The notes beneath the pieces were generated by a model. It saw nothing but the letters and a program-made list of their open reading frames with translations. It had not been told where the DNA came from and did no database searches. DNA of 64,000 bases from Phycisphaerae bacterium (GTDB taxonomy: Bacteria > Planctomycetota > Phycisphaerae > UBA1845 > UTPLA1): positions 558,001 through 622,000 of the forward strand of contig DATEMU010000012.1 in NCBI GenBank assembly GCA_035275405.1. The letters run 5' to 3'. Shown here piece by piece: positions 1 through 64,000 of this stretch; position 1 is the first letter of the stretch, and every line of letters starts with the position of its first letter. Made by a program: the position numbers and the translations under genes.

Positions 1-491
1 GTGATGGACTTGTTGTCGATTTCGATAACCCAGTCACTAAAAGTAGCGGGAGCGATTGGACTGCCCGTCTCCGTGCCCGGCGGCAGAAAGATCGCATTGG
101 CCCCGATATCCGTGAACCCGAGCGAACCCCACGCGACGATCATGCCTTCGGCGGGCCGGCCACTGCTGTCGGTCGTGCCGATTTTGTGACCACCGACATT
201 GGAGCCGGGAGGCGCGAAGACGACGAGATCGCCGACCGAGAGATTCGGGGCGGTCGTCAGGGATTGGAAGGTCTTCCCTGCGGCGATGGTGACTTTTCGG
301 AGATTGCCCTCGGCGGCGGCGCGGTCGAGCGCCTCGATCCGCCCGGCGATGAGACCGCTAAAGTTGGCCTTGTGCTCTTCGACGCCATCGACCTCGGCGG
401 TCGTGGTGGTAAAAAGCAGGGCGAGTTCGCGCGGATCGGTCCCTTTCGGGAGGTTTACGAAGTCTTTGAGCCAGTTAAGGGAGATGAGCAT
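1..491 (-). CDS. pheT: Phenylalanyl-tRNA synthetase beta subunit, N-terminal part (cut by window edge)
   Basis: Translating the minus strand from the ATG at 491 gives a typical PheT N-terminus (MLISLNWLKDFVNLPKG) and 163 codons up to the edge, where the EIDNKSI motif that precedes the RPDLWGH stretch of one PheT class is just reached. The visible part covers the EMAP/OB-like tRNA-binding region. PheT forms the alpha2-beta2 enzyme with PheS, charging tRNA-Phe and editing mischarged Tyr-tRNA. It follows pheS by 18 bases on the same strand, so the two are an operon. The C-terminal part, with B3/B4 editing and anticodon-binding domains, lies outside the window. Confidence 0.93.
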   Translation of the reverse strand, partial: MLISLNWLKDFVNLPKGTDPRELALLFTTTTAEVDGVEEHKANFSGLIAGRIEALDRAAAEGNLRKVTIAAGKTFQSLTTAPNLSVGDLVVFAPPGSNVGGHKIGTTDSSGRPAEGMIVAWGSLGFTDIGANAIFLPPGTETGSPIAPATFSDWVIEIDNKSI

Positions 492-509
492 AATGACAAT
501 TAGATTGTG

Positions 510-1574
510 TCAGTCCGTAGTAATGAGAGCCCCGCTCAGCCGCGCCGGATTCACAATCCCTCGCAAATCCCCGCTGTTCAGCACGCGGATATCGCTCACG
601 CCGTATTTCATCATCGCCAGCCGCGTCAGGCCAAGGCCAAATGCGAAGCCGGTGTATTCGTGCGGGTCGATTTTGCCATGGCGGAGGACGTTGGGGTGGA
701 CCATGCCGCAGGGCATGATCTCCACCCAACCGCTGCGCTTGCAGGTCGGGCAGCCGCGACCGTCGCAGATCGCGCATTGGATGTCCAACTCGAAGCCGGG
801 CTCGACGAAGGGGAAGAAACCGGGGCGGAGGCGAATCGTCACGTCGCCCTGTAGCACTTCACGGAGGGCCAGTTTCATGAATGCGATCAGGTGGGCGATG
901 GAGATGCCTTTGTCGATCATCAGGCCCTCAACCTGGAAAAACGTGTTCTCATGCGAGGCGTCGATGGCTTCATAGCGGAAGCAGCGTCCGGGGGCGATGA
1001 CGCGGAGCGGCGGGCCGAAGCGCTCCATGGCGCGGACCTGGCAGGGGCTGGTGTGCGTGCGGAGCAGCCAGCCGTTGGTGAGCCAGAAGGTGTCCTGCGT
1101 GTCGCGGGCGGGATGGTCGGCGGGGATGTTAAGGGCCTCGAAGTTGTAGTACTCCGTCTCCATCTCCGGCCCGCCGACGACGGCGAAGCCAAGACTGGTG
1201 AAGACGCGCTCGACCTCGCGCTGGACGATGGTGACGGGGTGCAGCGAGCCGCGCTGGGTGGCGGGCGGCGGGAGTGTCGGGTCGAAGGTGGCGGCGGACT
1301 TGCGCTCGCCCATCACGGCGGCCTGGCGGAGTTTTTCCTGCGCGGCGGCGAACTTGGCCCTCACAGCCTCCTTGACCTTGTTGATGGCCTGACCGGCGGG
1401 CCCGCGCTTGGCTGGTGAAAAAGTCTTGATGGCGCCAAGCGCTTCGGCCAGCGGTCCCTTGGTGATCTTAGATTCGGCGGCGCGCAGAGCGTCGACGCTA
1501 TTCGCCGCAGAGATGGCCGCGTCCGCGTCGGCGTCGATGCCCGAAAGCAGTTGTTGTAGTTCATTCAAATCCAC
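510..1574 (-). CDS. pheS: Phenylalanyl-tRNA synthetase alpha subunit
   Basis: Class II aminoacyl-tRNA synthetase catalytic chain, about 354 aa with a GTG start at 1574. An N-terminal coiled coil of about 90 residues is followed by the catalytic core: LHPVT, the RTHTSPCQ and APGRCFR motif region, FQVEGL, FRPGFFPF, CGMVHPNVL and GFAFGLGLTRLAM. The ATG at 1691 would add 39 residues with no PheS similarity and leave only 13 bases to the divergent gene. The GTG has GGAG 11 bases upstream; a TTG at 1583 is less likely. A four-cysteine insert (CAICDGRGCPTCK) sits just before the CGMVHPNVL motif; similar inserts are known in other bacterial PheS proteins. Confidence 0.93.
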   Translation of the reverse strand: MDLNELQQLLSGIDADADAAISAANSVDALRAAESKITKGPLAEALGAIKTFSPAKRGPAGQAINKVKEAVRAKFAAAQEKLRQAAVMGERKSAATFDPTLPPPATQRGSLHPVTIVQREVERVFTSLGFAVVGGPEMETEYYNFEALNIPADHPARDTQDTFWLTNGWLLRTHTSPCQVRAMERFGPPLRVIAPGRCFRYEAIDASHENTFFQVEGLMIDKGISIAHLIAFMKLALREVLQGDVTIRLRPGFFPFVEPGFELDIQCAICDGRGCPTCKRSGWVEIMPCGMVHPNVLRHGKIDPHEYTGFAFGLGLTRLAMMKYGVSDIRVLNSGDLRGIVNPARLSGALITTD

Positions 1575-1669
1575 GTGCAGCAATTCTCCAGCATCTGGTT
1601 CACTAGTTGTACGGTTGGTGGGGGTGCACGGCAAGTACGAGAAGAAGATCGAGATTCCGGCGACGCCGA

Positions 1670-1698
1670 TTCCCGGAATGCGGCCGTACACCTAAACT
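1670..1698 (+). promoter_or_regulatory. Putative promoter of the antiporter gene, close to its start codon
   Basis: TTCCCG (1670-1675), 17-base spacer, TAAACT (1693-1698). The ATG at 1705 lies six bases after the -10 box and has no convincing Shine-Dalgarno sequence, so the message would be leaderless or nearly so. The -35 box is weak. Confidence 0.45.
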
Positions 1699-1704
1699 AC
1701 GGAA

Positions 1705-4242
1705 ATGAACCGCGCGACCGTCGTCTACTTTTCCATGATCGGAATCTGCGCGGTCGGTCTGTGGGTCGTCTTGGAGATTGGCGCCGACCGGCGGGCTCCG
1801 ATTGATCTCAACGGTGAATGGGTTTTGGAGTGGGAAGAGTCGGCAGGAAACGCGCCTGCGGTGCGTCTTGCAATCGAGCAATCCGGGCTATTCCTGCGGT
1901 TGTCGTTCGACGAAGGGGCCCCCGAAGATTACCGGCTCATCCGGGCACAGGACGATAATGCGGCGGTTGAACTGCATGGGCCGTCCGGCGTGATGTTGGT
2001 TCGGAAGGCAAGCGACGGATCTCAGGAGGTGGAATGGCACTCCCCGCGATTTACCGACGGCCGCGCAAGGCTGAAAGCGACAAGGGAAAGCGCTGGAGCT
2101 TTGTCGGCGCGAGGAGCGGCCATCACCGTTGGGACGCGCGTTCCACGAAAGCACCTCATCCTGGTTTTGCTCGGCGGAATCGCGGTCATCCTGGCGGTCT
2201 CTCAATTGATGGGCCGACTTTTTGTCTATCTCCAGCAGCCGAAGGTGATGGGGGAAATGGTCGCGGGGATCATGCTCGGGCCGAGCCTGTTCGGCTGGCT
2301 GTTTCCGGACGCCGCGCAGGCTCTTTTTCCCACCGAAGCCGTGCGGTACCTGAATATCTTCAGCCAGATCGGCGTCATCTTTTTTCTCTTTCTGGTGGGG
2401 CTGGAATTGGATCCCAAACTTCTGCGGCACCGCGGGCACGCGGCGGTCGTGGTTAGCCATGTGAGCATCGTCGCGCCGTTTCTGCTCGGCGGCGCGCTGG
2501 CGCTCTATCTCTATCCGCTGGTTTTCAATGACACTCCGCAGATGCGCTTTAGCTCTGTTGCGCTGTTCATGGGCGCGGCCATGAGCGTCACGGCGTTTCC
2601 CGTCCTGGCGCGGATTCTCACCGAGCGCAATTTGCACAAGACGACCGTCGGAGCGGTCGCGATCACGTGTGCGGCCGTGGACGATCTTTCCGCCTGGTGC
2701 ATCCTGGCGTTCGTGGTGGGTTTCGCACAGGCGGAGGGATTGGGGCCGGGATTACAGACGGGGGCGATGGCCGCCGGTTATGTCGCCGTGATGTTTTTTG
2801 TCGTGCGGCCGCTCCTGGGACGGTTGCAGCGGCTTTACGATCGGCAGGGGCGGTTGAGTCGCGGCGTCATGGCGTTCGTCTTCCTCCTCGTGCTGGCCAG
2901 TGCATGCGCGACCGAGGCCATTGGGATTCACGCGCTGTTCGGGGCGTTCCTGATGGGCGCGCTAATGCCCAAAGGCACGCGCTTCGTCCGCGAGGTGAAT
3001 GAGCGGATCGAGGATTTCACGGTTCTGTTTCTATTGCCCATTTTCTTCGCTTACATGGGCCTGCGGACCCGCATCGGTCTGCTCAATTCGGGCGAACTGT
3101 GGATGATGACCGGCTTGATCGTCCTGACGGCCTGCGCTGGAAAGTTTGGAGGGTCGACGCTGGCGGCCCGGGCCTGCGGGATGAGCTGGCGGGAATCGTC
3201 GGCGATCGGGATACTCATGAACACGCGCGGGCTGATGCAATTAGTCATCCTCAGCGTCGGCCGGGAACTCGGCGTCATTACCGACGCGGTCTTTGCGATG
3301 ATGGTATTGATGGCGCTCGTGACGACGTTTTTGACGTCGCCGGTGCTCAACTGGGTGTATCCCGACCGGCTTCTGCGTCGTGCGGCCGCCTTGGAACCAA
3401 TGGCGCCGGGAGGGTTCTCGGTACTGGTACCCGTGTCGCTGCCGCGCAGCGTTCCGCCGCTCCTTCGGCTGGCCGACGCCTTGACGGGTTCGGACAACAC
3501 GCGTCGGCGGATCATCGGCCTGCATCTCTACGAGGCGGTCGAACACGAGGCATACCAGGCAGCGGCGGACGGCGCGGCGGCGGAACTGACCGAGCCGCTT
3601 CGCGTCCTGACGGAACATGCGCGACAGGAGGACATCCCGGTCGAACCGGTTTCATTTGTGACGCGCGATCCGGCCCAGGGCATCGCCCAGGTCGCCCAGG
3701 AACGACGGGCCGGGCTCGTCCTGATGGGCTTTCACAATCCCGTCGTCGGGCAGGCACTTTTGGGCGGCACGGTTCATCGCGTGTTGGAAAACGCTGCGAC
3801 GGATGTGGGAATCTTCGTCGATCGAGGGATGCACGCGCGGCCCAAGTCGATTCTCGTTCCGTACCTGGGCAGCCCGCACGATCGGCTGGCGTTGGAGTTG
3901 GCCGCACGGATGGCCCGCCACAGCGGCGCGGCGGTGACGGTGTTGCACGTCATCGCGCCGGGCCGCACGTCCGCCGGAAAACTCGGCGCCGAATCGGCCA
4001 CGCAAAAAGTGTTCGCCGATCCGACCCAGCCCGCGCCGGTCACTTTTAAGGTCGTCGAGGACCGCGATCCGATTTCGGCGGTCCTGGAAGCGGCCAAGCC
4101 GTTTGATCTCGTGGTGATTGGCGTGGCTGAGAAATGGGGGCTCACGTCGCACCTGTTCGGCTGGCATGCGGAGCGCATTGCGCGGGATTGCTCAAGCCCG
4201 CTGTTGATCGTTCGAAAGCATTCTGAGCCTGGGCCTGGATGA
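1705..4242 (+). CDS. Kef-type monovalent cation:proton antiporter with two universal-stress domains
   Basis: The 845-aa protein has four parts. Residues 1-30 are a membrane anchor and about 30-145 form an extra domain of unknown family. Residues ~149-545 form the Na+/H+ exchanger (CPA2) membrane domain, with LQQPKVMGEMVAGIMLGPS, FFLFLVGLELDP and an unwound-helix region around VDDLSAWC. Two cytoplasmic USP domains follow (~570-700 and ~712-840; second begins SILVPYLGSPHDRLALEL). The role is cation/H+ exchange for pH or ion homeostasis; the USP domains probably sense nucleotides. There is no KTN/RCK domain, so it is not a classical KefB/KefC. The cation is unknown. It is transcribed divergently from pheS. 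Confidence 0.85.
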   Translation: MNRATVVYFSMIGICAVGLWVVLEIGADRRAPIDLNGEWVLEWEESAGNAPAVRLAIEQSGLFLRLSFDEGAPEDYRLIRAQDDNAAVELHGPSGVMLVRKASDGSQEVEWHSPRFTDGRARLKATRESAGALSARGAAITVGTRVPRKHLILVLLGGIAVILAVSQLMGRLFVYLQQPKVMGEMVAGIMLGPSLFGWLFPDAAQALFPTEAVRYLNIFSQIGVIFFLFLVGLELDPKLLRHRGHAAVVVSHVSIVAPFLLGGALALYLYPLVFNDTPQMRFSSVALFMGAAMSVTAFPVLARILTERNLHKTTVGAVAITCAAVDDLSAWCILAFVVGFAQAEGLGPGLQTGAMAAGYVAVMFFVVRPLLGRLQRLYDRQGRLSRGVMAFVFLLVLASACATEAIGIHALFGAFLMGALMPKGTRFVREVNERIEDFTVLFLLPIFFAYMGLRTRIGLLNSGELWMMTGLIVLTACAGKFGGSTLAARACGMSWRESSAIGILMNTRGLMQLVILSVGRELGVITDAVFAMMVLMALVTTFLTSPVLNWVYPDRLLRRAAALEPMAPGGFSVLVPVSLPRSVPPLLRLADALTGSDNTRRRIIGLHLYEAVEHEAYQAAADGAAAELTEPLRVLTEHARQEDIPVEPVSFVTRDPAQGIAQVAQERRAGLVLMGFHNPVVGQALLGGTVHRVLENAATDVGIFVDRGMHARPKSILVPYLGSPHDRLALELAARMARHSGAAVTVLHVIAPGRTSAGKLGAESATQKVFADPTQPAPVTFKVVEDRDPISAVLEAAKPFDLVVIGVAEKWGLTSHLFGWHAERIARDCSSPLLIVRKHSEPGPG

Positions 4243-4279
4243 ATCGCGCACGTCGGAATCACCATTGTCCTTACCCTGT

Positions 4280-6031
4280 CTACGGCGAGGGGGGTGTCGC
4301 CGACTGCCCCTCCTTTGGTTTTTCCATCCGTACCAAGAAGCGCTCCTCGCTCTTGTCCTTGCCGAAGTGGATCATGGCCGGCGCGTTGTCCTGGGTCAGG
4401 TTGAAAATACCTGTTTCCATGACGACGTCGTTGTTGTCAGCCGTTTTCCAGGCGGCGCGCTTCGACGCCTTATCCACTGAGCCGGTGATCGGCACGGTCT
4501 TGTCGTTGACCGAGTCGTAACAGGTGCCGGCGATGTAGCCGTCTTTGCTCACTGCGAGCTGGAGGTAATACCGGGGCGTGGCGCTGTCGTCCTTCGCGCG
4601 CCCGACGGCGAAGACGCCCAGGGCCATCCAGTTGTCCATGAACTCCTGCATGGCCGCGTCCTGGTCCGGCGTCTCGGTCGCCGGATCCTCCGGCATGGGG
4701 GGTGGCGGCGGAACCTCGACATTGGCGTATTGAATGGCCTGAGTCGCATACTCGTCCTCGGAAGCCAGCGGCTTGCCATCCATATAAACCGTGCTGTTGT
4801 CGACGTACACGTTATCGCCATAGTCGTAGTAAACGGGATCGTCGTCGTCGCCGCTCGTGGCGAGGCCGACGCACCAGCTCGTTAATGCGACTGCAGAGGT
4901 ACCGACGCCCCACCAGAATCCCGGCGCGCAGCCGTGCCAGCCCCAGCAACTACCCCAACCGTGCCACGCATTCGAGGCGGCCCAGCCATGGGCGAAGCCG
5001 TGGCCATAACCGCCGCCCCACCAGCCGCCGGGGCGATTGGCAAAGCGGTTGAAATTGATGTTGTTGTTCGAGAAGTTCCGGATGTTATTGGCGCGGTTGC
5101 CGCGATAGTTGTTCCAGCCATTTCGATCGCCGCGGCCGGGACGGTTCGCAGGCAGTTGGGATGGACGGCCGCGATTTCCGATTCCGCCGCGGTCGCCGAT
5201 TCCGCCGCGGTCGCCGATTCCGCCTCGATCGCCGATGCCACCGCGGTCGCCAATACCGCCACGATCGCCGATGCCGCCGCGGTCGCCGATTCCGCCTCGA
5301 TCACCGATTCCGCCACGATCGCCGAGGCCGCCGCGACCGCCAATTCCATCGCGACCACCAATGTCACCGCGACCGCCACCGGGACGATTCGACGGAAGCT
5401 GCGAGGGTCGGTTGCCGCCGCCGGGCCCGAGCAAGCTGCCGCCGCCACCGGGACGATTACCCGCCCCTGCGCCCATGCCGCGACTGGGCAGTTGTGATGG
5501 CCGTGCGCCGCCGCCGCCCTGGGTGGGCATGCCGAGGAAATTACCTAGATCGCCGGACGAGGGACGGCCGCCGCCTGGACGATTGCCTATACCACCCGAA
5601 CCACCTGGACGGTTGTAGCCACTACCGCCACCCGGGCGGTTCGCGGGCCGTTGGGATGGTCGGGCGCCGCCGCTACCGCCGGGTCGGCTGTACGAAGGTG
5701 ATCTGCCGCCGCCACCGCCGCCGGGCCGGCTGTACGAAGGTGATCGGCTGCCTCCGCCGCCCCCGCTGGGACGGCTGAAAGAAGGTGATCGGCCGCCGTA
5801 CGAAGGGCGTTGTGAAGGCCGAGCGGACGATCGAGGGGCAGAACGCGAACCGCCGCCGCCGGATCGGCTGAACGAAGGCGAGCGGCCGCCGCCGCGAGAC
5901 ATGCTGCGTCCGCCGCCGCCGCCGCCACGCCTTCCGCCGCCACGACCTCCGCCACCGCGACCTCGTGCATCCGCGGAATCCGCCATGACTAATAGGAACG
6001 CCAGTACTAAGGCAAATATCAGGCGTTTCAT
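4280..6031 (-). CDS. Exported Gly/Arg/Ser-rich repeat protein, unknown function
   Basis: The 583-aa protein has a clear signal peptide (MKRLIFALVLAFLLVMADSA). About 320 residues of low complexity follow: RGGGGRGGG, SPSFSRPSGGGG and RPSQLP-type motifs, then tandem GDRGGI hexapeptides. The middle is rich in Asn, Trp and Gly, with a short hydrophobic segment (~365-385) and an acidic stretch around DDDDPVYYDYGDNVYVD. A folded C-terminal region of ~110 residues, starting near YYLQLAVSKDGYIAGTCYDS, looks like a small beta domain. Its ATG overlaps the stop of the upstream gene by one base (TAATG), so the two are translationally coupled. Location is probably periplasm or cell surface. I do not recognise a function. 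Confidence 0.7.
   Translation of the reverse strand: MKRLIFALVLAFLLVMADSADARGRGGGGRGGGRRGGGGGGRSMSRGGGRSPSFSRSGGGGSRSAPRSSARPSQRPSYGGRSPSFSRPSGGGGGSRSPSYSRPGGGGGGRSPSYSRPGGSGGARPSQRPANRPGGGSGYNRPGGSGGIGNRPGGGRPSSGDLGNFLGMPTQGGGGARPSQLPSRGMGAGAGNRPGGGGSLLGPGGGNRPSQLPSNRPGGGRGDIGGRDGIGGRGGLGDRGGIGDRGGIGDRGGIGDRGGIGDRGGIGDRGGIGDRGGIGDRGGIGNRGRPSQLPANRPGRGDRNGWNNYRGNRANNIRNFSNNNINFNRFANRPGGWWGGGYGHGFAHGWAASNAWHGWGSCWGWHGCAPGFWWGVGTSAVALTSWCVGLATSGDDDDPVYYDYGDNVYVDNSTVYMDGKPLASEDEYATQAIQYANVEVPPPPPMPEDPATETPDQDAAMQEFMDNWMALGVFAVGRAKDDSATPRYYLQLAVSKDGYIAGTCYDSVNDKTVPITGSVDKASKRAAWKTADNNDVVMETGIFNLTQDNAPAMIHFGKDKSEERFLVRMEKPKEGQSATPPSP
5181..5342 (-). repeat. 18-bp tandem coding repeat (GDRGGI hexapeptide)
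   Basis: About nine head-to-tail copies of an 18-base unit, the last degenerate, with consensus ATTCCGCCGCGGTCGCCG on the plus strand. Each encodes GDRGGI in the minus-strand gene. Variation is mostly at third codon positions. Further diverged units continue towards 5380. Confidence 0.9.
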
Positions 6032-6948
6032 TACTTGGTCCCTCCGGTAGCCGCTTGCGCGTCGGTGGCTCGGACCATCTTGATGTCATCGATGTCGGGG
6101 AGCATCTCTCCATCGACGTCGCGGTTGGTCGACGACCATGTGTAGCTGTGGTCGTCAATGGGGTGGAGGATGTTCACGGCGGATGCGCGACCGCCGTCGG
6201 CAAGGGTACCCTTGGCTGAGATGATCCACTCGTCGCCACGTTTGCTCCAGGTGTTCTGGCCGACCCCACCGTCGGAGTCGAATACCCAGGAACGAACGAT
6301 GCGGTCGGCGGCATCCCAGCCGATGACCTCGGTGACCTCCAACGCCGAACGGCCCTCTTCTGTCATGACGAACGAGCGGATCAAAAAGCGGCGATTGGGA
6401 TCCCACTTGCAAATGCAGCTAAGGTCCACGTCGGCTTCGCTGTCCTTCCAGTCGCCGAGCAGCCACGCGAGTTCATCGAGTGGGCCGGCGCTCGTCGAAC
6501 CTTCGGCGGTGACGTCGGGGCCGACGCTGGTCATCAGCCATTTGCCGTCCGGCTGTTTGGCGTGGATCGCGCGATAGGCAACAATCGAGGGTTCACCCGT
6601 CTTCGCTGTGAGCGTCGCGGTGCCAATCTCGATGGCGCGACCCTTGGTAAAGCGGATCGACTTGATGTCGATGGACATCTTCGTGCCGGGGTCTTCGGCG
6701 AACCCTGCCGCGAGCACTTTGCGGATCTCGTCGCTGCCGGCGATGACCGGTCCCTCGCCTTCGTCGAAAGTGGCGTCCTTAGTGAATTGCGCGACGAGCG
6801 TGTCGACGTCGCCACGGCTGTAAGCCTCGGCGTACTTTGCGGCGGATTCGCGGATCGCCTTCTCATCTTCCGGATTTGCCGATTGCGCCGGCGCCGCCAA
6901 GAGCAATACAAAGGTCGTCGTGAACAGCATCTGTGGGATGGGAATCAT
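6031..6948 (-). CDS. Exported SnoaL/NTF2-like protein (SgcJ/EcaC type)
   Basis: 305 aa from the ATG at 6948, preceded by AGGAG with a 7-base gap; the longer open frame back to 7146 lacks such a site. A signal peptide (IPQMLFTTTFVLLLAAPAQS) is followed by a SnoaL-like cone domain (~25-150: AIRESAAKYAEAYSRGDVDTLVAQF, typical of the SgcJ/EcaC family) and a second domain (~160-290) with LLGDWKDSEADVDLSC and RFLIRSF. The fold is common in small-molecule-binding or isomerase-like proteins; the ligand is unknown. It is the first gene of a two-gene operon with the Gly-rich protein. Confidence 0.75.
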   Translation of the reverse strand: MIPIPQMLFTTTFVLLLAAPAQSANPEDEKAIRESAAKYAEAYSRGDVDTLVAQFTKDATFDEGEGPVIAGSDEIRKVLAAGFAEDPGTKMSIDIKSIRFTKGRAIEIGTATLTAKTGEPSIVAYRAIHAKQPDGKWLMTSVGPDVTAEGSTSAGPLDELAWLLGDWKDSEADVDLSCICKWDPNRRFLIRSFVMTEEGRSALEVTEVIGWDAADRIVRSWVFDSDGGVGQNTWSKRGDEWIISAKGTLADGGRASAVNILHPIDDHSYTWSSTNRDVDGEMLPDIDDIKMVRATDAQAATGGTK

Positions 6949-7351
6949 GTTTGGTCTCCTATTGGGCCGGTATGACCCGGAAGTACGGTCGAGAACTGTT
7001 TGTTGAGAAAGGGTTATCCGCGCGGCAGCAGCGTGTGCGGGGAAAATCGCATCCCAGGAAAGCCCCTGGCGGGTTTCACCATCGGGAAGCGTAATGATTC
7101 TCCCCTCTTCCATAAGAATTCGGCGTCGAATGAACAACGCCTCCACCTGGGATGGTTTGGGATCTTAGACCTTCCCAACTCCGAACGCAAGGAACCGCAT
7201 TCACGTGCCGCAGTAAGCCAGAGTCCGTTCACATCGCGTGCCCGGTGCGCTGGATAGCGACCTTCCCCATCGTTTTACGACAGTTTCCAAACTGTTGCTG
7301 CACTGTTGCATTCGCGTGGGATTCTCGGTGAATGATGTCGTAGTACTAATC
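6949..7351. other. Intergenic region between divergent operons
   Basis: About 400 bases between the minus-strand SnoaL operon and arsR1. The AGGAG ribosome-binding site of the minus-strand gene lies just inside its left end. I see no convincing gene, hairpin or repeat in the remainder; promoters for the minus-strand operon must lie here but could not be fixed. Confidence 0.5.
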
Positions 7352-7396
7352 TTGACGAAGTCCGCCCTCCTGCTCTATACTTGCATAACGATGCAA
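7352..7396 (+). promoter_or_regulatory. arsR1 promoter with overlapping ArsR-type operator
   Basis: TTGACG (7352-7357), an 18-base spacer and TATACT (7376-7381). A perfect 6-4-6 inverted repeat, TTGCAT-AACG-ATGCAA (7381-7396), runs from the last base of the -10 box over the ATG at 7391. Repressor bound here would block polymerase, as expected for autoregulation by an ArsR/SmtB repressor. No Shine-Dalgarno sequence is present, so the message is predicted to be leaderless. Confidence 0.75.
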
Positions 7397-7768
7397 ATGA
7401 AAAAGAAGCAACGCGGCCGTCCCGCCGCCCGTGAATGTTGTGCCGATGTAGCGGCTGTCGCCGAGCCCCGTCTGTTCAAAGCGTTGTGCGATCCCAACCG
7501 CATCGCCCTTCTGGCGCGGCTCGCACAGTGCGGTCGGCCCTGCACGGTTGGCGAGATTTCCTGCTGCTGCCCGGTCGACCTGTCGGTCGTCTCGCGGCAT
7601 CTGGCCATTCTGCGGGATGCGGGCGTGCTGGATTCGCACAAGAAGGGAAAAGAGGTCTTTTACGCCGTACGATTCAATCCCATCGCCGCGACGCTTCGGT
7701 CCATTGCTGACGCCATCGAGGCGTGTCGCCCGCGTGCAAGGACTCGTTCAAAGAAAGGAAGGAAATGA
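7391..7768 (+). CDS. arsR: ArsR/SmtB-family metalloregulatory repressor 1
   Basis: Winged-helix repressor of about 125 aa. Core: LFKALCDPNRIALLARLAQC, then a recognition helix region (DLSVVSRHLAILRDAGVL) and a wing (KGKEVFYAV). Candidate As(III) thiols are the adjacent cysteines in RECCADV near the N-terminus and the CxxGEISCCC cluster in the alpha-3 region. The start at 7391 (alternative ATG at 7397) is chosen because the promoter lies immediately upstream; the longer frame from 7238 would cross the promoter. Its stop overlaps the ATG of arsM (ATGA). Probably derepresses arsM-arsC when it binds arsenite. Confidence 0.9.
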   Translation: MQMKKKQRGRPAARECCADVAAVAEPRLFKALCDPNRIALLARLAQCGRPCTVGEISCCCPVDLSVVSRHLAILRDAGVLDSHKKGKEVFYAVRFNPIAATLRSIADAIEACRPRARTRSKKGRK

Positions 7769-8610
7769 ATACACCCACTGACATTCGTGAGACCGTCTCC
7801 AAGACTTATGCCAAAGCCGTGACATCGGGCGGCGGTTGCTGCGGCGGCTCTCCGTGCAGCGGCACGGTGCAGAAAGGCGTTTTGGCCAAGACCGCCGGTT
7901 ATGACGCTGCGTCGCTGGCGGGATTGCCCGCCGATGCGGTCGCCAACTCATTTGGCTGCGGCAATCCGCTGGCCTTCAGCGATGTGCAGCCGGGCGAAGT
8001 CGTTCTCGATCTCGGCAGCGGGGCGGGCATCGATCTGATCATCGCGGCGAAAAAAGTCGGGCCGAACGGCCGCGTGATCGGCGTGGATATGACGGACGAG
8101 ATGATCGCGCGGGCGCGTACAAATATTGCAACCGCCGGTCACGCGAACATCGAAATCCGCAAGGGCTATATCGAGGAGCTGCCCGTGGAGGGGGGCAGCG
8201 TCGACTGGGTGATTTCCAACTGCGTCATCAACTTGTCGCCGGACAAGCCGCGCGTCTTTCGCGAGATTGCGCGGGCGCTCAAGCCGGGTGGGCGGATGCG
8301 GGTGAGCGACATAGTGGCCGAGGATTTGCCCTCCGCAATTCGAGAGAACGCCGCCTTGTACTCAAGCTGCGTCGCCGGAGCCATCAGCGAGGAGAGTTAC
8401 CTGGCGGGGCTGCGCGCGGCCGGGCTCGTGGAGGTGGAGGTTCTGGAGCGGCAGGTTTACGGAGCGGAGCAGCTCACGGCGCTGGTCGATTCCGAATTGC
8501 GGCTTGATGCCGACATCGTCGCACTGGCACGGCAGGTCGAGGGCCGAGTATGGAGCGCAATTGTCGTCGCCCGGAGACCCGGCGGTGCGTCGTGCAGGAG
8601 TGTATCCTGA
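7765..8610 (+). CDS. arsM: Arsenite S-adenosylmethionine methyltransferase
   Basis: The 281-aa cytoplasmic enzyme methylates As(III) to mono- and dimethyl arsenicals using SAM. Visible motifs are an N-terminal cysteine cluster ([10 protein letters not shown]), [12 protein letters not shown]-binding motif [12 protein letters not shown], acidic loop GVDMTDEM, and the cysteines in [18 protein letters not shown] and [13 protein letters not shown] that hold arsenite in ArsM. The start at 7765 has AAGGAAGG just upstream and overlaps the arsR1 stop; its own stop overlaps the arsC start (TGATG). The order arsR-arsM-arsC implies one transcript. MAs(III), its toxic product, is a likely substrate of ArsP encoded downstream. 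Confidence 0.95.
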
Positions 8611-9038
8611 TGGACAAGAAGCGCGTCATCATCCTCTGCACGGGCAACTCCTGCCGTTCGCAGATGGCCGAGGCATTTTGGCAGAAGCTCGGCGGCGATC
8701 GCTGGGAGGTGGTCAGCGCCGGCACCAAGCCGTCCGGCAGCGTGTCCAAGCTGGCAACCGCAGTGATGGCGGAAAAGGGGATCGACCTCAGCGGCCAGCA
8801 GAGTAAATCGGTCGATCCGTACGTGGGTCAGCGGTTCGACCTGGTGATAACGGTCTGCGGGGACGCCGAGCAAGAGTGCCCGACATTCCCGGGGGGGCGG
8901 AAACACATCCACCACGGCTTTGACGACCCGCCGAAGACACCAGGGACGGACGAGGACCGCCTGCGCGTCTGTCGGCGCGTACGGGATGAAATTGAAGCGA
9001 AAGTGAAGGAGTGGATCGCCTTGGAAGGCCGCTCCTGA
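8610..9038 (+). CDS. arsC: Arsenate reductase, thioredoxin-coupled (low-MW phosphatase fold)
   Basis: 142 aa starting at the ATG that overlaps the arsM stop. The P-loop CTGNSCRSQMAE near residue 10 supplies the nucleophilic cysteine and the CX5R signature. VCGDAEQEC, around residues 80-90, supplies the two further redox cysteines of the thioredoxin-dependent ArsC family, and DDPP is the general-acid loop. It reduces As(V) to As(III), giving substrate to ArsM and Acr3. The upstream in-frame extension to 8550 lies within arsM and was not used. Confidence 0.94.
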   Translation: MDKKRVIILCTGNSCRSQMAEAFWQKLGGDRWEVVSAGTKPSGSVSKLATAVMAEKGIDLSGQQSKSVDPYVGQRFDLVITVCGDAEQECPTFPGGRKHIHHGFDDPPKTPGTDEDRLRVCRRVRDEIEAKVKEWIALEGRS

Positions 9039-9084
9039 GGGCAAAAGACAGCGGATCGACCCAAGAAACGGTCGCAAGAATGGC

Positions 9085-9118
9085 TTGACCGGCGTCCCAC
9101 ATATGGTATAATTACCAT
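9085..9118 (+). promoter_or_regulatory. arsR2 promoter with embedded operator
   Basis: TTGACC (9085-9090), a 16-base spacer, and a consensus TATAAT (9107-9112). The -10 box lies inside an inverted repeat, ATGGTA-TAAT-TACCAT (9103-9118). The ATG at 9125 is 12 bases after the -10 box, leaving a 5' leader of only a few bases. Confidence 0.78.
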
Positions 9119-9124
9119 AGAGCC

Positions 9125-9454
9125 ATGAAGACGCGCCCCCGATATTCCCGTCAGCGTTACGAAGCCCGGGCCCGGATCGCCAAGGCCCTGGCCCATCCCA
9201 GTCGACTGATGATCCTGGAAGCCCTCGAAGCCCGTGAGATGTGCGTTTGCGAACTGACCGATCTAGTCGAGGTGGACCAATCCACGGTCTCCAAGCACCT
9301 TGCCATCCTTAAACAGGCGGGACTCGTGGATGACCGCAAGGAGGGCGTCATGGCCTTCTATCGCGTCAAAGTGTGCTGCCTGGGCGGCTTTTGGAAATGC
9401 ATCGAGACAGTCCTCTCCGAGAATCTCAAGACTCAACAAGCGGTTTTGCGATGA
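9125..9454 (+). CDS. arsR: ArsR-family metalloregulatory repressor 2
   Basis: 109-aa winged-helix repressor. ALAHPSRLMILEAL is followed by MCVCEL, the classic ArsR alpha-3 As(III)-binding motif with two cysteines, and the helix VDQSTVSKHLAILKQAGL; a further CC pair lies in VKVCCLGGFW. It differs clearly from repressor 1 in its cysteine arrangement. Its own promoter carries ATGGTATAATTACCAT, and a very similar palindrome precedes arsP, so it probably controls both itself and the arsP-arsEFG genes. Confidence 0.92.
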   Translation: MKTRPRYSRQRYEARARIAKALAHPSRLMILEALEAREMCVCELTDLVEVDQSTVSKHLAILKQAGLVDDRKEGVMAFYRVKVCCLGGFWKCIETVLSENLKTQQAVLR

Positions 9455-9489
9455 AAAACGACACGATCTTCATCTTATTTGCTCAATTC

Positions 9490-9524
9490 ATGGCTATATA
9501 GCCATATTGGCATATATATTGCCA
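9490..9524 (+). promoter_or_regulatory. Tandem palindromes upstream of arsP (probable ArsR2 operators)
   Basis: ATGGCTATATAGCCAT (9490-9505) is a perfect 16-base palindrome sharing the ATGG-N8-CCAT frame of the arsR2 operator. Directly after it comes TGGCA-N7-TGCCA (9508-9524). Both are AT-rich at the centre, where the -10 region of the arsP promoter is likely to lie; I could not fix the exact -35/-10 pair. Confidence 0.7.
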
Positions 9525-9552
9525 GGAAACACTCCCGCAAGGAGTGACTGCA

Positions 9553-10905
9553 ATGAAATCCAAGCAGATCAAGATCTTCGCGGCGTTCTTAGCCATTTTT
9601 CTCACCGCGTACTTCCTCCCGTTGGCCAACCCCAGGGTCGAGACCGCCGTCATCGAAGCGTTCAAGCTGCTCCAGTGGTATGCGCGGAATCACACCCTCG
9701 CCTGCGTGGTCCCCGCGCTCTTCATTGCGGGCGGCATTATCACGTTTCTCTCGCAGGCGTCGGTCATGCGCTACCTGGGGCCGACGTCGAACAAACTCGC
9801 GGCTTACACGGTCGCGTCCGTTGCCGGCGTCGTGCTGGCGGTCTGTTCGTGCAGCGTTTTGCCGATGTTCGCCGGTATTTATCAACTCGGCGCGGGGCTC
9901 GGACCGGCTTCCGCGTTTCTCTACTCCGGCCCGGCGATCAACATCCTGGCGATTTTTCTGACCGCCCGCGTGCTGGGTTTTGACATCGGTTTGTGGCGGG
10001 CCGTCGGCGCGATCGGCTTTGCCTTTATCGTCGGCCTCGGCATGGCGGCGATTTTTCGAAAGAGCGAACGCCGAAAAGCCGAAGCGGCGGCGCTGTTGCC
10101 TGATCTGCCATCGGACGGCCGACGCGGATGGCAGAGTGCGTTGCTTCTCTTGGCCATGGTCGGCTTCCTCGTCTTCTCCGACTGGTTCAACCCCGGCGAT
10201 GCCCTTGTGAAGCGCGCCGATGGCAAGGAGGTTCGCGGCGTCGTTCTTCAAGAGATGCGCGACGAGGTCATGATCCAGGTCCAGGAGTCCACCGGCACGC
10301 TTCGCGCAGGCGACCGACTAACGCTGCCAAAGTCGGAGATCGCCGCCGTGGTCGAGGCGAAGTCGTGGGTCATGGACGTGTATCACATTCGCTGGCTGCT
10401 CGCGGGCCTTTGTGGGCTGAGCGTTGCGGCGATGACGTGGCGGTGGGTGCAGCGCGACGAGTTCAAACTGTGGATGCACAACACGTGGGACTTTGCCAAG
10501 CTGCTGGTTCCGCTGCTCTTTGGCGGCGTGTTCGTTGTCGGGTTCATTTCCGCGCTGCTTCCCGACAAACAAATCGGACAGCTCGTCGGTGATAACGGGT
10601 TACGCTCAAACTTGGTCGCATCCGTTGTCGGCGCTCTCTTCTACTTCGCGACACTGACGGAAGTGCCCATCGTTCAGGCGCTCATGGAGCATGGCATGGC
10701 GAAGGGGCCTGCGCTGGCGCTCTTGCTCGCCGGACCGGCACTGTCGCTGCCGAATATGCTGGTCCTGGTCAAGGTCATGGGTGCGAAAAAGACGGCGGCG
10801 TTCAGCCTGATCATTGTGGTGGTTGCCACGGCAGTCGGGATGATCTACGGCGCCACACAAGATGGCGCAGGGAACACAATAGCGAGCATTGGAGAACGGC
10901 CATGA
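9553..10905 (+). CDS. arsP: Organoarsenical efflux permease, ArsP family (DUF318/YraQ type)
   Basis: 450-aa membrane protein. ATG 9553 is preceded by AAGGAG (9539-9544, 8-base gap). Two halves of hydrophobic helices each carry a conserved signature: VLAVCSCSVLPMFAGIYQ with GPAINILAI in the first, and TEVPIVQALMEHGM with AGPALSLPNMLVL in the second. Between them is a soluble loop of about 70 residues (~215-280). ArsP proteins export trivalent methyl and aromatic arsenicals; the SCS cysteines of the first half are candidate As(III) ligands. The arsM product would be a natural substrate. Its stop overlaps the next gene by ATGA. Confidence 0.88.
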   Translation: MKSKQIKIFAAFLAIFLTAYFLPLANPRVETAVIEAFKLLQWYARNHTLACVVPALFIAGGIITFLSQASVMRYLGPTSNKLAAYTVASVAGVVLAVCSCSVLPMFAGIYQLGAGLGPASAFLYSGPAINILAIFLTARVLGFDIGLWRAVGAIGFAFIVGLGMAAIFRKSERRKAEAAALLPDLPSDGRRGWQSALLLLAMVGFLVFSDWFNPGDALVKRADGKEVRGVVLQEMRDEVMIQVQESTGTLRAGDRLTLPKSEIAAVVEAKSWVMDVYHIRWLLAGLCGLSVAAMTWRWVQRDEFKLWMHNTWDFAKLLVPLLFGGVFVVGFISALLPDKQIGQLVGDNGLRSNLVASVVGALFYFATLTEVPIVQALMEHGMAKGPALALLLAGPALSLPNMLVLVKVMGAKKTAAFSLIIVVVATAVGMIYGATQDGAGNTIASIGERP

Positions 10906-11153
10906 AAATTGAAATCCTCGGAACCGGTTGTGCGAAGTGCAATATGCTGGAGGCCGCCGCCAAATCGGCCGCCAACAAGCTCGGCATCGCCTACGAAATT
11001 GAGCACATCAAGGACATTAATGAGTTCATCAAGCGCGGGATCATGATGACCCCGGCATTGGTTGTCGATGGCCAAGTTAAAGTAAGTGGCGTCGTCCCCA
11101 GTGAGACGGAACTGACACAGATGTTGTCCAATGTCGGACCTACCGTGCGGTAG
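10902..11153 (+). CDS. arsE: Small thioredoxin-fold redox protein (ArsE-like)
   Basis: 83-aa thioredoxin-like protein of the redox-active disulfide protein 2 type: ILGTGCAKCNMLE gives the CxxC active site near residue 10, and MMTPALVVDG contains the cis-Pro loop. It overlaps the arsP stop. In arsEFG clusters this small protein partners ArsF, reported to act on nitro-aromatic arsenicals. The name comes from the arsE-arsF-arsG order; the sequence alone says only thioredoxin family. Confidence 0.72.
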   Translation: MKIEILGTGCAKCNMLEAAAKSAANKLGIAYEIEHIKDINEFIKRGIMMTPALVVDGQVKVSGVVPSETELTQMLSNVGPTVR

Positions 11154-11187
11154 ACCTGCGCGAGGGCGTGCATGAAGAGGAATGGCC

Positions 11188-11673
11188 ATGAAGCAAATCG
11201 GAACCGTCGTATTGCTGTTGTTCGTCGCAACGAGCGTTGTTTTTCTGGCGATCAAAGAAAGCCGCAATGACCCGAGCCCGGTGGAACCGCAGGCCGCGGC
11301 CAATACGCCGGCTACCCCTGCGCCGGAGGCCGGGCATGTCATCGCGGTGTACTACTTCCACGGCGATTTCCGCTGCAAGAAATGCCTCGCCATGGAGGCG
11401 TACACGCGGGAGGCCGTCCAGAAGATGCTGGCCGATCAAATCCGCGGTGGAACGGTCCAGTGGCGAGTCGCCAACTTCGACCAGAAGGAAAACGAGCATT
11501 TCGTTCAGGATTACGCCCTAACCGCCAGCGCCGTCGTGCTGGTCGAGATGGAAGGGTCCAAGGCCCGTCGGTGGAAGAATCTGGACAAGATCTGGGACCT
11601 CGTCGGCGATGAGGCATCGTTTAAAGAGTACATCGTGGCGGAAACACGCGGCATGTTGGAGCGCGGTTCATGA
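11188..11673 (+). CDS. arsF: ArsF-family membrane-anchored thioredoxin-like protein
   Basis: About 161 aa with an N-terminal membrane anchor (IGTVVLLLFVATSVVFLAI), a Pro/Ala-rich linker, and a thioredoxin-like domain (VIAVYYFHGDFRCKKCLAME) with a CxxC motif. The family is named after a subunit of a nitrophenyl-compound nitroreductase in arsEFG operons. The ATG at 11188 has GAGG seven bases upstream; the in-frame ATG at 11182 is too close to it. The stop overlaps the next start. The domain probably faces the periplasm. Confidence 0.78.
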   Translation: MKQIGTVVLLLFVATSVVFLAIKESRNDPSPVEPQAAANTPATPAPEAGHVIAVYYFHGDFRCKKCLAMEAYTREAVQKMLADQIRGGTVQWRVANFDQKENEHFVQDYALTASAVVLVEMEGSKARRWKNLDKIWDLVGDEASFKEYIVAETRGMLERGS

Positions 11674-12362
11674 GCGGAGAGTTCCTCATCGCGATCGGCA
11701 CCGCCGCTTGGCTTGGGATCCTGACCTCGATCAGCCCCTGTCCGTTGGCCACGAACGTTGCGGCCGTCTCGTTCATCGCCCGGCGGGTCGAAAAACCGCG
11801 GGCCGCTCTGGCGACCGGGTTGCTTTACGCCGTGGGGCGAAGTGCGGTTTATGTCGTGCTGGGGGCGCTGCTGGTCGCCAGCGTCCTGGCCGCCCCATCC
11901 GTTTCTCATTGGCTGCAAAAGTACATGAACAAGATTCTGGGCCCGCTCTTGATTCTCGTCGGGATGATCTTGTTGGATTGGATACACTTTCGCATCGGCG
12001 ATGGGCGGCTGGGACAGCGCGTCGGCGAGCGCGTTCGGAACTGGGGCGTATGGGCGGGGCTGGCACTGGGTGTTGTATTTGCGATGTCGTTCTGCCCGTC
12101 GTCAGCCGCACTCTTTTTTGGAAGCCTGGTCCCGCTGTCGGTGCGGGCCGAGTCTCCACTCATGCTGCCGGCGGTCTACGGCGTCAGTACGGCCTTGCCG
12201 GTCATCGTCTTCGCGGTTTTGATCGCATTCAGCGCCCGGGCCGTGGGCCGCGCCTTCGAGCGCGTCGCCATCTTTGAAGGCTGGGCACGGCGGATCACCG
12301 GGGCGATCTTCGTGCTGATCGGCATCTATTTTTCACTGCGGTTTATCTTCGGTGTGGTTTGA
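11670..12362 (+). CDS. arsG: ArsG-family aromatic arsenical efflux permease (CcdA/DsbD-like)
   Basis: 230-aa membrane protein with about six hydrophobic helices in the two-fold CcdA/DsbD transmembrane arrangement. Key motifs are TSISPCPLATNVAAVSFI in the first half and MSFCPSSAALFFGSLVPL in the second, each with one cysteine followed by Pro, as in DsbD-like transporters. ArsG proteins are described as permeases for trivalent aromatic arsenicals. It follows arsF with a 4-base overlap. A role as electron conduit for the ArsE/ArsF thioredoxins is an alternative that its fold would also allow. Confidence 0.8.
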   Translation: MSGEFLIAIGTAAWLGILTSISPCPLATNVAAVSFIARRVEKPRAALATGLLYAVGRSAVYVVLGALLVASVLAAPSVSHWLQKYMNKILGPLLILVGMILLDWIHFRIGDGRLGQRVGERVRNWGVWAGLALGVVFAMSFCPSSAALFFGSLVPLSVRAESPLMLPAVYGVSTALPVIVFAVLIAFSARAVGRAFERVAIFEGWARRITGAIFVLIGIYFSLRFIFGVV

Positions 12363-12437
12363 CGGTACGAATCGCGGGCGTATTCTACGATTCATCGGTC
12401 CAAGAAACTCCGTAGGGCAATTGGTGTAATTGTTTCC

Positions 12438-13586
12438 ATGATGGGCGAAAAAGAAATCCGACGTCTTAATGTCTTTGAGCGCTACCTCACCCTCTGGGTT
12501 GGCCTTTGCATGGTCGTCGGTGTCGCCTTGGGCAAACTCCTGCCCGGATTGATCGATGCGCTTCGTCGTTTGGAATTTGGCGGCGGCAGCCAGATCAATA
12601 TCCCCATCGCCGTGCTGATCTGGCTCATGATCTACCCGATGATGCTGAAAGTGGACTTCGCGTCCGTGCTCGGCGTGGGCAAGCGGCCCAAGGGCCTCAT
12701 CATCACCTGCTTTGTGAACTGGCTCGTCAAGCCGTTCTCCATGGCGCTCATCGGCTATGTCTTTTTCAAACACCTGTTCCTTCCGTGGATCGGCGCGGAA
12801 CTGGCCGATCAATACATCGCCGGCGTCATCATCCTCGCCGCCGCACCGTGCACCGCGATGGTCTTTGTCTGGAGCTACCTGACACGAGGAGATGCGGCGT
12901 ACACGCTCGTGCAGGTTTCGGTCAACGATCTGCTGATGCTGGTCCTCTTCGCCCCGATTGTCACTATTCTGATCAGCGGGGCGTCGGCGCTGACCGTGCC
13001 GTTCATGGTGCTGGTCTATGCCGTGATCTGCTTCATCGTCATCCCGCTGGCGGCGGGAGTGGTTACTCGGATGGTGCTGATCCGCAGGCAAGGGGCGTCG
13101 TGGTTTGAGAATTCGTTCCTGCCGCGATTCCACCCGATCGCCGTGCTGTCGCTACTGGCAACGCTGGTGCTGATCTTCGCCTTTCAGGCGGACAACATCA
13201 CAGGCCGATCATTCCACGTCCTGTTGATCGCGGTCCCTATCACGATCCAGGTCTTTTTCAACTCGTCGCTGGTGTACGGACTAATGAAGCTCTTCCACGT
13301 GCCGCACAGCGTTGCCGCGCCGGGCGCGCTGATTGGCGCAAGCAATTTCTTCGAGTTGGCGGTCGCTACCGCAATCGCGTTGTACGGCCCGGAATCCGGC
13401 GCGGCCCTGGCGACCGTTGTAGGGGTGCTCGTCGAAGTGCCGGTCATGCTCAGCGTCTGTGCATTTTGCAACCGTACGCGGGGCTGGTTTGATGCCGCGA
13501 GTCCCGAAGAGTGTCCCGAACCCACCCCCGGGTGCTGTACGAACTGGCAATCTTATCAGTCGGATGCCCGCCCGGCTGGTGTTTAG
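12438..13586 (+). CDS. acr3: Arsenite efflux transporter, ACR3 family
   Basis: 382-aa ten-helix carrier: RLNVFERYLTLWVGLCMVVG, LIWLMIYPMMLKVDF, CFVNWLVKPFSMALIGYVFF, and the conserved ILAAAPCTAMVFVWS, whose cysteine is essential in studied ACR3 proteins, followed by GASNFFELAVATAIALYG. It exports As(OH)3 using the proton motive force. It lies 75 bases after arsG, so it may belong to the same transcript, although TGTAAT at 12425-12430 lies seven bases before the ATG and could be a local -10. The C-terminus carries extra cysteines (EECPEPTPGCC). Confidence 0.95.
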   Translation: MMGEKEIRRLNVFERYLTLWVGLCMVVGVALGKLLPGLIDALRRLEFGGGSQINIPIAVLIWLMIYPMMLKVDFASVLGVGKRPKGLIITCFVNWLVKPFSMALIGYVFFKHLFLPWIGAELADQYIAGVIILAAAPCTAMVFVWSYLTRGDAAYTLVQVSVNDLLMLVLFAPIVTILISGASALTVPFMVLVYAVICFIVIPLAAGVVTRMVLIRRQGASWFENSFLPRFHPIAVLSLLATLVLIFAFQADNITGRSFHVLLIAVPITIQVFFNSSLVYGLMKLFHVPHSVAAPGALIGASNFFELAVATAIALYGPESGAALATVVGVLVEVPVMLSVCAFCNRTRGWFDAASPEECPEPTPGCCTNWQSYQSDARPAGV

Positions 13587-13647
13587 CGTTAGGAGACGAG
13601 GGGGCGCCCGTTTTGGTACAATGTCACCCGGGGAGTGAACCTGCTCC

Positions 13648-14244
13648 ATGATCCTACGCACCATTCTATCCATCGCGATGCTCGTGCCTGCCCTGCCAAC
13701 AGAGGCGGATTGCGGCGAATGCCCCTTCACGTCCGTCGAAGAGTGCCGAGTGTGGTTGGACGCATGCTGCGGCGCGGGGAACGACGTGGAGACGATTTGC
13801 GGATTTGCCTGCATTGAGACTACGGGCGACGAAAACGAGGCATGCGCTGGCGTGAGTTGTACGGAAGGGGACCGAAGCGAGTGCTCTTCGAACGAATCGT
13901 GCTGCTCCGCGGAGCCGTATGAGCCCGGCGTGGCGGGATGTGAATCGTTGTGTTCAAGCGAAGACCCGCCGATCGGCGAGGCCGCCGAGCCTTCTGCAAG
14001 CGACGATGAGCCCGTCTGTCTTTGGTGCGTGTGTTGCCCGATGGGGCGTCCGCGACCGCCGGAGCCGCAATCCGCGCCGATCACGCAACGTGCGTCGCCG
14101 GAAAAAGAGAAGGCGAGCAACGACTCGGGTTCGCGGCGCGTCGAGCCGCCGGCCATGTCGACCTTGCTGCTCGCTTTCGCCCGCCTAAACCATTTCGTTC
14201 CCCCCGATTCTCGCCAGGCGATGCTGTGCGTCTGGCGGAATTGA
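13648..14244 (+). CDS. Cysteine-rich exported protein of the arsenic island
   Basis: 198 aa with a short signal-like N-terminus (LRTILSIAMLVPALPTEA) and 19 cysteines, including three CC pairs (DACCGAG, ESCCSAE, CVCCPMG). The middle is acidic and rich in Ser and Glu; the C-terminus is basic and proline-rich. The start has GGGGAG about 12 bases upstream. It lies 61 bases after acr3 on the same strand. No family is recognised. Dense thiols in an exported protein next to arsenite efflux suggest metal(loid) binding, but this is inference; a disulfide-rich structural protein is possible. Confidence 0.6.
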   Translation: MILRTILSIAMLVPALPTEADCGECPFTSVEECRVWLDACCGAGNDVETICGFACIETTGDENEACAGVSCTEGDRSECSSNESCCSAEPYEPGVAGCESLCSSEDPPIGEAAEPSASDDEPVCLWCVCCPMGRPRPPEPQSAPITQRASPEKEKASNDSGSRRVEPPAMSTLLLAFARLNHFVPPDSRQAMLCVWRN

Positions 14245-14381
14245 TTCTTTCACCGGCATTGCCGGAATTCACATTCATGTAGTTTTGCGATCGATCGCGC
14301 GCGGCGTAGATGGCCGTGCCGTGTGGGCGGCCGCGCCGGCGCGCAAATCTCAATCAAGCCTTAACTCTGAAAGGAGTTTTC

Positions 14382-14990
14382 ATGTTGAATCGATATTTGC
14401 TTTGTCTCTGTTGTTCAGGACTGATGCTTGGCCTTGCGGCGCCCGCCTCGGCGGCGGTCGCGTCGTTGGGCGATGGTGATTCGGCCGCCGAATGTCGGGA
14501 GGTCGACAATTCGACGTGCCGTTCGTCATGTCAATCGTCAGGTGAGTCCACGTGCCGCCCGAAGGCGGTGTCGTGCGCTTCTGGCTGTGAAGACGCATGC
14601 GAACGCTCGTGCCGCGAGGCCATTCGCACGGCCTGCGGCGATTCGTGCGATGAGGAGTGCATTGATCGGTGCGCTCGCGCATGCGCCAGGGAGTGCGCGC
14701 GACGGTGCGCCGAGAAATGCTCATCGCCTTGCGAGGAGAGGTGCGGCGGGAATCGCTCCGCCGTCTCTCGGGAGGCCTGCGGCCCGCGCGACTGCCCGGC
14801 GAGGGGCCGATGCGATCGGGAATGCTCGATTCGCATCGTCTGCGGCGCGTCGTGTGGCGCGGCCCGTGCTTGCTCGCCCGCCGGGCAAGCGCGATGCGCT
14901 TCGGCATGCGATGATTCGCAGCGATGCAGCAGCCGGAGGTCCTGCTCCGACAAGCAATGTGAATCGTCTGCGAAGGCGTGTTGCCGGTAA
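14382..14990 (+). CDS. Exported protein with long CxxxC array
   Basis: 202 aa with AAGGAG five bases before the ATG. The signal peptide ends near APASA (residue ~24). It has 35 cysteines. Between residues 65 and 121, 14 cysteines fall at exact 4-residue spacing with a single gap at 81 (e.g. CIDRCARACARECARRC). CxxxC spacing places thiols along one face of a helix, as in four-helix copper-storage (Csp) proteins, but the array is longer than in those I know. Residues between cysteines are mostly Arg, Glu, Asp and Ser. Probably a periplasmic metal(loid) sink or disulfide-stabilised protein; the function is not established. Confidence 0.65.
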   Translation: MLNRYLLCLCCSGLMLGLAAPASAAVASLGDGDSAAECREVDNSTCRSSCQSSGESTCRPKAVSCASGCEDACERSCREAIRTACGDSCDEECIDRCARACARECARRCAEKCSSPCEERCGGNRSAVSREACGPRDCPARGRCDRECSIRIVCGASCGAARACSPAGQARCASACDDSQRCSSRRSCSDKQCESSAKACCR

Positions 14991-15026
14991 CAAACCGGTA
15001 GAACGCTAGTCGTTCGAGAAAACCGC

Positions 15027-15062
15027 GGCCGGGTTCGGTCTCGACACGAGCCGAATCCGGCC
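15027..15062. terminator. Strong hairpin between convergent genes
   Basis: A 12-bp stem, GGCCGGGTTCGG paired with CCGAATCCGGCC (one G-T pair), encloses a 12-base loop that can itself form CTCG-ACA-CGAG. It lies between the cysteine-rich gene and the convergent channel gene. There is no clean T-tract, so it may be a bidirectional pausing or terminator hairpin. Confidence 0.6.
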
Positions 15063-15089
15063 GAAATTCTTGACGATATGCATCGCGCA

Positions 15090-15812
15090 CTACCGCTTCT
15101 TCTTTTCCGCGATGAAGCCCTCGTAGAGAACGGCCGCGAACACTGCCCCGATGATCGGGCCGATCCAATAGACCTGTTGCTGGGCCCAGAAGTTCGAGAA
15201 GTTGCCGGAGACGAATGCGACGATGCCCGGGCCGAACGTCCGCGCGGGGTTCATGGAGGCCCCGGTCAACGGCCCGCCGACGAGGATATCCGCCGCTATC
15301 GTCAGGCCGATTCCAAAGCCGCCGATCTTCGGGGCGCGGGGGTCGACCGCCGTATAGAAGACCGCGGTGAGCAGCAGAAACGTCAAACACGCCTCAATCA
15401 CAATAGCCTTGACCGTCGTGACCGGATCGCCGTAGGTCGGTGTGCCCAAGTTGCAGACGGCGACCGCGCTTTTGCCGTCCGCCGTCATCATGCCTTTGAA
15501 AATCGCCAATACTAGCATCCCGGCGATCGTCGCACCGACGAGTTGCGCAAGAATGTAAGCGATCGCGTTCGGCAGATTGATCCGCCTCGTGGCCAGCATC
15601 GCGACCGTCACGGCCGGGTTCACATGTCCGCCGGAGATGTTCATCGTCGCCGACACCGCGACGGAGAGCGCAATGCCGTGTGCGATGGCGACCCCAAGTA
15701 GACCCTCGTAACCCGCCCCTTTCAATGTCGCGAGGCAGATAGAGCCAGCCCCGAGGAAGCAAAGAATAAAGGTCCCGACGGCTTCGGCAGTAAGTTTTTT
15801 CAAGTCCGGCAT
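15090..15812 (-). CDS. MIP-family channel (aquaporin), possibly arsenite-conducting
   Basis: 240 aa, six transmembrane helices and both half-helix signatures: GGHVNPAVTVAM (residues ~62-73) and TGASMNPARTFGPG (~182-195), with the selectivity-filter Arg in NPAR. By hand comparison with AqpZ, the water-filter histidine position seems to be Ile, suggesting a wider or non-strict water pore. Aquaporins of the AqpS type sit in some ars operons and pass As(OH)3, and this gene lies convergent to the arsenic island. That link is contextual; an ordinary water or neutral-solute channel is the default reading. Confidence 0.85.
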   Translation of the reverse strand: MPDLKKLTAEAVGTFILCFLGAGSICLATLKGAGYEGLLGVAIAHGIALSVAVSATMNISGGHVNPAVTVAMLATRRINLPNAIAYILAQLVGATIAGMLVLAIFKGMMTADGKSAVAVCNLGTPTYGDPVTTVKAIVIEACLTFLLLTAVFYTAVDPRAPKIGGFGIGLTIAADILVGGPLTGASMNPARTFGPGIVAFVSGNFSNFWAQQQVYWIGPIIGAVFAAVLYEGFIAEKKKR

Positions 15813-16201
15813 GGCTCATGTCCTCATGTTGGGCATCATTCGCGGGTGCGGGCGGATTGGCCCTGGACTTCGCTCAAGAGAGCCGAGTTCGGCCACCGAC
15901 CCATTAATCCGATGCGAATACACCGAAATCGTTGAGCGGAAGTATGGCTGGGTAGTGTTTCGTGTCAAGCCCCCCTTTGTAGTGCCTTTCGAATTGCCCC
16001 AACCGCTGGGCGCGTCCCGATCGATTTCGGGTGGTGTATCCTGTCGGGTTGGAATTGAATCAGGAAGATCGTCCGCCATTCACCGTTTTCTCCGTCGTTC
16101 GTGACCCCCTGTAACATCCGACCAGGCTCGCGGCCCGTGACGCCTCAAACCCCGGAAGCATAAATAGTTGCGAGCCTCAAAGGGATGGGGGGAATCCCAA
16201 C
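15813..16201. other. Intergenic region between divergent aquaporin and fur genes
   Basis: About 390 bases with no supported gene. Short ORFs here have no coding character. It should hold the promoter of the minus-strand channel gene. No strong hairpin or repeat was recognised. Confidence 0.5.
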
Positions 16202-16234
16202 TTGACGGGCGCTCCGCGATGCTAATAATTACCA
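16202..16234 (+). promoter_or_regulatory. fur-family gene promoter with a Fur/PerR-like box
   Basis: TTGACG (16202-16207) is followed by a -10 region within TAATAATTA (16223-16231). TGCTAATAATTACCA (16220-16234) matches the 7-1-7 Fur box TGATAATNATTATCA with one mismatch per arm, and its centre TAAT-A-ATTA is perfect. The ATG at 16241 lies about ten bases after the -10 box without a Shine-Dalgarno sequence. Confidence 0.68.
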
Positions 16235-16240
16235 ACTGAT

Positions 16241-16744
16241 ATGTCATCGCATTCTCTCGATCGGCGGGGTCGGCTGGAGGCTTTCGAGCGGCTTTGCCGC
16301 GAGCGCGGGGTACCGCTGACGGTCCAGCGGCGCGTGATTTACGAGGCCGTGCTCGATCATGCGGACCATCCCACGGCGGATGACATCTACAAAGAGGTGC
16401 GCGGCCGGTTGCACGGCGTTTCGCGGACCACCGTATATCGCGTCCTTGAAACGCTTGTCCGCCTGGGGGTTATTGGGAAACCGCCGTCTCCCGGCTGGGC
16501 GACGCGGTACGACAAGAGCATGGATCGGCACCATCACCTGGTCTGCGTGCGCTGCGAGCGGACAGTGGATTTTGACGACGCGGCGCTGAACCGGGTGCGA
16601 TTGCCGGATACGCGACGAATGGGTTTCACCATCGCCGACTATTCGATTCATTTCATGGGAGTTTGTCAGGCGTGTCGCCGGTCGGCGGCGCACCGCAGAC
16701 CGCGCAGCGCGGCGCGGTCGCGCGGACGGCGAAAAGCGCGGTGA
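16241..16744 (+). CDS. Fur-family metalloregulator (PerR-like)
   Basis: 167 aa. The winged helix (LTVQRRVIYEAVLDHADHPTADDIY; recognition helix GVSRTTVYRVLETLVRLGVI) is followed by the metal-binding dimerisation domain with HHHLVCVRC and GVCQAC, the two CxxC pairs of the structural zinc site. The C-terminus is a basic tail rich in Arg. It lies 58 bases before a di-heme peroxidase gene on the same strand, which favours a peroxide-sensing PerR role over iron-uptake Fur. A Fur-type box in its own promoter suggests autoregulation. Confidence 0.87.
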   Translation: MSSHSLDRRGRLEAFERLCRERGVPLTVQRRVIYEAVLDHADHPTADDIYKEVRGRLHGVSRTTVYRVLETLVRLGVIGKPPSPGWATRYDKSMDRHHHLVCVRCERTVDFDDAALNRVRLPDTRRMGFTIADYSIHFMGVCQACRRSAAHRRPRSAARSRGRRKAR

Positions 16745-16802
16745 AGGCAGCGCGCCGCGGGGCGCGCGCGAGTTGGTTGGACTAGTTGAAAGGAATGGCA
16801 AC

Positions 16803-18209
16803 ATGAACAGACACACAATGTTGGGACGAATTGGGCGAATCGGTGTTATTGCAACGGGCCTCGGACTCGCGATAGGTGTCGCGGTTTGGGCGGAGGAAAA
16901 GAAACCGTCGAGCTTTTCGCCGGTCAAGATCGAGGAGAGCTTCAAGAGCATCCGCGAGCGGATGGAAGCGGCCAAGCCGGGCATCGCGGACAAGCACAAG
17001 GCGCTGCTGGAGGAGCGCTACGACTTGGCGGATCGTCCTGCGGCGGGAGTGACGATGACCAACGGCAAGGCCGTGCAGGGCGGCGTGCGGGTGAAGCTCT
17101 CCGACGGCATGACGTGGGAGCAGCTCGGGGACCTGAAGGCTGAAGACATCAAGGGCAAAGGGCTGTACCCCAAGGGCTTTCTGCCGCTGCCGCATCCGAA
17201 CCATCCGGAGGGCGGGATGCTCTTTCCCAAACACCATATCGACGAGGTCAAGCGCCAGGAGAATCGCGACCTGACGCGGTTCGATCTGGACTTCGACTTT
17301 CCCGAGCATGTCCTGCCGGAGTTTCCGCCGCCGATCTTCCTGACGACACGCCCGGATTTGGGCGACGTGTCGAAGGGCCAGCTCGTCACCATCATGAACT
17401 TCTACGAGCTGTTCAACGGCGTCCTCAACCCCAAGCAGATCGAGGGCTTTCGCCTGCTCGTCACGCCCTTTCCGCAGCAGCAGTTCAACCAGACCGAAGA
17501 CCGGCGGACGGTCGAGCCGAGCCGCGGCGTGGCGTGCTTTGATTGTCATATCAACGGTCATACGAACTCCGCGACGCACCTGGTCGGCGACATTCGGCCG
17601 CAGGAGATTCGCCACCGCATCGAGACGCCTTCGCTTCGCGGCGTGAACATTCAGCGGCTTTTCGGCTCGCAGCGGGCCCTCAAGAGCGTCGAGGACTTCA
17701 CGGAGTTCGAGCAGCGGGCGGCGTACTTCGACGGCGACCCGGTCATTGCCACGAAGAAGGGCGTGAACATCCTGGAGCGCGGCAGCCAAGTCCATTTCAT
17801 GGCGGAGGTTCAGGAACTGTTCGATTTTCCGCCGGCGCCGAAGCTGAACGTGCTGGGCCGGCTCGATCCGAGCAAGGCCAGCGAACAGGAACTACGCGGC
17901 GAGGCGCTCTTCTTCGGGAAGGCACAGTGCGCGGTTTGCCACCCGGCCCCCTACTACACGGACAACCTGATGCATAACCTGCGGACCGATCGCTTCTTTG
18001 AAACGCAGGAATATCTTGGCGTCAAGGCGATCAGCGACGGCGCGATCAAGACGTTTCCGCTGCGGGGCATCAAGGATTCGCCGACGTATCTGCATGACGG
18101 GCGGCTCATCACGCTGGACGACACTGTGGAGTTCTTCAACCTCGTGCTGGAATTGAAGTTGACCACCGAAGAGAAGAAGGACCTGGTGGCGTTCATGTAT
18201 GCCCTTTAG
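16803..18209 (+). CDS. Di-heme cytochrome c peroxidase / MauG-family protein
   Basis: About 468 aa from the ATG at 16803, which has AAAGGA upstream; a longer frame from 16773 is unlikely. An N-terminal signal segment (IGVIATGLGLAIGVAVWA) exports it. Two c-type heme motifs are present, CFDCH (~residue 245) and CAVCH (~375), in the usual two-domain order, followed by TFPLRGIKDSPTYLHDGR, typical of the CCP/MauG C-terminal half. The N-terminal ~200 residues are longer than in simple CCPs. Likely periplasmic H2O2 reduction or a MauG-type oxidation; the downstream position from a PerR-like gene supports peroxide defence. Confidence 0.85.
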   Translation: MNRHTMLGRIGRIGVIATGLGLAIGVAVWAEEKKPSSFSPVKIEESFKSIRERMEAAKPGIADKHKALLEERYDLADRPAAGVTMTNGKAVQGGVRVKLSDGMTWEQLGDLKAEDIKGKGLYPKGFLPLPHPNHPEGGMLFPKHHIDEVKRQENRDLTRFDLDFDFPEHVLPEFPPPIFLTTRPDLGDVSKGQLVTIMNFYELFNGVLNPKQIEGFRLLVTPFPQQQFNQTEDRRTVEPSRGVACFDCHINGHTNSATHLVGDIRPQEIRHRIETPSLRGVNIQRLFGSQRALKSVEDFTEFEQRAAYFDGDPVIATKKGVNILERGSQVHFMAEVQELFDFPPAPKLNVLGRLDPSKASEQELRGEALFFGKAQCAVCHPAPYYTDNLMHNLRTDRFFETQEYLGVKAISDGAIKTFPLRGIKDSPTYLHDGRLITLDDTVEFFNLVLELKLTTEEKKDLVAFMYAL

Positions 18210-18273
18210 CCACGATGAACCACGCTCGCAGGCCACGCTGACACGCACACGGCGGTAAGCCCGCGAAGAACGA

Positions 18274-19710
18274 CTACTCCAACTCGTGCAATTTGCCGGG
18301 TTCGACCTCGAAGCCTTCTTCGATGGTGTCGTCGTCGATGTAGATATTCCATTTGCCGGCCGGCACCACCATGACTTGGCCGAACTTTTTACATTGCGTT
18401 GCCCTCTCCACGCTGCCAAGGTTGCTCGGTCGCGAGATGACGATTCCCCCTTTCGGCTGGCCTTCGCCACGGATGAGGATCATGCCCAGGTGGTCTTCGG
18501 GCCTTATTTCGACGAGCTTGCGCTCTGCGAAGACCTGGCCTCGCAGCATGGGGACCGGCAACATTTCCTTGTCCTTGGGCGCCCACATGATGTCGTACTT
18601 CACAGTGGCGGACGGCACTCGGATCTCTTTTTCGTAACCACCTGTGCCGGCGACGGAAACAGAGCCAAGACCGTAGCTCACGATCTGAATCTCGCCGAGG
18701 GCCGGAAATTCCTTGATCGGCGGCTTATGTACGATGATCGCGCGCCGCAGCGTGACCTTTTTCTCTGCCGGCTTTGCCGCGACTTCAAGTTCTTTGCGAA
18801 TGCCACCGAGGGCATCGGCCAATTCCCTCGCGGAGTCGGCATTGTAGTACTTGCCATTGCCGGCATCGGCGATTTCCTTAAGGGTCTTATTTTCTGCAGG
18901 CTTTGTGCCGAAACCAACAACGTGCACGCCGAAGGAGCACTTGTTGGCGGCCAAGGCAGCGGCCTCGGCGGCGGGATCACCGCCACAGGTCTCCAGTCCG
19001 TCCGTGATGAGGATCAGGCCGCTGAACGCGTTCTTCTTGGCCAGCTCTTTACCGGCGGTCTTCAGCGAAAGCGCGATGGGCGTCGCACCCGTTGGCCGCA
19101 ACCCGGCAATCAGGCTGCTAAGCTGCGACTTGCCGGCGGAATCCAGCGGGCTAATCGCCCGGGCAACCTTCACTGCCGTGCAGTTGCGCGGATCGTCGGC
19201 ACGGCCGAAAACCTCGTTACCATATATTACGAACGTCATATTCAAACCTTCGGGCATCTTCTGCACCAGATCCGTCAACACGCGCTTTGCCGTCTCCATC
19301 TTTGTGCCGCCTTCGGGAGTCTTTTCTTTCATACTTCCCGAACAATCGAGCACGATCGCAAAGTCGGTGATCATTTCTGCGGCTTGCGGCGAAAGCGGGC
19401 GCATGCCTTGCATGGCGGCAATCAGTTTTTCCGACGCACCGGCCTTCTTAAGCTCGGCCACTTGTTCAGCACTGGGCGTCAGTATCGTGGGCGATTTCTG
19501 TAATCGCTTCAAAATCGTATCTTCGTCGATGCCCAACGAGACCAGCTTGAGCAGATCGTCGAAGGTGATGTCCTGGCCGGCTTCGGGAGCGGTTTGGCCA
19601 CTCAGGCAGACCACGGGAAACAATAATTCGTTGCCGGCCCAGCTGTTACGGGCGGCAACGGTCGCCGTGACGAAAAACGCGACGTTAATGTAGCGAGTAA
19701 TTTTCCGCAT
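18274..19710 (-). CDS. Exported von Willebrand factor A-domain protein
   Basis: 478 aa starting at ATG 19710, preceded by GGAGGAAGCC. A signal peptide is followed by a region with a short helical motif (ITFDDLLKLVSLGIDEDTIL). The VWA domain (~residues 110-300) has a complete MIDAS: DCSGSMKEK, the Thr of RPTGATPIA and ITDGLETCGGD. The C-terminal ~150 residues are beta-rich repeats of unknown family (VPAGKWNIYIDDD near the end). Probably a periplasmic or surface metal-dependent adhesion or assembly protein. No operon partner; it is convergent to the peroxidase gene. Confidence 0.83.
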   Translation of the reverse strand: MRKITRYINVAFFVTATVAARNSWAGNELLFPVVCLSGQTAPEAGQDITFDDLLKLVSLGIDEDTILKRLQKSPTILTPSAEQVAELKKAGASEKLIAAMQGMRPLSPQAAEMITDFAIVLDCSGSMKEKTPEGGTKMETAKRVLTDLVQKMPEGLNMTFVIYGNEVFGRADDPRNCTAVKVARAISPLDSAGKSQLSSLIAGLRPTGATPIALSLKTAGKELAKKNAFSGLILITDGLETCGGDPAAEAAALAANKCSFGVHVVGFGTKPAENKTLKEIADAGNGKYYNADSARELADALGGIRKELEVAAKPAEKKVTLRRAIIVHKPPIKEFPALGEIQIVSYGLGSVSVAGTGGYEKEIRVPSATVKYDIMWAPKDKEMLPVPMLRGQVFAERKLVEIRPEDHLGMILIRGEGQPKGGIVISRPSNLGSVERATQCKKFGQVMVVPAGKWNIYIDDDTIEEGFEVEPGKLHELE

Positions 19711-20013
19711 GGCTTCCTCCAGCAACGTTGTTCGCTGTACGCGAGATCACACCAAAATCTCAAGCTCACATGTACATAAAGGACAAAGGTGGGTGCTGTG
19801 CTCCCAAATTCTTTTGACTTTCATTCGCAGATGACGCGGACACATCCCGGCCCTATCAGCCCGCACCCCAATATCAACGGGAATCCCGACGAGTGCGAAG
19901 GAATGATGGGTGGGGGCGAGTCCAGAGCCGAGGGCGACTATGCCACACAAGAAGGCGGCGAAATCGACGATGGGGGCAACCGCGCCCTGGACTCTTGTTA
20001 TAGTGGCGGGGAC
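19711..20013. other. Divergent intergenic region
   Basis: Contains the Shine-Dalgarno sequence of the VWA gene at its left end and, at the right, TATAGT (19999-20004) nine bases before the MFS start codon. An open frame from 19789 crosses it in phase with the MFS gene, but its sequence is not transporter-like and the promoter position argues against translation. Confidence 0.45.
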
Positions 20014-21285
20014 ATGGCCGAATCGTCCATTGAGCAAGCGCCGGGAATCTCCGCGCCGGCGGCGCCCGCTCCTGTCGAGTTCAGCCCGCGGGTCCTGCGA
20101 CGGCATTTGGCGGCGATCGCCTGTCTCGGTTGCGTGTACGCGACGTCGGGAATCCTTCCGTTTCTTGCGCGGCAACGTTTCGGCGCGGCCAATTGGCAGA
20201 CGACCGTGCTGACCGCGGCCGTGCCGGTCACGCAGTTCTTCGCCATCTTCTGGAACCATCTGTACGCGCGGATACCGACGCGGACCTATTTGATCATCAT
20301 CGGACTGCTCGCATGCGGGCCGCTGGCCCTGATCGGGACCGCCCGGACAATCTGGGAGGTGATGTTCTATTTCGTCCTGGCGGCGCTCGGCGGCGCGGGG
20401 GGCGTTGCGTCGCTCTCGCCGATCAGCGCCGATCTCCTGCGGACGTGTTATTACCCGGGGCGTCATGGCCGAATCTTCGCCGTACTCTGCGTCGTTCAGT
20501 TTACGGCGACGATGGTCGCAGGGCAGATTATGGGCTCGTGGTCCGACCGCAATCCCGATGCGTTTCGCATTTACTTTCCAATCCTGGCACTGCTCATGCT
20601 CGGGGGGCTCGTCTTTTTCGGCCTGATCTCGCGCGACGCGGCGTGGCAGAACCGCATTCGTTACACGCCGGCGAGCGGGGGCTCGTGGTGGACGCCGCTC
20701 AAGGACATGCGGACCATTCTTAAGGCGGACCGGCGCTTCGCGGGGTACGAAGCGGCGTTCATGTCGTATGGCATCGGCTGGATGATCTGCACGGCGCTGG
20801 TTCCGGCGCTGGCGACCGATCAGCTCCACCTCAACTACTCGCAGTTCGCCCAGGCGACGATCGTCGTGTATCAACTCGTCAACATCCTGCTCTTTTTGCC
20901 GCTGGGCCGGGTGTCGGATCGGTTCGGACCGATGCGGTTGGCGTCAGCGTCGTTTTTATGGCTGACGATCTACCCGATCGGGCTGATGTTTACCGGTAGC
21001 GCGCTGGAGTTGGGCGCTTGCGTGACGTTTTACGCGGTGGGGATGGTCGGTGTGCAGCTCACGTGGACGCTCGGGCCGTTGCAGCTTTCGGGCGACAGCG
21101 CCAAGGCGCCGCACTACCTGGCGATCCACAGCACGATGGTCGGTTTTCGCGGCATTGTCGCGCAAGGCCTGGGCATGGCACTTTATTCGATGACCGACAG
21201 CTTCGCGATCCCGCTGGCGATGGCGGCGGCGGGATTTGCGTGGGGATCGTGGCGGATGCGGGCGCTGTCTCAAGGACGCCCTTAG
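20014..21285 (+). CDS. Major facilitator superfamily transporter
   Basis: 423 aa from the ATG at 20014. After a Pro/Ala-rich N-terminal tail there are about 12 hydrophobic helices; FLPLGRVSDRFGPMRLASA is the conserved loop of the second half and GGAGGVASLSPISADLLR lies in the first half. The substrate cannot be predicted. The last ~30 codons are duplicated downstream at 23192-23293. Confidence 0.8.
   Translation: MAESSIEQAPGISAPAAPAPVEFSPRVLRRHLAAIACLGCVYATSGILPFLARQRFGAANWQTTVLTAAVPVTQFFAIFWNHLYARIPTRTYLIIIGLLACGPLALIGTARTIWEVMFYFVLAALGGAGGVASLSPISADLLRTCYYPGRHGRIFAVLCVVQFTATMVAGQIMGSWSDRNPDAFRIYFPILALLMLGGLVFFGLISRDAAWQNRIRYTPASGGSWWTPLKDMRTILKADRRFAGYEAAFMSYGIGWMICTALVPALATDQLHLNYSQFAQATIVVYQLVNILLFLPLGRVSDRFGPMRLASASFLWLTIYPIGLMFTGSALELGACVTFYAVGMVGVQLTWTLGPLQLSGDSAKAPHYLAIHSTMVGFRGIVAQGLGMALYSMTDSFAIPLAMAAAGFAWGSWRMRALSQGRP
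21185..21270 (+). repeat. 86-bp repeat, copy A (3' end of MFS gene)
   Basis: Matches 23193-23278 at a constant offset of 2008 bases, with eight mismatches by eye (about 91% identity) and no gaps. Weaker similarity continues to the stop codon. Confidence 0.88.
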
Positions 21286-21420
21286 CGAGGAATATTCCGA
21301 GTTTGGAATTACCTCCACTTTCTGCTACGATGGCCAACGCAGCCGACGCGGGCCGCGGAAGGTTCGGGCACCACGCATTTCCTTCCGGTGGGCCGTGACG
21401 TTGAAAGGGAGCGAGTGATC

Positions 21421-23148
21421 ATGCCACCGCCCACACGCAAGGGTTCTATCGCAATTTTCTTCGTTATTATTCTTACGTTGATTAGTGTCACGCTGGAACC
21501 ACAGTCCGCCCGCAGCCAATGCAATTCATATGACGTCACCAAGCTCGTCGCGGACGATGCTGCGGAAGGGGACCAGGCCGGTTATTCGGTCGCCGTTGTC
21601 GGCGACACCGCGGTTGTCGGATCGCGGTTCGATGACCACGCGGCGGGTACCGATGCCGGCTCGGCGTATGTTTTTCTTAGATCGGGCGGCTCATGGGCTC
21701 AGCAGGAAAAACTCGTGGCCTCTGATGCAGCGGCAAGTGATGGCTTCGGTGTCTCCGTGGCGATTTCGGGCGACACAGCAGTGGTTGGGGCAAACGGTAA
21801 TGATAATGCCGGCGGCGTAAGCGCGGGCGCTGCGTATGTCTTCACTCGCTCGGGCGGGATATGGACGCAACAGTCAAAGCTCACCGCCTCTGACGCTGCA
21901 ACAAGTGATGCGTTCGGCTGGTCGATCGCGCTTTCTGGCGATACGGCGGTCGTCGGAGCCCCCGGGAATGACGACGCCGGCAGCAGCTCCGGTTCGGCAT
22001 ACATTTTCGTCCGCACCGGCGCCGTATGGACCCAACAAGCCAAGCTGACGGCCTCGGACGCGGCGACGCTGGACGTATTCGGCTGGTCGGTTGCAATATC
22101 GGGCGATACCGCCGTGATCGGGGCGGTCTACAACAGCAACCCGGCCGCCTTCGCTGGTGCCGCCTATGCATTTGTCCGCACGGCGGGCGTCTGGACCCAA
22201 CAAGCAAAGCTCATCGCCTCCGATGCGGTGGAAGGCGACTTGTTCGGTATTTCCGTCTCCATCTCAGGCGACACGGCGCTCATAGGGGCCAATGGCGTCC
22301 AGATCGCCGGACAGCCTGGCGTAGGTTCAGCCTACATCTTTGTCCGTTCCGGTGTGGCGTGGTCGCAACAGGCGAAGCTGACGGCCTCCGATGGCGCGGC
22401 GAATGAGCAGCTTGGGCTTTCAGTTTCGATCGACGGCGATCGGGCCGTCGTCGGAGCATCCGGCGACAATTCCGCGGCCTTCGCCGCCGGGGCGGTTTAT
22501 GTTTTCATCAAACCGGCCGGCGGCTGGACGAACATGACGGAAACAGCACAGCTGTTCGCGTCCGACGCCGCGACCGGGGCTAATCTTAGCTATTCGATCG
22601 GAATTTCGGCTGACACTGTGGTGGCCGGAGCCATCAGGGACAGCTCCGTAGCTGTCGACGCGGGTTCCGCATACGTGTTCGATCTCGATGACGATGACGA
22701 CGGCGCACTAATTGGGCTGGACAATTGCCCGTGCGTGTCTAATGCCAACCAGCAAGATTCCGATGGGGACGCTTTGGGGGATGCCTGCGACAACTGCACA
22801 AACACCTCGAACCCCGACCAGTGGGATGCCGACGCAGATGGCATCGGCGACCTGTGCGATCCTGATGTCGACGGCGATGGTGTGCAGAATACCATCGACG
22901 ATTGCCCCAATAATCTGCCGTGTTTAAGCACCAGCTCGTCTGGCCGGCCTCGCGCCGACTTCAATTCTGATTGCAACGTCGACGGCTTGGACATCCAGAC
23001 GTTGGTGGATTGTGTCCTCCACGGTGGCGACGCCTGTGTCGGCATTGACCCTGACGGTGACGGTCAGACCGCCGATCTGGACCAGGCAGATGATATCGCT
23101 GCTTTTATAGCGAATGTTTTCTCACCGAGCGTCGGGCCTTGCAACTAG
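21421..23148 (+). CDS. Secreted FG-GAP repeat protein with thrombospondin type-3 and dockerin-like end
   Basis: About 575 aa from ATG 21421, with a signal peptide (IAIFFVIILTLISVTL). Seven repeats of ~55 residues resemble FG-GAP/beta-propeller blades, each with a core like VAISGDTAVVGA and AYVF. They are followed by Ca-binding thrombospondin type-3 motifs (DNCPCVSNANQQDSDGDALG) and a C-terminal planctomycete dockerin-like pair (DFNSDCNVDGLDIQ; DPDGDGQTADLDQADDI). An extracellular calcium-binding protein, perhaps adhesive; ligand unknown. Confidence 0.85.
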   Translation: MPPPTRKGSIAIFFVIILTLISVTLEPQSARSQCNSYDVTKLVADDAAEGDQAGYSVAVVGDTAVVGSRFDDHAAGTDAGSAYVFLRSGGSWAQQEKLVASDAAASDGFGVSVAISGDTAVVGANGNDNAGGVSAGAAYVFTRSGGIWTQQSKLTASDAATSDAFGWSIALSGDTAVVGAPGNDDAGSSSGSAYIFVRTGAVWTQQAKLTASDAATLDVFGWSVAISGDTAVIGAVYNSNPAAFAGAAYAFVRTAGVWTQQAKLIASDAVEGDLFGISVSISGDTALIGANGVQIAGQPGVGSAYIFVRSGVAWSQQAKLTASDGAANEQLGLSVSIDGDRAVVGASGDNSAAFAAGAVYVFIKPAGGWTNMTETAQLFASDAATGANLSYSIGISADTVVAGAIRDSSVAVDAGSAYVFDLDDDDDGALIGLDNCPCVSNANQQDSDGDALGDACDNCTNTSNPDQWDADADGIGDLCDPDVDGDGVQNTIDDCPNNLPCLSTSSSGRPRADFNSDCNVDGLDIQTLVDCVLHGGDACVGIDPDGDGQTADLDQADDIAAFIANVFSPSVGPCN

Positions 23149-23191
23149 CCAGAAGCGGCTCCGACACGGCGAACCGCTCGCGGATCTGGCG

Positions 23192-23293
23192 GATTCGTTG
23201 ACCGGCAGCTTCGCGATCCCGCGGGCGATGGCAGCGGCGGGATTTGCGTGGGGATCGTGGCGGATGCAAAGGCTGTCTCGTCATCATCATTAA
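23192..23293 (+). pseudogene. Remnant duplicate of the MFS transporter 3' end
   Basis: In the same reading frame, 33 codons and a TAA encode SFAIPRAMAAAGFAWGSWRM and neighbours, almost identical to the C-terminus of the transporter at 20014-21285. Nothing upstream resembles the rest of the gene. It is the footprint of a partial duplication around the FG-GAP gene, or the tail of a deleted paralogue. Confidence 0.7.
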
Positions 23294-23796
23294 GCGACCA
23301 ATCTTGCTTTTGATTTCGCTCGCTTCGAGACACCTCTCCTCAAAATATCACACTTAACGCTACGTATTGTTCACCGCGGCGCTAGGGCTGTTCCTAACGG
23401 CATCCCCGCTAGGGCCTCAGATTTACTGGTCGCCGGGGTCTATGAATTTATTCATAGAGATTTCAGTCGGTCGTTAACTCGCAGGGCCTACCAATTGAGT
23501 GAAGTTATTTATGTTAACGGAACCTCTGGCAACCCGGGTTCGTTGAGTGCGGAACTTTATTGATTTGTTGAGGAACGAGCGGTCGCCGGCCTCGCAGGCG
23601 GCGGCCGAGTGGAACAGTCTCAGGAGATGTCGGACGGACGGAGGTGGGGGCCGCTCGCCTTGCGAGAGCAAGACGGGCGAGGCTCGGAAACGGGGGTGTT
23701 GATGGCCCAAGCGTTTTTCGGTGTCAGTAGGAATATAGAAGGCAAATTGTTTTTTTGGAGTCAGGCTGCAAATCCAGGCCTGAGAACAGGAGTATC
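23294..23796. other. Gene-free region with an isolated palindrome
   Basis: About 500 bases without a supported gene, locally more AT-rich than its surroundings. It holds an 18-base palindrome at 23440-23457 and a self-complementary AACCCGGGTT. Short ORFs are low in coding character. The right end carries the AGGAG site of the next gene. Confidence 0.5.
23440..23457. repeat. Perfect 8-2-8 palindrome
   Basis: CTATGAAT-TT-ATTCATAG. It has the size and symmetry of a dimeric regulator's operator, but no promoter or gene directly beside it could be identified. Confidence 0.6.
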
Positions 23797-24687
23797 ATGA
23801 TGTTAAAGCGAATTCTGCAGATCTCGGCCGCGTCGGTATGTTCCGTCGCGATTCTGTCCAACATCAGCTGCACGGCGCAGTGCGCGGAGGGCTCAACCGT
23901 CCAAGCGTGTGCGACGAAGACATCGTCGCCGTGCGCGAAGCCCTGCGCGACGAAGGTGGCGCATCAGGGCCCGTGTGTGAAGCCGGCCGGCGAACTCTCC
24001 GTCGACCTGCCGAATGCGCGAGTCGGCGAGTGCTGGACAAAGGTATGGATGCCACCGGAGTTCAAGACTGTTTCGGAACGCGTGATGGTGCGCGCGCCGT
24101 CCGAGCGGCTGGAGATTACCCCGGCCGAATACGAATGGGTCGAAGAGCGTGTCTGCGTCAAGGAAGCCTCGACCGAACTTCAGGAGATTCCGGCGGAGTT
24201 CGAGGACCGGCAAATCACCGTCCAAGTTCAGCCCGGGCACACCGACTGGGTCATCATGAAGGATGAGGAGTGCACGCCGGCCAAGGTGGTGCAGACATCG
24301 CTGCGCGACAACGGAAAGGACAAGGATGATGACGACGACGCCTTGCACCTCCGCGGACATGACGCCAAGGCGACACGCGACGTGTTCTGTCTGGTCAACA
24401 CTCCGCCGCGGTCTGAAACGATCAGCGTTCAATGCCTGAAGAAGCCGGCCTGCGTCAAGCAAGTGACCATCCCGGCACAGTATGAAACCGTCAAACGCCA
24501 GAGACTGGCCAAGGCGGCCTGCACGAAGCGGATCGCCATCGCGGCGGAATACCGAGATGTCGAGAAGACGATCAAGGTTTGCGACGGCCGGTTTGCGTGG
24601 CAGCGCGTGCAATGCGAAGCTGTCAACAAGAACCAGGAGTCGGTTCGCATCGACGCGAACGGCAAGCCGCAGTTGGTGCAGCGGTAG
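23797..24687 (+). CDS. Exported protein with IPAxY/F beta-repeats and an N-terminal cysteine cluster
   Basis: About 297 aa, with AGGAG just before two adjacent ATGs (23797, 23800). A signal peptide is followed by a Cys-rich stretch (CATKTSSPCAKPCATK). The rest consists of at least five repeats, each with [I/T]PAE[Y/F] followed by a V-x-V strand (e.g. TPAEYEWVEERVCVKEA, IPAEFEDRQITVQV, IPAQYETVKRQRL). Such repeats occur in OmpA-associated envelope proteins and probably form short beta-hairpins. A DKDDDDDA insert splits the array. The function is unknown; likely periplasmic. Confidence 0.72.
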   Translation: MMLKRILQISAASVCSVAILSNISCTAQCAEGSTVQACATKTSSPCAKPCATKVAHQGPCVKPAGELSVDLPNARVGECWTKVWMPPEFKTVSERVMVRAPSERLEITPAEYEWVEERVCVKEASTELQEIPAEFEDRQITVQVQPGHTDWVIMKDEECTPAKVVQTSLRDNGKDKDDDDDALHLRGHDAKATRDVFCLVNTPPRSETISVQCLKKPACVKQVTIPAQYETVKRQRLAKAACTKRIAIAAEYRDVEKTIKVCDGRFAWQRVQCEAVNKNQESVRIDANGKPQLVQR

Positions 24688-24691
24688 ACCC

Positions 24692-24719
24692 GTATCCCCA
24701 TCCCGTGCGATGGGGATAC
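24692..24719 (+). terminator. Hairpin directly after the IPA-repeat gene
   Basis: Perfect 10-bp stem GTATCCCCAT / ATGGGGATAC with an 8-base loop, beginning five bases after the stop codon. No T-tract. Confidence 0.6.
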
Positions 24720-24738
24720 ATAGGATAGCTTGACTAAC

Positions 24739-24768
24739 CCCCGAGCGACGGTCCGCCGTCGCTCGGGG
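24739..24768 (+). terminator. Second, stronger hairpin; likely terminator
   Basis: Perfect 13-bp stem CCCCGAGCGACGG / CCGTCGCTCGGGG with loop TCCG, followed by TGTTGT. Very stable; the weak T-tract makes it an imperfect intrinsic terminator. Confidence 0.7.
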
Positions 24769-24835
24769 TGTTGTAGGGGAAATGTCGGCTTGGCAATGTC
24801 TCGCCTCAGCGAGCAAGAACGGAGATTCGCTATTT

Positions 24836-25411
24836 ATGTGCAAATGGATTCGCAATTTGAACTCGCTCATGGCGACCGCGTTGCTGGCGGCGGGATGTTC
24901 AGACTCAAACTCGTCCATCCGGACGTCGTCCTCCGCGCCGCGAAGCGATCCGACGACGGAGACGTATGCATCGGCCGAGCCGATGTCACCGCCAATTGAA
25001 GCTCGGCAACCGGCCGTTTCGGAATTGCGAACTTCGTCCGAGCCGGTCAAACTGACTTCGTTCCGCAACCCTCCGTCGGCCACTTCGGCCCATCCTCAGA
25101 TCGGCATTGAGGAATTCCGGCAGCACGTGGAAAACAAGAACGCGATGGTCATCGATGCGCGCGCCCCCGACCGGTTCGCACAGGGCCATGTGCGCGGGGC
25201 GATCAACATTCCCTCGTCGCAGAAAGAGGCCTACACGGAACAATTCCTGCGCGGCGTGGATCCGAATCAGCCCATCCTTATCTATTGCGGAAGTGAATCC
25301 TGCCCGGCGAGTGACATTCTCTACGACTATCTTTCGACGCAAGGCTTCACCAATATGCGCGTCTTCAAGCCGGGTTGGGCGGTACTGAGTTCGGCAAAGC
25401 AACTACATTAG
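24836..25411 (+). CDS. Rhodanese-domain lipoprotein
   Basis: 191 aa starting at ATG 24836. MATALLAAGC is a lipobox, giving a lipid-anchored Cys near residue 21; a Ser/Pro-rich linker follows, then a single rhodanese domain (~residues 90-190). The active-site loop is YCGSESCPAS, with the catalytic Cys first and a second Cys four residues later; DARAPDRFAQGHVRGAINIP is the domain's opening signature. It probably handles sulfane sulfur or thiols in the envelope. Confidence 0.82.
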   Translation: MCKWIRNLNSLMATALLAAGCSDSNSSIRTSSSAPRSDPTTETYASAEPMSPPIEARQPAVSELRTSSEPVKLTSFRNPPSATSAHPQIGIEEFRQHVENKNAMVIDARAPDRFAQGHVRGAINIPSSQKEAYTEQFLRGVDPNQPILIYCGSESCPASDILYDYLSTQGFTNMRVFKPGWAVLSSAKQLH

Positions 25412-25492
25412 CAACTGACGGAAGGCTCCTCTGGATCGCGCTTTTCCGGTTCGCCGATTTCTTGATATGATTTGGCGAACAAAGGAGAAGCG

Positions 25493-28474
25493 GTGCGGCC
25501 GGTCACTCCAAGCCACGGCAGGTTGCCTCTTGCGCGCGGTCGCTGGCACGACGTGTTCGTCGCCTGGATGCAAATGGCCGCGCTCGCTGCCGTTTATTTC
25601 CTGACCGGAAAGCTCGGCCTGCGCCTTGCGTTTGTCAACGAGAGCGCGACGGCAGTGTGGCCCCCGACGGGGATTGCCCTGGCCGCGGCGCTGCTCTTTG
25701 GCCGCCGAATCTGGCCCGGCATCTGGGCGGGGGCGTTTCTCGTCAATATTACGACCACCGGCTCGGTTCTGACGAGCATGGGAATCGCGACGGGGAACAC
25801 GCTGGAGCCCGTCGCCGGGGCGTGGCTGGTGGATCGATTCGCGCGGGGTTGCCACGCGTTTGAGGATCCGCGTCACACGCTGCGTTTCATCCTGTACGCC
25901 GTGTTTTTTAGTACGGGCATCAGCGCCACGGTAGGAGTGACGAGCCTCGCCTGGGGAGGATTGGCGAACTGGGCGCATTTCACCGCGATCTGGAAGACAT
26001 GGTGGCTGGGCGACATGGTCAGCGCGGCGATCATCGCCCCGTTGATCCTGATCTGGAGTACGGCGCCGCGCCCGCGCCGATCGGGACGGGAAGCCGCTCA
26101 GTTTGTCGGTCTGTTCGTTCTGACGATCGGTGTCGGGTTAGTGGTATTCGGCGGAGTCCTCGTGCCGCCGATGAACCGATATCCCCTCGCATTTCTTTGT
26201 TTTCCCGTGTTAATGGGCGCGGGGTTCGCGTTTGAGGCGCGGGGGGCGGCGAGCGCCGCGTTTCTCCTTTCGGGAGCGGCCTTATGGGGGACGCTGCGCG
26301 GCGTGGGCCCGTTTGCCGTAGGAGAACCCAATGAATCGCTGATGCTGACCCAGGCATTCATGGCCACGATCACACTGACGAATTTGATGATCGGTGCCGT
26401 CATCACGGCACGGCGACGCGACCAGCAATCTCTACAGGAGGGCGAGGCCCGCAAGAGCGCCATCCTCGAGTCGTCCCTCGACTGCATCATTAGCATGGAC
26501 GATCTGGGGCGCATCGTGGATTTCAATCAGGCCGCCGAGCGGACCTTCGGTCATCGGCGCGCGCAGGTCGTTGGTCAAACGGTGGAAGAGACCATCGTGC
26601 CGCCCAGATTTCGAGAGTCGCATCGCCGCGGCCTGGCGCGGTTTCGAGTAACAGGCGAAGGAAGGGTACTGGGCCGTCGCGTCGAATTCATCGCCCTCCG
26701 CAAGGACGGAACCGAAATTCCGGTGGAGCTGGCCGTTACGGCATCTCGCGTCGGAGACCACCCGGTCTTTTTCACCGCGTACCTGCGGGACATCAGCGAG
26801 CGAAAGCGGACGGAGCAACGGCGCGCCCTGGAACTGGCCGTCTCGCAGGTTTTGGCACAGGCCGCCACATCCGAAGAGGCCCTGGCTCGCATTCTGCAGT
26901 CGGTCTGCGAAACGCTGCAATGGAGCGCGGCGGCGATCTGGACGGTGGATCGGGAGAAGCAGTTGTTGCACTGCCGGCATTTCTGGCGCGGCCGGGCGGC
27001 GATGCCGCAATTCGAGGCGGCCACGAAGGCGCAGACCTTTCCGATGGGCGTCGGTCTTCCCGGCCGCGTATGGGCGACGGGCCAACCCGCGTGGATCGCC
27101 GACGTCGTGAAAGACGATAACTTCCCGCGCGCGCCCTTTGCCGCGGCCGACGGACTGCACGGGGCGTTCGGCTTCCCGATCACGATCGGCGGCGAGGCGT
27201 TTGGCATGATGGAGTTCTTCAGCGCGTCGATCGAGCAGCCGGATGACGCCGTGATGGCGATGATGGCGACCGTCGGCGCGCACATCGGTCAATTCCTGGG
27301 CCGCAAGCGCGCGGAAGAGGCGGTCGTGGAGGCCGATCGGCGAAAGGACCAGTTCCTGGCGACGCTTTCACACGAGCTGCGGACGCCGCTGAGTTCCATT
27401 CTTGGCTGGGCGCAGATGCTCCAGAAGTCCGGGCCCGATCCCGGCACGGTCGGAGAAGGACTGGCGGTCATTGAGCGAAATGCCAAGGCGCAGGCGCAGC
27501 TCATTTCCGAACTGCTGGACATGAGCGGGATCGTTTCCGGAAAGATTCGGCTCGAATTGCAGGATGTCGATCCCTGTGAAATCGTCGAACTCGCGGTCAA
27601 GGCCGCGCAGCCCACCGCCGCGGCCAGGGGCGTTGAACTTGGCCTTCACGGTCCCCCGCAAGCGGTGTCCGTTCGCGCCGATCCCGGGCGACTGCAGCAA
27701 GTCGTCGGCAACATCATTGCCAACGCCATCAAGTTCACTCCCCGGAATGGTCGTATCGACGTTCGGGTCAACCGCGAGCGGTCCGACATTGTCATCAGCG
27801 TGGCGGACACGGGCGAAGGGATCGCGCCGGAATTCCTCCCGTACATCTTCGACCGCTTTCGCCAGGCGGACGCCTCCACCGCGCGGCGGCACGGCGGCCT
27901 GGGGCTGGGCCTGGCCATCGTTAAACACCTCATGGAAATGCACGGCGGCGCGGTCCACGCGGAGAGCGCCGGACCGGGCAAGGGGACGACGATGCGAATC
28001 CTGTTGCCCGTTCGTACGGGCGCCGCAACGGACGCGGCCGAAGCGCCGGCAGACACGGCACCCGCGCAGGGCGGTACGAAGCGGTTGGCGGGAGTGAAGG
28101 TGCTCGTCGTGGAGGATCAGCCCGATTCGCGCGCATTGGTCCAAAGGGTTCTCGAACGGGCCGGGGCCAACGTCGTCGCCCTGGAGTCTGCCGCAGACGC
28201 GCTCGCCAGCCTGAATGGCAACCCGCCGGATGTCATCGTGAGCGACATCGGCATGCCGTTCATGGACGGGTTCGAATTTCTCCGCGCGGTGCGCGGGCGC
28301 GGCATTCGGGTTCCCGCCATCGCCCTGACGGCGTTTGCGGGGGAGAATGATCAGCGGATGGCGAGGCAGTCCGGTTACGACGAGCATCTCGCCAAGCCGA
28401 TCGATCCGGAGACGCTGGTCGCGACGCTGGTCCGGATGACTCACACGTTTGATTCTCAGGGCGTCCGCAGATGA
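25493..28474 (+). CDS. MASE1-PAS-GAF hybrid histidine kinase with receiver domain
   Basis: 993 aa from a GTG at 25493, chosen because AAAGGAG lies five bases before it; the open frame begins at a TTG at 25472. In order: a MASE1-type membrane sensor (~15-300, AVWPPTGIALAAALLFG); PAS (~315-435, ending YLRDISERKRTE); GAF (~450-600); HisKA with phospho-His in [18 protein letters not shown]; HATPase (NIIANAIKFTPRNG, HGGLGLGLAIVKHLM); and a C-terminal REC (VLVVEDQPDSR; phospho-Asp in VIVSDIGMPFMDG; KPIDP). A membrane sensor phosphorelay protein whose signal is unknown. No output regulator is adjacent. Confidence 0.9.
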   Translation: MRPVTPSHGRLPLARGRWHDVFVAWMQMAALAAVYFLTGKLGLRLAFVNESATAVWPPTGIALAAALLFGRRIWPGIWAGAFLVNITTTGSVLTSMGIATGNTLEPVAGAWLVDRFARGCHAFEDPRHTLRFILYAVFFSTGISATVGVTSLAWGGLANWAHFTAIWKTWWLGDMVSAAIIAPLILIWSTAPRPRRSGREAAQFVGLFVLTIGVGLVVFGGVLVPPMNRYPLAFLCFPVLMGAGFAFEARGAASAAFLLSGAALWGTLRGVGPFAVGEPNESLMLTQAFMATITLTNLMIGAVITARRRDQQSLQEGEARKSAILESSLDCIISMDDLGRIVDFNQAAERTFGHRRAQVVGQTVEETIVPPRFRESHRRGLARFRVTGEGRVLGRRVEFIALRKDGTEIPVELAVTASRVGDHPVFFTAYLRDISERKRTEQRRALELAVSQVLAQAATSEEALARILQSVCETLQWSAAAIWTVDREKQLLHCRHFWRGRAAMPQFEAATKAQTFPMGVGLPGRVWATGQPAWIADVVKDDNFPRAPFAAADGLHGAFGFPITIGGEAFGMMEFFSASIEQPDDAVMAMMATVGAHIGQFLGRKRAEEAVVEADRRKDQFLATLSHELRTPLSSILGWAQMLQKSGPDPGTVGEGLAVIERNAKAQAQLISELLDMSGIVSGKIRLELQDVDPCEIVELAVKAAQPTAAARGVELGLHGPPQAVSVRADPGRLQQVVGNIIANAIKFTPRNGRIDVRVNRERSDIVISVADTGEGIAPEFLPYIFDRFRQADASTARRHGGLGLGLAIVKHLMEMHGGAVHAESAGPGKGTTMRILLPVRTGAATDAAEAPADTAPAQGGTKRLAGVKVLVVEDQPDSRALVQRVLERAGANVVALESAADALASLNGNPPDVIVSDIGMPFMDGFEFLRAVRGRGIRVPAIALTAFAGENDQRMARQSGYDEHLAKPIDPETLVATLVRMTHTFDSQGVRR

Positions 28475-28526
28475 GTTTGGAATTCGCGTCGCGTCGGTGA
28501 CGCGAGGTGATGCTGGAGAGATTATC

Positions 28527-29105
28527 ATGAACTCACCGCCCCGGATTCTGGCCTTTGCCGGAAGTACGCGAAAGGATTCTTTCAACAAGAAGCTGGTGAA
28601 GATCGCCGCGGAGGCGGCGCGGTCCGCGGGGGCGGAGGTGACGGTGATCGACCTGCGCGATCTGCCACTGCCGCTCTACGACGGAGACCTGGAGGCGGCG
28701 GAAGGTCTGCCGGCCAATGCGAAGAAGCTTAAGGACATGTTTCTCGCGCATCAGGGCCTGCTCATCTCCTCGCCGGAGTACAACAGCTCGATCAGCGGCG
28801 TGCTGAAGAACGCGATCGACTGGGTCTCGCGACCGGCGCCGGGGGAAGGATCGCTGGCATGTTTCGAGGGAAAAGTCGCGGCGCTGATGAGCGCGTCGCC
28901 GGGGGCGCTCGGGGGCTTGCGCGGTCTCGTCCACCTGCGGGCGATCCTGGGCAATATCAAGGTGCTGGTGATCCCGGAACAGGTCGCGGTGTCCAAGGCG
29001 ATCGACGCGTTCAACTCAGACGGTTCGCTGAAAGACTCCAAGCAGCAGAGCGCGGTCGAGGGGCTGGGTATAAAACTGGCCGGCCTTCTCTCAAAGCTGA
29101 AATAG
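28527..29105 (+). CDS. NADPH-dependent FMN reductase family protein
   Basis: 192-aa flavodoxin-like oxidoreductase. FMN phosphate-binding loop AGSTRKDSFNKKL near the N-terminus; SPEYNSSISGVLKNAIDWVSR is the family's second signature (flavin and NADPH contacts). The start is fixed by GGAGAG six bases before ATG 28527. Relatives reduce quinones, azo compounds or chromate; the substrate here is not predictable. Confidence 0.88.
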   Translation: MNSPPRILAFAGSTRKDSFNKKLVKIAAEAARSAGAEVTVIDLRDLPLPLYDGDLEAAEGLPANAKKLKDMFLAHQGLLISSPEYNSSISGVLKNAIDWVSRPAPGEGSLACFEGKVAALMSASPGALGGLRGLVHLRAILGNIKVLVIPEQVAVSKAIDAFNSDGSLKDSKQQSAVEGLGIKLAGLLSKLK

Positions 29106-29137
29106 GTAACCACAGTCAATGTCAAAAGGAGACGGGC

Positions 29138-29893
29138 ATGCAGATATCCATAAAAACGGACGCCTACACTCGCGGGATCTTATTACTTATCCTCGGGTGT
29201 CTGGCGTGGTTGTGTCTCGAGAAGACCACGTCGTCGCCTGCCCTGGCCAGTAGCGACGACGACCCGCCGAAGGAAAAGGCCCCAAAGGTTCGCGAACTCG
29301 TCGCCGCTCGGGCATTTGTTTTGTTGGACGAAAACGGCAAAATCCGAGCGGCCTTAAGCACCAAAACCGGTGGACCAAGCTTAACCTTCATGGATTCCAA
29401 AGGAAACAACAATGTCCGCCTAGAAATCGACGAATTGTCATTCACCCTCGAGGGCGAATCACTGTTCAATTTGAGGCTCTCTAAGTCCGGCTCGCGATTA
29501 CAACTGCGTGATCACGATGAAAAAAACAGCGCTAATCTTTTCGTCGGCGACGGAGGCCGCATTTCGTTCTCCTTGGATGGTGAAAAGGAGCAGGGAATTT
29601 CACTTCGCAAAGATGCGGATGGGATGACAAGTCTGAGCCTTCGCGGGAACCGAAATCAAGAGGTTAGCCTCATGACTACGCCGAGAGGAGATGCGATTTT
29701 GAGTCTCGGCGATAATGAACGCGCCGAAATCAGCCTATATTCTTCATTGTGTACCGCCGGATTAGTAGTGCAGGATGACGAGAACGTTCCGCGTGTCGTA
29801 CTTGGATCGGGGTGGGATTCGGTTGAGAAAGAGCCCTCGAGTTGGATTCGCATTCTCGGCAAAGATGGTAAGAACAACTGGAAAGCGCCTTAG
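29138..29893 (+). CDS. Membrane-anchored hypothetical protein with beta-repeat domain
   Basis: 251 aa with AGGAG six bases before ATG 29138. One N-terminal membrane segment (ILLLILGCLAWLCL), a charged linker, then regularly spaced short strands: FVLLDENGKIRAAL, LTFMDSKGNNNVRLEI, ISLRKDADGMTSLSL. The repeat period of ~20-25 residues suggests a beta-solenoid or roll. No family with known function recognised. Its codon use is less GC-rich than its neighbours. Confidence 0.68.
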   Translation: MQISIKTDAYTRGILLLILGCLAWLCLEKTTSSPALASSDDDPPKEKAPKVRELVAARAFVLLDENGKIRAALSTKTGGPSLTFMDSKGNNNVRLEIDELSFTLEGESLFNLRLSKSGSRLQLRDHDEKNSANLFVGDGGRISFSLDGEKEQGISLRKDADGMTSLSLRGNRNQEVSLMTTPRGDAILSLGDNERAEISLYSSLCTAGLVVQDDENVPRVVLGSGWDSVEKEPSSWIRILGKDGKNNWKAP

Positions 29894-29927
29894 GATGTCC
29901 CTCTAGCGCGACCGGTATGCATTTGAA

Positions 29928-31133
29928 CTATGGATGGCGTGTCCCCCACCTCGCCACGTTGCGGTCCGGAGTGAAGCGGGATTCGCCGCGCTCCATTCTC
30001 CATGTGATGCCGCCGTGTTCAAATGTTGACCCGTCGGTGTTAATCTCGCCTTCGGACTCAAACGTCTCTTGCGCGCGGCGGTAAATCGCATCGGTCAGGC
30101 CTGGCGTGGGTTGGCCTTCGCATTCGACCTCGAGGTCGGCTATGCCGAAGGCCGAGAAGCCTACGGTGTCACAAAGGTAGCGACCGGCCTCAGGGCCTTC
30201 GAGGGGGAAGGTGCGGAAGTTGAGGCAGGTGGCCTTGGCGAGGTCGAAGTCGCCGGGGGTGGCGATGAGCTTGGCCAGCACGGCGGCGGGGATCAGCCGA
30301 CCGGCGGCGGGCCAGAGGATGGCGATGACCGGAGCAAACTCGGCGAGGGCGTGTTGGGCGCGGCAGTGGAGGCGGATGTTCGCGTCGCGGGTAGCGCCGG
30401 TGTCGGCGCGGGTCGTGAAGACGACGTGAGCGGCGTGCGGGGCGACGGTCCTGGCGGCATCGGGCCAGTCCCAGCTTTGGGCGGCGGCGTCGTTGATCTG
30501 CGTGCGGGGGAGAGGTTTGGGAGCGCATTCCAGTTCGAGCGTCAGGTCGTTGACATTGAGCCGGATCGGGGCCGAGGAAGTCAGCTTGGCCCCGCGTTCG
30601 CCGCCACGGCGGAGTGAGGCGAGGAAGACCTCCGGCGAGGGATGCCAATTTGAACGCAGCAGCGCGATGGAGATCAGCGGCGGAATGGCGGGCGCTGGAG
30701 GCGGAGGCGGTACGGGCGCGGGCAGGGGCATCGCGTGAGCGGACGAGATCGGGGCGGCCGGTTCGCTCTCCGCGGCGTTTCGCCCTATGGGTGACGAAAC
30801 AGGTCGCGGATGGGGCGAGGCGATCGGCGGCGGTCCCGGCGGCGATTCGATATCGGGCGGGCTCGTTTCGATCACCGGCTCGGTCGCCGGGACCGGCGGG
30901 GTTGCACTCGTTCGCTGCGTCCGGAAGCGCCGCAGCCCTTCGACGCCGAATGCCGCGACCAGCGCGACCCAACCCTCGATCGTCGTATGGTGCATGAACC
31001 ACGCGACGGACAGGAGCCCCACTTCGAGAAGCTCCCAGATGCAGGAGCGCCGCGCCCGGAGCGCAAAGATCAGGCCATACAGCGCGGAGGTGAGCGCGAC
31101 GAGTCCGAGGATGACGAAGAGCCATGGCACCAT
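29928..31133 (-). CDS. Membrane protein with DUF4261-like C-terminal domain
   Basis: 401 aa. Two N-terminal hydrophobic helices (PWLFVILGLVALTSALYGLI; LLSVAWFMHHTTIEGWVALVAAF), a ~90-residue Pro-rich linker, then a globular domain of ~240 residues with VVFTTRAD, FAPVIAILWPAAGRL and DTVGFSAFGIADLEVE, resembling DUF4261. Function unknown. It is the last gene of the minus-strand run from anmK. Confidence 0.62.
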   Translation of the reverse strand: MVPWLFVILGLVALTSALYGLIFALRARRSCIWELLEVGLLSVAWFMHHTTIEGWVALVAAFGVEGLRRFRTQRTSATPPVPATEPVIETSPPDIESPPGPPPIASPHPRPVSSPIGRNAAESEPAAPISSAHAMPLPAPVPPPPPAPAIPPLISIALLRSNWHPSPEVFLASLRRGGERGAKLTSSAPIRLNVNDLTLELECAPKPLPRTQINDAAAQSWDWPDAARTVAPHAAHVVFTTRADTGATRDANIRLHCRAQHALAEFAPVIAILWPAAGRLIPAAVLAKLIATPGDFDLAKATCLNFRTFPLEGPEAGRYLCDTVGFSAFGIADLEVECEGQPTPGLTDAIYRRAQETFESEGEINTDGSTFEHGGITWRMERGESRFTPDRNVARWGTRHP

Positions 31134-31160
31134 CGCGCGTCCTGTGGGGTCAGCGGACTC

Positions 31161-31568
31161 CTACTCCTGGGCGGCGGCGAAGATCTCGTCGGGGATGGGG
31201 ATCAGTTTTCCTGCGCGGTCGATGCAGGCGAGCGTGGTCTTCGCTTCGCAGAGCAACGTCTCCCCGCGGCAGAGGATGTATGAATGGTCGATGCGGGCGC
31301 GGGTCATGCGATCGATTTTGGTCGTGAGCACCAGTTCGTCGTCGTAGCGGGCCGGGGCGCGAAAGCGGCACTCCACTTTGGCGACGGCGAAAAGGACGCC
31401 ACGCTCTTCGAGGTCGCGGTAGCGGAATCCGGCAAGGCGGAGCAGCTCGGTCCGGCCCATCTCGAAATACTCGAAGTACTTGGAATGGTGCAGGTAGCTC
31501 ATCGGATCGCTTTCGGCGTAGCGGACCCGTATGGCGATGTCGCAGGAGGTAGGGGGGCGCTCGGACAC
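31161..31568 (-). CDS. Acyl-CoA thioesterase, YbgC/4-hydroxybenzoyl-CoA type
   Basis: 135-aa hotdog-fold enzyme. VRYAESDPMSYLHHSKYFEYFE holds the catalytic Asp and the start of the central helix; RFRAPARYDDELVL and DHSYILCRG are core strands. The length is typical. It lies four bases after murQ on the same strand. The acyl substrate is not predictable; relatives work with the Tol-Pal envelope system or on aromatic CoA esters. Confidence 0.87.
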   Translation of the reverse strand: MSERPPTSCDIAIRVRYAESDPMSYLHHSKYFEYFEMGRTELLRLAGFRYRDLEERGVLFAVAKVECRFRAPARYDDELVLTTKIDRMTRARIDHSYILCRGETLLCEAKTTLACIDRAGKLIPIPDEIFAAAQE

Positions 31569-31572
31569 GGCC

Positions 31573-32544
31573 CTATTGTCGGCGGCTATTTTTTTGACGC
31601 AAGCGATCGTGGAGCGCGTCGCGGACCCGGCCGTGGCAGTGTTTCAAAAGGGCCTCGGCCTTCGCGCGCGGCAGGCCGAGATGGTGCATGACGATCGCGC
31701 ATTTGGCGCTGCCGCGGGCGTTATGCAGCAAGCGGAGCGCCGTCGGGCGGGAGTGCCCCGTGGCGGCGGCGACGACTCGCGTTGCCCGTTCGGTCAGCTT
31801 ACGGCAGGCGTAGCTGTTGAGATCGACCATGAGGTTGCCGTAGGTCTTGCCGATCCCGACCATGCCCAGCGTCGTGATCGTGTTGAGCACAAGCTTGGTG
31901 GCCGTCCCCGCCTTGAGGCGCGTCGAGCCGGAGAGGATCTCGGGGCCTGTGAGCACGCGGATGTCGATGTCGCAGGCGATGCGGACCTGCGAACGCGGCA
32001 CGCAGGCGAAGAAGATAGTCGTCGCGCGTCGGCGCTTCGCCTCGGCTAGCGCGGAGTGGACGTACGGCGTCGTCCCGCCAGTCGCTATACCCATAACCAC
32101 GTCGTATTTGTTCACGGCGATTTCCCTTACGGCTTTCGCGGCGGCGCGGGCATCGTCCTCCGCGCCTTCGACGCTTCGCCACAGCGCCTTCTTTCCCCCT
32201 GAGATAATGCCGCGGACCATTTTTGGATCGGATCGAAATGTCGGCGGGCATTCTGCCGCATCCAGCACGCCGAGCCGGCCGCTCGTGCCCGCGCCGATGT
32301 AAACGAGACGCCCCCCTTTTTTCCATGCCGATGAGACCGCCCGGATCGCGCGGAGGATGGCGGGTTTGGCCCGGGCGACGGCCGTGGGGATCGTTTCATC
32401 CTCGCCGTTCATGACATCGAACGCGCGGTCCAGCGGCATGGCGTCGAGCGCGGCGGATCGGCGGTTGTGTTGTTCGGTAAGCAGGTGACCGCGGCTGCGG
32501 ATCAGCCGGCGTTTGCGGCGTTTTAGTGATGCATTTGGTTTCAT
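31573..32544 (-). CDS. murQ: N-acetylmuramic acid 6-phosphate etherase
   Basis: 323 aa from ATG 32544, which overlaps the anmK stop (ATGA). SIS-fold enzyme cleaving the lactyl ether of MurNAc-6-P to GlcNAc-6-P plus lactate. Signatures: GAGTSGRLGVLDAAECPPTF, IISGGKKALWRSVEGAEDD (catalytic Glu region), GIATGGTTPYV, GSTRLKAGTATKLVLN. A basic N-terminal extension (SLKRRKRRLIRSRGHLL) precedes the usual LLTEQHN start. Together with AnmK it completes the step from anhydro-MurNAc to GlcNAc-6-P. Confidence 0.95.
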   Translation of the reverse strand: MKPNASLKRRKRRLIRSRGHLLTEQHNRRSAALDAMPLDRAFDVMNGEDETIPTAVARAKPAILRAIRAVSSAWKKGGRLVYIGAGTSGRLGVLDAAECPPTFRSDPKMVRGIISGGKKALWRSVEGAEDDARAAAKAVREIAVNKYDVVMGIATGGTTPYVHSALAEAKRRRATTIFFACVPRSQVRIACDIDIRVLTGPEILSGSTRLKAGTATKLVLNTITTLGMVGIGKTYGNLMVDLNSYACRKLTERATRVVAAATGHSRPTALRLLHNARGSAKCAIVMHHLGLPRAKAEALLKHCHGRVRDALHDRLRQKNSRRQ

Positions 32545-33773
32545 CGCCGGGCCCTCGGATCGCAAATCTGGCCGAGCACGACACGCTGCCTGGCGCCGGT
32601 CACCGAGGGCAAATTGGCGGGCACACGATCGGCGCACGCCGCGGCGAGCATGGCAAACGAGACGCTTTCCTTGGCTTGTGATGGGATGCCGTGTTCCTCC
32701 ATCACGCTGAATCGAACCGCGAATCGCCCATTGAGCGTCACGCAGCGGCGCAGGTCATCGAGGAGCGTGCGGTTCCTGTCACCTCCGCCGCAGAGAATAA
32801 TCTCGTCCGCCGGGGGATAGGGGCGGTCGGTGGCGATCGACAGCGTCAGGTAGGCCATGTGGATGCTGAACGCGGTGAAGAAGGTCGCCGTGGCAATCCA
32901 GTCGTCGGGTGATCGCCGCAGGCGACCGAAACGCTTCAACAAGTCCGCGAGCCACGCGTCGCCAAACTGCTCGCGGCCGCAGCTTTTTGGAAACATGCGG
33001 TAAAGGAACGGGTGCTCTAGTAAGTGGCGAATGATGGCAGGATGCGGACGGCCGCGCCGCGCGCGCCTCCCGCCACGATCGAACGATTCACGACCGCGCG
33101 TGAAACGCCGGACGAGGCCGTCGATGACCATTCCGCCGGGTCCGGTGTCAAACGCGCGGACGTTGTTGACGCTTCCGCCGGCAGGAAGCCAGGTGAGGTT
33201 CGCGATGCCGCCGATGTTTTGGATGATGCGGTTTTTTCGGGAATGGCCGAACAGGACGTAGTCCGTCCAGGGAACGAGCGGCGCGCCCTGACCGCCGACG
33301 GCCATGTCGGACTGGCGGAAGTGGTGGATGACGGGGCAGATGGCGCGGGCGGCGATAATGGAGGCGTCGCCGATTTGGCAGGTACCGAATGCACGTGGTT
33401 TTCCAACCCTCACCCCGGCCCTCTCCCTAAGAGGGAGAGGGGACGAAGGGGGAAGATGGCAGATGGTTTGACCGTGTGAGCCGATGAGGTCGGTTCGGCG
33501 GAGGCCGAGTTTGCGAACGACGGCTGCGGCGGCGTCGGCGAAGGCGTGGCCGACCTCTACGTCCAGACAACAAAGCTCTTCCGTCCGAGTGGCCGCCGGG
33601 GCCATGATGGCGAGGAGGCGGCTTTGCAACACGTCAGAGTAGGGGCGATGTACGAAGCCGAGCAATCGAACGCGCATCGCGAGACCACGGCCCGTGATTT
33701 CGCAGGCCGCGGCATCGACGCCGTCGGCACTGGTTCCGCTGTTGAGTCCGATGACGATGCGGCGCGTAGGCAT
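32541..33773 (-). CDS. anmK: 1,6-anhydro-N-acetylmuramate kinase carrying an in-frame repeat insert
   Basis: 410 aa; the family is usually about 370-390. It phosphorylates and opens anhydroMurNAc from peptidoglycan turnover. Motifs: IGLNSGTSADGVDAA at the N-terminus, LIGSHGQT, QIGDASIIA, DTGPGGMVID, LCGGGDRN and EEHGIPSQAKESVSFA. Residues ~109-127 (PLPLRERAGVRVGKPR) lie between GSHGQT and QIGD, where other AnmK proteins have a short link, and derive from a palindromic repeat element. The frame stays open, so the enzyme may work with a surface loop added. It has GGAGGA about 12 bases upstream of ATG. Confidence 0.93.
   Translation of the reverse strand: MPTRRIVIGLNSGTSADGVDAAACEITGRGLAMRVRLLGFVHRPYSDVLQSRLLAIMAPAATRTEELCCLDVEVGHAFADAAAAVVRKLGLRRTDLIGSHGQTICHLPPSSPLPLRERAGVRVGKPRAFGTCQIGDASIIAARAICPVIHHFRQSDMAVGGQGAPLVPWTDYVLFGHSRKNRIIQNIGGIANLTWLPAGGSVNNVRAFDTGPGGMVIDGLVRRFTRGRESFDRGGRRARRGRPHPAIIRHLLEHPFLYRMFPKSCGREQFGDAWLADLLKRFGRLRRSPDDWIATATFFTAFSIHMAYLTLSIATDRPYPPADEIILCGGGDRNRTLLDDLRRCVTLNGRFAVRFSVMEEHGIPSQAKESVSFAMLAAACADRVPANLPSVTGARQRVVLGQICDPRARR
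33393..33449. repeat. Palindromic repeat element inserted in anmK
   Basis: Contains CCCTCTCCCT (33419-33428) and its complement AGGGAGAGGG (33432-33441) with a 3-base loop, preceded by CCCTCACCCCGG. On the minus strand it encodes PLPLRERAGVRV, a phrase that recurs at interspersed CCCTCTCCC-type repeats in many genomes. Exact ends are estimated from the gap in AnmK similarity. Confidence 0.72.
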
Positions 33774-34083
33774 GAGGGGCGGGGGTCCTCCGTGACGTGT
33801 GCGGCGGCATTGTTTCGGACGTGACGAGGTTTTGCAAATCGGACGCTCCTCGCAGCACCTCCCCCTTGCTTCCCGCCACGAGTCGCCTCGGCGACCGAAC
33901 TTCTCGTCGACTTGCGGACCGTCGCCCGCCGCGCCTCCTCGGTATCAGTATTGAGGAACGGCATCTCAAGCGTCTGTGAGCGGTCTCCGATGAAATCCGG
34001 CGTTTCGAGGGGATTGCCCAGTGCAAGGTACTCGGACGTGTCGGCGGCCGGCCAACCCGGGCCGCCAAGGATGGGGAGACGCC
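33774..34083. other. Divergent intergenic region anmK / HD-GYP
   Basis: 310 bases with no supported gene. A GTG-started in-frame extension of the HD-GYP gene reaches 34021 but is basic and not domain-like. The right end holds GGGGAG for the HD-GYP gene. Confidence 0.5.
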
Positions 34084-34824
34084 ATGCAGCGGGAAGCGCT
34101 TTTCGAACATACTTCGTCCTGGCTCAATGACCGCATGTTCTCGCGTCGGCCGGCCACGCATTGGAAGGCGCTTCGTAGCGGAACCTTTCGCGACGGTCCC
34201 GTATCGTCAGACCTCCCGGTCGAGCGATTTGGCCCTCAAGACGATGGCCGGCACCCGGTGGGGTCGACGCGACTTGCCGAGATGGTCGCGTCGTTACTGG
34301 CTGCCGCCGAGGCCAAGGACTCCGGCAGCCGGCAACATGCCTGCCGTGTTGCCGCGCGGGCCCGCGAGTTGGGTTTGCGGAGGGGCCTTTCGGAAGGAGA
34401 GATGTCGGTCTTGGGGACGGCCGCGCTGCTGCACGACATTGGCAAGATCGGCATGCCCGACGCGATCCTGGCCAAGCCGGGGCCGCTCACGCGGGCGGAA
34501 TATGCAACGATCCAGCGGCACCCCGCAATTGGCGAATCGATTCTTCGACCGTTTGCCGAATTCGACCAGGTTCGTTCGCTTGTGCGCCATCATCACGAAT
34601 GGTACGACGGTCGCGGCTATCCTGACGGTCTGGCCGGTGAGCGCATTCCGCTGGGGGCGAGGATTCTGCAAGTCGCCGACAGCATTGACGCGATGCTCAC
34701 GCCGCGAAGTTACAAGAGCGGCTGCACGGAAGAGGAAATCGTCGCGGAACTGACCCGCTGCCGAGGGACGCAGTTTGATCCGGCGATCGCCGATCTGGCG
34801 GTCGCAAGCCTCACGCGGGGGTGA
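34084..34824 (+). CDS. HD-GYP domain protein (putative cyclic-di-GMP phosphodiesterase)
   Basis: 246 aa. GGGGAG five bases before ATG 34084 fixes the start. The first ~65 residues are of unknown type; then comes a complete HD-GYP domain: AALLHDIGKIGMPDAIL (HD metal site), RHPAIGESIL, HHHEWYDGRGYPDGLAGERI (HHE and GYP) and ILQVADSIDAM. No receiver or sensor domain is attached. Expected to hydrolyse c-di-GMP in the cytoplasm. Confidence 0.87.
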   Translation: MQREALFEHTSSWLNDRMFSRRPATHWKALRSGTFRDGPVSSDLPVERFGPQDDGRHPVGSTRLAEMVASLLAAAEAKDSGSRQHACRVAARARELGLRRGLSEGEMSVLGTAALLHDIGKIGMPDAILAKPGPLTRAEYATIQRHPAIGESILRPFAEFDQVRSLVRHHHEWYDGRGYPDGLAGERIPLGARILQVADSIDAMLTPRSYKSGCTEEEIVAELTRCRGTQFDPAIADLAVASLTRG

Positions 34825-34857
34825 TGGCGATCCGTTCGATGTTAGGTCGACTGCGGA

Positions 34858-34886
34858 TTGCCGCAGTCTCCAGTCCCGCCTAGACT
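34858..34886 (+). promoter_or_regulatory. mnmA promoter, leaderless layout
   Basis: TTGCCG (34858-34863), 17-base spacer, TAGACT (34881-34886); the ATG at 34894 is seven bases after the -10 box and has no Shine-Dalgarno sequence. Confidence 0.62.
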
Positions 34887-34893
34887 CCGCTCG

Positions 34894-36021
34894 ATGTCCG
34901 CCAAGCCAAGAGTTCTGGTCGCCATGAGCGGGGGCGTGGATAGCAGCGTTGCAGCCTGTTTGCTTTGTGAACAGGGCTACGACGTGATCGGGGTCTTTAT
35001 GCGCCTGGGAGCCGTGGACGAGGCGGACGGGGAGGTGCGAGGGGAAGCAGCAGAGGGCGGCTGCTCCACAATTCCTCTGCCGATCCAGAGCGATCGCCAT
35101 CGCGGGTGCTGTTCGGCGGCGGATGCGGGGGATGCGCGGTTTGTCGCCGGGAAGCTGGGGTTTCCGTTCTACGCCCTGAACTTTGAGGAGGAGTTCGGGC
35201 GGCTCAAGCAATACTTTGCGGATGAATACGCCGCCGCACGCACGCCCAACCCGTGCGTGCGGTGCAATCAGTGGCTCAAGTTTGGGCGGCTCATAGACTA
35301 TGCCCAGACCGTCAAGGCCGAGTGGATTGCGACCGGTCATTACGCGCGAGTCGATCAGGACAATGGGCGGCCGCGGCTGCGCCGCGCGCGGGACCTGGCC
35401 AAGGATCAATCGTATGTGCTCTTCGGCGTCGCGCCGGAGACGCTGCGGCGGACACTATTCCCCCTCGGCGAGTTGACCAAGGACGAGGTTCGCGCAATCG
35501 CGCGGCGCTGGGATTTGCCCGTGCATGACAAGCCGGAGTCGCAGGATATTTGCTTTGCGCCCGATCGGGACTATGCCCGCGTCGTGCGGCGATACCGCGA
35601 CGACGCTTTTGTCCCCGGCGAGATTCGGCACGTCGATGGCCGCGTGCTCGGGCGGCACGACGGCCTGGGGAACTTCACCGTCGGCCAGCGTCGCGGTCTG
35701 CGTGTCGCCGTCGGTCACCCCATCTACGTGACCGACCTGGACGCCGCAACGGCGACGGTGACGGTCGGTCCGCAGGCGTCGGTGCTCGCGGAGAGGGCAT
35801 CGGCATCACAAATGTCGTGGCTGATCGAGCGGCCGGCGGCAGCGTTCCGCGCAGAGGTGCGGATACGCTACAACCATGAGGCGGCGCCAGGGGCGGTCGA
35901 GCCGTTGCCGGAAGACCGGGTCGAGGTACGCTTCGACGAGCCGCAATGGGCGATCACACCGGGACAGGCGATGGTGATCTATCGTGGCGACGAGGTCCTG
36001 GGGGGCGGGTGGATTGACTGA
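34894..36021 (+). CDS. mnmA: tRNA-specific 2-thiouridylase
   Basis: 375 aa from ATG 34894; the in-frame GTG at 34858 would lie in the promoter. It forms 2-thiouridine at wobble U34 of tRNA-Lys/Glu/Gln. PP-loop VAMSGGVDSSVAA at the N-terminus; catalytic Cys in RTPNPCVRCNQWLKFG and the second in ESQDICFAPD; ATGHYARV; DLAKDQSYVLFGV. The C-terminal central and beta-barrel domains carry GLGNFTVGQRRGL. A ~20-residue insert (residues ~45-65) sits before the GCCSAADAGDAR segment. Confidence 0.96.
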   Translation: MSAKPRVLVAMSGGVDSSVAACLLCEQGYDVIGVFMRLGAVDEADGEVRGEAAEGGCSTIPLPIQSDRHRGCCSAADAGDARFVAGKLGFPFYALNFEEEFGRLKQYFADEYAAARTPNPCVRCNQWLKFGRLIDYAQTVKAEWIATGHYARVDQDNGRPRLRRARDLAKDQSYVLFGVAPETLRRTLFPLGELTKDEVRAIARRWDLPVHDKPESQDICFAPDRDYARVVRRYRDDAFVPGEIRHVDGRVLGRHDGLGNFTVGQRRGLRVAVGHPIYVTDLDAATATVTVGPQASVLAERASASQMSWLIERPAAAFRAEVRIRYNHEAAPGAVEPLPEDRVEVRFDEPQWAITPGQAMVIYRGDEVLGGGWID

Positions 36022-36057
36022 GAAGGGGTCCCCAGAGCCATTGGGGGCGAATCCACG

Positions 36058-36579
36058 TTAGCGCAACTGATTGTCTTTTCGGGCCTCGGCGGCAATCGGG
36101 GTTGCTTCTTTTTCGTCGAGCCAATCCACCCTGAATCCCGACTCGGTTCGCCTGAGGACGTGTCGTCCGCTGGAGAAAAGGAGGAGGTGCGAATCCCGGC
36201 AGACGGCCAGGGGCAGGTCTTCTCCGGGAGTTTGACGCGAGGCCCAGTTTTTGACGATGAGATCATAGTGATCCGGCGCGATGCCGCTAGAAATCTGTTC
36301 AAACGATTGCCACTGCTGCTCGAGGATTTCGGGATGCTGGGCGCTGAGTTGGCTGGCTAGAGCGACCTCCGCGAAGCGGGTCAGGGCGTCGAAGCATTCG
36401 CGCTGGCGGGCCTGACCGCGCGTCCAGACCACCATGAGGAAGAGGGCGGCGCCGCCCAGGGCGAGCCACGCGACGCGCCGCCAGAAGACGACCTTGCGCC
36501 GCAGGGCCTGGGTTTCGGAGATGGCGTCCTCGGACGATGCCAGCGTCGGTCGATTTCGATTTAGGTCAGCCGGATCCAT
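36058..36579 (-). CDS. Single-pass membrane protein, unknown function
   Basis: About 173 aa from ATG 36579 (a GTG at 36597 is possible). One transmembrane segment (VAWLALGGAALFLMVVW) around residue 45, then a predicted helical external domain with FEQISSGIAPDHYDLIVKNW and a short strand region (HLLLFSSGRHVLRR). It is antisense to nothing and convergent with mnmA. No family recognised. Confidence 0.6.
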   Translation of the reverse strand: MDPADLNRNRPTLASSEDAISETQALRRKVVFWRRVAWLALGGAALFLMVVWTRGQARQRECFDALTRFAEVALASQLSAQHPEILEQQWQSFEQISSGIAPDHYDLIVKNWASRQTPGEDLPLAVCRDSHLLLFSSGRHVLRRTESGFRVDWLDEKEATPIAAEARKDNQLR

Positions 36580-36663
36580 GTGTCGCCGTTGGCTCACAGT
36601 GTCGCGCGAGGGCGCTCGATGTCAAGACAGTACGGTCATCTAATCGGCATCGGCCGAAATTAT

Positions 36664-36692
36664 TTGCCAAAAAGCGTGATTCCAGCTATGGT
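36664..36692 (+). promoter_or_regulatory. Promoter of the radical SAM gene
   Basis: TTGCCA (36664-36669), 17-base spacer, TATGGT (36687-36692). ATG 36701 follows eight bases later without a Shine-Dalgarno sequence. Confidence 0.6.
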
Positions 36693-36700
36693 TCCCGATC

Positions 36701-38584
36701 ATGGAATTGCCTAAAAGGCCGTTGGGGGACGAATACACCCGTCCTGGCGCGTTCGGCGAGCTGTGCCGCCGTCTGGCGGAGCACCCCAGAATGCGCGAAC
36801 TGACCGCCCTCGTTATGTACGCCTTTGACCGGCGGACGCGGCTTCTGCCGTTTCTCTTCGCGGACACGCGGATCATTCCCGCGGGAGTTCGCGCGGTCGC
36901 GGACACGCTCGACGCAGCGGGACTGACCAAGTCGCGCGTGGTCTTTCAACTTTGGTCCCCCAACATTCGACCCTCGCTCGCCCGGATCGACGGCCGAATC
37001 CCCGACATCGTCCTCATCAGCAGCATGCAGATTCACGCATTGGAAGCCTATAAAATGGTCGCCGATGCGTGCCGAATTGAGGAATCCAAGCGGCCGCTGA
37101 TCCTCTGCGGCGGTCCGAAGTCGATTTACGAGCCCTGGGATTATTTCGGCCTCGGCGAGCGCGGCGAGATCAACGCCGATTGCTGCGTCACCGGCGAGTC
37201 CTACATCCTTCTTGAACTGCTGGACCGCTTGATCGACGAAGTCGGTCCCGGTCGGACGATTCGCCAGGCGTTTCTCAGGGCGCGCGACGAAGGGGTCTTG
37301 GAGGACATTCCAGGGTTGGTCTATCGGGTCGACGCGCCGGGCGGCAAGGAGGCCCACCTCGTCGATACGGGCATCCAGCGTCTCGTGCAATACCTCGACG
37401 AGTTGCCGATGCCGCTGTCGTCGTTTTACAAAATGGAGCCGCCGCACAAGCGCGAGACGCTGGCGCCGCGGCCGTTTCCCCATAACGACATTCAAAAGCG
37501 CGCGCGGATCAACTCCTTGATCATGACCATGGGCTGCAAGTTTCGGTGCAGCTATTGTCCGATCCCCGCGTACAACCAGAACACCTTTCGCTTCAAGAGC
37601 CCGGAGCGCCTCGGCGACGAAATGACGCTGCTCAACCAGAAGCTGGGCCTGCGCAACTTCTTCGGGACCGACGACAACTTCCTCAATCGCCGCGAGACGG
37701 TCGAGGACATCGTCAATCATCTCGCCTCCCGGCGGATCGACGGGATGCGCTTTAATAAGAAAGTGCGCTGGGCGACCGAAGCGACGATCCATGACGCGTT
37801 CAAGTGCATCGACTTGTTCGAGCAGATGCGCCGCGCCGGTCTGCGGGCGCTTTGGTTCGGCGTCGAGGACCTGACCGGCACAATGGTCAAGAAAGGCCAG
37901 GCCGGCACGAAGACGGCGGAAGTCTTCAAGGCGATGAACGACTGGGGCCTGTGCCCGATGCCGATGATGATGCACCACGACGGTCAGCCGCTGTATACCA
38001 AGGGCCGGCTGTATGGATTGATGAACCAGGTCCGTTACCTGCGCAAACACGGGGCCATCAGCGTGCAGATCACGGTCCTGACGCCTGCCGTCGGCACGAA
38101 TTTCTTCGATAAACCCTATCAGGACGGGATTGTTTTCAAGTCGGTCGCCGGTCAGCGCGTGGACGAAGCGCAATTCGACGGGAATCACGTGGTCGCCAGC
38201 AGCGAAAAACGGCCGTGGCTCAAGCAATGGAACCTGATTGCCGGATATGCCAGCTTCTATAACCCGCTGAGCCTGCTGGGCGCGATGTTCATGCCCAAGC
38301 GGCGGCTCGCGGGGGCGGATATCGGGATGCAGTTCATCGGCATGGCGGCGCTGGCCAAGACGGCCCTGGATTCCGCGCGCTGGTCGTGGCGGCTTTTGCG
38401 GGGACCGGTCGAGCATTGCACCGCCGTGCCGGGTCCGCGATTGAAAATGGTCAAGGCCCGACCGCACGAGATTGAGACGAAGCGGCCGACGGCCATCCCA
38501 CCAGATTCGCGGGAAGTGTATCAATTAGACACCATGACCCGTGAGAATCGGAGCCTTCCTCTTCCCATTTTCGCGGCGCCGTGA
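36701..38584 (+). CDS. B12-binding-type radical SAM enzyme
   Basis: 627 aa. The N-terminal ~200 residues resemble a cobalamin-binding Rossmann domain (IPDIVLISSMQIHALEAYKM; PLILCGGPKSIYEPWDYFG) but lack a clear DxHxxG, so base-off B12 binding is uncertain. The radical SAM core starts near residue 265 with MGCKFRCSYCPIPAYN (CxxxCxxC for the 4Fe-4S cluster), then FFGTDDNFLNRRETV and WATEATIHD. The C-terminal ~150 residues are amphipathic. Related proteins modify lipids, hopanoids or natural products; the substrate is unknown. A small zinc-binding protein gene follows. Confidence 0.8.
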   Translation: MELPKRPLGDEYTRPGAFGELCRRLAEHPRMRELTALVMYAFDRRTRLLPFLFADTRIIPAGVRAVADTLDAAGLTKSRVVFQLWSPNIRPSLARIDGRIPDIVLISSMQIHALEAYKMVADACRIEESKRPLILCGGPKSIYEPWDYFGLGERGEINADCCVTGESYILLELLDRLIDEVGPGRTIRQAFLRARDEGVLEDIPGLVYRVDAPGGKEAHLVDTGIQRLVQYLDELPMPLSSFYKMEPPHKRETLAPRPFPHNDIQKRARINSLIMTMGCKFRCSYCPIPAYNQNTFRFKSPERLGDEMTLLNQKLGLRNFFGTDDNFLNRRETVEDIVNHLASRRIDGMRFNKKVRWATEATIHDAFKCIDLFEQMRRAGLRALWFGVEDLTGTMVKKGQAGTKTAEVFKAMNDWGLCPMPMMMHHDGQPLYTKGRLYGLMNQVRYLRKHGAISVQITVLTPAVGTNFFDKPYQDGIVFKSVAGQRVDEAQFDGNHVVASSEKRPWLKQWNLIAGYASFYNPLSLLGAMFMPKRRLAGADIGMQFIGMAALAKTALDSARWSWRLLRGPVEHCTAVPGPRLKMVKARPHEIETKRPTAIPPDSREVYQLDTMTRENRSLPLPIFAAP

Positions 38585-38633
38585 GTACCGGCCCGCCGCT
38601 TTCGCTACTCGCTATTCGACATTCGCTATTACC

Positions 38634-38960
38634 ATGAAAGACAAAGGCGTCATCGTTTCATTTCGCGTCGATCGGCATCTGGCCGACGTGCTTAACAAGG
38701 TGCCGGACAAATCGTCGTTCATCCGCGACGTGATCCTGCGGAGCTTTTACGAGACCTGTCCGGTCTGTCGCGGCCGCGGCGTGCTTCCGGCGGAGCTGGC
38801 GCGCTGGGCGAGCCGGCAGCTCAAGTCCGACAAGGTCGTGGAGTGCAGTTGCTGTCGCTACGGGTATCCCGATTCGACGCGAACGGGTCGCCGCGCGGGG
38901 CAGAAGCGCGACGAGCGATACGTCTGTTCGCACTGCCAGCAACACGAGCACGCACACTGA
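38634..38960 (+). CDS. Small ribbon-helix-helix-like protein with zinc-binding cysteines
   Basis: 108 aa. The N-terminal 35 residues (VIVSFRVDRHLADVL, then FIRDVILRSF) fit a ribbon-helix-helix DNA-binding fold. They are followed by CPVCRGRG, CSCCRYG and CSHCQQH, enough for one or two zinc sites. A His-rich tail (HEHAH) ends the protein. No Shine-Dalgarno sequence; the leader has short direct repeats of TTCGCTA. Likely a DNA-binding regulator; target unknown. Confidence 0.65.
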   Translation: MKDKGVIVSFRVDRHLADVLNKVPDKSSFIRDVILRSFYETCPVCRGRGVLPAELARWASRQLKSDKVVECSCCRYGYPDSTRTGRRAGQKRDERYVCSHCQQHEHAH

Positions 38961-38973
38961 CGGGCTCATTGCC

Positions 38974-39001
38974 TTTCGCTTATCGCAAATCCCGCTAGAC
39001 T
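38974..39001 (+). promoter_or_regulatory. Putative promoter of the MFS-PlsC gene
   Basis: Weak TTTCGC (38974-38979), 16-base spacer, TAGACT (38996-39001), seven bases before ATG 39009. The -10 and its spacing closely resemble those of mnmA. Confidence 0.45.
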
Positions 39002-39008
39002 GCCCGCC

Positions 39009-40976
39009 ATGCCGCGCGGTCCATCTTTCCCATCTCCATCCCTCGCCGAGCGGCTTCTGGCCAATCGCAACTTCGTTTTGCTCTGGATCGCCTACGGAGT
39101 CTCCGCTTTCGGCGACCATCTCTCCGAGATTGCCCTCCTCAAGATGCAGAACGCCCTCGAAGTGACGGATGTCACGCGCCGCCAGGCGGCGATGCTCTTT
39201 GTCTTCATGTTCCCCTTCTTTCTCCTGGGCCCCGTCTTTGGAGCCCTTGCTGATCGCCTGCCCCGAAAGTGGATCATGGTCTTCGCGGATGTGATCCGCG
39301 CCGTGATTATTTTCGAGATGGTCTTCCTCCTCACCGGCATTCACCGCTGGGCAGCGCCCGACGATCCTCCCGGCGCGCCCATCTCCATCGCGGTGGCCAT
39401 GATCCCCATGCTGATGATGGGATTGTTCGCGGCGATGTTCTCTCCGGCCCGTCTCGCGCTCCTGCCGACGCTGATTCGACCGAATCAAATCGTCCGCGCC
39501 AACGCCGCCACGGCGGGGCTGGGGATGATCGCCAGCATTGCCTCGGCGGTGGCCGGCGGCTGGCTGGTGGAGAATGTCGGCGAGATCTGGAACTTCCGCG
39601 TGGACGCCCTCACTTTCGTCGTCAGCGCGCTGTGCATTCTTTTCATCCGACCGCCGGTCATCGAACATAGTGAGCGGGTAACGCACGGCGCCCATGCGAT
39701 CGCCGAAGGATTCCGCTATGTCGCCCGCCACCGGCGCGTCGGCGAGATCATCCTCATCTCGGCCATCCTGTGGGCAGGGGCCTCCATCGTGCGCAGCGTC
39801 ATTCCCGCGCTCGTCAAAGACGTGTTCGGCGGTACGTATCAGGACATTGGCTACTACCAGGGCATGCTCGGCGGCGGCCTCCTGCTCGGCTCGATCGTTC
39901 TCACTCTCCTCGGCGACTCCCTCAAGAGCGGCCTGGCCATCAGTTGGTCGCTGAAGCTGGCCGGTCTCAGCGGCCTGATCATTGCGGCGAGCGTGCAGTT
40001 CAAATGGCCGCAGGTCGTGTGCGCCGCGGCGATCATCCTGCTGGGTGTTTTCGGCGCGGGCATTCAAGTCAGCGTAAACGCCCTCCTACAGCGAATTGTG
40101 CCGGACTATATCCGCGGCCGCATCTTCGGCGTCCACGATCTGTGCACCATGAGCGGTCTGCTCCTCGCGACGGGGTTTCTCAGCATCCCCAACTGGCCGG
40201 AAATCGATCGCCACATCGCCTGGATCGCCGGCCTCACGTCGCTGGCGCTTTTCTTGACCGGCCTCTGGACGACTCTCGTGCGATTGAAAAGGGGCCGGTT
40301 TGGCCGGGCGATCACGTTCTGGAAGAACCTCAACGAGTTCTATTGCCGATTCTGGCCGCGCGTGCGGCGCGAGGGCATTTGCACCGTCCCGGCCGAAGGG
40401 CCGGTCATTGTCGCCGCCAATCACGTGTCGACCCTCGACCCGTTTCTGCTCACGGCGACAAGCCCCAATCGTTACGTCAGCTTCATGATCGCGCGGGAAT
40501 TTGCCCGGATTCCCTTCTTCAGCCGGCTGGTGGAAATGGTGGAATGCGTGCCCGTGAATCGCACCGGCAGCGACATCGCGTCGGTCAAGGCGGCTTTGCG
40601 ACATCTGGAACAAGGCCGGTGCCTGGGCATTTTCCCCGAGGGCCGGATTCGACGCCCCGATGAGACCATCAAGATTCGCGAAGGCGTCGGCATGCTCGCG
40701 CTGCGCAGTGGTGCAACGGTCGTCCCCGCCTACATTTCCGGGGTCCACCAGCCGTTTTACCTCCGGCGTACGCGGCTCCTCGATTGGATCAGCGTCCTCA
40801 TGCCGTTTCTCCGGCGTCATCACGCGCGGGTTCGCTATGGTCCGCCGGTGGATCTGTCGCGCTGGCATGATCGGGAAAAGGATCGGGAGGCGCACCGCGA
40901 GGCGGCCGAGCACATCATGGAAAGGATTGCGGCGTTGGCCATGGACGGTGCGCCGCAAACGGGGCAGCGGCCCTAG
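39009..40976 (+). CDS. MFS flippase fused to PlsC acyltransferase (lysophospholipid recycling type)
   Basis: 655 aa. Residues 1-420 are an MFS transporter (FGALADRLPRKWIMVFADVIRA; ARLALLPTLIRPNQIVRANA) of the LplT-like MFS_3 group. Residues ~440-640 are a PlsC/lysophospholipid acyltransferase: NHVSTLDPFLL (HX4D catalytic motif), FPEGRIRRPD and ATVVPAYISG. In LplT-Aas systems the flippase brings lysophospholipid into the cell for re-acylation; here both activities are joined but the acyl-ACP synthetase part is absent, so acyl donor supply must come from elsewhere. Confidence 0.88.
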   Translation: MPRGPSFPSPSLAERLLANRNFVLLWIAYGVSAFGDHLSEIALLKMQNALEVTDVTRRQAAMLFVFMFPFFLLGPVFGALADRLPRKWIMVFADVIRAVIIFEMVFLLTGIHRWAAPDDPPGAPISIAVAMIPMLMMGLFAAMFSPARLALLPTLIRPNQIVRANAATAGLGMIASIASAVAGGWLVENVGEIWNFRVDALTFVVSALCILFIRPPVIEHSERVTHGAHAIAEGFRYVARHRRVGEIILISAILWAGASIVRSVIPALVKDVFGGTYQDIGYYQGMLGGGLLLGSIVLTLLGDSLKSGLAISWSLKLAGLSGLIIAASVQFKWPQVVCAAAIILLGVFGAGIQVSVNALLQRIVPDYIRGRIFGVHDLCTMSGLLLATGFLSIPNWPEIDRHIAWIAGLTSLALFLTGLWTTLVRLKRGRFGRAITFWKNLNEFYCRFWPRVRREGICTVPAEGPVIVAANHVSTLDPFLLTATSPNRYVSFMIAREFARIPFFSRLVEMVECVPVNRTGSDIASVKAALRHLEQGRCLGIFPEGRIRRPDETIKIREGVGMLALRSGATVVPAYISGVHQPFYLRRTRLLDWISVLMPFLRRHHARVRYGPPVDLSRWHDREKDREAHREAAEHIMERIAALAMDGAPQTGQRP

Positions 40977-41069
40977 CCTTTGGGAGATTGTGTTTGGTAT
41001 GATGACCTGATCGCCGGCTGTTTTCGCTGGAAGCGGCGGAGAGCGGCGTTGAATCAAACAGGGATTCCC

Positions 41070-42095
41070 ATGCGAAAACTTTGGCCGACTTTCTTGTTGG
41101 GGGTAGCGTTGTACTTTTCTGCGGACCGAGCCGTCGCCGACGTGATTGAAGAATTCACCTGTGCCGCATATGGAACAGGGTGCACCAATGTGATCCCGGC
41201 GGGAGCCCCCATTGTCACATTCGGCGCCATGGCGCCGTCGGTGATCACGGTCCCAAATCTTGGCGCGGATGCAACAATTCTGGACGTCAACGTATCCATC
41301 AAGTTAAGTCACAATTGGCGCGGCGATGTGACGGCGTATCTATGGGCGCCCGGAACGCCGGCTCAGGAACTCTTCTCGAATCCGGGGACTTCCCAGAACA
41401 ACGCCAACGACATCGACGTCACGCTGGACGACGAAGCCGCGACGAACATCTTTTTAAGCCCGTGCGCGGGCGCGATGGCCTGCGTAGGTACGTTTCAGCC
41501 CGAAACAATTCCACTCTCGACCCTTGACGGAAAAAATCCGAGCGGTACTTGGACATTGGGTATCACCGACGGCGGCAGCAACGACACGGGTGCGTTACAG
41601 GCATGGTCTATCCGCCTGACGCTGGCCGATGGCGACGATGACGGCGTGCAGGACGGCGAAGACAATTGTATTGATACGGCCAATACCAATCAGGCCGACG
41701 GTGACGGCGACGGGATTGGCGATGCCTGCGACGTCTGCCCTGCCTTGGCGGGGGTCGATCAGGATGATCCCGACAGCGACGGTGTCGGCGATGAGTGCGA
41801 CAACTGCCCCAACGCCGCGAACTCAGACCAGCCCGATCCCGACAACGACGGCCGCGGCAGCGCCTGCGACAATTGCCCGTCCGTGGCGAATTTCGATCAG
41901 GCCGACACCGACGGCGATGCGTTCGGAGACGTTTGCGATTCCAATCCGACGGTGTTCAACCCGGACGATCAGGGAGGAGAGCCGGAACCGGGGCCGGGAA
42001 CCGGGGCGTCGTGCGGAACCTGTGCGGCCGGGACACCTCTACCGATGCTTGTGTCAGTTGCGATCTTGCCGATCCTGCGACGTCGCCGACGCTAA
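41070..42095 (+). CDS. Secreted P-domain protein with thrombospondin type-3 repeats and C-terminal anchor
   Basis: 341 aa from ATG 41070. Signal peptide (LWPTFLLGVALYFSADRAVA), then a proprotein-convertase P/HomoB-like beta domain (~residues 50-190: LSHNWRGDVTAYLWAP, NPSGTWTLGITDGG). Four Ca-binding thrombospondin type-3 repeats follow (DNCPNAANSDQPDPDNDGRG). The end is CGTCAAGTPLPMLVSVAILP plus five arginines: a Cys-hydrophobic-basic tail like PEP/MYXO-CTERM sorting signals. Probably a surface or exported calcium-binding protein. Confidence 0.83.
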   Translation: MRKLWPTFLLGVALYFSADRAVADVIEEFTCAAYGTGCTNVIPAGAPIVTFGAMAPSVITVPNLGADATILDVNVSIKLSHNWRGDVTAYLWAPGTPAQELFSNPGTSQNNANDIDVTLDDEAATNIFLSPCAGAMACVGTFQPETIPLSTLDGKNPSGTWTLGITDGGSNDTGALQAWSIRLTLADGDDDGVQDGEDNCIDTANTNQADGDGDGIGDACDVCPALAGVDQDDPDSDGVGDECDNCPNAANSDQPDPDNDGRGSACDNCPSVANFDQADTDGDAFGDVCDSNPTVFNPDDQGGEPEPGPGTGASCGTCAAGTPLPMLVSVAILPILRRRRR

Positions 42096-42113
42096 TCGTC
42101 TCCGCCGAATCCG

Positions 42114-44852
42114 CTAATTCGTACCTTGCGTTGGCGCCGTGACCGGTTCACCGCGGGCCGTGAGTTCCGTCGGCGTCGGGAAGGGCAGCTTCTTGATTTG
42201 CTCTTCGATGAGCGATTTTTTTCCGACGAGGACCAGGAGCGCCTGCTCCAAGGGGACGGCGGCAGAGGCCAGTTTGTTGAGTCCGCCCGCCGACTGATTG
42301 GAGATCGCCGCCAGATCGTCGCCGAGCGTCGAGAACGGCAGGCCGTTCTGCTCCAGGAGCGCCGCTTGCGAAAGGATTCCGTTGAGCCCTTCGAACGACT
42401 GGATCAATTCCATTCGATTGGTCTCACGGGCCTTGCCGGCCTCTTCGTCGGAGACGTCTCCGCCCCGAATCTTCTTGAACTCCTTGAGGAATTCGGCCAG
42501 CGCCGCGCCGGTGTGTTCGGCCTGCACGTCGCAGCCGGCGGAGAAATAGCCCGTTCGCGGCGTCATGGTGTATCCGCAGCGAGCACCGTAGGTATAGCCG
42601 TGATCCTCGCGGAGGTTCTGATTCAGGCGGCTGGTGAAGCTGCCGCCGAGGATGGTGTTGAACAGCTCCAGCTTGATGCGGTCGGGTGAGGCGTAGGTCG
42701 GACCCGGCATGAAAAAGCGGATGACCGTCTGCACCGCGTCGGGCTTGTCGACGACGACGACGCGTAGCGCCGAGTTTGCCGGAGGCGGCAAGGCCTGGCG
42801 GGGGGGGCGGGCGGCACTTCGCGCCGACGAGTCGTTTTTCCAATCAGCCAGTACCTTTTCCAGGGACGCCTTGGCTTCATCGGCGGTCAAGTCGCCGGCG
42901 ATGAACAACGTCGCCCGGGACGGGATCAGCAGCTCGGCATGACAGGCCTTGAGGGCTTCGACGGACAGATTCTCGACGGTGTCGACCGTGCCCTCGGCGG
43001 GCCGGCCGTAAGGGTGATCGTCGCCGTAGAAAGCGCGCAGACCGACGCGCCCCGCGACTTGTTGCGGTCGATCCTCCGCGCGTTTGAGCCCCTCGAGGTG
43101 CAGTCGTTTCTCTCGGTCCCACTCCTTCTCCTCGAAGCGCGGCCGCAAAACGGCGTCGCTGAAGAGGGCGAGACCCTGGTCGAGGTTCCGCTTGAGGACC
43201 GAGAGCCGCACGCTGGTCGTTTCCTGGCCCGCCGAGGCGCTGAAGTCCGCGCCGAGCTTGTCGAGCGCGTCGGCGAATTCGATGGCGCCCAGCGGGCCCG
43301 CGCCCTCGTCCAACATGCTGGCCGTCAAGAAGGCGCGACCTGACTGGGCGGGCGAATCCTCCATCGCGCCGCCGTCGATCTGCAGGAGCACGCTGACCAG
43401 CGGCAACTCCGACTTTTTCCAATGCCGCACGGGTATTCCGTTGGATAGCGTGAAGGATTGGGGCGCCTGCGGCGTGAAGGCGGCCGCGGCGGCGGTTTCC
43501 GGTCGCTTGTCGCGGGCCGTGGTCAACTCGACGGCAGTCTTTTCGGGCAGGACCCGCATGATGAGCCGGGCATCCTGTGTCAGCACCTTGCGCGCCCAGT
43601 CGCGGACGCCGTCGGTCGTCGCCTGGCGATAACGATCCAGATCACGTTTGAAGCCGTCGGGCTCGCCGAAGGCGAAGTTGTATTCGTTGAGGCTGTCCGC
43701 CTTGTTGAGAAGGGATTGCAGGCCGGTGATCGTCGCGTATTCGATCTTCGCTTTTTGGCGCTCCAGCTCCTCCGCCGTGGGCCCCTGGGCGAGGAACTCG
43801 GCGATGACCTCATCCGTCGCGGCCTCGACCTTGTCCAACGAGACTTCCTGGCGGGCCGTTACCTCGATGGTGAATAATGAGCCCAGCAGGCTGGATTGCT
43901 GATTCGCCTCGACCGCCGTGGCCAGTTTGTCCGTGTAAATCAACCGCTGGTACAGGCGGCTGGAGATCCCGTCACTGAGGACCGCAGCGGCGAGGTCCAT
44001 CTCCGCATCGCCGGGGGCGAAGTGCGCGGGGCTGTGATAGACCATCGTCGTCCGCGGGAACTGCACCGAGTCGGTGTAGGTCACGCGACGGACTTCGGAC
44101 AGCGTGATGGGTTCGGCGGTCTTGTGCGCCGGTTGAGCCGCGCGCGGCAAAGTGCCGAAGAGCTTCTCGATCAGCGGCATGATGATCTTCGGATCAAAGT
44201 CGCCCGCCACCACCAGCGAGGCATTATTCGGCACGTAATAGGCCGCGAAAAAATCCGTCACGTCGCGGACGGTTGCGGCTTCCAGATCTTCGTGCGACCC
44301 GATTACGGTATGGTGATAGGGGTGCTCGGGCGGGTACATGAGTTCGCCGATCTTTAGATCCGCCCTGCCATAGGGGCGCATTTCGCTGGTCTGCCGGCGC
44401 TCGTTGCGGACGACCTCGCGCTGCTTGTCCAGCTTCTCCTTGGTCATCTCCTTGCCGAGATCTTCCAGGCGATCAGCGTCCAACCAGAGCAGCGTCGGCA
44501 GGAGGCTCGAGGGCCCGAACGAGAAGTAGTTTGTCCGGTCCTCAGAGGTTGACGCATTATTGAAGCCGCCCTCGGTCTCCATGAGCACGTCGAAGGCGTT
44601 TCCGGGCACGCGGCGGGTGCCCATGAACATGAGATGCTCGAAGAGGTGCGCGAACCCGCTCCGCCCCGGGGCCTCGTCCTTGGAGCCGACGTAGAACCAA
44701 GTGTTGATGCAGGCGACGGGCAGGCTGTGGTCCTCGTGGAGGATGACGGTCATGCCGTTGGACAACTGGTATTTCTCGTACTTGACTTCCTGGGCCGAAG
44801 TCCTGTCCGTTACGATGAGGAGAGCGAAGACAATCAAGCATTTTCGGATCAT
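42114..44852 (-). CDS. Periplasmic M16 (pitrilysin-type) zinc metallopeptidase
   Basis: 912 aa with a signal peptide (CLIVFALLIVTDRTSA) and GGAG seven bases before the ATG. Two tandem M16 pairs: the first carries the inverted zinc motif HLFEHLMFMG (HxxEH) near residue 70 and the distal glutamate in the following helix; the second (~residue 470 on) lacks it and is the inactive half, with YGDDHPYGRP and REDHGYTYGARCGY. The clam-shell fold degrades peptides; targets are unknown. Confidence 0.92.
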   Translation of the reverse strand: MIRKCLIVFALLIVTDRTSAQEVKYEKYQLSNGMTVILHEDHSLPVACINTWFYVGSKDEAPGRSGFAHLFEHLMFMGTRRVPGNAFDVLMETEGGFNNASTSEDRTNYFSFGPSSLLPTLLWLDADRLEDLGKEMTKEKLDKQREVVRNERRQTSEMRPYGRADLKIGELMYPPEHPYHHTVIGSHEDLEAATVRDVTDFFAAYYVPNNASLVVAGDFDPKIIMPLIEKLFGTLPRAAQPAHKTAEPITLSEVRRVTYTDSVQFPRTTMVYHSPAHFAPGDAEMDLAAAVLSDGISSRLYQRLIYTDKLATAVEANQQSSLLGSLFTIEVTARQEVSLDKVEAATDEVIAEFLAQGPTAEELERQKAKIEYATITGLQSLLNKADSLNEYNFAFGEPDGFKRDLDRYRQATTDGVRDWARKVLTQDARLIMRVLPEKTAVELTTARDKRPETAAAAAFTPQAPQSFTLSNGIPVRHWKKSELPLVSVLLQIDGGAMEDSPAQSGRAFLTASMLDEGAGPLGAIEFADALDKLGADFSASAGQETTSVRLSVLKRNLDQGLALFSDAVLRPRFEEKEWDREKRLHLEGLKRAEDRPQQVAGRVGLRAFYGDDHPYGRPAEGTVDTVENLSVEALKACHAELLIPSRATLFIAGDLTADEAKASLEKVLADWKNDSSARSAARPPRQALPPPANSALRVVVVDKPDAVQTVIRFFMPGPTYASPDRIKLELFNTILGGSFTSRLNQNLREDHGYTYGARCGYTMTPRTGYFSAGCDVQAEHTGAALAEFLKEFKKIRGGDVSDEEAGKARETNRMELIQSFEGLNGILSQAALLEQNGLPFSTLGDDLAAISNQSAGGLNKLASAAVPLEQALLVLVGKKSLIEEQIKKLPFPTPTELTARGEPVTAPTQGTN

Positions 44853-44995
44853 GGGGTTACTCCGCCTGCCGTGGGTTTCAGAATGATCGATAGTTTAATC
44901 GACGGCGTGCCCTCCGCCTAACGCGGCGCGACCGAAGTAATGGGGTGGCCCGCCAGCGTTGACATCGCCTCGGACTGCGGCAATGCTGCCTCGCC

Positions 44996-45949
44996 ATGAA
45001 GCTGATTGTCCAGATTCCCTGCTTGAACGAGGAGGAGACGCTGCCCGCCACGCTGCGCGACATTCCCCGCCAGATTCCGGGCATCGACAAGGTCGAGATC
45101 CTGATCATCGACGACGGCTGCACGGACCGGACGCTGGAGGTCGCCCGCGCGAATGGCGTCGATCACATCATCAAATTCCCCGGCAATCGCGGCCTGGGCC
45201 ATGCCTTTGCGGCGGGGATGGACCGCTGTCTGTCGCTGGGGGCCGACATCATCGTCAATACCGACGGCGACAATCAGTATTTTGGAGGAGACATTCCCAG
45301 GCTCGTGCAGCCGATCCTGGAGGGGCGGGCGCATCTGGTGATCGGCGACCGCGAACCGGACAAGGTAGCGCACTTTTCATTCGTCAAGAAGAAACTACAA
45401 ATTCTGGGGAGCAAAGTCGTCAGCGTTCTGGCGGATGTTCCCGTGCCGGATGTCGCCAGCGGCTTTCGGGCCTACAGCCGCGAGGCGGCGATGCGCCTGG
45501 TCTGCTCGACGGACTTCGATCACACCGTCGATCACGCCATCCAGGCGGGCCGCAAGCACCTGATCACGGTCAGCGTTCCGATCCGCACGAACGAGAAGCT
45601 TCGCGAGAGCCGACTGTTCTCGAACATCGGCGTGTTCATCACCCGCTCCGTCGGCATCATGGTGCGGGTCTATTCATCGTATCAAGCGATGAAGATCTTC
45701 ACCGCCGCCGGGCTCGTAGTGATGTCGGTCGGCGTGGTCATCGGCCTGCGCTTTCTGTACTACTTTTTCTTCACGGACCAGCACGATCTGCACATCCAGT
45801 CGCTCATCCTGAGCGCGATCCTGCTCATTGCGGGGTTTCAGATGATCCTCACGGGCATCGTCGCCGACCTCATCAACAGCAGCCGGGCGGTGCTGGAGGA
45901 TGTGTCGTATCGGTTAAGACGGTTGGAAGATACCCGACGCGAGGAATGA
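44996..45949 (+). CDS. Family 2 glycosyltransferase with C-terminal membrane helices
   Basis: 317 aa. GT-A fold: VQIPCLNEEETLPATL, ILIIDDGCTDRTLEVAR and NTDGDNQYFGGDIP (metal-binding DxD-like). Two C-terminal transmembrane helices (~240-265 and ~278-300) resemble dolichyl/polyprenyl-phosphate sugar synthases (DPM1/GtrB type). Likely transfers a sugar to a lipid carrier for envelope glycans; no sugar-specific neighbour. Confidence 0.85.
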   Translation: MKLIVQIPCLNEEETLPATLRDIPRQIPGIDKVEILIIDDGCTDRTLEVARANGVDHIIKFPGNRGLGHAFAAGMDRCLSLGADIIVNTDGDNQYFGGDIPRLVQPILEGRAHLVIGDREPDKVAHFSFVKKKLQILGSKVVSVLADVPVPDVASGFRAYSREAAMRLVCSTDFDHTVDHAIQAGRKHLITVSVPIRTNEKLRESRLFSNIGVFITRSVGIMVRVYSSYQAMKIFTAAGLVVMSVGVVIGLRFLYYFFFTDQHDLHIQSLILSAILLIAGFQMILTGIVADLINSSRAVLEDVSYRLRRLEDTRREE

Positions 45950-45968
45950 CCACGTCGACACTCACGGA

Positions 45969-47579
45969 CTATCTCGATCCCTCTTCCTTTCGCAGCGCCG
46001 CGAGTTGCACCGTCCTGACGGACAGGATGGGCGCCGCGTTCTTTAGTTCCTCCAGGACGGCTTCCGGCACGGCGCCATCTATCTTGAGGAGCATGAGCGC
46101 GGTCCTGGCCCGCCGCGAGAGCGCCATATCCGCGATATTGATCTGGTGATCGCCGAACAGCGTTCCCACGAGCCCGATCACGCCCGGTCGATCGTCGTTG
46201 AAGATCAGCACGAGCAGTCCCTCCGGCACCATTTCCATGCGGTAGCCGTCGATGGCCAAAATGCGCGGCACGCCGTCGAGGAAGACCGCGCCCTCGACGT
46301 GATGCACCTCGCCGCCGTGCTCGATTTTAAGGGTGACGATCTCGAAGAACTCGCGCCGGCTCGAATGGGCCGCGTGATGGACCTCGATCCCCCGTTGCTG
46401 CGCAAAGCTGCGCGCATTGACGAGGTTCAACCGCCCTTCGATGTGCGGGCTCATGAGCTCGGCCACGGCGTGCAGGGCCAGCGTCGGACACAGCGCCGTG
46501 AGCGCATCGCCGCCGTGGGTCATCACATCCACGCGGTCGATCCCGCCGCCACACAACGGCGCCAGGATCGCCGCCATTCGGCTCGTCAGGTCCAGATACG
46601 CGCGGTCGCGCGCGGAAAGGTGCGCCGGAAGCCCCGCGACGTTGACCGCTCCGCGGATCACGCCGTTTTGCAGAAAGTCGATCAGCGATTCGACCGCTTC
46701 GGTAGACACCGCCGTCTGTGCCTCCTCCGTGGATGCGCCCAGATGCGGGGTCAGGACGATGTTTTTGCACGTCAGCAGGGGACTGTCCCGGGGCGGCTCC
46801 GCGAAAAACACGTCCACCGCCGCGCCGGCGAGGCGACCGGCATTGAGCAGCGCGGCCAGGGCCGTCTCATCAACCAGCCCGCCGCGGGCGCAATTGATCA
46901 CGACGGCGGACTTTTTCATCCGCGTGAGTTGTTCGGCGCCGATCATGCCCCTGCTTTCCGGCGTCATGGCCGCGTGAAGCGTGAGGCAGTCGATCTGCGG
47001 CAGGAGATCATCCAGGCTGCGGACGACCTGCACCCGGCCTTCAAGAGCGGTGTCCGTGCTCAGCAGCGGGTCATACGCCATGACGTTCATTTTCAGTCCG
47101 ATGGCCCGCTCGGCGACGGCCCGCCCGACGCGTCCCAGTCCGACGATGCCCAATACCTTCCCGGCCGCCTGTCGTCCGACAAACTTTTTGCGCTCCCATT
47201 TGCCCTCGACGACGTGCGCGTGGGCCTGCGGAAGACTGCGCAGGATGGACAGCAGCATGGCAATAGTGTGTTCGGCGGTGGAGATGGTATTGGCATCCGG
47301 CGTATTGATGACGAGGACGCCGGCCGCTGTCGCCGCCGCGACATCGACGTTATCCACACCGACGCCGGCGCGGGCAATGACTTTGAGCCGCCCGGGCCGG
47401 GCCAGCACCGGCGCGCCGACCTGTACGCTCGATCGGATGATCATCCCGTCGTATTCGCCGACGATCTGGGCAAGCTGATCGGCACTCAGTCCCGTGCGGA
47501 CCTCGGCCGAAAACCCCGGCACTTCGCGCAACCTCGCGAGCCCTTCTTCGGCGATCATGTCGGCGACGAGGACTTTCAT
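45969..47579 (-). CDS. serA: D-3-phosphoglycerate dehydrogenase (long, ACT-domain form)
   Basis: 536 aa, the long type. First enzyme of serine synthesis: oxidises 3-phosphoglycerate to phosphohydroxypyruvate with NAD. NAD-binding loop GLGRVGRAVAERA, INCARGGLVDETAL (catalytic Arg) and TPHLGASTEEAQ (catalytic His). An intervening domain (~320-450) and a C-terminal ACT domain (VLIFNDDRPGVIGLVGTLFG) allow serine feedback. Its start overlaps the stop of the upstream dehydrogenase. Confidence 0.93.
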   Translation of the reverse strand: MKVLVADMIAEEGLARLREVPGFSAEVRTGLSADQLAQIVGEYDGMIIRSSVQVGAPVLARPGRLKVIARAGVGVDNVDVAAATAAGVLVINTPDANTISTAEHTIAMLLSILRSLPQAHAHVVEGKWERKKFVGRQAAGKVLGIVGLGRVGRAVAERAIGLKMNVMAYDPLLSTDTALEGRVQVVRSLDDLLPQIDCLTLHAAMTPESRGMIGAEQLTRMKKSAVVINCARGGLVDETALAALLNAGRLAGAAVDVFFAEPPRDSPLLTCKNIVLTPHLGASTEEAQTAVSTEAVESLIDFLQNGVIRGAVNVAGLPAHLSARDRAYLDLTSRMAAILAPLCGGGIDRVDVMTHGGDALTALCPTLALHAVAELMSPHIEGRLNLVNARSFAQQRGIEVHHAAHSSRREFFEIVTLKIEHGGEVHHVEGAVFLDGVPRILAIDGYRMEMVPEGLLVLIFNDDRPGVIGLVGTLFGDHQINIADMALSRRARTALMLLKIDGAVPEAVLEELKNAAPILSVRTVQLAALRKEEGSR

Positions 47580-48814
47580 GGGAGACTGGGTCCTTTAGGT
47601 CCAACTGGACCTATTTCCTTCACCTCCGCCTGAATGACCAGATCCTTCATCCCGGCGATCGCCTGAAGGACCGGAGCGGGAATAGGCTGATTGAGACGAA
47701 TGGCGGCGACGGCGGTCTTGCCGCCCTGGAACGGCGAGTTTGTCATGGCGCCCACGTTGATATTCGCCCGGCGGAGGTGGTCGAGTACCGCGGCGAGCAC
47801 CCCGACTTTGTCATAATGGCGCACGACGAGCTGGCAACTAGCCGGTGCCTGCGTCTCGATATTGAGACCGTTGGGCACTTGGCCGGTCGCGGCAAATGTC
47901 CGCACGATCCGAATGGTCTCTGCGGCGATCGCGTTTTGTGCCTGGTCCGTGGACGCGCCGATGTGATGTGTGCCGTAGACGACGCCGGCGTTCATGATCG
48001 AGGCGTGGAAGGCCGCCTGGCCGGACTCCGGCTCGTCCGGATAGACATCCAATCCCACGCGAATCCCCCGTTCGCGGACGGCCTTCTCCAGCGCGGAATA
48101 ATCCACCACCTCGGCCCGCGACGTATTGATGAAATAGCTGCCCGGTTGGAGCCGTTCCAGCACGGCCGCGTCGATGATGCTCCGGGTGTCCGGCGTCATC
48201 GCCACATGGACCGTGAGGATGTCGCAATTGCCCGCCACCTGGCCCGGCGTCTCGCAGCGAACGATGGACAGCTCGTCGGACTGCTCCGCCGTAAGCGACC
48301 GGCTCCACGCGATCACCTTCATCTCAAACGACAGGGCCCTTTGCACGACGGCTCGGCCGATCTGTCCGAGGCCGATGACGCCCAGTGTCCGCCCCTTGAG
48401 CCCGCGGGCCTGGGAATACTCCTTTTTATTCCAGCGACCTTGTCGCAGATCGATGACGTTTTCGACGATGCGGCGGTCGAGGGCGAGGATGAGTGCAAAA
48501 GTCAGTTCCGCCACGGCGACCGCATTCTTGCCGGGACAGTTCGCGACATAGACTCCGCACTGGCTGGCGGCCCCGACGTCGATGGTGTTGAAGCCGGCCC
48601 CGGCACGAATCACCAGCCCCAAATGGGGCGAGGCCTCGAACATATCGGCCGTGACTTCGGTGCTACGGACAATGAGTACGGCGGCCCGAGTCTGGATCAG
48701 GGCGTCGCGAAGGGCGCTGCCGTTCAGGCCCGGATCGCACACGACTTCAAAACCGGCGGCGCGAAGCTCGTCGAGGCCCCACGATTCGAATTTGTCCGCG
48801 ATCAGGACTTTCAT
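47576..48814 (-). CDS. D-2-hydroxyacid dehydrogenase with ACT domain (PGDH-like paralogue)
   Basis: 412 aa from ATG 48814, with GGAG seven bases upstream; the open frame continues to 49792 but that part is antisense to mlaE. NAD domain GLGQIGRAVVQRA, INTSRAEVVDYSALE (Arg) and YGTHHIGASTDQAQ (His). C-terminal ACT domain after residue 330 (HYDKVGVLAAVLDHLRRANI). Compared with SerA it lacks the ~120-residue intervening domain. It may be a second phosphoglycerate dehydrogenase or act on another 2-hydroxyacid. Translationally coupled to serA by ATGA. Confidence 0.88.
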   Translation of the reverse strand: MKVLIADKFESWGLDELRAAGFEVVCDPGLNGSALRDALIQTRAAVLIVRSTEVTADMFEASPHLGLVIRAGAGFNTIDVGAASQCGVYVANCPGKNAVAVAELTFALILALDRRIVENVIDLRQGRWNKKEYSQARGLKGRTLGVIGLGQIGRAVVQRALSFEMKVIAWSRSLTAEQSDELSIVRCETPGQVAGNCDILTVHVAMTPDTRSIIDAAVLERLQPGSYFINTSRAEVVDYSALEKAVRERGIRVGLDVYPDEPESGQAAFHASIMNAGVVYGTHHIGASTDQAQNAIAAETIRIVRTFAATGQVPNGLNIETQAPASCQLVVRHYDKVGVLAAVLDHLRRANINVGAMTNSPFQGGKTAVAAIRLNQPIPAPVLQAIAGMKDLVIQAEVKEIGPVGPKGPSLP

Positions 48815-48997
48815 GCCGCGACTCCGATTACGGCGATGGGTATAAGTACGTATCCATCGCGTCGGGCGAATCATCGTCGCTTGACCTGCGGTCGGCGTCA
48901 AGATCGCCGTCGGTTCGGCGGTCAAAAATTGACAGGCCGCGCCGCAGAGGATAGAAAGCCGCGAGCGCCGCGCTGCAACGCGGCCCGGAGATCCGAG

Positions 48998-49834
48998 TTG
49001 GCCACTGCCACAACCACAGCCGGTAAACTTTCCCGCTTCAGCGACTTTTCGCGCCGCGTGGTCGCCAGCTTCGGCGATTTTTGCATTTTCTCCGGTGAGA
49101 CGTTTTGGTGGACCAGCCGCGATTTGGGCAAGCCGCAACTCTGGCGCTTGCTGATGCCGCAGTTGTACGAAGTCGGCTACCGTTCGCTTCCGGTCGTGCT
49201 CATCACGGGGGCTTTCGTGGGCATGGTCCTCGCCGTCCAGGCCATCGAACAATTTCGCGCCGTCGGCCTCGAAGAGCGCATGGGCGCGGTGGTCAATATT
49301 TCCGTCGTCCGCGAGTTGGGGCCGGTCCTCGCCGGCGTTATGCTTGCCGGCCGCGTCGGCGGGGCGCTGACCGCCGAGTTGGGCACCATGAAAGTGACGG
49401 AGCAAATCGACGCCCTCCGCAGCATGGGCGTCGACCCGGTCAATTACCTCGTCGTCCCGCGCGTGTTCGCCTGTATCCTGCTGACCCCGGTTCTGACGCT
49501 CTACGCCGACCTGACCGGCTCGATCGGCGGCTGGTTCATTTCCGTCGTCCAGCGCGGCGTCGACAGCGGTCCCTATTGGGAATTCACCGAGATGTCGGTC
49601 GATACGTTCGATCTGATGTCGGGCGTGCTCAAGGCTTTCTTTTTCGGCGCGGCCCTCGGTCTGATCAGTTGTTACAAGGGCTTTTTCTGCCGGCCGGGTG
49701 CGGAGGGCGTCGGCCGGGCTTGCACGGAGTCGTTCGTCGCGTCCTTCATCGCCATCCTCGCCCTTGACTACTTCCTCGCCGAACTGCTCCAAACCATCAG
49801 CGTTCGGTTGTGGGGCTTCCGCAGCTTCATCTAG
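48998..49834 (+). CDS. mlaE: MlaE-family ABC permease (lipid transport)
   Basis: 278 aa from a TTG at 48998 with GGAG seven bases upstream; there is no ATG near the domain start. MlaE domain: LPVVLITGAFVGMVLAVQAI, RELGPVLAGVMLAGRVGGAL, EIDALRSMGVDP-like EQIDALRSMGVDPVNYLVVP and GLISCYKGF. Forms the membrane channel of the MCE/Mla ABC system moving phospholipids between membranes. First gene of mlaE-mlaF-mlaD. Confidence 0.92.
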   Translation: MATATTTAGKLSRFSDFSRRVVASFGDFCIFSGETFWWTSRDLGKPQLWRLLMPQLYEVGYRSLPVVLITGAFVGMVLAVQAIEQFRAVGLEERMGAVVNISVVRELGPVLAGVMLAGRVGGALTAELGTMKVTEQIDALRSMGVDPVNYLVVPRVFACILLTPVLTLYADLTGSIGGWFISVVQRGVDSGPYWEFTEMSVDTFDLMSGVLKAFFFGAALGLISCYKGFFCRPGAEGVGRACTESFVASFIAILALDYFLAELLQTISVRLWGFRSFI

Positions 49835-49851
49835 GCTAAACTACCCTCGTC

Positions 49852-50634
49852 ATGGGCGAATCCAACAACGAGCCAATCATCGAGTTGCGGGGCGTAAGCA
49901 AACGCTTTGGCTCGTTGACCGTCCTGGACAAGCTCGACCTGGCCTTTGAAAAAGGCAAGACGACAGTCATCATCGGTGAATCGGGCACCGGCAAGAGCGT
50001 GCTGCTCAAGCACATCGTGATGCTGCTTCGTCCGGACAGCGGTGAGGTCTATTTCCACGGAAAACGCGTGGACAACCGTTCCGAAGTCGAGCTGGTCGAA
50101 GTTCGCCGCCGCTTCGGAGTACTTTTCCAGATGGGGGCCCTGTTCGACTCGATGACGGTCGAGGAAAATGTCGCCTTCCCCATCCTTCAGCACAATGACA
50201 AGCCGCCCGCCGATCTCAAGGAGACGGTCACCCAGAAGCTGAAGATGGTCGGGCTCGAGGGGCTCGAACGCCGGCGGCCGGGAGAGATTTCGGGCGGCCA
50301 GAAGAAGCGCGTGGCCCTGGCACGGGCCGTCGCGCTCGATCCGGAAGTCATTCTCTACGATGAGCCGACGACCGGCCTGGACCCCGTGCGGGCCGATGTC
50401 ATTAATGAGATGATCCTGAAGCTCAAGCAGGAATTGAATGTGACCGGCATCGTCGTGACGCATGACATGACCAGCGCCTTTAAAGTGGGCGACCGCATCG
50501 TGATGCTCCATCACGGCAAGATCATCGCGGACGAAGAGCCGGAATGGTATCGAAAGTGCAAAGATCCCGTGGTTCGCCGCTTTGTAGACGGGCAGGCCGA
50601 CATGAAGGACTTGGCGGCCTTGGAAGCGGTCTAA
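49852..50634 (+). CDS. mlaF: MlaF-family ABC ATPase (lipid transport)
   Basis: 260 aa. Walker A IIGESGTGKSVLLKH, Q-loop LFQMGALFDSMTV, signature EISGGQKKRVALARA, Walker B VILYDEPTTGLDP and H-loop VVTHDM. Energises MlaE. It lies 17 bases after mlaE; TAAACT about nine bases before its ATG could be an internal -10 box. Confidence 0.94.
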   Translation: MGESNNEPIIELRGVSKRFGSLTVLDKLDLAFEKGKTTVIIGESGTGKSVLLKHIVMLLRPDSGEVYFHGKRVDNRSEVELVEVRRRFGVLFQMGALFDSMTVEENVAFPILQHNDKPPADLKETVTQKLKMVGLEGLERRRPGEISGGQKKRVALARAVALDPEVILYDEPTTGLDPVRADVINEMILKLKQELNVTGIVVTHDMTSAFKVGDRIVMLHHGKIIADEEPEWYRKCKDPVVRRFVDGQADMKDLAALEAV

Positions 50635-50663
50635 ACGCCTTTGGAATCTACGCGAGGAACAGT

Positions 50664-51677
50664 ATGCCGAGCAAAAACAAGAACATCGTCGTCGGGGCCT
50701 TCGTCCTGGCCGGTTTTGTCGTCATGGGCGGGCTCATCGTCGCCTTCGGCGGCGGTCGGATGCTCTTCGGCACCTACGAACTGAAGGTGCTCTTTCCCAA
50801 GGGCGTCCAGTCCATCCAGCAGGGCCAGACCGTGACGCTTTATGGAAAGCGTGTCGGAGAAACCAAGGAAGTGATCTTCGTCGATGAGAATGCTGTGGAA
50901 AAAGGCGTCATTGTGGTGGTGAAGGTGGAAGGCTTCGATCTGCCCGCGACGCTGGAGATGGTCGTCACACCGAACCTCATGGGCCTCGGCAAGGCGCCCG
51001 TCGACCTCGTCGTCCGCGACCCGTCGGACAAGAACAAACTCCCCAAAGACGACACCGCTCAGATTCCCGGCCGGATTCGGCAGCCTCTGGATCAGCTCCT
51101 CCCGCCGGAGATGCAGAAATCGCTCAAGGACATGACGACCCACATCGGCGAACTGGCCGCCCGCTTCAAGCCCGTCGCCGAAAACCTCGGCCGCATGCTC
51201 GAGGCCCGCAAGCTGGAGGACGTCGACGCCCGCACCGCCGCCGCCAACCTCGATAGCGTGGTCCAGCGGTTCGATGCCACCCTGAAGGCCTTTGAGGAAG
51301 TGATCGGCGATCCCAAGAACCAGGAGAACTTCGCCGCCCTGATTGCCAACAGCCGCAAAATCTCCGAGACCGGTATCGCCACGATGGAAAACGTCCGCGA
51401 GATCACGCAGGAGGGTAAACAGGTCACGAAGGACGTGGGCGAGTTGATGCGCAAGCTGGTCTCGACCGCCGATGACATGTCCGCCGTGCTCAAGCGCATG
51501 GAGCAGACGGTCGCCTCGCTGAACGACAAGAACGGCACGGTCGGCCTGCTGCTCAACGACAACCGGCTCTACGAGGAGCTGCTGCTCTCGGCCCGCCGGC
51601 TGACCAAGATGCTCGATGACGTTCGCGAGGTGATGGACCTGGCCAAGAAGGGTCAGTTGCGGATCCGGGCGTTTTGA
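50664..51677 (+). CDS. mlaD: MCE-domain (MlaD-type) lipid-binding protein
   Basis: 337 aa from ATG 50664, preceded by GAGGA. N-terminal anchor (VGAFVLAGFVVMGGLIVAF), one MCE/MlaD domain (~40-125: YELKVLFPKGVQSIQQGQTV; VTPNLMGLGKAPVDLVV), then a long coiled-coil C-terminus (~150-330), longer than E. coli MlaD. The hexameric ring with a helical extension could bridge towards the outer membrane. Substrate-binding partner of MlaE/MlaF. Confidence 0.92.
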   Translation: MPSKNKNIVVGAFVLAGFVVMGGLIVAFGGGRMLFGTYELKVLFPKGVQSIQQGQTVTLYGKRVGETKEVIFVDENAVEKGVIVVVKVEGFDLPATLEMVVTPNLMGLGKAPVDLVVRDPSDKNKLPKDDTAQIPGRIRQPLDQLLPPEMQKSLKDMTTHIGELAARFKPVAENLGRMLEARKLEDVDARTAAANLDSVVQRFDATLKAFEEVIGDPKNQENFAALIANSRKISETGIATMENVREITQEGKQVTKDVGELMRKLVSTADDMSAVLKRMEQTVASLNDKNGTVGLLLNDNRLYEELLLSARRLTKMLDDVREVMDLAKKGQLRIRAF

Positions 51678-51845
51678 ATAAAGGAAGACCTCCCCGAACG
51701 CAACCGTTTCGAACTTTGGGAAGCTGCCAAAACGGCAGATTATAGCGGCCGGTCTGTTAACCGCGAGAGCGCGGGTTATGTCTAGCAACGGTTTTCCGCG
51801 CTCTCCAACATGGTTCCGCGGCGGGTATGCGAAGGAGACCCCATC
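51678..51845. other. Region after mlaD with a small hairpin
   Basis: No gene is supported. A hairpin near 51755-51778 pairs TAACCGCG with CGCGGGTTA (one bulged G) around an AGAG loop; it may end the mla transcript but has no T-tract. Confidence 0.45.
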
Positions 51846-51875
51846 TTGCAATTCTAAGTCTGGGTTGGGTACTAT
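51846..51875 (+). promoter_or_regulatory. Candidate promoter of a small RNA
   Basis: TTGCAA (51846-51851), 18-base spacer, TACTAT (51870-51875). The predicted start near 51882 falls at the first base of a stable stem that leads into a terminator. Confidence 0.5.
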
Positions 51876-51881
51876 TGAATC

Positions 51882-51966
51882 GGGTTCCCTTAAGAGAGCC
51901 TCCTTTCTCTACTCTCCGGCCCGAGAGATTGGGAACCCGGCCCCGCCGCAACGGTGGGGCTTTTTT
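51882..51966 (+). ncRNA. Candidate ~85-nt structured small RNA or leader
   Basis: Outer stem CGGGTTCCC (51881-51889) / GGGAACCCG (51931-51939). Inside are two hairpins: AGAGA (51893-51897) / TCTCT (51906-51910) and CTCTC (51912-51916) / GAGAG (51923-51927), together a three-way junction. An intrinsic terminator follows at once. With the promoter upstream this defines a compact transcript. It fits no RNA family I can recall. It may be an independent sRNA or a cis-acting leader of the zinc-ribbon gene 34 bases downstream. Confidence 0.5.
51940..51966 (+). terminator. Strong intrinsic terminator
   Basis: GCCCCGCCG / CGGTGGGGC, a 9-bp stem with one G-T pair, loop CAA, followed by six T. Confidence 0.88.
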
Positions 51967-52000
51967 GTGATCAGTGGGACCGACCATTTACGCACCTTCT

Positions 52001-52216
52001 ATGCCTACCCATCCCTGCCCCAAGTGTGGCCGACAGCTCAATCAAAGCGGCGAGGCGGCGGTCGATGAAAGGGTGTACCCGATCTATCAGTGTGACGAGT
52101 GCATCGTCGTCACCGAATTCATGGGTCGGACAATCGAGATGGCATTGACGTTTGCACTTGGCGACGATGGGAAGCCGTTCGATCCCGCAAGCCCCGACGG
52201 TCACCTATCTCTCTGA
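52001..52216 (+). CDS. Small zinc-ribbon protein
   Basis: 71 aa from ATG 52001. HPCPKCGRQL and QCDECIVV form a CxxC...CxxC zinc ribbon in the first half, followed by a short beta-rich tail (VVTEFMGRTIEMALTFALG). Function unknown. It lies just behind the terminator of the candidate small RNA; no clear Shine-Dalgarno sequence. Confidence 0.65.
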   Translation: MPTHPCPKCGRQLNQSGEAAVDERVYPIYQCDECIVVTEFMGRTIEMALTFALGDDGKPFDPASPDGHLSL

Positions 52217-52319
52217 GCGCCCGTTCCGATACGAACCGTGGCAGTTCACTTAGTTCGACTTTCCTTGTTCGGACCCGGCAGCCGCGAAGGTCTTCGGCGG
52301 AAGTCCTCCCGGCAGGTCC

Positions 52320-52348
52320 TTGGTAACAGCCAACGAGAATGGTATTAT
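52320..52348 (+). promoter_or_regulatory. Promoter of the TerB-BrxD-BrxHI cassette
   Basis: TTGGTA (52320-52325), 17-base spacer, TATTAT (52343-52348). The longest open frame of the next gene would begin at the TTG of this -35 box, which argues for the ATG at 52428. Confidence 0.65.
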
Positions 52349-52427
52349 TGCTTCTCTCGTCCCTCAAATCGCCCTGTCAAGGGCGAAAGGAGCAGTCGAG
52401 GGCGTCCAAAGTCCAGGATGGGAAGCA

Positions 52428-54782
52428 ATGTGGGTCGTTGCCCTACTTTTGGCGGCGGCGTTAATCGCTGTCGTGGTTGCCGCACGTTCCCAAGGAGTCA
52501 ATCGGCCCTCACGAACAAGTACGCCTGCGTTGCCAAACGCGAGACCGATTCAGCGCCCAGATTCAGTCGTGGCGGATACTGATGTCATGGATTACGCCTT
52601 TGAAATCCGAGTTGGTGCAGCCCATTCGATCAGGGGCGGGTCGCCTGCAGAACTTCGCTGGTTAGGCAAAGGGCAAACTCTTCGCGTGCATGGCCTGGAG
52701 ATCAAGGACCCACTCACGTACACCGGAACGACGGGTGTCGGATTTGAGCCTGCGGACCCGTCGCAGATCGACCCAGTACTCGCCGCAACGCCAGCAACCT
52801 CGGCAATCGACCTTCCATATTGGCCCTGGTTTGCGGCGCTCAACTCAGAACAGCGATGCCTCTACCTAAAGTGGCTGGCCTCCGACCGGCGCTCGCTGCC
52901 TCCGACCGACGGTTACCTTTTCCTTTACTACTACGGTCTCGAACGACGAGTTCTGGTCGACGGGGAGGATAAGGCCCTGGTCTTTGCCGAGGTGTATCGT
53001 CTCCGAAAGATGCATGCGGCTCAATCGCCGCGAAGACCGCGCAACAGCTTTCAGAACTACAGCACAGCCTTCCTGTGGTACATGATCGCCAAGTACAGCA
53101 ATTCGGTCGGTTTTGAGGCAGTGTCCAAGATTGTCAATTCGACGGCTGTTTGGACCGAGGATGCACTCGAGACGGCGTTGGCTTGGTTTGCACTTCGGGC
53201 AGCGCCGTTGCCGTCGTGGATGGCTTATGTCGTGGCCGCGGAATCCGGGCTTTCCCAGCATAGCGTGGTCATTAAGCGGGCCGAAACCCAATTCAACGAG
53301 CTCTTCACCAAGAGATTTGAGACCGAGTTTGGTGACCGTCTGATTCTCAAGGCTTCCAAACGAGACAAGTCCATCACGTATAGGCCCGCCAGCGCCGCTC
53401 TCACCCCGTCGACGGTACGGTTGCCCGGAGTACTAACGGCCAATGCTCAGATTCGACGGCTATCCGCGATCTGGAACGAGTGTGTCGAGGAGCTGCGCCG
53501 CTTCAGTTCAGTGGTTCGCAATGCGCAAGATCAAGATGCACTAACTCCCGCCGCCTGGGAGGCCCTGCCGCCCGACTTACGAAAGGCGACCGAGCATCCC
53601 TTGGCGCAATCCATGTTCGCGTTGGTCGCGAAGCAGACGGACGAAAGCGGACAAGTATTTCTGAAAGTCAGCGACCTTGCTGCGCTCGCCGATTTAGGAT
53701 CGCGACAACGGCTGACCCCGACTCAAAGTCGCAGTCTCGCGTCAATGGCGGAATACGCGGGGTTTGGAATCGAGCCCGACGCGCGCCTGACGGGGAGGGG
53801 CTATTACTGGGAAGAGCCGCTGGCGGTGTTCCCGCAGGCTTATTCGGGGGAGCCCGATCACAGCCGCTATGGCGCTGCGGCCTGCATGCTGAGGTTGGGC
53901 GTGGAGATCGCCGAGGCGGATGGAAAAATCAACGACGGAGAGCTTCATCGCGTAATGGAACAAATTGAGGCCGGATTTGAGTTGAACGATCACGAGCGAC
54001 GGCGCCTCGAGGCCCTTCGATCGTTACTCCTCAAGACAGGTTCGGACGTCGCCGGCCTCGGCAAGCGTCTGCAAAAAGTCATGGGTGAGGAGGCCCGTCG
54101 CAATGTGGGCCGACTTCTCGTGGCGGTCGCTGGAATCGATGGCGTGATCAGTAAGGGCGAGCTGACCGCCTTGCGCCGCTGTTACCGAGCGCTGGGACTC
54201 GGTCCTGACCTTTTGGAAGGGGCCATCGCCGAACTAGCGCCGGAATTGTCGGATGCCCCCGTCGTCGTACAGCGAGGTCGCCGACGTGGGGAGGGTGAGG
54301 CGATCCCAGCGCCGCCGCCCAAGGAGGAAGGAGTCCGGCTCGACCGCAACCGCGTGATGCAGATCATGGCCGAGACGCGGGAGGTAAGCATCCTGCTCGC
54401 CGAGGCCATGCGCCGAGAAGATGACGAAGGCGAGAAGGAATGCGATCAAGGCGGACGCGCTGCCGTGATTGCAGCTACCCCTCAGTCAGTCAGTGCGCCC
54501 GTTGTTGTAGTATCTCCCGCACCGCCGAACCCAGGCGCGGCGGTTCCGACTGGGGATTTGCCAGCGCGATACGCCGCCTTTTTCGAGGTCCTCAGGACAA
54601 GACCAAGTTGGAACAAAGCGGAAGCGGGCAAACTCGCGCGCGAGCATGCACACATGCTGGCAGGGGCCCTCGAAGCCATTAATGACTGGGCCTTTGAGAG
54701 AGTGGGAGTGCCCATTATTAATGAAGACGGCGATTCAGTTAGAATCGACCAGTCGATTCTTAAGGAGGTGACGGTCCCATGA
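52428..54782 (+). CDS. TerB-domain membrane-anchored protein (TerB-N / TerB / TerB-C type)
   Basis: About 784 aa from ATG 52428. An N-terminal helix (MWVVALLLAAALIAVVVAA) anchors it. Residues ~115-330 resemble TerB-N (LPYWPWFAALNSEQRCLYLKWL; GYLFLYYYGLERRVL). A TerB-like acidic helical domain lies at ~500-610 (EIAEADGKINDGELHRVMEQI; GIDGVISKGELTALRRCYRA). The end (~620-784, RNRVMQIMAETREVSILLAEAM) fits TerB-C. TerB proteins bind metal and occur in tellurite/stress and phage-defence contexts. Its stop overlaps the next ATG. Possibly a membrane-associated sensor for the ATPase and helicase. Confidence 0.8.
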   Translation: MWVVALLLAAALIAVVVAARSQGVNRPSRTSTPALPNARPIQRPDSVVADTDVMDYAFEIRVGAAHSIRGGSPAELRWLGKGQTLRVHGLEIKDPLTYTGTTGVGFEPADPSQIDPVLAATPATSAIDLPYWPWFAALNSEQRCLYLKWLASDRRSLPPTDGYLFLYYYGLERRVLVDGEDKALVFAEVYRLRKMHAAQSPRRPRNSFQNYSTAFLWYMIAKYSNSVGFEAVSKIVNSTAVWTEDALETALAWFALRAAPLPSWMAYVVAAESGLSQHSVVIKRAETQFNELFTKRFETEFGDRLILKASKRDKSITYRPASAALTPSTVRLPGVLTANAQIRRLSAIWNECVEELRRFSSVVRNAQDQDALTPAAWEALPPDLRKATEHPLAQSMFALVAKQTDESGQVFLKVSDLAALADLGSRQRLTPTQSRSLASMAEYAGFGIEPDARLTGRGYYWEEPLAVFPQAYSGEPDHSRYGAAACMLRLGVEIAEADGKINDGELHRVMEQIEAGFELNDHERRRLEALRSLLLKTGSDVAGLGKRLQKVMGEEARRNVGRLLVAVAGIDGVISKGELTALRRCYRALGLGPDLLEGAIAELAPELSDAPVVVQRGRRRGEGEAIPAPPPKEEGVRLDRNRVMQIMAETREVSILLAEAMRREDDEGEKECDQGGRAAVIAATPQSVSAPVVVVSPAPPNPGAAVPTGDLPARYAAFFEVLRTRPSWNKAEAGKLAREHAHMLAGALEAINDWAFERVGVPIINEDGDSVRIDQSILKEVTVP

Positions 54783-56131
54783 CTCCACGCGTGACGGAAA
54801 GAGAGCGTTCGGCCATTCTGAGTTCCTTGGGGGCGGGCGTCGTGCCGAGCATTGGCCTGCACCACATTCAGGTCGGCCGCAAAGACGAGGTCGAGGCCAT
54901 GCTGGAGGATCTTCGCCGCATCGCGGAGGGCGGGGCCGGGATACGTTTTATCGTGGGAAGATACGGCGCGGGCAAGAGCTTTTTTCTCAATTTGATCGAG
55001 ACCGTGGCCTTGGAGCGCAAATTCGTCGTCGCCCGCGCGGATATTACGACGCAGCGTCGTTTGCATGGAACAGGGGGGCAAGCGCGCAGCCTCTACAGCG
55101 AACTTATGCGAAACCTGGCAACACGAAGCCGACCGGAAGGCGGCGCTCTTTCGAACCTTGTTGAAAAATGGATCGCCGACCGGGCACACGAAGTCAAAGC
55201 AGGGGGCGGAACCGATGAGCAGGTCGCCCAGCGCGTCCATGAGCTGTGCAAGCCTCTCCAAGAGATGGTCAGCGGATACGATTTTTCAACGGTGCTTGAA
55301 TGCTACTATCGAGGTTTTGTGGAGCACAACGAACAGCTCCAGCAGGCAGCGATTCGCTGGCTTCGCGCCGAGTACACGACGAAGACGGAAGCCCGACAGG
55401 ATCTCGGCGTCCGAACGATCATCGACGATGACTCCTTTTATGATTATTTGAAACTCATGGCGGCGTTCGTGCACATCGCCGGCTATTCGGGGCTTATCGT
55501 CGGAATCGACGAGGTGGTCGTCCTCTCCCATCGCCTCAATAACAAGATCGCCCGCAACAATAACTACGAGGCCGTCTTGCGCATCCTCAACGATACGCTG
55601 CAGGGGTCGGTGCAGAATCTCGGCTTCTTATTCGGAGCAACAGACGATTGCGTCTTTGACCAGCGCCGGGGAATGTATAGCTACGAAGCGCTAAGGACTC
55701 GACTCGCAAATAATCGATTCGCAACGGACGCTCTAGTAGACCTCAATGGCGTTTTGCTCAAGCTCGGCAACTTAACTCCCGAAGATTGTTTTGTACTCCT
55801 TCACAACGTTCGTCGCGTTCACGCCAAGGGAAATGACGGGAAGGCGGCTCTTCCAGATGACGGAATCGTCAAATACCTGGAGGACTGCAATCGCCGAATG
55901 GGCGCGGCCTATTTTCAGACTCCGCGGGAAACCGTGAAGGATTTCGTAGGCCTGTTGAGTATTCTGGAGCAAAATCCGGAGGCCAAATGGGAGGACGTGG
56001 TAGGCAAGATCACGACTTCGTCCGTACAGACACAGGATTCCGCCGTATTGGAGGCGGTAGAAGATAATGAAGAGGCGCCGCCCGCTGCGGTTGCAAAAAC
56101 TGATGACGATCTCGTGAACTTCAAGCTTTAA
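54779..56131 (+). CDS. brxD: BrxD-like P-loop ATPase (DUF2791 family)
   Basis: 450 aa. Walker A FIVGRYGAGKSFFLNLIE near residue 60, Walker B LIVGIDEVVVL near residue 240, sensor region FLFGATDDCVFDQRRGMYSY and an arginine-rich stretch (LRTRLANNRF). The N-terminus (ILSSLGAGVVPSIGLHHIQVG) is typical of BrxD/DUF2791. In BREX type 2 and related loci it is paired with BrxHI. It overlaps the TerB gene by ATGA. Expected to form an AAA+-like NTPase; the precise role is unknown. Confidence 0.87.
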   Translation: MTPRVTERERSAILSSLGAGVVPSIGLHHIQVGRKDEVEAMLEDLRRIAEGGAGIRFIVGRYGAGKSFFLNLIETVALERKFVVARADITTQRRLHGTGGQARSLYSELMRNLATRSRPEGGALSNLVEKWIADRAHEVKAGGGTDEQVAQRVHELCKPLQEMVSGYDFSTVLECYYRGFVEHNEQLQQAAIRWLRAEYTTKTEARQDLGVRTIIDDDSFYDYLKLMAAFVHIAGYSGLIVGIDEVVVLSHRLNNKIARNNNYEAVLRILNDTLQGSVQNLGFLFGATDDCVFDQRRGMYSYEALRTRLANNRFATDALVDLNGVLLKLGNLTPEDCFVLLHNVRRVHAKGNDGKAALPDDGIVKYLEDCNRRMGAAYFQTPRETVKDFVGLLSILEQNPEAKWEDVVGKITTSSVQTQDSAVLEAVEDNEEAPPAAVAKTDDDLVNFKL

Positions 56132-58384
56132 ATGGCCCCTTCTCCCAATTTGCCTGCCGACACTTCTTCGACGGCGATCAGTTCTGCCGCCGCTTTTGAG
56201 TTGTTGAGTCCGGGCGTCAAGCAGCAGCTCTGGCAGATGGGATGGACCGAACTTCGCTCCATCCAAGCGCAGGCTATTCACCACATCCTGGAATCCAGCG
56301 GTCACTGCATCATCGCAGCCGAAACGGCCGGCGGGAAGACGGAGGCGGCGTTCTTGCCGATTCTATCGAACATCGGCGACGAGCCGCCAGGTTCGGTTCG
56401 GGCCATGTACGTCGGGCCTCTGCGAGCCCTGATCAACGACCAATTCCGACGGGTCGAGGACCTCTGCAATCATCTGGAGATGCCAGTGTTTCGTTGGCAC
56501 GGCGACGTGGAGGCCTCCAGCAAGAAAAAACTGCTTCGCGCGCCGGCCGGTATCCTTCTCATCACCCCAGAGTCCCTAGAATCGTTGTTCGTCAATCGAT
56601 CCGGCGAATTGGGAAACCTGTTCGCCGGGCTCCGTTTCGTGGTTATCGATGAGTTGCATGTCTTCCTGGGATCCGAGCGGGGCCTGCATCTCGCCAGCCT
56701 TCTTGCGCGGCTGCGTACCTCGGCAACGGCCGGCAGGCCGGACTTTCGAGTCGTCGGTCTCTCCGCCACGATCGGGGACATGGAGGTGGCGCGACGGTTT
56801 ATTGACCCCGACGCGCCGGAACGTGTGGCGATTATTGAAAGTGACCGGGAAGAGAAGGAATTCCGTTACCGGCTGCATGCCTATCTCAGTCAGGCGGCGG
56901 ACGATCAGGAAACCGAGAAAGAGGCCGACGACGACGCTTTCGATCATGCCGAATATGAAACGATGCGGTTGGTCGCCAACGACCTCGTCGAGCACTGTCG
57001 TGGGTCGAGCAATCTCGTGTTCACCAACGCCAAGGGCGACCTCGAAATCTACGCCGACCTTTGCCGGAGTTTGTCTGAGTCGCAGGGCAGCCCGACGGAG
57101 TTCCTGGTTCACCACGGATCCCTCTCCAAGGAAATCCGCGAAGACACCGAATTGGAGATGAAGAGCGGGCGACCGAGGACCGCACTGTGTTCCAGCACAA
57201 TGGAACTCGGGATCGACATTGGCAGCGTCAAGATGGTCGGCCAGATTGGTCCACCTTGGTCCGTCGCCTCCTTCAAGCAGCGCATCGGCAGGAGCGGCCG
57301 CAAGGACAACGACGCACGGGTCGCAAGGGTTTACATCGTAAACCGGGATTTGGGGGCCAATGCGGAGTTGCTCGACCGCCTGCACCTTGAACTGGTCCAG
57401 GCGATTGCCATCAGTGAACTTCTCTTTGAGGGATGGATCGAGCCGACGGTCGCTCCAAAGCTCGACTTTAGCACACTGACCCATCAAATCATCAGCGTTA
57501 TCGCCGAGACGGGCGGGCTGGCAGCGGCGAAAGTCTTCGACCGACTGTGTAAGGTCGGACCCTTTCGAGCCGTCGAACCGGCCCACTTCGCGCAGGTGCT
57601 GCGCTGTTTGGGGGAAAAAGACATCGTCGAACAGACCGCCGAAGGCGATCTCATCCTCGGGCTCCTGGGCGAGCGATTGCGGGCGGAGAGAGATTTCTAC
57701 GCGTCGTTCGCGACGCCGGAGGAGTTCTCGGTGCTGTACGGCGAGCGACCGATCGGCACCTTGCCGCTACGCATCGTACCCGATGTGGGTGAACACATTA
57801 TATTGGCGGGAAGGCGATGGAAAATCGCCCACGTCGATTTGGAAAAAGGGGAGATCCATGTGGCCCCGGCCAAGGGTAGAAAGCGGCCACTCTTTTTGGG
57901 CGGTCCGGGAGAAATCCACGATCGCGTGCGGCAGACGATGAGGACGATCCTTGCGGACACCAAGTCCTACCCCTACTTGAACCCAACGGGCACTCAGTTC
58001 CTGACGGTCGCTCGCGCCGCCGCCTTGAGCGCCGGCGTGCTGCACACACCTCTCATCGCACCGTCGGACCACGAATGCCTTTGGTTCACTTGGATGGGGA
58101 CGCGCGTCCAGACGACTCTAACCGCTATGCTACGCTTGCAGGGCCTTACGTGCGTGGAACGAGGCGTGGCCATCGACATTCGGCACCCAAGACAGGACGT
58201 GGTTGTCGCCGTCGAATCCCTCATCAAATCATGCCCGGCACCAGCGGCCATCGCCGGCCAGGTCCAACCGAAACAACGCAGGAAATACGATCACTGGTTT
58301 GACGAAGGCCTCCTCAACTCGTCTCTCGCACAAGACGTGCTCGATGTTTCAGGTGCCCTCACAGTTTGCGAAAACTCTAAGTAA
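56132..58384 (+). CDS. brxHI: BrxHI-like superfamily 2 helicase (Lhr type)
   Basis: 750 aa, starting immediately after the brxD stop (TAAATG). Motifs: Q-region WTELRSIQAQAIHHIL, I AAETAGGKTEAAF, Ia YVGPLRALINDQF, II VVIDELHVFLGSERG, III GLSATIGD, IV LVFTNAKGDLE, V LCSSTMELGIDIG and VI SFKQRIGRSGRK. After the RecA domains comes an Lhr-like winged-helix and C-terminal region. DEAH-like DELH box. Likely a nucleic-acid helicase acting with BrxD. Confidence 0.9.
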   Translation: MAPSPNLPADTSSTAISSAAAFELLSPGVKQQLWQMGWTELRSIQAQAIHHILESSGHCIIAAETAGGKTEAAFLPILSNIGDEPPGSVRAMYVGPLRALINDQFRRVEDLCNHLEMPVFRWHGDVEASSKKKLLRAPAGILLITPESLESLFVNRSGELGNLFAGLRFVVIDELHVFLGSERGLHLASLLARLRTSATAGRPDFRVVGLSATIGDMEVARRFIDPDAPERVAIIESDREEKEFRYRLHAYLSQAADDQETEKEADDDAFDHAEYETMRLVANDLVEHCRGSSNLVFTNAKGDLEIYADLCRSLSESQGSPTEFLVHHGSLSKEIREDTELEMKSGRPRTALCSSTMELGIDIGSVKMVGQIGPPWSVASFKQRIGRSGRKDNDARVARVYIVNRDLGANAELLDRLHLELVQAIAISELLFEGWIEPTVAPKLDFSTLTHQIISVIAETGGLAAAKVFDRLCKVGPFRAVEPAHFAQVLRCLGEKDIVEQTAEGDLILGLLGERLRAERDFYASFATPEEFSVLYGERPIGTLPLRIVPDVGEHIILAGRRWKIAHVDLEKGEIHVAPAKGRKRPLFLGGPGEIHDRVRQTMRTILADTKSYPYLNPTGTQFLTVARAAALSAGVLHTPLIAPSDHECLWFTWMGTRVQTTLTAMLRLQGLTCVERGVAIDIRHPRQDVVVAVESLIKSCPAPAAIAGQVQPKQRRKYDHWFDEGLLNSSLAQDVLDVSGALTVCENSK

Positions 58385-58390
58385 CCCGGA

Positions 58391-58621
58391 TTATCCTCCC
58401 TTGTTCGCACGGACCAGGCGCGGCCCGGGCTCGCTGAGGCGGCAGCGGAGGAGGTTCACGAAATCCACTAGCTCGCCGCTCTCCGATGACGGGAGTTGGT
58501 TCATGACGGACTCTAACTGGCTCAAGAGGTCCATGATCTCGCGGACCACGTCCTCACGGGGCCGGGCGGATGGCGGTGGCCCCGGGGGTTTACGATTCCA
58601 TGTCGATTCAAACAGGTTCAC
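58391..58621 (-). CDS. Small helical protein, convergent to the helicase gene
   Basis: 76 aa. After a Pro-rich N-terminus (RKPPGPPPSARPRE) a helical hairpin is predicted (DVVREIMDLLSQLESVMNQL; GELVDFVNLLRCRL). It ends six bases from the helicase stop. No family recognised; composition is protein-like, but length makes it uncertain. Confidence 0.45.
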   Translation of the reverse strand: MNLFESTWNRKPPGPPPSARPREDVVREIMDLLSQLESVMNQLPSSESGELVDFVNLLRCRLSEPGPRLVRANKGG

Positions 58622-58700
58622 ATGCCCATCTCCGAAGCCTCCGCAGAGGGATACCGACCGTTTTTGGATATTGTGCGTGGGCCGCCGTCTGTTTCCCTCA

Positions 58701-59012
58701 TTAACGGCTCGGTGAGTTTCTCTGGCCGTTGCAAGCGCCGTCTCGAAACATGTTGATCGTCCAATACTCCAGAAACTCGGCTGCTGTCTTCAAGTCCGAC
58801 CGTGCCGGAAGTTCGCGCATCAGCCCGCGAAGCTTGGCGAAGCGTTCGCAGGCCAGCGCGATGACGGGTAGGGGAATTTCGCAGCGCTCGAAGTGGGTCA
58901 GCATCTTTTGGTTGGGGAGCGAGCGAATAAACGCGTCGATCTTATTCGCATAGCGAGCCCGAGCCTCATCCAGCAAGGGCAGATGAAACGCTCGCCAGCC
59001 ATGCCCCGGCAT
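58701..59012 (-). CDS. Small helical protein of unknown function
   Basis: Up to 103 aa from ATG 59012; a TTG start inside, near LPLLDEARARYANK, would give about 91 residues. Protein-like helices follow (KIDAFIRSLPNQKMLTHFE; PLPVIALACERFAKLRGLM; DLKTAAEFLEYWTINMF). It overlaps the 50-residue ORF upstream in another frame. Either a second cistron or the frameshifted rest of one gene. Confidence 0.42.
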   Translation of the reverse strand: MPGHGWRAFHLPLLDEARARYANKIDAFIRSLPNQKMLTHFERCEIPLPVIALACERFAKLRGLMRELPARSDLKTAAEFLEYWTINMFRDGACNGQRNSPSR

Positions 59013-59118
59013 CTGTCAACAGGTGTGAGGGTACGGCCTCCAAAAACAAGACGGACGCTCTTGCCGCCGCCTCATCAATGGCCCACTCCAAATCAGCGAT
59101 CTTCGTTAGATGATCCAC
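58966..59118 (-). CDS. Very small ORF (50 aa) upstream of the 103-aa ORF
   Basis: GTG 59118, with GGAAGG just upstream, opens 50 codons ending TGA at 58966. The product is amphipathic: DLEWAIDEAAARASVLFLEA, then PSHLLTDAGAWLASVSS. It overlaps the next ORF by 47 bases. The small-protein pair is reminiscent of toxin-antitoxin layouts, but no family supports this. Confidence 0.35.
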   Translation of the reverse strand: MDHLTKIADLEWAIDEAAARASVLFLEAVPSHLLTDAGAWLASVSSALAG

Positions 59119-59510
59119 GTGGCCCTTCCGCGAAAATGGGCTCGACGCAGAATTGGATTGAGATGGGAAACTACATCAGCCCGTCTTATTTCGGAAATCG
59201 GACGGGGGCGAGTGAGGTGTATTATGCACCACGCGCCTTTCTTCATGTGTAATGGACGTGGTTGATATTGAATCGATGTCCCAGGATCGCGCGCCTTATC
59301 CGAGGTTGCGATTCACCGTCCGGTATGGTGGACCGTTGGCAACCAATTCTCCGGCGAACGTGGGGGACACTCAACACCGCTGCCGAGCGCGCCGATTATC
59401 TCTTTGAACGGCGATGGTGGCCGTCGAACGACTGGCTCGCGTGGCGAGGGCCGATAGCCGGGAACCTCTCGGGCACGTCTCTGCCGAGCCTCCATACTCG
59501 CGAGCCTGAC
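59119..59510. other. Intergenic region before the giant hybrid kinase
   Basis: About 390 bases with no confident gene. An in-frame extension of the kinase reaches 59262 (with an ATG at 59325), but it is not domain-like. The kinase promoter is expected here. Confidence 0.45.
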
Positions 59511-62500
59511 ATGATTCCTCCAACACCGGGGCCCGGCAATCACCTTACGACGGATTCTCGCAGCCCCGGTTTATTGCCCTGTCCGTCGGGCCTGGCGCCC
59601 GACTTTCGAACCCTTTTCGAGTCCGCACCGGGTCTGTACCTGGTCTTGCTCCCGGACTTCACCATCGTCGCGGTCAGCGATGCCTATCTGCACTCAACGA
59701 TGACGCAGCGCGAGGAGATCCTGGGCCGCAGTCTCTTCGATGTCTTTCCGGATAACCCGGATGACCCTACTGCAACTGGCACGCGAAACCTCCGCTCCTC
59801 GCTGGAGCGCGTCTTGCAAGGTCGAACCGCCGACGCGATGGCGGTTCAGAAGTACGATATTCGCCGCCCCGCGACGCAGGGCGGAGGCTTCGAGGAACGC
59901 TTCTGGAGCCCGGTCAATTCGCCGGTCTTCGCGCCCGGCGGTGAGCTGGCCTACATCATCCATCGCGTAGAAGACGTCACCGATTTCGTCCGCCTGAAAA
60001 ACCATGGGGCCGAGCAACACAAGCTCCGGACGGAGTTGCAAATCCGCGCCCAGCAGATGGAATCCGAGATCTTCCTGCGGGCGCAAGAGGTACAGGAGGC
60101 CAATCGCAGTCTCCGCGCCGCCAACGAAGAGCTGGATCGCTTTTTCACACTGTCCCTGGATTTATTGTGCATCGCCGGCACGGACGGGTATTTCAAGCGG
60201 CTCAGCGCAGCATGGGAGCGCACGCTGGGGTTCAGTACCAAGGAACTCCTGGCCCGGCCGTATATCGAATTCGTCCACCCGGACGATCGAGAGGCCACGT
60301 TGGCTGAAGCGGCCAAGCTGGCCAGAGGGATCGACGTTCTTCGATTTGAGAATCGCTATGCGTGCAAGGACGGGACCTATCGCTGGCTGTTCTGGTCCAC
60401 CAGCGTGGCTCCCGATGGCCGGACCCTTTACGCCGCCGCGCGGGACATTACCGAGCGCAAGCGGATTGACGACGCTCTTCGCGAGAGTGACGAGCGATTT
60501 CGCCAGCTGGCCGGATCCATCGACGACGTTTTTTATCTCGCGACCGGCGACTCGTCCCACGTGATCTACGCCAACCCCGCTTTTGAGAAGATCTGGCAGC
60601 GCCCCGTCGATCGGCTTTGCGAAGACATCAAGACCTGGGGCGATGCCATTCATCCCGACGACCGCCAGCGCGTCGACGCGTTGTTTCATGGCAAGTGCAT
60701 CGAGGAACCTTACGACATCGAATACCGGATCGTTCGCCCGGATGGGAGTCTACGGTGGATACGGGATCGCGGATACCCCGTTCGCGACAGCGCTGGGCAA
60801 GTCTATCGCATCGCGGGCATCGCCGAGGACATCTCGGAGCGAAAATCCATCGAAGCCGATTTGCGTCGGGCACGCGATGAAACCGAGCAGTTGAACCGCT
60901 ACCTCTTCTCGCTGGATCGCATCAACCAGGCTTTGCTGCAATGCGAATCGATGGAGGATATCGGCCGGACGATCACGCAAGCCCTGGTCAATCACTTCGG
61001 GGCCTACTTCGGCCGCCTGTGGCTGGTACGGCCCGGAGACCTCTGTACCCAATGTGCCTTGGCCCAAGATTGCCACAATCGAGAAAAGTGTTTGCATCTC
61101 ATCGCGAGCGCTGGCCACTACACGCACATTGACGGCGACCACCGCCGCGTTCCGATCCGGGCCTTCAAGATCGGGCGCATTGCGACGGGCGCGGGAAAAC
61201 TCGTCTCCCACGATGTGGCCAGCGACGAGCGCATCCACGATCGCGCCTGGGCGGCCCAGCACGGATTGCGTTCCTTCGTGGGGTTCCCCCTGGTGCAACA
61301 GGGCGAGGTACTGGGTGTCGTGGCCATGTTCAGCCAGCAAGCCCTCCCCGACGCCCTTGTCGAGGTCCTCGATCTGCTCTCGCACTCGGTCGTCTCCGCC
61401 GTGGAGAACGTGAAGCAGAGGGAAGCGGTGGCCCAGGCCAATCGCGCCAAGAGCGAGTTCCTGGCGACGATGAGCCACGAGCTGCGGACGCCGCTCAACG
61501 GCGTGATCGGCATGTCCGAACTACTGATGAGCACGAACCTGGATGCCAAGCAGCGCCGCTATGCCTGGTTGGCCAAGTCCTCCGGCGATGCCTTGCTCGC
61601 CCTGATCAACGATATCCTGGATTTCTCCAAAATCGAGGCGGGCAAGATAGACCTGGAGCACATTGACTTTGACCTGTGCTATTCCGTCGAGTCCGTGGCC
61701 GCCTCGTTTTCCTCGCGCGCCGAAAGCAAGGGACTGGAATTCGTCGTGGGAGTTCACCCCGGCGTGCCGTCACTGGTGCGCGGGGATCCCGGCCGGCTGC
61801 AACAAGTCCTGTTAAACCTTATCGGTAACGCCATCAAGTTCACGGAATGCGGGCAAGTTGTTGTTCGGGCCACCCTCGAGCAAGACGACGATCGCCACCC
61901 GGTGGTCCGCTTCGCGGTAAGTGATTCCGGGATCGGCATCTCGCCAGATCGATTGAGCCGTCTCTTCGCCACCTTTACGCAGGTCGATTCCTCGACCACC
62001 AGAAAATATGGCGGGACCGGCCTCGGACTGGTGATTTCCAAGCGACTGGTTGAGCTCATGGGCGGCCAAATCGGCGTCAACAGCGAGGAAGGAAAAGGCT
62101 CGACGTTCTGGTTCACGGTCCCAATGGAAAGACAGCCTGTCGACGCTTCCCAGATTCGCGCCGTCGGCGAGAGCGTCCGGAACCTGCGCGTCCTTGTGGT
62201 GGACGACAACGAGACGAGCCGGGAAATCCTTCACGAACAATTGGTAGGCTGGGGCTTGGACCATCAGGCCGCCTCCGGCGGTCCGGAGGCACTGGTCGCG
62301 TTGCAAGCGGCCGCAGCTGATGGCAGAAGATATGGATTAGCCATTGTCGACATGCAGATGCCCGGTATGGACGGCTGGGAGTTGGCTAAGACCATCAAGG
62401 CGGATTCCCGCCTGCAAGAGACGGTCCTGGTCCTCATCACCTCCACTCAGGATGAACCGAGTCCCCAGCGGCTACGCGCCGGAGGCTTCGCCGGCTACGC

Positions 62501-63518
62501 GGCCAAGCCGGTGCGGCCCTCGCAGTTGCTGGACACGATCACCGACGCGCTCAATTCGGACAAGGCGCCCTCGATCCGCGACTCGGAAATTATTCCGGCA
62601 AGGTCCACACCGCGGATAGAGAAGACCGGCGCGAACTTCAACGAATCACGCATCCTCTTGGCCGAAGACCACCCGATCAGCCAGGAGGTCGCCGCAACGA
62701 TTCTTCGCCAAGCTGGCTTTCAATGCGATTGCGTCGGAAATGGCAAGGAGGCGTTGGAAGCGGTGACCCGGCAGCGGTACGACCTCGTCCTGATGGACTG
62801 TCAAATGCCGGAGATGGATGGATTCACCGCCACACGAGAGATCCGCGCGGCCGAGAAGGAAGGACGCGTCCCGAACGCCAGTGACGGAAGAATGTGCATC
62901 ATCGCGCTGACGGCCAATGCCATTAAAGGCGACCGCGAGCGCTGCCTGGAATCGGGGATGGACGACTACCTCAGCAAGCCGCTGAACCCCGAAAAGTTGA
63001 TTCGACTCGTCGAAGTCAATTTGTCGCGCACGGCGCGACCGGAGAAAGAAGTTCGCTCTCCGGCCGCCGATGCACCGGCTGGGAGAACGATCTACCCTAC
63101 GGAGCGCCAGGGACCGCCCTTCAATATGGAGTTCCTACTCAAGCAATGGGGCGGCGACCAGGCCCTCGTGGACAATTTAATTGTCAAGTTTCGGACCCAG
63201 GCCCAGGCCGACCTTGAAAAATTGGAGCGGAGCATTGCCTCCGGAGAAATGGATGAAGCAGCTCGGCTGGCGCACAGCTTCAAGGGGGCCGCCGGATATC
63301 TCGCCGCCGAAAAACTGAGCCGCATAGCGGCGCAATTGGAGACTCTATGCCGTAACAGCGACTCGGCCAGCATCGGCGCCGGCGCGGCGGCATTTCGTGA
63401 GGAGCTTTACCGCTGGATGGAATACAGCCTCCAGAGGATGCAAGCACCGGACACCGGATCCACCGGTGGGCCGGGCAATTCGGAGACTAACCGTGAATAT
63501 TCTGATTCTCGACGATGA
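59511..63518 (+). CDS. Multi-PAS/GAF hybrid histidine kinase with two receivers and an HPt domain
   Basis: About 1335 aa from ATG 59511; the start is uncertain. In order: PAS (~35-160), a coiled coil, PAS (~205-320, ending [12 protein letters not shown]), PAS (~325-445, ending [11 protein letters not shown]), GAF (~470-640) with a cysteine cluster ([16 protein letters not shown]), HisKA ([20 protein letters not shown]), HATPase ([27 protein letters not shown]), REC1 ([22 protein letters not shown]), REC2 ([23 protein letters not shown]) and HPt ([17 protein letters not shown]). No transmembrane segment, so a soluble phosphorelay sensor. It overlaps the downstream response-regulator gene. Confidence 0.9.
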
Positions 63519-64000
63519 CGCCGTCTGCCTGGAAGCGCTGAATCAAGCGCTGATCCGGGCGGGGCACGACGTGCAAGTCGCCCGCAATGGCCACGAAGCG
63601 CTGGAACTCCTTCGCGAGGGGACCATCCGCCTGGTCATTTCCGATTGGATCATGCCCGGAATGGACGGCTTGGAACTTTGCCGCCGTATTCGCTCTGAAG
63701 AGTTCCCCGCCTATGTCTATTTCATCCTGTTGACCTCGCGGGACGGAGTCGACCGCATTGTCGAAGGCCTTTCCGCCGGGGCCGATGAATTCTTGACCAA
63801 GCCCTTCCATCCAGCGGAATTGAGCGTTCGGTTGCGGGCGGCGGAGCGCATCCTCTCCCTGGAGACGCGCGACGTGGCCATCTTCGCCCTGGCGCGGCTG
63901 GCCGAATCCCGCGATCCCGAAACGGGCGAGCACCTGGATCGCGTGCGCATGTACTCTCGAATCATCGCCAAGCATTTTGCGCAACGTGCCGATGGAGGAG
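63493..64000 (+). CDS. Response regulator with HD-GYP output domain (cut by window edge)
   Basis: GTG 63493 has GGAG seven bases upstream and lies 26 bases inside the kinase gene. The receiver begins [18 protein letters not shown], with phospho-Asp in LVISDWIMPGMDG, Thr in LLTSRDG and Lys in FLTKPFHPAE. After a linker helix, FALARLAESRDPETGEHLDR starts an HD-GYP domain of the RpfG type; the window ends there. It probably receives phosphate from the adjacent HPt and lowers c-di-GMP. Confidence 0.88.
   Translation, partial: MNILILDDDAVCLEALNQALIRAGHDVQVARNGHEALELLREGTIRLVISDWIMPGMDGLELCRRIRSEEFPAYVYFILLTSRDGVDRIVEGLSAGADEFLTKPFHPAELSVRLRAAERILSLETRDVAIFALARLAESRDPETGEHLDRVRMYSRIIAKHFAQRADGG

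What the first reader, a model, noticed from the sequence alone, without database searches (positions are those of the whole stretch)
52320..58384. Compact TerB-BrxD-BrxHI cassette without PglX/PglZ
Seen: three genes with overlapping or abutting ends behind one good promoter: TerB-domain membrane protein, BrxD-like ATPase, Lhr-like helicase. Known: BrxD and BrxHI belong to BREX type 2-like loci; TerB, DUF2791 ATPase and SF2 helicase sets were predicted as stress/defence systems. The methylase and phosphatase that define BREX are absent here, so this may be a free-standing anti-phage or nucleic-acid quality-control system with a membrane sensor.
Basis: partly seen in the sequence, partly recalled or inferred. 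Interest (0 to 1): 0.78.

Follow-up and report, generated by a model that had tools for sequence, protein, structure and literature searches.

The report
Shango anti-phage operon in a planctomycete
The three genes are a complete copy of Shango, a bacterial defence system already shown to protect against phages, so the find is mostly ordinary; the new detail is that a few relatives carry a DNA-cutting exonuclease fused to the helicase, which hints at how Shango may work.

Summary
The window carries three abutting intact genes: a TerB_N-TerB-TerB_C protein with an N-terminal membrane helix, a BrxC/BrxD-type ATPase, and an Lhr-like SF2 helicase. There is no PglX or PglZ. The interpretation 'BREX parts without BREX, possibly a new defence cassette' is overtaken. 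The triad is Shango (SngABC), published in 2022-2023 with phage protection shown in E. coli and P. aeruginosa. Each protein prefers the Shango model over the BREX model: SngB 563 bits vs BrxD 153, SngC 788 vs BrxHI 425. SngC falls in the Shango clade, not the BrxHI clade. The cassette is accessory: none of 16 other genomes of the family has it, and 6 of 114 in the order have it. The same triad occurs in 77 of 80 related loci from many phyla. Corrections: sngA most likely starts at ATG 52428, because the TTG at 52320 is the -35 box of the promoter-like site, and that site is not above chance. Addition: SngC is fused to a complete DEDDh exonuclease in two planctomycetes and, probably independently, in Sphaerisporangium, although the window's copy lacks it. 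Noticed in passing: a structured small-RNA family without an Rfam entry just upstream. Verdict: new member of a known kind.

The parts
52428..54782 (+). sngA: 784 aa, N-terminal TM helix, disordered linker, TerB_N, TerB (metal-site D498/E505/D571/E578), TerB_C ending in a winged-helix-like domain
   Evidence: PADLOC SngA 1.3e-58; Pfam; start by TM position in relatives; model pLDDT 82.5; TerB domain Z 10.1 to 2h5n and C-terminal winged-helix matches up to Z 7.2
54779..56131 (+). sngB: 450 aa BrxC/BrxD-family AAA+ ATPase
   Evidence: PADLOC SngB 9.2e-170 vs BrxD 2.9e-45; Pfam BrxC_BrxD 2.6e-147; Walker A GRYGAGKS, Walker B GIDE
56132..58384 (+). sngC: 750 aa Lhr-like SF2 DEAD/H helicase, no nuclease domain
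   Evidence: PADLOC SngC 3.1e-237 vs BrxHI 1.3e-127; motifs intact; SngC clade in tree; closest solved structures by sequence are bacterial ATP-dependent DNA helicases 5v9x and 7lhl
52320..52348 (+). promoter-like site TTGGTA-17-TATTAT with TG extension; overlaps the TTG that was read as the start codon
   Evidence: only one site against 2.4 expected, so weak

Best explanation
A complete, solitary Shango (SngABC) anti-phage system. Shown here: gene order, domains, intact motifs, membrane helix, accessory distribution, clade membership. Inferred mechanism: SngA is anchored in the inner membrane and reads an infection cue with its metal-binding TerB core and winged-helix end. It recruits or licenses the SngB AAA+ ATPase, which loads or drives the SngC Lhr-type helicase on invading or replicating phage DNA. 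SngC unwinds that DNA so that it cannot be replicated or is handed to a nuclease. The nuclease step is supplied by the host in most Shango loci and by a fused DEDDh exonuclease in a few.
For: PADLOC models for all three proteins. SngC tree separates the Shango clade from the BrxHI-like clade at 98/99 or better, with the window inside Shango. 77 of 80 loci fetched with SngB alone carry all three genes, 76 of them in order A-B-C. Phage protection by the PA14 Shango, a TerB/ATPase/helicase operon (PMC10250203). Published helicase phylogeny puts SngC, BrxHI, DruE and DpdJ in a defence-specific SF2 clade (PMC12278908). TerB acidic residues D498, E505 and E578 invariant and D571 nearly so over 35 sequences. 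TM helix predicted and hydrophobic N-terminal segments in 61 of 87 SngA frames. DEDDh exonuclease fused to SngC in three homologues with all catalytic residues. Carried on many plasmids, 548 of 693 typed conjugative.
Against: The window's SngA is only about 25% identical to proteobacterial SngA, so its sensed cue may differ. Phage protection was shown for E. coli and Pseudomonas copies, not for this one. No nuclease is encoded in the window's cassette. The winged-helix assignment rests on Z 5-7, which is common for such small domains. The published mechanism of Shango is unknown to me, and the library holds no mechanistic paper.
Confidence: 0.93

Rival explanations
1. A degenerate or partial BREX (type 2-like) locus that lost PglX and PglZ but kept BrxD and BrxHI.
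For: SngB and SngC are true homologues of BrxD and BrxHI; Pfam calls SngB 'BrxC_BrxD'.
Against: Shango models win by 410 bits for SngB and 363 bits for SngC. The BrxD equivalog cut-off is failed, 149 vs 350 bits. SngC branches apart from the BrxHI-like clade. No PglZ in the genome. The triad is conserved without BREX elsewhere: 45 of 49 Shango genomes have no PglZ hit above cut-off.
Confidence: 0.02
2. A housekeeping or stress (tellurite/metal, DNA-repair) module that is not a defence system in this organism; TerB senses metal stress and the helicase repairs DNA.
For: TerB domains occur in Ter stress operons (general knowledge); the neighbourhood in this window is not a defence island.
Against: Patchy distribution: 0 of 16 other family genomes and 6 of 114 in the order. 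Relatives place it beside Mrr-NACHT or Mokosh-like defence-type genes, and it rides on plasmids.
Confidence: 0.05
3. Shango limits plasmids or other mobile DNA rather than, or as well as, phages.
For: Helicase/ATPase systems related by function act on plasmids; Shango lies in islands beside the ApsAB antiplasmid system (PMC11096173).
Against: Shango itself is common on conjugative plasmids, and phage protection has been measured.
Confidence: 0.15

Closest known systems
Shango (SngABC), E. coli and P. aeruginosa PA14
   Same: Three-gene order TerB protein - BrxC/D-type ATPase - DEAD/H helicase; PADLOC models match all three; no BREX genes
   Different: Host is a planctomycete; proteins are diverged from proteobacterial ones (SngB about 50%, SngC about 41%, SngA about 25% identity to Aeromonas and Roseobacteraceae copies)
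BREX type 2-like loci (BrxD, BrxHI)
   Same: SngB and SngC are homologues of BrxD and BrxHI
   Different: No PglX, PglZ; TerB protein instead; separate clade and much lower scores
TerB_N/TerB_C conflict and stress operons predicted around Ter domains
   Same: SngA domain architecture
   Different: That was a genomic prediction; Shango is the tested system with this architecture (PMC10250203 cites the prediction)

Membership tests
Shango | SngA-SngB-SngC three-gene operon (TerB protein, ATPase, DEAD/H helicase) | tested here: met
Shango | All three proteins match Shango profiles better than any other defence profile | tested here: met
   SngA 198 bits (only hit), SngB 563 vs BrxD 153, SngC 788 vs BrxHI 425
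Shango | SngC belongs to the SngC clade apart from BrxHI | tested here: met
   split 100/100 from the low-scoring clade; window nested with G029 and G099
Shango | Accessory, mobile distribution | tested here: met
Shango | Protects against phages | not testable with these tools
   shown by others for the PA14 copy
BREX | PglZ phosphatase-family protein | tested here: not met
   none in the genome (96% complete)
BREX | PglX/BrxX methyltransferase | tested here: not met
   best 23.8 bits against cut-off 500, on another contig
BREX | BrxD equivalog score | tested here: not met
   149 vs cut-off 350
Ter tellurite-resistance operon | terZABCDEF genes together | not tested
   none called among the flanking proteins scanned by Pfam; the whole genome was not searched for them

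The most novel reading that the evidence does not exclude
Shango is a helicase-nuclease defence whose destructive step is 3'-5' exonucleolytic DNA degradation. In the two planctomycete homologues G090 and G093 and in Sphaerisporangium melleum the nuclease is built into SngC as a DEDDh domain, and in ordinary Shango such as the window's it is recruited from the host.
Probability: 0.3. Interest if true: 0.55.

Novelty: new member of a known kind. Interest (0 to 1): 0.25.

Why it matters
It settles that the cassette is a published defence system and not a stripped BREX. It extends the record of Shango to a planctomycete order, where it is accessory. The SngC-DEDDh fusions are a concrete, testable hint for the unknown mechanism of Shango: fusion often joins proteins that act together, and these fusions seem to have arisen at least twice.

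Tried and rejected
Partial BREX: rejected. Core syntenic locus: rejected. In five relatives the Mla genes upstream are followed by other genes, with no Shango and no histidine kinase. Mobile-element borders: no tRNA, and no convincing flanking direct or inverted repeats; D5 and D6 are 24-nt, 75% identical pairs of the kind chance gives. GC is only slightly lower than the flanks. Defence island inside the window: no PADLOC defence hit among the eight other large proteins scanned except marginal ones. Solved relatives of SngA and SngB by sequence: none. Foldseek with the whole SngA model gave no match at E <= 0.001; absence of a match is not evidence of a new fold. tblastn of the DEDDh domain against plasmids found nothing. 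In 392 phylum genomes no further long SngC frame was seen among the strong hits, so the fusion is rare.

Full report
OBSERVATION. The three genes exist as described. sngA and sngB overlap by four bases, and sngB and sngC abut. Pfam finds TerB_N, TerB and TerB_C in the first, BrxC_BrxD in the second, DEAD plus Helicase_C in the third. ATPase and helicase motifs are intact. The start of the first gene should be moved. The TTG at 52320 is the -35 hexamer of the promoter-like site 52320-52348, itself not above chance (one found, 2.4 expected). The in-frame ATG at 52428 gives a 784-residue protein that begins directly with its membrane segment, as in the relatives G029, G090 and G093.

IDENTITY. 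PADLOC assigns SngA (1.3e-58), SngB (9.2e-170; BrxD only 2.9e-45) and SngC (3.1e-237; BrxHI 1.3e-127). The NCBIfam BrxD cut-off is failed, 149 vs 350 bits. A maximum-likelihood tree of SngC-like helicases puts the window with G029 (98/94) and G099 (100/99) inside the Shango group, apart from the low-scoring BrxHI-like group. Shango is a published anti-phage system: a TerB-like protein, an ATPase and a DEAD/H helicase from PA14 protected PAO1 against several phages, and the same system had been reported from E. coli (PMC10250203). SngC, BrxHI, DruE and DpdJ form a defence-specific helicase clade (PMC12278908).

BREX TEST. The window's genome has no PglZ and no PglX above generic methyltransferase noise. 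Among 49 other genomes that hold Shango, four have PglZ above cut-off; whether it lies beside Shango in those four was not checked.

DISTRIBUTION. A genome in the same order, G093, matches in contig length and SngC sequence a record titled Phycisphaerae bacterium (L071), so the window is most likely from Planctomycetota. Strong SngC hits occur in G000, G029 and G030 of 61 close genomes and in no other member of the family. Strong SngB hits (E below 1e-150) occur in 6 of 114 genomes of the order. About 12 of 392 genomes of the phylum have Shango-scoring SngC; the remaining hits score like BrxHI. A scan of genome contigs with SngB gave 80 loci from Pseudomonadota, Actinomycetota, Verrucomicrobiota, Cyanobacteria, Myxococcota and others. 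77 hold all three genes, and 76 in the order A-B-C. 693 plasmids encode SngC relatives, and 548 of these are typed conjugative. In five relatives the Mla genes that precede the cassette are followed by other genes. The cassette is therefore accessory. It is solitary in this window, while relatives lie beside an Mrr-NACHT protein (G029) or Mokosh-like and kinase defence-type proteins (Azospirillum plasmid and G099).

ANATOMY OF SngA. The AlphaFold model (35 sequences, mean pLDDT 82.5) has a confident helix at 2-23, a disordered linker, a mixed and then helical TerB_N part, the TerB bundle (Z 10.1 to 2h5n) and a C-terminal winged-helix-like domain (Z up to 7.2, tied with many small winged helices, so only suggestive). 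In the alignment of 35 SngA proteins D498, E505 and E578 of the TerB core are invariant and D571 nearly so. These acidic positions fit the TerB metal site known from the family (general knowledge). A hydrophobic N-terminal segment is found in 61 of 87 SngA frames.

MECHANISM. Shown: the parts. Inferred: SngA tethers the system to the membrane and gates it; SngB loads or powers SngC; SngC unwinds phage DNA. The new hint is that SngC carries a C-terminal exonuclease (PF00929) in G090 (3e-18), G093 (4.3e-19) and Sphaerisporangium melleum (1.3e-15). Exo I (D-E), Exo II (D) and Exo III (H-D) residues are all present, and PADLOC calls the domain DEDDh in G090. The Sphaerisporangium copy sits in another part of the SngC tree and its domain is only 27% identical, so two separate fusions are likely. 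The window's SngC lacks it. I found no paper in the library that mentions this fusion, but the library lacks most subscription journals.

VERDICT. A new member of a known kind. The finding is right in content and wrong in its suggestion of novelty.

Noticed in passing
window 51880-51967 (+), between mlaD and a small zinc-ribbon ORF: Candidate undescribed small RNA: closing stem, two hairpins with the near-invariant core CUACUCUCCGGCCCGAGAG, then an intrinsic terminator; fold z-score -3.55. Four copies in this genome and copies in 12 of 17 genomes of the family; the closing stem (7-14 pairs) has 16 different sequences in 16 copies yet stays paired, though an automatic alignment did not register it. 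No Rfam match near threshold.
   Followed up: partly
L044:9139-12072, L071:11354-14452, L127:11250-14309: SngC fused to a complete DEDDh (RNase_T) exonuclease in two planctomycetes of the order and in Sphaerisporangium melleum.
   Followed up: partly
window 51683-51772: A second dispersed intergenic repeat: copies at G000:C14:22789 (83%) and G000:C4:212838 (78%).
   Followed up: no
L030, L031, L033 (G075, G101, G099): A diverged SngB-like ATPase in frames of about 680 aa (E about 1e-103 to 1e-118), perhaps another system of the BrxC/BrxD kind.
   Followed up: no
L042:15125-17719: An Mrr-nuclease plus NACHT protein, likely a defence gene, upstream of Shango in G029.
   Followed up: no
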